20,241 nt of DNA from the IMG/VR virus record IMGVR_UViG_3300010392_000733, positions 1 to 20,241 of that record; one strand, 5' to 3'. The position numbers and the translations under genes are program-made. Source of the stretch: a virus. Shown piece by piece: positions 1-20,241 of the stretch. The notes under the pieces are model-generated. The model saw nothing but the letters and a program-made list of their open reading frames with translations, searched no databases and had not been told where the DNA came from. How positions within the stretch are numbered: the first letter of the stretch is position 1; every line of letters starts with the position of its first letter.

Positions 1-680
1 CCAACAAAAGAGTCGTACAACGGCGCATTTGCCGCGCCGATTACCTCTTCAGTTCCAGCCGTACCCCCCGAACCTGGAGCGTCCAAATCATACAATTTAT
101 TAAAAGCAATATAGGCCCCGTTTATAAATGTTTTGGTAAAAACCAAACCATTGGCGCCGTCTAAATAGAATTCTGAAACCATACCGGTCACACCACTAAG
201 CGCGGCGGTCGGGTTGGGTTTATAAAACCCGGTTTGGTATTTTCCAACGGTTGGAGATGCAAAAGGCATATTAAAAAACCTAACCGAGTTGGCAACCGTG
301 CCCGCGCCAAGGGCAATGCCATTTATTTGAAACTGTAAATAAACCGTTTTGCCGACTATTTTGTAACGTAGCCAAGAACTAGCGCCAATCGCTAAAGGTA
401 ACGCGGTATTAGTTCCGGTTCCAAAGGCGACCGAATTTTGAGCAACATCACCAACGGCCGAAAGGCCCGAAAGGTCTATTTCCGTCCAAGCCGATTCAAT
501 ATTCAAAAATTTGAGTATTTGCGCGCCCTGGGTTGCGTTAATAAACACAAGCTGGTCCAATATACCCCCGGTGCCGTCTATGTTTAATGCTTCGCGCATT
601 GTAAGCGACTTCATGTTAACATAATCGAAACCGAAAACCGGCGGCGTTAACGCCTCAAGCGCATCGTTGGTTAACACCAT
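1..680 (-). CDS. Tail fibre / receptor-binding protein, 3' end cut off by window edge
   Basis: Reading leftwards from an ATG at 680 the frame stays open to base 1, giving at least 226 residues with no stop, so the C-terminus lies outside the window. The ATG directly follows the TGA of the gene at 681-1043. The N-terminus (MVLTNDALEALTPPVFGFDY) is followed by SLTMREALNID and then by a beta-rich, Gly/Ala/Thr-rich stretch with WTEIDLSGLS, WLRYKIVGKTVYLQFQINGI and later FYKPNP. The arrangement 'W-x-x-x-x-L-S-G ... R-x-x-G-x-x-V-x-L' is common in tail-tip and fibre proteins that end in a knob domain. Its place after the baseplate J and I-like genes fits a receptor-binding protein. The phage-fibre role is inferred from composition and position; no enzyme motif is visible. 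Confidence 0.7.
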   Translation of the reverse strand, partial: MVLTNDALEALTPPVFGFDYVNMKSLTMREALNIDGTGGILDQLVFINATQGAQILKFLNIESAWTEIDLSGLSAVGDVAQNSVAFGTGTNTALPLAIGASSWLRYKIVGKTVYLQFQINGIALGAGTVANSVRFFNMPFASPTVGKYQTGFYKPNPTAALSGVTGMVSEFYLDGANGLVFTKTFINGAYIAFNKLYDLDAPGSGGTAGTEEVIGAANAPLYDSFV

Positions 681-1043
681 TCACCGGACCTCATAGGTGT
701 CCTTTGCGATTGTGTCTTCGAAAGTTTCAAGGCCCGCCGGGTCGTTTGTTACTTCCAATTTAAACCAATACACCGCGCCGCCGCCCTGGTCGACTATTGA
801 ATGCGCCTCAACCTTTACAACTTCGCCATTATAGAAAATCCAACCGGCCGAAATATCAATATTACCAACGTTTATAACTCCAGTGCAACCAGCCAAAACA
901 AACGAATTACTAATCGCCGGGATTGCGTCTATTACTCCAGCGCCAAGGCCTTCGAAGGCGTCTAAAATTCCGTTTTCGTCATACTCTAAATCGTCCCACT
1001 CTAAAGGGTGCCCGCCCGTAAGCGTTTTTATAACTTTGTCCAT
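681..1043 (-). CDS. Small fibre-associated or baseplate-associated protein (120 aa)
   Basis: This 120-residue protein starts MDKVIKTLTGGHPLEWDDLE, an opening I associate with small proteins encoded next to tail-fibre genes in Bacteroidota phages. The second half (around residues 55-85) reads as beta strands: GVINVGNIDISAGWIFYNGE followed by VVKV. There is no signal peptide or membrane segment. It starts 3 bases after the stop of the I-like gene and its TGA abuts the ATG of the next fibre gene, so the three are probably translated together. A role as adaptor between baseplate and fibre, or as a fibre attachment protein, is inference from position only. Confidence 0.6.
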   Translation of the reverse strand: MDKVIKTLTGGHPLEWDDLEYDENGILDAFEGLGAGVIDAIPAISNSFVLAGCTGVINVGNIDISAGWIFYNGEVVKVEAHSIVDQGGGAVYWFKLEVTNDPAGLETFEDTIAKDTYEVR

Positions 1044-1046
1044 TTT

Positions 1047-1553
1047 TTAAACTATTACAATTTCATAATTACGGGAAAACAAAACCCACTTTTTTAATTG
1101 TTCTCTTAAAACATCTTCATCAAACACAACCGAGAAAGGTATTTCAATAATAAAATGAATGTTTGCGGCTTGTTCTTGGTGTGTTTTCATGTAAAACGCC
1201 GGCTGGCCTTCGCTTTTTCTATAAATGTAAATCGGCGGCCTTTGCTCAACCTTTCGCCTAAAGTACCTATAAACGATATTGGCTTGGTCTACTATTACAA
1301 TATTTTTGCCGACCGGGTCGTAGTTTTGGTTTAACCACTCTTGAAGGTATATTTTTTGACCCGTGAACGAAAGGCAATACAGTTGAAAAGAACGAAACGA
1401 ATTAAACGAAACGTTTACGTCCTTCAACCCTTTTATAAAAGCGTAGGAAAAGGCCAAAAACCTATTTAACCCGCCCGCGTTGGTTCGGCGTAAAAAGTGA
1501 GGCGTTGAATCATACGCCAATTTTCTAAAATCTATATTTGAAAAAATGGCCAT
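1047..1553 (-). CDS. Putative tail protein I-like baseplate protein (168 aa)
   Basis: I take the ATG at 1553 (MAIFSNIDFRKLAYDSTPHF) rather than the upstream GTG at 1589, because the ATG overlaps the stop of a small ORF in the usual TAATG coupling of this operon and the extra residues are not needed. The protein is soluble and rich in aromatic and charged residues. It ends in a hydrophobic run (NYEIVIV). In P2- and Mu-like phages the gene after baseplate J encodes the I-like wedge protein that links the baseplate to fibres, and the N-terminal 'leap-into-fold' pattern (FRKLAYDSTPHFLRR) is compatible with this. The sequence match is weak, so the assignment rests mainly on gene order. Confidence 0.5.
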   Translation of the reverse strand: MAIFSNIDFRKLAYDSTPHFLRRTNAGGLNRFLAFSYAFIKGLKDVNVSFNSFRSFQLYCLSFTGQKIYLQEWLNQNYDPVGKNIVIVDQANIVYRYFRRKVEQRPPIYIYRKSEGQPAFYMKTHQEQAANIHFIIEIPFSVVFDEDVLREQLKKWVLFSRNYEIVIV

Positions 1554-1639
1554 TAATACGAAAGTAATAAAATGAACGCCAAAACACACGCAACCGCACC
1601 GGCGAAAACCCCAACCCTTATTAAATCGTCTTTATTCAC
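1553..1639 (-). CDS. 28-residue single-pass membrane micro-ORF between J and I-like genes
   Basis: A GTG at 1639 shares its G with the TAG of the J gene, and the frame runs 28 codons to a TAA at 1555-1553 that overlaps the ATG of the next gene. The peptide begins MNKDDLIRVG and continues with a hydrophobic stretch of about 18 residues (VFAGAVACVLAFILLL) before ending SY. This charged head followed by one transmembrane helix, exactly filling the gap between two genes with overlap at both ends, is better than chance organisation. It resembles tiny holin-like or membrane-anchored phage peptides only in shape. The GTG start and the short length keep confidence moderate; it may instead serve only as a coupling ORF. 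Confidence 0.45.
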   Translation of the reverse strand: MNKDDLIRVGVFAGAVACVLAFILLLSY

Positions 1640-2508
1640 TAAAATTGAGTTTCAATTGTGTACGTAAACACCGACGCGCCCTGGTCCAAAAGCAAATGGC
1701 CGGCGTCGGGTATGTAATTTTTATCAATTACCGCGTAAGGTATAGCGCCAAACCTGGTCTGTGTTTCATTTAAAACCGCATCCAAAACGCCGTCGGCCGC
1801 TTGTACGGCGTCAACTAAAGCGGTTTCATTAAATACCCCGTTAAAGGGTAAATTTTCAATATAGGCCTCTATTGCGTTAATAACAGGAAACACCGCCGGG
1901 TCGTTCAAATCAGATCCGTCCGGCGCCAAAACTTGCGGGTCGTATTGTATAAAAAAGTTCACTTTAATATCATCGGGGTCCGCACTCGAAACCGCGATAT
2001 TAATTCCAGCTCCCTTAATGTCATTCAAATAATCCGAGGCCGCCGAAAGTTCAGGCGCGGTCAACGCCTCGGGTTTTAACGTTGTGCCGTTTAACTTAGC
2101 GACTTTTATTCTTACTTGGCCGCCCGCGTCAATTGCGACCGCCCTTTTAATTATTTGGTTCGCCTCAACAATAGGAGAATAAACAAATTTAACACCATCG
2201 TAAACCAACGAGTCGCCGAACTGAAATTCAAGCGCCCGGTCCGCGTACCATTTCGCGGTCAAGCTGGGAATTTCGGCCGCCCTGGTTTCTATTTCGCCTT
2301 TGAACTGGTCAAATATAATTTCATGTAAATGAACGGCGACCGCCATTGTCCAGGCTTGCAACCTCCAGGCGGCCACCTTTGAGGCGCTGGTCAAATCAGC
2401 CAAAAGCGTTTGAGCGTCGTCGATTGCCGGTTGTAAAGCGTTTAACTCGGATTGTGCTTGTTTTTCGGCGATTATTGCGTTGTATATTATTTCAATTGTT
2501 CGCGCCAT
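1639..2508 (-). CDS. Baseplate J-like protein (289 aa)
   Basis: The N-terminal 100 residues are helical (ARTIEIIYNAIIAEKQAQ, then an Ala/Leu-rich stretch to about residue 90), followed by mixed alpha/beta sequence with VSSADPDDIKVNFFIQYDPQ and repeated LNDPAVFPVINAIEAYIEN. The segment near residues 205-250, describing acidic 'AIEAYIENLPFNGVFNETALVDAVQAADGV', matches the pattern of the C-terminal part of baseplate J / gp47 proteins, where an INAIE...Y...L.F.G.F....L..A....dGV pattern precedes the end. J proteins form the baseplate wedge that triggers sheath contraction. The start at 2508 overlaps the previous gene by 17 bases. Unusually, six fibre-type genes separate it from the gpW-like and LysM-like genes. 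Confidence 0.72.
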   Translation of the reverse strand: MARTIEIIYNAIIAEKQAQSELNALQPAIDDAQTLLADLTSASKVAAWRLQAWTMAVAVHLHEIIFDQFKGEIETRAAEIPSLTAKWYADRALEFQFGDSLVYDGVKFVYSPIVEANQIIKRAVAIDAGGQVRIKVAKLNGTTLKPEALTAPELSAASDYLNDIKGAGINIAVSSADPDDIKVNFFIQYDPQVLAPDGSDLNDPAVFPVINAIEAYIENLPFNGVFNETALVDAVQAADGVLDAVLNETQTRFGAIPYAVIDKNYIPDAGHLLLDQGASVFTYTIETQF

Positions 2509-2686
2509 CTTTCAGTCTATTTATTACAATGTTTTTAAATTCAAACAACCCCTTTACGCGTGCCTCGGCGTCCCCTTTGGTTTCCTCAATAACCTTTAAT
2601 AAAGCTAATTTAAAAACACCCTCAAGACGTTTTATTATTTCCTCGGTTGTTATTTCGGCCGGTGCGGGTTGTTCGTTTTCAGCCAT
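2492..2686 (-). CDS. Small acidic helical protein (64 aa), unknown
   Basis: The 64-residue product starts MAENEQPAPAEITTEEIIKR and is then almost wholly helical with alternating charges (LEGVFKLALLKVIEETKG, then EARVKGLFEFKNIVINRLKD). Its ATG overlaps the stop of the preceding fibre-like gene (TAATG) and its own stop lies 17 bases inside the J gene, so it is tightly coupled to both. There is no membrane segment or signal peptide. I do not recognise a family. Candidate roles are a fibre assembly chaperone or a small baseplate adaptor, suggested only by its place at the end of the fibre cassette. Confidence 0.6.
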   Translation of the reverse strand: MAENEQPAPAEITTEEIIKRLEGVFKLALLKVIEETKGDAEARVKGLFEFKNIVINRLKDGANN

Positions 2687-3405
2687 TAGTTAAAATCAGT
2701 TATTCGGTAATAAATACCCAATTTTATAGTCGAGGTCCCGCCGGCGGTGTAATCAACCCCCAAATTGTGAAGGCTTAACGCTTGGTTAATGCCTCCAGGC
2801 CCGCCCATTTCGCCGGCTGAAAATTGGTCATACCCATCAGCGCCGTTGGTAACAAGCCCCGATTTAATTTCGGCCGCCGTTATATTATCCGTCCCCAACT
2901 GTAACCGTAAATCCTCGGTGCTTGTTGCAAACGCCGCGCCCGCGTGTGTTAATTTCGCATACCCGCCGGTCACTGAAATTACTTTATTGGCTCCAGGCGC
3001 CGCGATTAATTCTTGAGGCGTTGAAAGTGCGTTTACTTCGGCGGCCGTTAATTCTATTTCAAACCGTTGCTCAATTTGGTTATGAGCGCCGGCCGTAACG
3101 GAACCATCAACGCCAATAATTAAGTCGGGCGTCGGTTGCAATGGCCGCCCCATAATTACCGCGCCCGTTGTAGAAATTCCGAACCAAGTAAGACCGCTTT
3201 CGTCTTGTATTGCGTACCTCAAAGACAACGGGAAACCATCTACTATTTTTTCAATGGTTCCAGTTGGGCCGAAACGCTCAAGGGAGCCGTCGTCGTTTAC
3301 AATTTCTTTAATACCCCCGGCGTCTTTTCCCTCATACTCGGTTATTGGTTCTAGACCCGCGCCGGTTGTACCTTCGTTTGGTGATTGTTTTATATCCCGT
3401 GCCAT
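2686..3405 (-). CDS. Fibre-like structural protein with C-terminal beta domain (239 aa)
   Basis: The N-terminal part (residues 1-100) is Gly/Asp-rich (EYEGKDAGGIKEIVNDDGSL, later GLTWFGISTTGAVIMGRPLQ) and looks like a short fibre shaft with a turn. From about residue 112 there is a distinct domain starting RFEIELTAAEVNALSTPQEL followed by IAAPGANKVISVTGGYAKL. This 'I-x-L-T-a-a-x-v...P-x-x-L-I-A-A-P-G-x-x-K-v-I' pattern is a recurrent module at the C-terminus of phage tail and decoration proteins. The end is a beta strand motif (STIKLGIYYRITDFN). The gene is part of the adhesion cassette and overlaps the following 64-residue gene by one base. Function as host-contact or fibre protein is inferred. 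Confidence 0.62.
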   Translation of the reverse strand: MARDIKQSPNEGTTGAGLEPITEYEGKDAGGIKEIVNDDGSLERFGPTGTIEKIVDGFPLSLRYAIQDESGLTWFGISTTGAVIMGRPLQPTPDLIIGVDGSVTAGAHNQIEQRFEIELTAAEVNALSTPQELIAAPGANKVISVTGGYAKLTHAGAAFATSTEDLRLQLGTDNITAAEIKSGLVTNGADGYDQFSAGEMGGPGGINQALSLHNLGVDYTAGGTSTIKLGIYYRITDFN

Positions 3406-3408
3406 TTT

Positions 3409-4140
3409 TTAAAAATATTTTCGTTTTAGTGCTTTGTGATTTTGTAACACTTGCGCGGCGGTAAAATTAGTATTGTAATACATAACTTGAGCCGTCGCCC
3501 CGGTGTAATGTAATATATTGCCGCTCCCATTGTTGTTATAACAACCAAGGCGAAAATTATCAATGTTGGCCATGTTTGCGGTGTTAAACCAGGCGGTCAA
3601 ATCATTCGAAATTGAAAACCCTTGGCCAACCGCAACCCCATTAATATAAATAACCGGCGATGCGGCGTCCTGAACAAGTGTTACATTTACCCAAGTGTCC
3701 GCCGTGAACGGGTTGGCTAGTGTGTGTTTTTGCCAATTAGTGGAACCGTTACCCCGGCAAAAGAATTCCAGCCGCCCGACCGCCGTTTCGTGGTAAATTG
3801 ATATTCTCGTATCACTTCCAGCCGTGTCCCCAAATTGTAAAATATATTCAAAAGTGCTTGGCGTTGTTGCGGCTGGTTTTATCCATAAATCAATCGTGCC
3901 AACCGTATTATTTCCAACCGTTGCGGGCAACGTGTCGGCGCTCCCACAATCATCCACGACGTCGAATGTTAACGCTTTGCCATCAAAGCCAACGCCGTTT
4001 AAAAGAGTTACATTATTTCCGTTTGGGTGCAAATCGTTTACGGTTGTACCGGACCCCGGGTAACTTTGTAAATTTACCGGGTCAATGGCAAAAACCAAAT
4101 TATCTTGAACAATAGGGGCCGCGTTTTTATAAAGTGCCAT
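3409..4140 (-). CDS. LamG/concanavalin A-like lectin fibre protein, paralogue B (243 aa)
   Basis: The protein starts MALYKNAAPIVQDNLVFAID and continues PVNLQSYPGSGTTVNDL and LLNGVGFDGKALTFDVVDD, which is the typical entry of a LamG / concanavalin A-like jelly roll. Later landmarks of the fold are GTIDLWIKP (about residue 81), WVNVTLVQDAASPVIYINGV (about 150-170) and DNFRLGCYNN near 194. It ends AQVLQNHKALKRKYF, the standard end of such domains. It is clearly related to the protein at 4422-5057. LamG domains in phage tails usually bind surface polysaccharide, so host recognition is the likely role. The assignment of the fold is good; the ligand is unknown. Confidence 0.82.
   Translation of the reverse strand: MALYKNAAPIVQDNLVFAIDPVNLQSYPGSGTTVNDLHPNGNNVTLLNGVGFDGKALTFDVVDDCGSADTLPATVGNNTVGTIDLWIKPAATTPSTFEYILQFGDTAGSDTRISIYHETAVGRLEFFCRGNGSTNWQKHTLANPFTADTWVNVTLVQDAASPVIYINGVAVGQGFSISNDLTAWFNTANMANIDNFRLGCYNNNGSGNILHYTGATAQVMYYNTNFTAAQVLQNHKALKRKYF
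4046..4067. repeat. Copy 1 of identical 22-bp sequence shared by the two LamG genes
   Basis: The sequence accggaccccgggtaactt with its flanking bases is identical over 22 bp here and at 4963-4984. It encodes the conserved SYPGSGT loop near residue 26 of each LamG protein. Nucleotide identity is much higher here than in the surrounding gene sequence, which fits either strong constraint or recent gene conversion. Confidence 0.8.
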
Positions 4141-4143
4141 AAT

Positions 4144-4422
4144 TTAAGCGTTTGGGTCGGTTTCAATAAATTCGTTTTCACTTTCAACATCCGCGACAAA
4201 TTCCTCAACCGTATGGTCGGTCCGGCCGTTGTATTCAACCGCCGAAATCGCCGCCACTGAAGCCGGCACGAAACCCGGGTCATTGTCCGGCGCATCCCAT
4301 TTAATAACAGTTTTGCCGCCCGTGTCGTTGGTTCTAGCGTCCGCCGCGCCTGTGGTGCAAACTTCACTATAATTAACTAAACCAGCATCCGAGGTCGCTA
4401 TAATTCGAATCATTCTAATCAT
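4144..4422 (-). CDS. Small protein between the two LamG genes (92 aa), unknown
   Basis: Starts MIRMIRIIATSDAGLVNYSE; a second Met at residue 4 is an alternative start. The first ATG is preferred because it overlaps the stop of the upstream LamG gene (TAATG). The C-terminal half is very acidic (TVEEFVADVESENEFIETDP). It contains TGGKTVIKWDAPDNDPGFVP, and no membrane segment. I do not recognise a family. Small genes of this kind next to lectin-type fibre genes often encode fibre chaperones or a short accessory spike protein, but this is positional inference. Confidence 0.6.
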   Translation of the reverse strand: MIRMIRIIATSDAGLVNYSEVCTTGAADARTNDTGGKTVIKWDAPDNDPGFVPASVAAISAVEYNGRTDHTVEEFVADVESENEFIETDPNA

Positions 4423-5057
4423 TAGTATTTGTGTTTTAAAGCGTTGTAATTTTGTAACATTTCGGCGTCGTTTAAATAGGTATTATAAAGCCCAATTTCG
4501 CCGGTTTCGCCGCCCATTCTAAAACCGCCGCCGGCCTGGGCGCCAATTGCCGAGATGCCGCCGTAAAGGTTGGAGGGTAAATTTGACGTTCCTTTATTTA
4601 CTCCGTTAATGTAAAGCGTCCAAGTAACCGAATTATTTCTAGTTAACCCAATTTGAAACCATTCGTTTACAACTAACGCCGGTGAAATTACTTTAGTTGA
4701 AAAATTACCGCCTGTCGGCTTGTGGTAAACCAGCCCCCCATTTTGTAAGTAAAACACATAGTCGGTCGATTGCATTCCCAAAATAACTTTATTGAAAGTC
4801 GTTAATTTACACCACATAAAAACACTGTGAGTCGTGGCCGTAAGCACGTTTAAATTTCCAACCCGGTCATCAATTCCATCGTAAACAAGCGCTTTGCCGT
4901 TATACCCAACCCCATTTAAAAGAGTGCCGTCGGGTTGGTTTCCTGTTAAATCGGTTAAAGCCGTACCGGACCCCGGGTAACTTTTCGGGTTTTCCGGGTC
5001 CACCAGCCAAACCAAACCGTCTTGAACTATTGGCGCGCTATTTGAATAACTGGCCAT
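4422..5057 (-). CDS. LamG/concanavalin A-like lectin fibre protein, paralogue A (211 aa)
   Basis: N-terminus MASYSNSAPIVQDGLVWLVD followed by PENPKSYPGSGTALTDLTGN and LLNGVGYNGKALVYDGIDD aligns along its length with paralogue B at 3409-4140. Further jelly-roll landmarks are SVFMWCKLTTF (about residue 80), WFQIGLTRNNSVTWTLYING (about 137-156) and the end AEMLQNYNALKHKY. The mid-part is shorter than in paralogue B (211 against 243 residues) and the surface-loop region after residue 75 has diverged strongly, as expected for duplicated host-recognition proteins. Start and stop both use TAATG overlaps with the neighbours. It probably binds cell-surface glycans from the tail tip or fibre. Confidence 0.82.
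   Translation of the reverse strand: MASYSNSAPIVQDGLVWLVDPENPKSYPGSGTALTDLTGNQPDGTLLNGVGYNGKALVYDGIDDRVGNLNVLTATTHSVFMWCKLTTFNKVILGMQSTDYVFYLQNGGLVYHKPTGGNFSTKVISPALVVNEWFQIGLTRNNSVTWTLYINGVNKGTSNLPSNLYGGISAIGAQAGGGFRMGGETGEIGLYNTYLNDAEMLQNYNALKHKY
4963..4984. repeat. Copy 2 of identical 22-bp sequence shared by the two LamG genes
   Basis: Direct repeat of 4046-4067, 917 bp away, again coding for the SYPGSGT loop of a LamG protein. It marks the tandem duplication of the lectin gene. Confidence 0.8.
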
Positions 5058-5842
5058 TATTTCAAATCGTTTACAACTTGTAATTTTTTAACATCCTTTC
5101 GTTCGGCCCAAACAACGACCGACGCGTTTATTTCGCCTTCAGTGTTCAATTTTACCGTGAGGCCCTCGGCTTGGTACCCGTAAGGCTTGGCCGGCCCTAT
5201 TGCGGTGACCGTTGCTTGTATGGTTTCAGCGTCCACCAACCAGGACCAATACGGCGGTAATTCAATAACCCCGCTCGTTGTTTTTGCTCTAAAATAAACG
5301 CCGTTTTCCGGTCCCTCAAGTGAGCCGTAAACTATTTCCTTTTTGCGATCCGGTGAAACCGCGACAAAGTGCTTTTCATCGGCGTAAAAACTGGTCACGC
5401 TCAAAGCGCGGCCGGCGACCGGCGCTTTGCCGAATCCCCACTCTTGGCCCTCGTGGCGTATTCTTGCGGCCTCGGTGCCGTCTGCTTTAAACACAACATC
5501 CTGGGCGTCTGTGGTTCCTAAAAAATCCAAAGTGTCGTCGGTGCCGGCGTTACCTCCCAACCCCCAAACGGCGCCGGACGGAAAATCAATAAACTCAAGG
5601 CCGGTCGCCCCGCCGTTAACCGCGACCGCTTTTCCAGCTTGGCCGATGTAATTTACGGGCGTGTCGCTTAAACTTAAAAACGTGTTACCCGCAACAACCG
5701 CATCGATAATTTGTTGAATTGTAGCCTTTTTCGAGGTACCCGCCGGGTCGCTGGTTGCATCACTTTTATCTACAACGTGAAACCAATCATCGGTCGCCAA
5801 CGCTCCAATTAACGCGTCTTTGTCTGTTAATTTAACACTCAT
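5057..5842 (-). CDS. Tail fibre protein (261 aa)
   Basis: The N-terminal region (SVKLTDKDALIGALATDDWF then HVVDKSDATSDPAGTSKKAT and IQQIIDAVV) is a typical fibre N-terminus, and residues 53-85 carry the fibre motif TFLSLSDTPVNYIGQAGKAV followed by AVNGGATGLEFIDFPSG. A shaft-like stretch (GTDDTLDFLGTTDAQDVVFK) leads to a C-terminal beta domain (KEIVYGSLEGPENGVYFRAK, ELPPYWSWLVDAETIQATVT). The SLEGPE...YFRAKT...IELP.YW pattern is of the kind seen at the C-terminus of fibres with an intramolecular chaperone or peptidase-like domain. It opens the adhesion cassette, 9 bases after the LysM-like gene, and its stop overlaps the first LamG gene. Confidence 0.75.
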   Translation of the reverse strand: MSVKLTDKDALIGALATDDWFHVVDKSDATSDPAGTSKKATIQQIIDAVVAGNTFLSLSDTPVNYIGQAGKAVAVNGGATGLEFIDFPSGAVWGLGGNAGTDDTLDFLGTTDAQDVVFKADGTEAARIRHEGQEWGFGKAPVAGRALSVTSFYADEKHFVAVSPDRKKEIVYGSLEGPENGVYFRAKTTSGVIELPPYWSWLVDAETIQATVTAIGPAKPYGYQAEGLTVKLNTEGEINASVVVWAERKDVKKLQVVNDLK

Positions 5843-5851
5843 TTTTTTTAC

Positions 5852-6175
5852 TTAATTATAGTCAAAAGCTTCGCCGTCCTGGAAACAAAACGTTTGCCCG
5901 TCCTGGAAACAGTACGTCCCGAGAACCGCAACGAATTTGCCGTCGGCGTTGTTTAAAACGTTTAAATTATTTTTGAAAAACTCTTTATTGTTTACGTCCC
6001 CAACTCCATCGGGGGCGATGTTTACCTCTTGGCCGCTTGTTAAATCAACGCCAAGGTCCAACGAGGGATTTAATTGCACGAAATTTTCTAAACCGCCTTC
6101 AAGGGTGCCGTATTTTTGTAAAACCACGTCCAACAAATCTTGGCCAAGTTTCGAACTATGTTTCTCGTTTGCCAT
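5852..6175 (-). CDS. LysM-like short tail/baseplate protein (tail protein X type, 107 aa)
   Basis: Residues 10-52 read GQDLLDVVLQKYGTLEGGLE, then LNPSLDL and GQEVNIAP, the layout of a LysM-like tail protein X domain: helix with D-x-V...YG, 'NP', then hydrophobic-GQ-hydrophobic. In contractile phages this small protein binds hub and tape measure near the baseplate and is encoded beside the gpV, gpW and J genes, as here. The C-terminal 55 residues are outside that domain and end in a tandem repeat of eight residues (FCFQDGQT then FCFQDGEA with YC in place of FC in the first). The ATG lies one base after the gpW-like stop. Confidence 0.6.
   Translation of the reverse strand: MANEKHSSKLGQDLLDVVLQKYGTLEGGLENFVQLNPSLDLGVDLTSGQEVNIAPDGVGDVNNKEFFKNNLNVLNNADGKFVAVLGTYCFQDGQTFCFQDGEAFDYN
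5874..5911. repeat. Two 14-bp copies with 24-bp period at the 3' end of the LysM-like gene
   Basis: The sequence ccgtcctggaaaca occurs at 5874-5887 and 5898-5911. The 24-bp period equals eight codons and gives the repeated CFQDG motif, so the reading frame is kept. Confidence 0.85.
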
Positions 6176-6176
6176 T

Positions 6177-6485
6177 TTATTCGTTTGTTAACCGTTCGGC
6201 GTCTATTTCAATATTCAAAGCGCCGTCAATTTTAACACTCCGAACCGTGAAGCCGTCCCCGATTAACTGTTTTCGTATTTCTTGTTTTATTTCCTGGGCG
6301 TTAATTGGTGCGTTTTGCTGGTTTTGCACCCCAAAACCGACCAACGGGTGTTGGCGGTAATGGCCTTTATCAGCCCTAATAATGTGCTCAATGTGTTGGG
6401 CGTCACTCTCGGAAATTAGAAAATCACCCGCCGGCGTTATTGTTAAATCGCCATCATCACCAAAAATAAAGTCTTGCGCCGCCAT
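6177..6485 (-). CDS. Baseplate wedge protein, gpW / T4 gp25-like (102 aa)
   Basis: At 102 residues the product has the size of the gp25/gpW family. It begins MAAQDFIFGDDGDLTITPAG and contains the conserved central region QHIEHIIRADKGHYRQHPLV followed by GFGVQ, then the C-terminal helix-strand part (EIRKQLIGDGFTVRSVKIDG) that is typical of gp25-like proteins. Members form part of the baseplate wedge next to J-like proteins and show lysozyme-like naming in databases for historical reasons only. It lies between the gpV-like and LysM-like genes, as in many P2/Mu-like baseplate operons. A hairpin lies just upstream of the start. Confidence 0.8.
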   Translation of the reverse strand: MAAQDFIFGDDGDLTITPAGDFLISESDAQHIEHIIRADKGHYRQHPLVGFGVQNQQNAPINAQEIKQEIRKQLIGDGFTVRSVKIDGALNIEIDAERLTNE

Positions 6486-6498
6486 TTAACAAAAATAC

Positions 6499-6516
6499 AA
6501 AAAACGGCGGCGTTTT
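6499..6516 (-). terminator. Weak terminator-like hairpin between gpV-like and gpW-like genes
   Basis: On the minus strand AAAACG-CCGC-CGTTTT forms a six-base-pair stem with a four-base loop and the T run continues two bases beyond it. The stem has only two G:C pairs, so termination would be partial at best. It sits in the 55-base gap between 6541 and 6485, one of the few gaps in this tightly packed operon. Confidence 0.4.
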
Positions 6517-6540
6517 AAATTTCGCGTTGGTAGTTAGAGT

Positions 6541-7089
6541 TTAATGCGTAACATCGCCGTCCTCAATATCTGAAACGGCTATATTATTGACCGGGTTTGG
6601 GCCTTGGCTTGTGGTTGGAGAAATAACACCAGGCGCCGGGGACGGACCGATTGTGGCCGTTGTTTGGTGCGTGTGTGAATTATACGAGGAAATTAAACTA
6701 TTTAAAGCGTTTTCAACATCGTTAATTTTTGAGACCAGGTCGTTTATATTAATAAGGCCGCCATTATCGCCGCCGTTGAATATTGTTTCAGGCGTGTCAA
6801 TTAGAACCTTTTCAACTTCAGTACAAACCGAAACAAACCCCGTGTTTTTATTCAAAAAGGTAACTATTACAATCGAATCGGTTTTAGGAATACAGACGAA
6901 ACCTTCAGCCGAATCCAAGGAGGCTTGGAGCCGAACGCCTAAAACTTCGGCGTTTTCCGTTACCGGGGTAACATCACAAGTCCGTTCGTCTTCGTTTATA
7001 TTGGACGCGGTGCCAACAATGGCGTAAATTTCCTCATTGTTTTCGAGGATTTGTTTTATGTATTTCCGTATTTCGGCTGATGCGCTCAT
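6541..7089 (-). CDS. Baseplate assembly protein gpV / spike-like (182 aa)
   Basis: After a helical N-terminus (SASAEIRKYIKQILENNEEI) comes an OB-fold-like stretch, IVGTASNINEDERTCDVTPV and then VLGVRLQAS, GFVCIPKTDSIVIVTFLN, the pattern of gpV/gp45-type spike proteins. The C-terminal half has a helix (INDVENALNSLISSYNSHTH) and a Pro/Gly/Asn-rich tail around GPSPAPGVISPTTSQGPNPV, with SHTHQT where several family members have metal-binding His pairs. The protein would form the trimeric spike under the hub encoded just upstream. Its ATG overlaps the stop of the gpD-like gene. Confidence 0.75.
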   Translation of the reverse strand: MSASAEIRKYIKQILENNEEIYAIVGTASNINEDERTCDVTPVTENAEVLGVRLQASLDSAEGFVCIPKTDSIVIVTFLNKNTGFVSVCTEVEKVLIDTPETIFNGGDNGGLININDLVSKINDVENALNSLISSYNSHTHQTTATIGPSPAPGVISPTTSQGPNPVNNIAVSDIEDGDVTH

Positions 7090-8057
7090 TAGTTTACAGG
7101 CCCTAATTTTACAGTTTGGCGAAAACCGCCCATACCAAACGACTTTGAAACCGCGTCCACTAAATAACGGCCTTCGCGTTCCGGGAATTTTTCATCGCTC
7201 AAATTTACCAAATCGCCTTGAGCGATTGAAGGTTGGCCGAAAGTTTCGAAGTCGCCCCGGTACCCGTCAAAACTTAATTTACTTAATTCGTTGTCGGCAA
7301 AGGTTTGTAAATCCGTTTGGCTGGTTATGTTGTAAGCAAAAAACGTCCGCGTTGAACCGCCATCATCGCCGGCCTCGGCTTCAAGTTTGCTATTATCCGG
7401 CAAAATTGAAATTGCCTTTACTTTTATTTTGACGTCGTCCCGGTTTACATACTCTAAATTACTAGATATTACGTTTCTTTGAAATTTTATTTCGTGTTCG
7501 GTTGCCTCTTCAGGATAATAAGCCAACCCGGACCGCAAAACGCCCGCGCGCATAAAAGAGACTAAACCGTAAGTTTTTTTCAATTCCTCAAGCACTTGAA
7601 CCGCGTTAACCCTGGTTAAACGAAACGCGCCGACGTTGGCCTCAACCGCGTTAACTTGGACCGCACCCTCAACAACATCGGTTAATAAATTCGAAAGGGT
7701 TGTTTCCTTGAAGGCCTTTGTTAACGTTTTTTGTTTCAGTAACCAGGACGCATCTTGGCACTCTATAACCAAAGGCGAATCGGGTAAAACGTTTGAAATA
7801 TACCCCTCAAATTCAGTTATTAAATTAGGAGCATAACCAAGTTCAATTTTAACTTTATCACCTCTTTTAAAAACCGCGTTGGTGCCCGAACCGACCGTAA
7901 TATTTTGGCCGTCTTTCTTGAGTTTGTAAGGTAGGGTAATTATTGCCGTGTCTGTGAAGGTTTTCCAACTTGTTTCAACCTCAACATTATTAACAAACTC
8001 AATAGGTTCTAAATCGGCCCCGTCGTTAAAAGTTATTTTGGATTTTAAAACAAACAT
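7089..8057 (-). CDS. Baseplate hub protein, gpD / T4 gp27-like (322 aa)
   Basis: The product is of the size of P2 gpD/Mu gp44-type hub proteins. Landmarks are VETSWKTFTDTAIITLPYKL (about residue 27-46), FKRGDKVKIELGYAPNLITE followed by FEGYISNVLPDSPLVIECQD (about 63-103), the helix AVQVLEELKKTYGLVSFMRA, and near the C-terminus DFETFGQPSIAQGDLVNLSD followed by GRYLVDAVSKSFG. The 'G-D-x-V-x-i-x-l-G-Y ... F-x-G-Y-I' pattern is diagnostic for the hub fold. It forms the ring joining tube and spike. Start and stop overlap the neighbouring genes by TAATG, which places it in one unit with the small gene upstream and the spike downstream. Confidence 0.82.
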   Translation of the reverse strand: MFVLKSKITFNDGADLEPIEFVNNVEVETSWKTFTDTAIITLPYKLKKDGQNITVGSGTNAVFKRGDKVKIELGYAPNLITEFEGYISNVLPDSPLVIECQDASWLLKQKTLTKAFKETTLSNLLTDVVEGAVQVNAVEANVGAFRLTRVNAVQVLEELKKTYGLVSFMRAGVLRSGLAYYPEEATEHEIKFQRNVISSNLEYVNRDDVKIKVKAISILPDNSKLEAEAGDDGGSTRTFFAYNITSQTDLQTFADNELSKLSFDGYRGDFETFGQPSIAQGDLVNLSDEKFPEREGRYLVDAVSKSFGMGGFRQTVKLGPVN

Positions 8058-8320
8058 TAGGGCGCAAAAATTTTAGCCTCAAGCCTTGAATATAAATCAT
8101 CTTGGTCGGTTGGTGCGGTGCCGTCAAGTTCGTCTATACTATTATAATCCAAGTAATATATTTCGTTGCTCGAGAACACCAATTCAACGCATTTTTCATC
8201 TTTGTCGGCCACTAGAGAACGAATATCACTGTATTTAATACGCGCCTTTTTTCGGTCGTTCGAAACTCCATTCAAATCAATAGAAAAAGAGTCCGCGTGT
8301 GTTGTTATAATTACTCCCAT
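8057..8320 (-). CDS. Small protein upstream of the hub gene (87 aa), unknown
   Basis: The product begins MGVIITTHADSFSIDLNGVS and is an alternation of short strands and a final helix (DDLYSRLEAKIFAP). It is acidic and soluble. The strand pattern around KKARIKYSDIRSLVADKDEK and CVELVFSSNEIYYLDYNSID suggests a small PH-like or beta-sandwich fold, but this is a reading of secondary structure only. The gene starts directly after the -1 frame extension of the preceding protein (stop at 8322) and overlaps the hub gene. A baseplate accessory role is inferred. Confidence 0.65.
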   Translation of the reverse strand: MGVIITTHADSFSIDLNGVSNDRKKARIKYSDIRSLVADKDEKCVELVFSSNEIYYLDYNSIDELDGTAPTDQDDLYSRLEAKIFAP

Positions 8321-8321
8321 T

Positions 8322-8642
8322 TTATTCGTAACTTACATTGGCCGTATTGGTTCCCGACCCGGTTATTACTCCATAAAGACCAGTATAAAAAGACCCACTA
8401 ATTGGCACTGGTTTAATATCATCACCCCCAACATCAACGCGGGCAATTAGGCGGCCGGTTGCATCCAAGCCGTCGTATAATTCCAAAGAACCCGAACCGC
8501 CCGAGGACCCGGTCCTAGAGAGCGACGCGGCGGTAATATAACCGGCGCCGCCTTTTATTAACGCACTTCCTGTAAACGTGACCGGCGTTGTTTCGCCGCG
8601 CTCTTCTCCTAGCCTATAAATGCCCCCCGCGCGCGTGTCGAA
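8322..8642 (-). CDS. -1 frame extension (about 105 codons) of the 8609-9601 protein, beta domain
   Basis: From 8642 the -1 frame relative to the preceding gene is open to a TAA at 8324-8322, next to the ATG of the gene at 8320. No ATG, GTG or TTG occurs until the middle of the frame, so it is unlikely to be an independent gene. It reads GGIYRLGEERGETTPVTFTG, then SALIKGGAGYITAASLSRTG, SLELYDGLDATGRLIARV and ends NTANVSYE. The IYRLG segment is the expected close of the upstream jelly-roll-like fold, and the rest has the 'l-x-l-Y-D-x-x-x-A-T-G' signature of a small beta-sandwich domain recurrent on phage structural proteins. It is expressed by frameshifting at the G6 run, or the frame is broken by an indel. 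Confidence 0.65.
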   Translation of the reverse strand, partial: FDTRAGGIYRLGEERGETTPVTFTGSALIKGGAGYITAASLSRTGSSGGSGSLELYDGLDATGRLIARVDVGGDDIKPVPISGSFYTGLYGVITGSGTNTANVSYE

Positions 8643-9601
8643 TTATGGTCGGTCGTGTTTCCGTTTATATTTAACACCTCAAAACCAACCGGGAAATCAT
8701 ACGTCGCCGCGTATGTTTCGGAGGTTGAAACACGGTGAATAAAATTAGGCCCTTGAAAATAAAACAGTGTACCCGCGTTGTATTGCATTTCGTAAACTGA
8801 AAGGTCCGGCGCGGGGTTGAACGCCCCAACGCTAACGCCATTCCAATCGGCGGCCTCTTCGCGGTGTGTTTCAACGCCGTTTTTTATTGCCACAATATAC
8901 CAAGTTAAATTGGAGTATTCCATAAAAGAACCGTTACGGCTTGCGTTTGCGCCACTTCCTGAAGGGTCAATCGGGTCGAAAACTCCAAACCTTATAACAG
9001 TATTTGGGTCCGCTAAAATTGCCGGATTAAATTGGTTTCCAAAATGCGCGATATTAAACTGGGAAATCATGAAACGCGCCGGCCGGACCGATTGTAGCCT
9101 AATTTCTGAATTTGCCGTCGTTCCAGTACTTAAACGCTGGCTCCCTGGAATACCTGAAACCGCGCCCGTACCTACTCCGTCGGTCAACCATTGCCCGGGG
9201 TTTAACGTGGCTCCCGTAAATTTGTCCCCGGTTAATATAATAGCTTCACCAGTTTTCAAGGCCCCGTTTAGGTCCACAATGGCCCGCGATGCGGTTTGGG
9301 TGTCATGTATTCCAACCGCAAACGGGTCAAAACGCGTAGCATTTTGGCCGTCAAAATAATCGGTGCAAAGTTGAGTAATTAAATCCTCTTTATCAGTGTA
9401 AGCGGGTGTCGTTACTTCAGAAAATTTGAATTTAAATTCGGCCGCTTCATCGTATGGATTTGGCGTTGCTGATAAAATTAAAACCTCGGGTTTTTGCGGG
9501 TCGCATAAAACGTTTAATGTAGGTTGCAAGCACTTTACAATTTCGGCGCCTTCAAAAACAATTATATTACCGTTGTTTTGCTTTGTAAATGTTAAAGCCA
9601 T
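8609..9601 (-). CDS. Putative baseplate/tail structural protein with jelly-roll-like domain (330 aa in frame 0)
   Basis: The first 95 residues (MALTFTKQNNGNIIVFEGAE onwards) resemble a small beta domain. From about 108 a second domain has LNGALKTGEAIILTGDKFTG, SEIRLQSVRPARFMISQFNI, VIRFGVFDP, EYSNLTWYIVAIKNGVETHR, YEMQYNAGTLFYFQGPNFIH and FPVGFEVLNINGNTTDHNST. This is the layout of a concanavalin/jelly-roll module often followed by an '...IxRLG' strand. Here the frame-0 protein ends prematurely at RARGAFIG while the -1 frame continues with IYRLG. It sits between a baseplate-associated gene and the hub operon, and its start overlaps the upstream stop. I propose a baseplate or tail-tip role, without a recognised family. 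Confidence 0.6.
   Translation of the reverse strand: MALTFTKQNNGNIIVFEGAEIVKCLQPTLNVLCDPQKPEVLILSATPNPYDEAAEFKFKFSEVTTPAYTDKEDLITQLCTDYFDGQNATRFDPFAVGIHDTQTASRAIVDLNGALKTGEAIILTGDKFTGATLNPGQWLTDGVGTGAVSGIPGSQRLSTGTTANSEIRLQSVRPARFMISQFNIAHFGNQFNPAILADPNTVIRFGVFDPIDPSGSGANASRNGSFMEYSNLTWYIVAIKNGVETHREEAADWNGVSVGAFNPAPDLSVYEMQYNAGTLFYFQGPNFIHRVSTSETYAATYDFPVGFEVLNINGNTTDHNSTRARGAFIG
8623..8628 (-). other. G6 run: candidate -1 frameshift site or indel site
   Basis: On the minus strand the frame-0 codons are CGC GCG CGG GGG GCA TTT. A one-base backward slip in the run leaves GGG paired with GGG in the P site, then gives GGC ATT TAT AGG, which opens the long -1 frame. The run is also a classical place for a missing base: seven instead of six G would restore one continuous ORF of about 435 codons. 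Confidence 0.55.
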
Positions 9602-10263
9602 TATCTAGATGTTAAATCGCCGGCCGGTTGAAGTTCAAGCGGTTCGTCTGATAAAAGTTGCATTGTAAAAAGTTGGTTGTCGCGCGTGCCCCTGGTTTGT
9701 GGAAAATCGTAATCGGTGACCACAACTTCGGAAATACCAAACAAATCCAGGAACTCCGAAACCACTTTTAAACGCGCGGGCGCGCGTACAATTTGAATCA
9801 TTTCGTTTACGGACGCCTCGGGATAAACATTGCCGTCGCTAACTTTAAAACCGAGAAAATCAGATCCGGCAATTACCCCATTTATTGAGATTGAAAAGTC
9901 GCCCTCTGAAATATATTCTTTTACGGTTCCGTTGCGGCCTTGGGTTGGCGTTGTTACGATGTTTTTTGTTTGCGTTACGGTCATTAAAACCCCGTCCAAC
10001 CGCGCCCGGGGTAAACTAATTGTATTACCTTCAAGGTCGGTCACGTTTTGCGCTGGAAATACCAAATTTGCAAACACCAGCGACCCGAATAACGAAAACC
10101 CCGAATTATTAAATAAAGCGTCTTGGGTTTCGTTGGCAATTTTACGGCCGTCCAATATGGGCACCCCCGTAAATTGTTTGAGCGTGGCCAAGTTTCCAAC
10201 CTTTAAAGGTTGCAACGGCTTTTCAACGTTTATTTGTTTCGTTTCAAGTGGTTTTTCAGCCAT
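9601..10263 (-). CDS. Baseplate-associated protein following the tape measure, probably DUF6046-like (220 aa)
   Basis: The product begins MAEKPLETKQINVEKPLQPL and then has beta-rich sequence with LFGSLVFANLVFPAQNVTDL, LDGVLMTVTQTKNIVTTPTQ, GRNGTVKEYISEGDFSISIN and NEMIQIVRAPARLKVVSEFL. The 'K-x-I-V-x-T...N-G-T-V-K-E-x-I-s-x-x-D-x-x-I-x-I-x-G' signature recalls a Bacteroidota phage family I remember as DUF6046, found between tape measure and hub genes. By position it corresponds to the P2 gpU-/LysM-type adaptor that joins tube end and baseplate hub. The family name is from memory and the function is inferred. Confidence 0.6.
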   Translation of the reverse strand: MAEKPLETKQINVEKPLQPLKVGNLATLKQFTGVPILDGRKIANETQDALFNNSGFSLFGSLVFANLVFPAQNVTDLEGNTISLPRARLDGVLMTVTQTKNIVTTPTQGRNGTVKEYISEGDFSISINGVIAGSDFLGFKVSDGNVYPEASVNEMIQIVRAPARLKVVSEFLDLFGISEVVVTDYDFPQTRGTRDNQLFTMQLLSDEPLELQPAGDLTSR

Positions 10264-10264
10264 T

Positions 10265-11917
10265 TTAACCCTGTATTACATTAACATCGTTTACGGCGGC
10301 CAATAGTGCCCGGGCGACCTCTTCTTTAATTCGGGCCGCGCTTTGTGGTAACGTTTGCGATTGCACGTTCAATTCCTCAACCAGTTTTTCAATAGTTATA
10401 TTGATTTGTTTAGGTGCGGCCGACCGTATTTCGGAAATACCCGCCTTTACATTGCTTTTATCGGTTGTGCCGGTGCCCGCCGCCTTGGTCCGGGTTGCCG
10501 CCTTGGTTAACCCGTCCAAAGCACTTTCTTTTTCAGGTTGGCCCGCGCTTTTAGCTATTTCTTTTGAAAAGCCTTTACCAAACGCCGCGCCGGCCCCGGC
10601 GGTAATATCACCAATCCCGGTCGCCTCTTTTAGTTGGCCCGCCAAGTTGGTCCCGGCCATTTTGTCAATGAGTTTTGCGGTTTGTAAGAGTGGCTGAATT
10701 AAGAAAGTTAAAATCGCTTTACCCCAACGCCTGAAGCCATCAAACAACCGGTCCGAACCTTTACCGGAAAACAGGTCAATTAAGCCGTTGAAAATGTCCT
10801 TGATTGCCATTAGCGGTTCTATTAATATTTTGCCAATATTATCGCCCATAACTTTCATCACCTCCCATAACCCCAACATCGTGGCCCGGAATGTTTCGGA
10901 GTGGCGCCAAAGAACTATAATGCCAATCGTAAGGGCCGCAATTGCCGCAATTACTAACCCGATAGGGTTGGCGGTCATTGCCGCGTTCCAAAGCCATTGA
11001 GCCGCCGTAATTGCTTTTATTTGAATAATGGAAATCGCGACCGGAATATTGAACGCCGCCCAAGCCGCCGCCGCGACGCCGATTGCCATTCCTACGGTTT
11101 GCAAAACTTCAATATTTTCAACAATGGCCAACCCAAAATCAACCATTGCGCCCATTGCTGGGAGTAACGCTTCACCAACCGCAATACCTATTAATTGAAG
11201 TTTACCCAATAACGTGGAAAATTTACCGCCAACGGTTGCGGATTGTTTTTCCATCATATTATTGAAAAGGCCCCCGGCGCTGGTTGCGGATTTAAAAGCG
11301 TCCTCAACCATTTCAAAGGAAATCGCGCCTTTGCTCATTTTTTCTTTTAAACTCCCAACCGATTCGCCTGTTTTACGGCTTATTTCCTGGAGGGGGTTAA
11401 AACCGGCGTTTATTAACTGTAATAGGTCTTGGCCCATTAGTTTGCCGGTTGAGCGAATTTGGCCGAATATTACCCCCATTTCAGACAAGTCTTTGCCGGT
11501 TCCAGCCGAAACATCACCAAGAAATTTCAAGGTGCTTGTTAAATCCTCGGCGGGTATTCCAAAAGCTAAAAGGGTTTTTGAGGCTTTTATTACTTGTTTA
11601 TTATCAAACGGGGTAACGTTGGCAAACTGGTTTAATTTTTCGAGGACCGCGTTTCCCTTTTCAGCCGAACCGGTGAAGGTTGCAAACGCGACCCGGGTTT
11701 GCTCCATTTCAATCCCTAAATTAGCGATTGTTTTAACCGCTTGAACGGCTTGAAAACCAGCAAAGGCCCCGGCGGCCAATTTGCCAAGCCTGGAAAATGT
11801 GCTTTGAGATTTTTTGGCTTTATTATCAACGCCGTCCAAAGCCGCCCCAACCTTTTTGAGTTTGGATGTGACTTTGTCGTTTAATAATATTACAAATTCC
11901 TCAATATTTCTAGCCAT
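10265..11917 (-). CDS. Tail tape measure protein (550 aa)
   Basis: The N-terminus (MARNIEEFVILLNDKVTSKL) leads into the classic tape-measure region: EQTRVAFATFTGSAEKGNAV (about residue 70-90), TPFDNKQVIKASKTLLAFGI, KDLSEMGVIFGQIRSTGKLM and GQDLLQLINAGFNPLQEISR. Hydrophobic segments at roughly 240-345 (AIGVAAAAWAAFNIPVAISI, IGLVIAAIAALTIGIIVLWR) fit membrane-inserting helices of such proteins. The end is Ala/Lys-rich and charged. Length sets tail length: at about 1.5 angstrom per residue, 550 residues imply a short tail of roughly 80 nm. The start overlaps the stop of the chaperone -1 frame extension. Confidence 0.9.
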   Translation of the reverse strand: MARNIEEFVILLNDKVTSKLKKVGAALDGVDNKAKKSQSTFSRLGKLAAGAFAGFQAVQAVKTIANLGIEMEQTRVAFATFTGSAEKGNAVLEKLNQFANVTPFDNKQVIKASKTLLAFGIPAEDLTSTLKFLGDVSAGTGKDLSEMGVIFGQIRSTGKLMGQDLLQLINAGFNPLQEISRKTGESVGSLKEKMSKGAISFEMVEDAFKSATSAGGLFNNMMEKQSATVGGKFSTLLGKLQLIGIAVGEALLPAMGAMVDFGLAIVENIEVLQTVGMAIGVAAAAWAAFNIPVAISIIQIKAITAAQWLWNAAMTANPIGLVIAAIAALTIGIIVLWRHSETFRATMLGLWEVMKVMGDNIGKILIEPLMAIKDIFNGLIDLFSGKGSDRLFDGFRRWGKAILTFLIQPLLQTAKLIDKMAGTNLAGQLKEATGIGDITAGAGAAFGKGFSKEIAKSAGQPEKESALDGLTKAATRTKAAGTGTTDKSNVKAGISEIRSAAPKQINITIEKLVEELNVQSQTLPQSAARIKEEVARALLAAVNDVNVIQG

Positions 11918-12137
11918 TGCCGAACAAGTTATTTAACGAATCATTATCAGCCTTTAAAGTTAGGCAAAATTTTAAATCGTTCCATTCTTTCGCGTATTCA
12001 ATATCCGTCAATAAAGCCAACGTTTCTCGAGTGTACCCAAAATGAAACCGCAAAAGGGCGTCCATTTTTCGGTATTGGTTGGTCGAATCGTTGTTCTCGA
12101 GGCCGTACCGACTTAAAGCTTTGTTATATTGGTTCGC
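11910..12137 (-). CDS. -1 frame extension of the tail assembly chaperone (gpT-like)
   Basis: The -1 frame relative to the gene at 12113-12445 is open from 12137 to a TAG at 11912-11910, which overlaps the tape measure ATG. The encoded sequence is protein-like: YGLENNDSTNQYRKMDALLR followed by HFGYTRETLALLTDIEYAKE and WNDLKFCLTLK. Phage tail chaperones normally come as a short form and a -1 frameshifted long form just upstream of the tape measure gene, as in lambda G/GT, so this is the expected T part. Between the frame's previous stop and the frame-0 stop only 25 bases overlap; the best slip is AAAG at the Lys codon, which is not a strong heptamer. An independent ATG start at 12065 (51 aa) is the alternative. 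Confidence 0.6.
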   Translation of the reverse strand, partial: ANQYNKALSRYGLENNDSTNQYRKMDALLRFHFGYTRETLALLTDIEYAKEWNDLKFCLTLKADNDSLNNLFGNG

Positions 12138-12445
12138 TTAATATCGACCAGTTCGTAGGCTTGCATTGAAGCCGCAACCAATAACGAATCTTTTGTTAAA
12201 ATTTCATCATCACTTTCAACCTCTTCACCGTTTGCAAGTTTGGTTTTTTTAATCCAACAAGAATTTAAAATCTTTTCTCCAGCTTGTAAGTATTTCGGCT
12301 TTTCGTTGCCTTTCGGTTGAATCATTGACAAAACCGCCTCCAGTACGTCCCGGTTCATTTCCTCCAGGTAACACGCGGCAAAAATAGTATTTCCTTTTTC
12401 GTCTTCGCCGTTTTCAACTTCGATTTTATACGCTGCTTTACTCAT
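12113..12445 (-). CDS. Tail assembly chaperone, short form (110 aa)
   Basis: A 110-residue protein (MSKAAYKIEVENGEDEKGNT start) lying between tail tube and tape measure, the conserved place for lambda gpG-type chaperones that coat the tape measure before tube polymerisation. It contains CYLEEMNRDVLEAVLSMIQP and ILNSCWIKKTKLANGEEVES, mixed beta then helix, and ends SMQAYELVDIKRTNITKL. No catalytic motif is seen. It starts downstream of a strong terminator hairpin, so it must be transcribed by read-through or by its own promoter; the A/T-rich leader (12446-12484) holds no clean promoter match. The function follows from order and from the -1 frame extension. Confidence 0.72.
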   Translation of the reverse strand: MSKAAYKIEVENGEDEKGNTIFAACYLEEMNRDVLEAVLSMIQPKGNEKPKYLQAGEKILNSCWIKKTKLANGEEVESDDEILTKDSLLVAASMQAYELVDIKRTNITKL

Positions 12446-12484
12446 AATTTAAAAATTTTTTGGTTTGGTATAGTGCGAAAATAC

Positions 12485-12513
12485 AAAAAACCCCGCACAA
12501 TAAAGCGCGGGGT
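12485..12513 (-). terminator. Rho-independent terminator after the tail tube gene
   Basis: On the minus strand ACCCCGC (12513-12507), a ten-base loop and GCGGGGT (12496-12490) form a perfect seven-base-pair stem followed by a run of T (complement of the A's at 12485-12490). It stands 45 bases after the tube stop in the largest gap of the tail region, and would separate the abundant sheath/tube transcript from the low-copy chaperone and tape measure. Confidence 0.82.
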
Positions 12514-12557
12514 CTTTCGAACTAAAAATCTAAACTAAAACGGTTATGCGTTTTTTG

Positions 12558-12974
12558 TTACCTGTATTTTACTTCACTAGCAACAAAAGCAAACGCCCGC
12601 TCAATGTTGGTTGAACCCTGGTCGGATTCCATTCCATCATCTAAGAACTCAACATCTTTCACGGTGTGCGTTACAACCTTTTGAGGGTTGTCGAACACTA
12701 CAACGATTTGAAACGAGGGCACTTGTAAAAGTGAACCATTAGGCGCGGCGTCTCGAATTGCTTCAACGTCGTTCATTCCTAACGTGATTGAACCTGAAGC
12801 CTCAATCGCCCCGTGGCCTCGAGAGACCGGGCGGTTTCCAACCCCAAAATTATTCGCCTTTTCTTGTTCCTCGGTGTAATTCAACGCCGTTACGCTATGA
12901 ACTTGAACGCCGGCAATATTTACGCGGATTTGTGCGTGGTCATACGCGCGTCCATTTATTAAAGTAGTAGCCAT
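12558..12974 (-). CDS. Tail tube protein (138 aa)
   Basis: The 138-residue product has the size and place of a contractile-tail tube protein, directly after the sheath. It reads MATTLINGRAYDHAQIRVNI, then VHSVTALNYTEEQEKANNFG, RPVSRGHGAIEASGSITLGM, LQVPSFQIVVVFDNPQKVVT and ends AFAFVASEVKYR. The pattern 'v-x-s-x-x-x-x...G-x-g-x-p-x-x-x-x-G...a-s-g-s-i-t-l' is that of tube proteins of the type found with DUF2586 sheaths in Bacteroidota phages. It polymerises into the inner tube. A strong terminator follows. The ATG is 11 bases from the sheath stop. Confidence 0.8.
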   Translation of the reverse strand: MATTLINGRAYDHAQIRVNIAGVQVHSVTALNYTEEQEKANNFGVGNRPVSRGHGAIEASGSITLGMNDVEAIRDAAPNGSLLQVPSFQIVVVFDNPQKVVTHTVKDVEFLDDGMESDQGSTNIERAFAFVASEVKYR

Positions 12975-12985
12975 TTATTCAAGTA

Positions 12986-14164
12986 TTAACTAAGTTTAAC
13001 AACAAACCCGATGTTTACTTCAACCGTTCTCGAAGTTCCAATCGGTACAATTTGCACCGCAACGGAAATTTTAGAAGTAGCCAAAATATCTTGGTCGGGG
13101 TTAATAATTATTCCTTTACCGGAAATTTCACCATCTCGCAACATTTGGTCCAGCGCCGCATCCGCGTCGCTCGAAAATTTCGAAATAGTTTCCTCGGAAA
13201 GTTTACCAGTGTCGGGGTCTACCGAGACCGGGCCGTTCAAGTTTGGTAACATTCCAATTCTTACGTTTCGGATTGCCTTATTCATTGTACGGTTATTTTC
13301 AATATACGCGAAGTCGCCCGAAACTGGAGTCGCGGTCGGCGCATCGTTGAAATACGAACCAGCCAAGCCAATATATTTTCTCAAGAAAATATACCCCCGG
13401 TCATTTAGCGTATCAAGTAACGAGTCACTTAAACTATTCACTAAATCACCGTTCGCCATTGCTGGAACGTCAAACTCGTTACCGGTTGCCGCGTTGAACT
13501 TAGCAACCCACCCGATGTTTTCATGTACTGAAGCCAAAGAAACCGCGCCAAGAATTGCACCAAGCGCCGTTACACTTTCAGTCGTTGAAACAGCCAAAGC
13601 CGCACCAGCGCCCGCGCCGTCTTCACCTAAAGCGACCGAAACATTCGGCGCCGCTAAAAGGCGTAAATCTGCAAGCGTTGACAAATCAGCTACGCCGGTA
13701 AAATCGGCCGCGTAAATAATTTCGGTCGGCTTAAAAGCCGCCGCCATTGCGGTCGCTGAAACCTGGAGCGTTGTAACATCCGCGCCGGCAAAAGCCGCGC
13801 CCGGGTTATGTATTCCAAACTGGCGAATTTTACCGAGTGCGAAAGTTTGCACCAACTCAACCGAGGTCAAATCCGGCGCCGTATCATCGTATAAACCAAC
13901 GTACAAATCGCCGTCCGGCTGAAAAATAAAGTATTCGTTAATGTGGTACCAAAGAACCCCCGTCGTCGCGGACCCCTCGGTTATACCTAAAGCTTCAGCC
14001 TCTTCAATTGAAAAAACCTCTTTGATACGATCCGAAACGGTAAAACCGGCCGGCAAATTCGCATTAGGTATATAAAAAACCAGGCCACTAATATGGTCTT
14101 GTTGCGGTAACGCACGACCCAAGCCGCCTTGGCCTTTGTTTATTATTACTTGTGGTAAAGCCAT
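12986..14164 (-). CDS. Tail sheath protein, DUF2586-like (392 aa)
   Basis: The N-terminus MALPQVIINKGQGGLGRALP followed by QQDHISGLVFYIP is characteristic of DUF2586-type sheath proteins. It continues with FSIEEAEALGITEGSATTGV, LWYHINEYFIFQPDGDLYVG, KIRQFGIHNPGAAFAGADVT, LNDRGYIFLRKYIGLAGSYF, NNRTMNKAIRNVRIGMLPNL and ends TSRTVEVNIGFVVKLS, where a sheath C-terminal strand joins the neighbouring subunit. This is the contractile outer layer of the tail, so the particle is a myovirus type. It is larger only by domains usual in the family, shows no break, and is followed 11 bases later by the tube gene. Confidence 0.85.
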   Translation of the reverse strand: MALPQVIINKGQGGLGRALPQQDHISGLVFYIPNANLPAGFTVSDRIKEVFSIEEAEALGITEGSATTGVLWYHINEYFIFQPDGDLYVGLYDDTAPDLTSVELVQTFALGKIRQFGIHNPGAAFAGADVTTLQVSATAMAAAFKPTEIIYAADFTGVADLSTLADLRLLAAPNVSVALGEDGAGAGAALAVSTTESVTALGAILGAVSLASVHENIGWVAKFNAATGNEFDVPAMANGDLVNSLSDSLLDTLNDRGYIFLRKYIGLAGSYFNDAPTATPVSGDFAYIENNRTMNKAIRNVRIGMLPNLNGPVSVDPDTGKLSEETISKFSSDADAALDQMLRDGEISGKGIIINPDQDILATSKISVAVQIVPIGTSRTVEVNIGFVVKLS

Positions 14165-14177
14165 TTTTTAAAAGTAT

Positions 14178-14393
14178 TTAATCTTTCGACTTTGCGCTTT
14201 TCTCTTTTTTAGGCTTGTTTTCTTTTTTGGCTTTTTTTACCGAAACCACTTTATTATCGCCCAACTTTTGAGCGTGTGATTGTGCAAAATCTTTGTTACC
14301 AGCTAGAAAAACATTACCGTCCGAGGTGATTAAACATTCGTTTAAATCCTCTCGGCTTTTTAAAAACTCTTGCGCTTTCTTTTCTAAATCCAT
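14178..14393 (-). CDS. Small lysine-rich protein after the capsid gene (71 aa)
   Basis: I start this gene at the ATG at 14393 (MDLEKKAQEFLKSREDLNEC). A longer frame back to 14483 would run through the terminator hairpin at 14410-14439 and the end of the capsid gene, so it is rejected. The protein contains LITSDGNVFLAGNKDFAQSH as a short strand-turn-helix and ends in a strongly basic low-complexity tail (KKAKKENKPKKEKSAKSKD). A gene of this kind between capsid and sheath is common in this phage group; neck, head-completion or DNA-contact roles are possible. Function unknown. Confidence 0.65.
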   Translation of the reverse strand: MDLEKKAQEFLKSREDLNECLITSDGNVFLAGNKDFAQSHAQKLGDNKVVSVKKAKKENKPKKEKSAKSKD

Positions 14394-14409
14394 TTTTTCA
14401 AAGTGTTTG

Positions 14410-14439
14410 AAAAACGGGGCGCCCCAAACGCCCCGTTTT
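14410..14439 (-). terminator. Terminator hairpin directly after the major capsid gene
   Basis: AAAACGGGGCG at 14411-14421 and CGCCCCGTTTT at 14429-14439 form a perfect eleven-base-pair stem around a seven-base loop. On the minus strand the stem ends in a five-T run, and the plus strand also carries a T run, so it could work in both directions. It begins 4 bases after the capsid stop. It probably limits transcription into the lower-copy tail genes or protects the capsid mRNA 3' end. Confidence 0.82.
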
Positions 14440-14442
14440 AAA

Positions 14443-15345
14443 TTATACAACCCCTTGCGAAAGAGCGACCAAACCTTTGTCATCGCTTCGCGATTTTTCG
14501 GCGCCGTGCATAATTAAGGCGCTGAAAAGTGAACCGTAATACTCCGGTTTGTCTTCGTCTGCAAATACTTTAATAGACCCAAGCGCTTTTCTAACGCTTG
14601 CCTTTTGCCACCCAATACAAGAGAACGAATCCGTCGTCCCTGGAGTAGCACCAACCGCCAATTTAGCATCGGCCGCCGTGTGAAAAGAAACAGTCGGTCG
14701 AACCATAACATTAAAACCAAAAATTTGGTTAATAACGCCGCTTGGTAGAGCCGTTTTGTCCATGAAATCTTTTCTAATAAGCGCGTCAACTTGGAATAAC
14801 TCGTAATACATTGAAGTAGTCATAAGTAAAAAACGGTCGTTCATTGGAACGTTATCAAGGTCCAATTTTTTAGCCATTTTCGAAATATCCTCTTTTGTAG
14901 TTAGTCTACGTGTTCCAGTTGTGCCGGCCGGCTGGTCCGCCGTACCCGCTCCAGTTGTACGCAAAACGAGGTCTGATGAACCTTCAGGCGTCCAAATTTG
15001 CGCCGTTTCCGTTCCGATTCGCTCGTTCAACGTGCCGATGTGCTGGCCTAGAACGCTTGTTCTCTTCGCGTAACTCGTTTGGAGTTCGTCAATGTCGGTA
15101 ATTACAATCGGGTCCGTGGAGAATTCGCGCATATTATACGTTAATTCAGAGTCGGTACGTTGTGTAATTGTTGCCGGTAAAGATGAACGGTCAACCACAA
15201 TCGCCGGCGTTGCTCCAGCTTGTGGCAAGTGAACCGTTTTATTTTCAATAAACGCGCTATCATCCATCGCGTTGTTAACGAATTCCGAACCCTCATACAA
15301 TGTTTCTTGTATATCCGAAACCCAAATTTCAGTCTGTAAAGCCAT
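14443..15345 (-). CDS. Major capsid protein (300 aa)
   Basis: A 300-residue protein after the protease-scaffold gene, beginning MALQTEIWVSDIQETLYEGS followed by FVNNAMDDSAFIENKTVHLP, QAGATPAIVVDRSSLPATIT, then FSTDPIVITDIDELQTSYAK, TSVLGQHIGTLNERIGTETA and a C-terminal beta part with MDKTALPSGVINQIFGFNVM, VRPTVSF and the end SDDKGLVALSQGVV. This is the layout of HK97-fold capsids in Bacteroidota phages, with the N-arm, spine helix (about 85-120) and P/A-domain strands. The predicted mature form would not need a long cleaved N-arm. It is followed at once by a strong terminator, as expected for the most abundant protein. Confidence 0.85.
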   Translation of the reverse strand: MALQTEIWVSDIQETLYEGSEFVNNAMDDSAFIENKTVHLPQAGATPAIVVDRSSLPATITQRTDSELTYNMREFSTDPIVITDIDELQTSYAKRTSVLGQHIGTLNERIGTETAQIWTPEGSSDLVLRTTGAGTADQPAGTTGTRRLTTKEDISKMAKKLDLDNVPMNDRFLLMTTSMYYELFQVDALIRKDFMDKTALPSGVINQIFGFNVMVRPTVSFHTAADAKLAVGATPGTTDSFSCIGWQKASVRKALGSIKVFADEDKPEYYGSLFSALIMHGAEKSRSDDKGLVALSQGVV

Positions 15346-15378
15346 TTTGTTCTATTTATTAAATTATTGTTTTGTTAA

Positions 15379-15897
15379 TTAAACCGTTACCAATTCGACG
15401 CCGTATTCCTCTTTATACATTGAAGCAAACAAATCCGGTTGTTCGTTTCTTATTTTTTCAAGGCCTCTTGGGTCCGTTTTCTCCATTTCACGCAAACCCT
15501 TTTTAGGAGCCGCGCCCTTTTCCGGTGTAATTGTGTTGGTGATGTCGGCGTGCTTTATTGAAACCGCGTCCAAAAGGTTTTTAACCGAATCAAGGTCGTT
15601 TTTAGCCATTGTAATAATAGCCTCTCTTTTACTCTCTTCAATTTTACCGTCCTTAATTGCGTTCTCTACAAAAGTAATCGCCGCCGCGTCGTTGGCTTCA
15701 GTTGCCGCCGTTTTTAACGCCTCAATTTCACTTTTTAAAGCTTCGTTTTCAGTTTTCAACCCGGTCACCTCTTCAGTTGCCGCATCTTTTGCCTCAACTT
15801 CAGTTTTAACTTGGTTTTGAATTTCCTTAACCGCGTTTAAAACGGTTTCCTCGTTGGCGCCTTCCTGTAAATCAAGCGCATTAGTAATTTTCAACAT
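15379..15897 (-). CDS. Probable nested scaffold from an internal start in the protease gene (172 aa)
   Basis: An in-frame ATG at 15897 (residue 224 of the full protein) starts MLKITNALDLQEGANEETVL and leaves the C-terminal scaffold-like part alone: an acidic/Lys helical coiled coil (EVTGLKTENEALKSEIEALK) and an end peptide reading DLFASMYKEEYGVELVTV. The stretch just before it (PNNNQNQLK) is a linker and the DNA there is A-rich, like other starts in this operon. Phage Mu makes its scaffold Z the same way from the 3' part of protease gene I. The internal start is inferred from this precedent and is not proved by sequence alone. Confidence 0.45.
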   Translation of the reverse strand: MLKITNALDLQEGANEETVLNAVKEIQNQVKTEVEAKDAATEEVTGLKTENEALKSEIEALKTAATEANDAAAITFVENAIKDGKIEESKREAIITMAKNDLDSVKNLLDAVSIKHADITNTITPEKGAAPKKGLREMEKTDPRGLEKIRNEQPDLFASMYKEEYGVELVTV

Positions 15898-16566
15898 TTT
15901 CAATTGATTTTGGTTATTATTTGGCGTTTCGCCATCGTTTAAAATTTCTTTTGCGGCGTTATAAACCGCCATTAAGTCCGTCTCTTTATTTTGTGCTAAA
16001 GTTAAAAGGCGGTTTGTGTTTATAACCTGGTCGGCCAACCCGGCCGATATGGCCTCGGGTGCGGTGAACCAAGTTTCGTTGGTCATGTATTGTAAAACCT
16101 CTTCGCGGCTTTTCCCGGTGTTATTCAATAACACTTTTATAATCATTTCCCGGAAATTATCAACCGCCGCCGAGTCGGTACCAACTGGAGCCGCTACGTC
16201 GTGAATCATTACCCGGGCAAAATCATTCATAAAACGTTTTTTACCCGCTTGGAATATAATACCCGAAATTGAGGCCGCAACGCCGTCGGCGTGCGTATGA
16301 ATTAACGCCTTTGCGTTCATTAGGGCGGTAAAAATTCCCATTCCCTCAATTACAGAACCGCCGACGCTATTAATATGAACGTCTATGTGCTGAACGTGCA
16401 AATCGTTAATTAAAACGCTTAACTCGTTAACAAATTCCTGTGAGGTTATACCCTGGCCAAGCGTAGCGTCAAAACCGATGTGTGTGTGGATAAACATTTC
16501 GGCCTTTCCGTTGTGGAAATTTCGAACGTATTTAAGTTGGTCGATTGCCGTTGTGTCGGTGTTCAT
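15379..16566 (-). CDS. Prohead protease (ClpP-like, S14) fused to scaffold (395 aa)
   Basis: Residues 20-185 are a ClpP/S14 serine peptidase: strands near VQHIDVHINSVGGSVIEGMG (about 58-77), the nucleophile in DGVAASISGIIFQAGKKRFM (Ser99), the catalytic His in ARVMIHDVAAPV (His122) and the closing NETWFTAPEAISAGLADQVI (Glu164 aligned with the ClpP Asp, common in phage members). After a linker, residues 224-395 form a coiled-coil-rich scaffold domain. This is the Mu gpI plan: the protease degrades scaffold during prohead maturation. It lies directly upstream of the major capsid gene. The start is the first ATG (MNTDTTAIDQLKYVRNFHNG). Confidence 0.85.
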   Translation of the reverse strand: MNTDTTAIDQLKYVRNFHNGKAEMFIHTHIGFDATLGQGITSQEFVNELSVLINDLHVQHIDVHINSVGGSVIEGMGIFTALMNAKALIHTHADGVAASISGIIFQAGKKRFMNDFARVMIHDVAAPVGTDSAAVDNFREMIIKVLLNNTGKSREEVLQYMTNETWFTAPEAISAGLADQVINTNRLLTLAQNKETDLMAVYNAAKEILNDGETPNNNQNQLKMLKITNALDLQEGANEETVLNAVKEIQNQVKTEVEAKDAATEEVTGLKTENEALKSEIEALKTAATEANDAAAITFVENAIKDGKIEESKREAIITMAKNDLDSVKNLLDAVSIKHADITNTITPEKGAAPKKGLREMEKTDPRGLEKIRNEQPDLFASMYKEEYGVELVTV

Positions 16567-16621
16567 AATTTACAATATTACGAACCAGGCGGGGTTTTAT
16601 AATTCCAAATAATTGCCTAAA

Positions 16622-16649
16622 TTTGGTGTTTAAAGTAGAATTATATTTC
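16622..16649 (+). promoter_or_regulatory. Possible Bacteroidota-type promoter for the plus-strand HTH gene
   Basis: TTTG at 16622-16625 is followed 16 bases later by TATATTTC (16642-16649), one mismatch from the TAnnTTTG -7 element of Bacteroidota promoters. The spacing is slightly short and the ATG follows after three bases, so a transcript would be almost leaderless. The match is suggestive only. Confidence 0.3.
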
Positions 16650-16652
16650 GTT

Positions 16653-16829
16653 ATGAACAAAAACCAACAAACCTTGGCCAATCGCCGCGCCTTTGTCCTG
16701 GAGCAAATAAAAAGGCGTAAAAATGAAAAGGTTGAAACAATAGTCAACCAAATAGCGCAAAGTATATTTTTATCGCCGGCCACAATTTGGAACGACTTAA
16801 AAAACTCGGGTAATACGCCTGAAAAGTAG
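16653..16829 (+). CDS. Small helix-turn-helix protein on the plus strand (58 aa)
   Basis: This is the only convincing gene on the plus strand. I take the ATG at 16653 (MNKNQQTLANRRAFVLEQIK) rather than 16623, since the earlier residues are not needed and the first lies in the putative promoter. After a basic helix (RRKNEK) comes a helix-turn-helix, EKVETIVNQIAQSIFLSPAT followed by IWNDLKN: 'V-x-x-I-A-x-x-x-F-L-S-x-x-T-I-x-x-x-L' is a common layout of small DNA-binding proteins in Bacteroidota elements. It is transcribed against the structural operon, convergent with the gene at 16842-17372 and divergent from the protease. A regulator of phage late expression is possible, but binding site and function are unknown. 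Confidence 0.65.
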   Translation: MNKNQQTLANRRAFVLEQIKRRKNEKVETIVNQIAQSIFLSPATIWNDLKNSGNTPEK

Positions 16830-16830
16830 G

Positions 16831-16847
16831 CCGTAAACTATTTACGG
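16831..16847. other. Perfect hairpin at the meeting point of two convergent genes
   Basis: CCGTAAA-CTA-TTTACGG forms a seven-base-pair stem with a three-base loop just after the HTH stop and overlapping the stop of the minus-strand gene. It lacks a T run on either strand, so intrinsic termination is doubtful; its place between convergent genes makes it a candidate bidirectional transcript end. Confidence 0.35.
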
Positions 16848-17372
16848 AGTGAAGTCGCCGTCCCCGGTTCTTATAACTTCATTGTCAATATCCAAATCGC
16901 CTATAACCTCAAGGTCCGGCGTTCCTGGAGTTAGTATTAAATTCAAGCGGTCGTCGGCCGCCCCGTCTGTTACCAAAGTTTCATAATCCAGTTGCCACAC
17001 AATACAGTTGTCATGGTCAATATCTTGGCGCTCGGCTGATTTGCTCAACTCGGTAAAGCAACCCCCGCCGAACCCCTCAATTTTTACGTGGACCTCGTTG
17101 GTAATAGCCAAAACGTCCGGGGCTGAATCGGTTTCGTTTTTGTAACTCTCGACCGCAACGTGAAGGGTGATTGTGGTTTCGCCTTCCTTAACACCTCGGG
17201 TCCTCTTGAGCCAAATAATCTCTTGAAACTCAATAAAGACGGCCGGGTATGAAAACGGGTTTTCCCTTTCTTCATTATCGATTTGAGAATTAAATAATTT
17301 AACCGTTTTTACGCTGGTTATTGTTTCCAATTCGGCTTTTATTGCGTTGAAGGTGTCTAATATTGCGCTCAT
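16842..17372 (-). CDS. Putative tail terminator / head-tail connector protein (176 aa)
   Basis: The product starts MSAILDTFNAIKAELETITS and continues VKTVKLFNSQIDNEERENPF, SYPAVFIEFQEIIWLKRTRG and ETTITLHVAVESYKN. This order, N-terminal helix, 'YPAVFIEF' strand, then 'T-l-x-v-a-v-e' strand, is the layout of small tail-terminator and connector proteins such as Mu gp37 or lambda gpU-like folds. The C-terminal third is acidic (TPDLEVIGDLDIDNEVIRTG). Its position after the G-like gene and before the protease is close to the head-tail joining genes of Mu. The family is not recognised with certainty. Confidence 0.6.
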   Translation of the reverse strand: MSAILDTFNAIKAELETITSVKTVKLFNSQIDNEERENPFSYPAVFIEFQEIIWLKRTRGVKEGETTITLHVAVESYKNETDSAPDVLAITNEVHVKIEGFGGGCFTELSKSAERQDIDHDNCIVWQLDYETLVTDGAADDRLNLILTPGTPDLEVIGDLDIDNEVIRTGDGDFTP

Positions 17373-17390
17373 GTTTACAAATGTATTAAA

Positions 17391-17945
17391 TTATTGAATC
17401 CGGCCCGATTGAGTTAATACGTTTCTAATTTCACGGCCTATTATTTTTGAAAGTTTCTTTCTAAGCTTGGCCGAACGCCCTATAAATTGCCGTTTCGGAA
17501 TTTCAACCGTTAACCGTTCTTTTTTAGTGTTGGCAATGGCCGCAAACATCGGGTTTCCTGTTTTCCTGAATTGATGGCGCATAAAACCCCGCATCCTGGG
17601 TGTTACCCTGGGCCGTGTTACCCCGCCCCGGTTGTGAATTTGTGCATACGGTATCCCGTACGAACCAACGCGAATACGGCGAAACGAGGACGATTTTACC
17701 CTTATTGATTTGCGTAAATTTCCCGAATCCACCAAAAGGGCGCGGGTTTTTCCGGTCCTGGTGTCGGCCGCGTTTGGGTGTTTTCGCGGTTTCCAGGGCT
17801 TGAGAGTGTTGTCGGTGAAACCGCCGACCCTAAAGCTTGCGACAAAATGGTTTTTGGCACTATTACCAAGCAATTTTGGGAGGTTGCGTTTTTGCCGCTT
17901 AAAGGCGCGCGCTAATTGTTGAAAATGGTTCGAACCCCGGGCCAT
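17391..17945 (-). CDS. Virion morphogenesis protein, Mu gpG-like (184 aa)
   Basis: A highly basic 184-residue protein. Landmarks are KNHFVASFRVGGFTDNTLKP followed by WKPRKHPNAADTRTGKTRAL, the LVDSGNLRKSIRVKSSSFRR segment and GSYGIPYAQIHNRGGVTRPR; these match the 'F...g.....g...W.p.........g.LL..sG.L..si........v.vGs...YA.ihn.Gg' pattern of Mu G / P2 gpS-like tail completion proteins. The C-terminal helix is basic (QFIGRSAKLRKKLSKIIGRE). The role is at the head-tail junction or early tail assembly. The ATG is three bases from the F-like stop, as in Mu F-G. Confidence 0.8.
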   Translation of the reverse strand: MARGSNHFQQLARAFKRQKRNLPKLLGNSAKNHFVASFRVGGFTDNTLKPWKPRKHPNAADTRTGKTRALLVDSGNLRKSIRVKSSSFRRIRVGSYGIPYAQIHNRGGVTRPRVTPRMRGFMRHQFRKTGNPMFAAIANTKKERLTVEIPKRQFIGRSAKLRKKLSKIIGREIRNVLTQSGRIQ

Positions 17946-17948
17946 CGT

Positions 17949-18800
17949 TTACGGTTTTGGGAGCGTTACCCTTTTAGGCCTTAAAGGTAGGTCAAAATTT
18001 CGCCTTTTCTTTTGCTTGAACCGCTCGGCGACCCGAAAATAGGGGTGCATTTCAGATCCGGTACCCTTAAAAATTTGCTTGGTTTTTCCAGCATTAAAAT
18101 CGAATATTGAAGGCGGCCGGTCAATAATATTACCCTTCGAATCAAAGTATTTTTTGTTTTTGCCTTTGCCTTTCGTTGTGGTCGGGGTGACCTCGGCTTC
18201 GCCGCTTTCTAATTGCTCAACAATACACCGACAATTCCAGCCATTAGGAGGGAAAAACCGGTCCCAAAACGAATCGTTAACAGGCTTCACAATATTGTCC
18301 AGGTCGGCGTGTTCGGGCCGCACCCTTTCGTCTCCGACCGTTTGGTAACGGAGCAAAGGCAAATCCGCCGCGTCCTGGTTAACCGTAAGCCATTGATTGC
18401 CGGCAAAGGCATTGTTTACGGCGGTGCGGTGTTCGGTTTTTAACCAAGCTTCATTATAGGTTTCAAATATTGTGCCCGCTATATCCTTGAAAGTGGTAAA
18501 GTCGGTTTTTTGCCCGTCTATAAAAACAAATTTACTCATTGAGTTCACTTGTTGGAATGTTTTTGCCGCGCTAAAAACCTGGATGTTGACCTCGTATTCG
18601 GCCAACAAATCAAAGAACGGCGATTCAATGTTGAAGTCGGAAAACCCGCCGCCAAAACCCGAGAAAACGCCGTCCATTAATTTGGCGCCGATTGCATCGT
18701 ACAAATCAACGGGTAAATTTTCGGGCGCTATAACTCCAGCGTGAATTTTTACGAGTAAATCGTTTATTTGTTCATCGGTGTAATTAATAAAATTCGCCAT
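17949..18800 (-). CDS. Head morphogenesis protein, Mu gpF-like (283 aa)
   Basis: The diagnostic motif of the Mu F / SPP1 gp7 family is at about residues 157-192: DERVRPEHADLDNIVKPVND then SFWDRFFPPNGWNCRC, i.e. 'D-x-R-V-R-x-x-H...P...PP-N-G-W-x-C-R-C'. The upstream part is helical with AFSGFGGGFSDFNIESPFFD and KTFQQVNSMSKF, and a preceding helix of the type 'E...W.KTEHRTAVNNAF'. Residues 200-283 are basic and Lys-rich, with no membrane segment. The protein is a minor head component bound to the portal. It starts 9 bases after the portal stop. Confidence 0.88.
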   Translation of the reverse strand: MANFINYTDEQINDLLVKIHAGVIAPENLPVDLYDAIGAKLMDGVFSGFGGGFSDFNIESPFFDLLAEYEVNIQVFSAAKTFQQVNSMSKFVFIDGQKTDFTTFKDIAGTIFETYNEAWLKTEHRTAVNNAFAGNQWLTVNQDAADLPLLRYQTVGDERVRPEHADLDNIVKPVNDSFWDRFFPPNGWNCRCIVEQLESGEAEVTPTTTKGKGKNKKYFDSKGNIIDRPPSIFDFNAGKTKQIFKGTGSEMHPYFRVAERFKQKKRRNFDLPLRPKRVTLPKP

Positions 18801-18809
18801 TTCATTGTA

Positions 18810-20123
18810 TTAATGATTGTGCGTGTGGGCGTGCGACGCGGCCTGTTGGTAAAGCCGGTTTACGTCGTTCATAACCGTGTCAATTTTATTTTCTACTTGC
18901 TCCATGTTTGGAGGTGCCCCAAACGTTGGAACGGCCGGCGGTTCGGGCGTTTCTTGTTCTGTTACCGGAATATTAAACTCTTTTTCAATCCAAGCCGGGT
19001 CAATTTCGTACTGGCTTAAAAGGTCAATTACAAAATCCTGTTTTTCAACTTGCGTCACCTTTTCGCCTTCCTTAATTTTGCAAATTACGCCGTCTTTTAA
19101 CATTCCGTGCATACGCATTAGGGGCGCAAGCTTTAAATTAATAATATCACAAACAAAGCCGCCAAGCGCCCAAGCGCGTAAATCAAAAATATCTTTGTGC
19201 GTTTGTGATTGACTTAGGCTGGAGCCATCATCGGCGGTCATTGTTTGCCCTATTATGAGTTTTGAAATTTCCGAATTTGCACGCTCAATAAATTCGTCGT
19301 AAACCTTGAAAGAGTCGGTTTTTGTTGATTCAACAAAATCAATTTCATCTTCTTTATCAAGAATTAAATACTGTGCGGACCCGGCCTCCTTCATTGCTTT
19401 GTCCATGTTTTTAATTTGGTCCGGGTCATTAATATCGGTGCGGCCAACGCGGGTTGGCATTCCGAAAACCTCGGAGAATTCCGACCAGTTAGCAATCACG
19501 GCCTTTTTCCAAAGCGCCCAAAAAGAGGCTTTCATCAGTAGGCCCAAATCGCCGCCGGTGCCAACCTCAACAAGCCAATTTTTATAAGGTGCGGTGTGGT
19601 AATCGGTACCAACCCCGGCCGAATGTAAATCCTTTTTTACGATGTGGAGTTCGGGCGTTACGTATTCACGCCGGACCGCTTTTACGTCGGTGAATTCATT
19701 ATTTTTTATTGAGCCAAATTGAATTAATGAGTGCCCCCATAATTTGGCGTCTGAAGTATGGCCAATAAATTCACGCATCCAGTGAGTGGCGAAGTGTTTG
19801 GTCGCCTCTTCATCTATTTCGCCTTTTTCGTCTGTGAATATAAACTCAAATCCTTGAATTCGTTGGCGTAGTGTTTCCCAAACGCTTGAAAGGTGCGAAT
19901 CAATAAGAACGTCGTTATAAACCCGCGTTAACTCGGCGCGGTCCGGCAAAATTTGAGATTCGGCCGTTTGTATTGCGTTTCTTAATTTTTGTATTGTTTG
20001 TTTTTCCCGTAATAATTGGCGGTTAACAATTCGCGTTGTAACTCGGCTTGATTTGGGTTGTGTTTTATCAACATTTTGAATTTTACTCAAATCAATGTTA
20101 TAATTAAAAAAAGGTAGCTTCAT
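18810..20123 (-). CDS. Portal protein, DUF935 / Mu gp29-like (437 aa)
   Basis: The protein has the main DUF935 markers: the helix and strand DVLIDSHLSSVWETLRQRIQ (about 71-90), the block WSEFSEVFGMPTRVGRTD (213-230) and the stretch SKLIIGQTMTADDGSSLSQS followed by QTH (288-309). It has helices around FVCDIINLKLAPLMRMHG, as expected for the portal stem and wing. The C-terminus is a Pro/Glu-rich linker (PVTEQETPEPPAVPTFGAPP), a short helix and an odd His-rich end, AASHAHTHNH. Portal dodecamers form the DNA entry channel at one capsid vertex. The start has an A/T-rich leader without Shine-Dalgarno sequence. It follows the presumed terminase gene by one base. Confidence 0.88.
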   Translation of the reverse strand: MKLPFFNYNIDLSKIQNVDKTQPKSSRVTTRIVNRQLLREKQTIQKLRNAIQTAESQILPDRAELTRVYNDVLIDSHLSSVWETLRQRIQGFEFIFTDEKGEIDEEATKHFATHWMREFIGHTSDAKLWGHSLIQFGSIKNNEFTDVKAVRREYVTPELHIVKKDLHSAGVGTDYHTAPYKNWLVEVGTGGDLGLLMKASFWALWKKAVIANWSEFSEVFGMPTRVGRTDINDPDQIKNMDKAMKEAGSAQYLILDKEDEIDFVESTKTDSFKVYDEFIERANSEISKLIIGQTMTADDGSSLSQSQTHKDIFDLRAWALGGFVCDIINLKLAPLMRMHGMLKDGVICKIKEGEKVTQVEKQDFVIDLLSQYEIDPAWIEKEFNIPVTEQETPEPPAVPTFGAPPNMEQVENKIDTVMNDVNRLYQQAASHAHTHNH

Positions 20124-20124
20124 T

Positions 20125-20241
20125 TTAATAGGAGTGACTTAATTTATCATTTGAACCCCAAACAAGCGTATTATCTTGGTTCTCTTCGAATGTTTTTAAT
20201 GGGAAATTTGGGCTCATATCGTTTCTAGGGTTCGCAACCCC
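20125..20241 (-). CDS. C-terminus of upstream gene, probably terminase large subunit (partial)
   Basis: Thirty-eight codons end in a TAA at 20127-20125, one base before the portal ATG. The visible residues include NPRNDMSPNFPLKTFEENQD and end SNDKLSHSY. No Walker or nuclease motif is in this short end. In Mu-like order the gene before the portal is the terminase large subunit, and the assignment rests only on that order. Confidence 0.5.
   Translation of the reverse strand, partial: GVANPRNDMSPNFPLKTFEENQDNTLVWGSNDKLSHSY

Follow-up and report, generated by a model that had tools for sequence, protein, structure and literature searches.

Our analysis of the window (the whole 20,241-base virus record, nearly all of whose coding lies on the minus strand) points to a single gene of about 426 codons, the frame of which has quite probably been broken at a run of G by an unprogrammed one-base change in the length of that run. 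The coding sequence is real, but the split is probably not a designed feature. On the minus strand, a 330-codon ORF (9601-8612, with its stop at 8609-8611) ends in RARGAFIG, and the -1 frame is open from 8642, right after a TAA at 8643-8645, up to the TAA at 8322-8324 (106 codons). Counted from GGIYRLGEE, the -1 extension (8322-8627) comprises 101 codons plus the TAA and ends in NVSYE. The two frames overlap by 31 nt (8612-8642), which must contain any frame change and which read CGC GCG CGG GGG GCA TTT in the 0 phase around the G6 run (C6 on the plus strand). This run, the site at which the open frame changes, lies at 8623-8628 in the assembled record, and its 0-frame codons are CGG GGG GCA. 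These ORF coordinates confirm the sequence-only reading, which had described a 330-residue frame ending in RARGAFIG and continuing as GGIYRLGEE in the -1 frame. Its remark that no ATG, GTG or TTG occurs until mid-frame also proved right, as no start codon occurs in the first half of the extension and the first such codon is a TTG at codon 48 of the 101. That reading was right that the extension adjoins the next gene, whose ATG starts at 8320 and leaves one base between them; it was also right that the two frames form one gene, the joined product (9601 to 8322) having about 426 residues.

The coding status of the extension was assessed with a codon-usage model built from the window's other genes, with scores expressed as log-odds in bits per codon. 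Over positions 8325-8627, the -1 frame scored +0.24, the other two forward frames scored -0.44 and -0.79 and contained seven stops each, and the reverse frames ranged from -0.33 to -0.64. In 120-nt windows moved along the gene, the coding frame suggested by codon usage switched at the G6 run. Moreover, only 0.6% of shuffled versions of the extension remained open, and none of the 2324 off-frame windows taken inside the genes of this phage was open for 101 codons. Given the codon usage and these open-frame counts, along with the late first start codon, the extension is coding sequence that lacks a usual start. If it is left out, a gap of 288 nt, the largest in the operon, follows the 330-codon ORF, and the extension fills it exactly. 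Since the frame switches within the overlap, the first start codon comes late and the gap is filled, the extension is part of the upstream gene. Only three G6/C6 runs occur in the whole 20 kb, and the chance of one of them falling inside the 31-nt overlap is about 0.4%; this co-occurrence, together with the confinement of the switch to those 31 nt, indicates that the split very probably arises from the G6 run. The proposal that a single gene changes frame at this run is therefore well supported by the codon-usage switch, the filled gap and the position of the run in the overlap. Hence, the gene model is corrected to one broken frame of about 426 codons, in place of a 330-residue protein followed by a spacer of 288 bases.

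The genes of the window encode capsid, DUF2586 tail sheath, tape measure, DUF6046 hub and gpD-like hub proteins, as in a contractile-tailed phage, and the hub genes have named relatives in Flavobacterium phages of Winoviridae and in Winogradskyella phage Peternella_1. All on the minus strand, the conserved DUF6046 baseplate hub gene (9601-10263, PHROG 5233) lies upstream of the split gene, and an 87-aa gene (8057-8320) and the conserved gpD-like baseplate hub gene (7089-8057, PHROG 4930) lie downstream. Across about 100 related loci, viral and genomic, the gpD-like hub gene comes directly after DUF6046, and few loci have anything in between. Since the flanking hub genes touch in these relatives, the split gene together with the 87-aa gene forms an accessory insertion between them. 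A common N-terminal domain of the two inserted genes was not supported (hhalign probability 0.45%). The junction is an insertion hot spot, as the hub genes abut in most relatives and several relatives carry differing accessory genes there: the interval between the hub genes is 8057-9601 in the window, 2735-6061 in L087, 1267-4181 in L109, 5398-6341 in L094, 6476-6751 in L066 and 6489-6791 in L125, with arrays of several accessory genes in L087 and L109.

The sequence-only reading had proposed a comparison with homologues, and this comparison yielded one distant relative and no close one. The relative, on IMG/VR contig 3300037234_000149 (L094), is an intact 214-codon ORF which occupies the same position between the hub genes and runs without a frame change. 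Its likeness to the split gene lies in the locus and in the N-terminal domain, the only part in common (its first 85 residues match the N-terminal part of the split gene, of which residues 7-83 align, with 26% identity and E 3.5e-6 in a search within that one record), whereas it is uninterrupted and, after a poly-Gly linker, continues in the same frame into a different, shorter C-terminal part. Comparison of these two sequences suggests that the protein is modular, with a fixed N-terminal domain and variable C-terminal parts. Searches with the 330-aa part, with the extension and with the joined protein gave no homologue of comparable layout among viral contigs, genome contigs, INPHARED phages and plasmids, nor in 395 and 296 genomes of the phylum Bacteroidota and 46 further genomes or records. 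The sole viral-contig match to the extension (L141, 22 residues) was rejected as a chance match, as it lies in a GC-rich, unrelated locus. The closest DUF6046 match (58% identity) is on L003, which is also the closest by its tail chaperone; this 5-kb contig stops inside DUF6046, before the locus.

Within the 330-codon part, the N-terminal domain (approximately residues 1-85) is followed by a middle region, in which residues 152-246 gave the only Pfam match of the protein, to the SO2946-like C-terminal domain (SO2946-like_C, PF22237; E 0.0047). The likeness is a sub-threshold match, and the difference lies in the score (17.4 bits against a curated cut-off of 27 bits, and 18.2 bits, still below 27, for the isolated middle domain) and in the coverage of profile positions 3-89 of 163 only. 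Adding the extension did not lengthen the match, and the PF22237 relatives in Bacteroidota genomes (L142-L144) gave no useful alignment to the middle region. The extension itself matched no family in Pfam, PHROGs or NCBIfam, Ig-like and carbohydrate-binding families included, and had no meaningful match in the PDB (best E 1.9). Its AlphaFold model is all-beta, with low confidence (mean pLDDT 49), and the models of the protein were likewise of low confidence and too poor for fold searching. The jelly-roll, Ig-like or glycan-binding fold suggested earlier thus gained no support from family matches, the PDB or modelling, and no confirmation was found for the 'IxRLG' last-strand motif. The locus is best read as one accessory structural gene that a contractile-tailed Bacteroidota phage carries, along with the 87-aa gene, between its hub genes; the product would be a modular, beta-rich part mounted on the baseplate via the N-terminal domain and perhaps binding the host surface.

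Under the proposed programmed frameshift, a small share of the ribosomes would move back by one base at GGG in GGGGGG, giving a 330-residue major product and a 426-residue form that carries a C-terminal beta domain. We consider such a programmed slip unlikely, even though the 0-frame ORF overlaps for only 31 nt with a -1 ORF that lacks an early start codon, this short overlap holds the G6 run, and the extension is coding. After a slip the P-site codon would again be GGG, so that a single-codon slip of Gly-tRNA on G_GGG would be possible without a tandem heptamer. Precedents do exist: programmed frameshifting is described as adding Ig-like or carbohydrate-binding C-terminal extensions to phage structural proteins, as in the phage T3 capsid and in the major tail proteins of A118/A500/PSA, SPP1 and 936 phages (PMC5009743, PMC6669499), so that the earlier statement that such additions are known is correct. 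The split gene resembles these systems in that a structural-region gene is followed by about 100 codons in another frame that look beta-rich; however, no tandem slip site, stimulator, significant domain match or conserved split was found for it, and it is accessory and lies between baseplate hub genes, whereas the precedents cited concern high-copy capsid and major tail or tail-tube proteins (PMC5009743, PMC6669499). A survey of the overlap (8612-8642) revealed no in-phase X_XXY_YYZ slippery heptamer, and many in-phase heptamers of this kind occur uneventfully elsewhere in the genes of the window. Tandem -1 re-pairing at CGG GGG GCA fails in the A site, where GCA would have to shift to GGC. 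Neither the 83 nt downstream nor the 101 nt spanning the site folded better than shuffled sequences (z of +1.08 and +0.24, respectively; pseudoknots lie outside the folding model). No relative found has the split; the single distant one, the L094 counterpart, is one ORF with a different C-terminus.

The tail assembly chaperone of the same operon shows what real -1 sites look like within this group of Bacteroidota phages. It is encoded on the minus strand by a 110-aa frame (12113-12445) and a 75-codon -1 extension (11913-12445 as a whole), and this G/GT-type frameshift is similar to the split gene in being a -1 overlap of two coding segments. Unlike the G6 site, for which no such conservation was found, the chaperone overlap is kept in each of the 25 related loci, the window among them, that yielded both halves, and nearly always lies on A_AAA_AAG/A (xxA AAA AAG or AAA). 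The chaperone site in the window is degenerate (ATA ACA AAG CTT TAA), and that in L003, the nearest relative, reads GAA AAG. Since the overlap is retained in every locus, nearly always on this motif, real frameshifting in the lineage is, as judged from the aligned sequences, conserved and mostly canonical, and the G6 site appears to be neither. Because no in-phase heptamer, stimulatory structure or conserved split was found, the L094 gene is intact and the -1 sites of the group are different, we infer that the break is unprogrammed.

A one-base change in the length of the G run, by error or by mutation, is a simpler cause than a programmed slip. The frame break in the record would then be a one-base length difference in the G homopolymer, stemming from a sequencing or assembly error or from a recent indel; the proposal of a one-base error or mutation is thus favoured, together with the corrected gene model, and either origin fits these data. 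Against an unprogrammed break it may be held that Gly-tRNA could re-pair in the P site, that no close homologue was found, that PMC5009743 offers a precedent, and that the remaining genes of the window are free of unexplained frame breaks. Errors are therefore not frequent across the contig as a whole, and there is room for a real indel, phase variation or a programmed slip. Under phase variation, the G run would change length by slippage during replication and the gene would alternate heritably between short and full states within the phage population, the contig having captured the short state. Runs of poly-G are classic phase-variation tracts, and the protein is accessory and possibly surface-exposed, but six to seven G's are short for a contingency tract, and a pattern search for the junction with G runs of variable length gave no match and no second variant among records that may exclude those nearly identical to the window; we regard this explanation as decidedly improbable. 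That the extension should be a small gene in its own right, with a non-standard start, is scarcely credible: ATT is found at codon 3 and further ATT/ATA codons follow, but no ATG, GTG or TTG precedes codon 48, and the coding signal sets in at the G run itself, so that no spacer follows the upstream stop.

There is a small but real chance that the short G run acts as a switch, translational or heritable, by which a Bacteroidota myophage makes an accessory protein mounted on its baseplate in two forms, one having a C-terminal beta domain and one lacking it, and thereby varies host-surface binding. If the split were programmed or phase-variable, the addition of C-terminal domains, so far a matter of high-copy capsid and tail-tube proteins, would extend to an accessory protein of the baseplate region. 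As a separate observation, the minus-strand gene at 680-3, truncated where the contig ends, has a tandem heptamer, G_GGG_GGT, in phase at its own G6 run (69-64).
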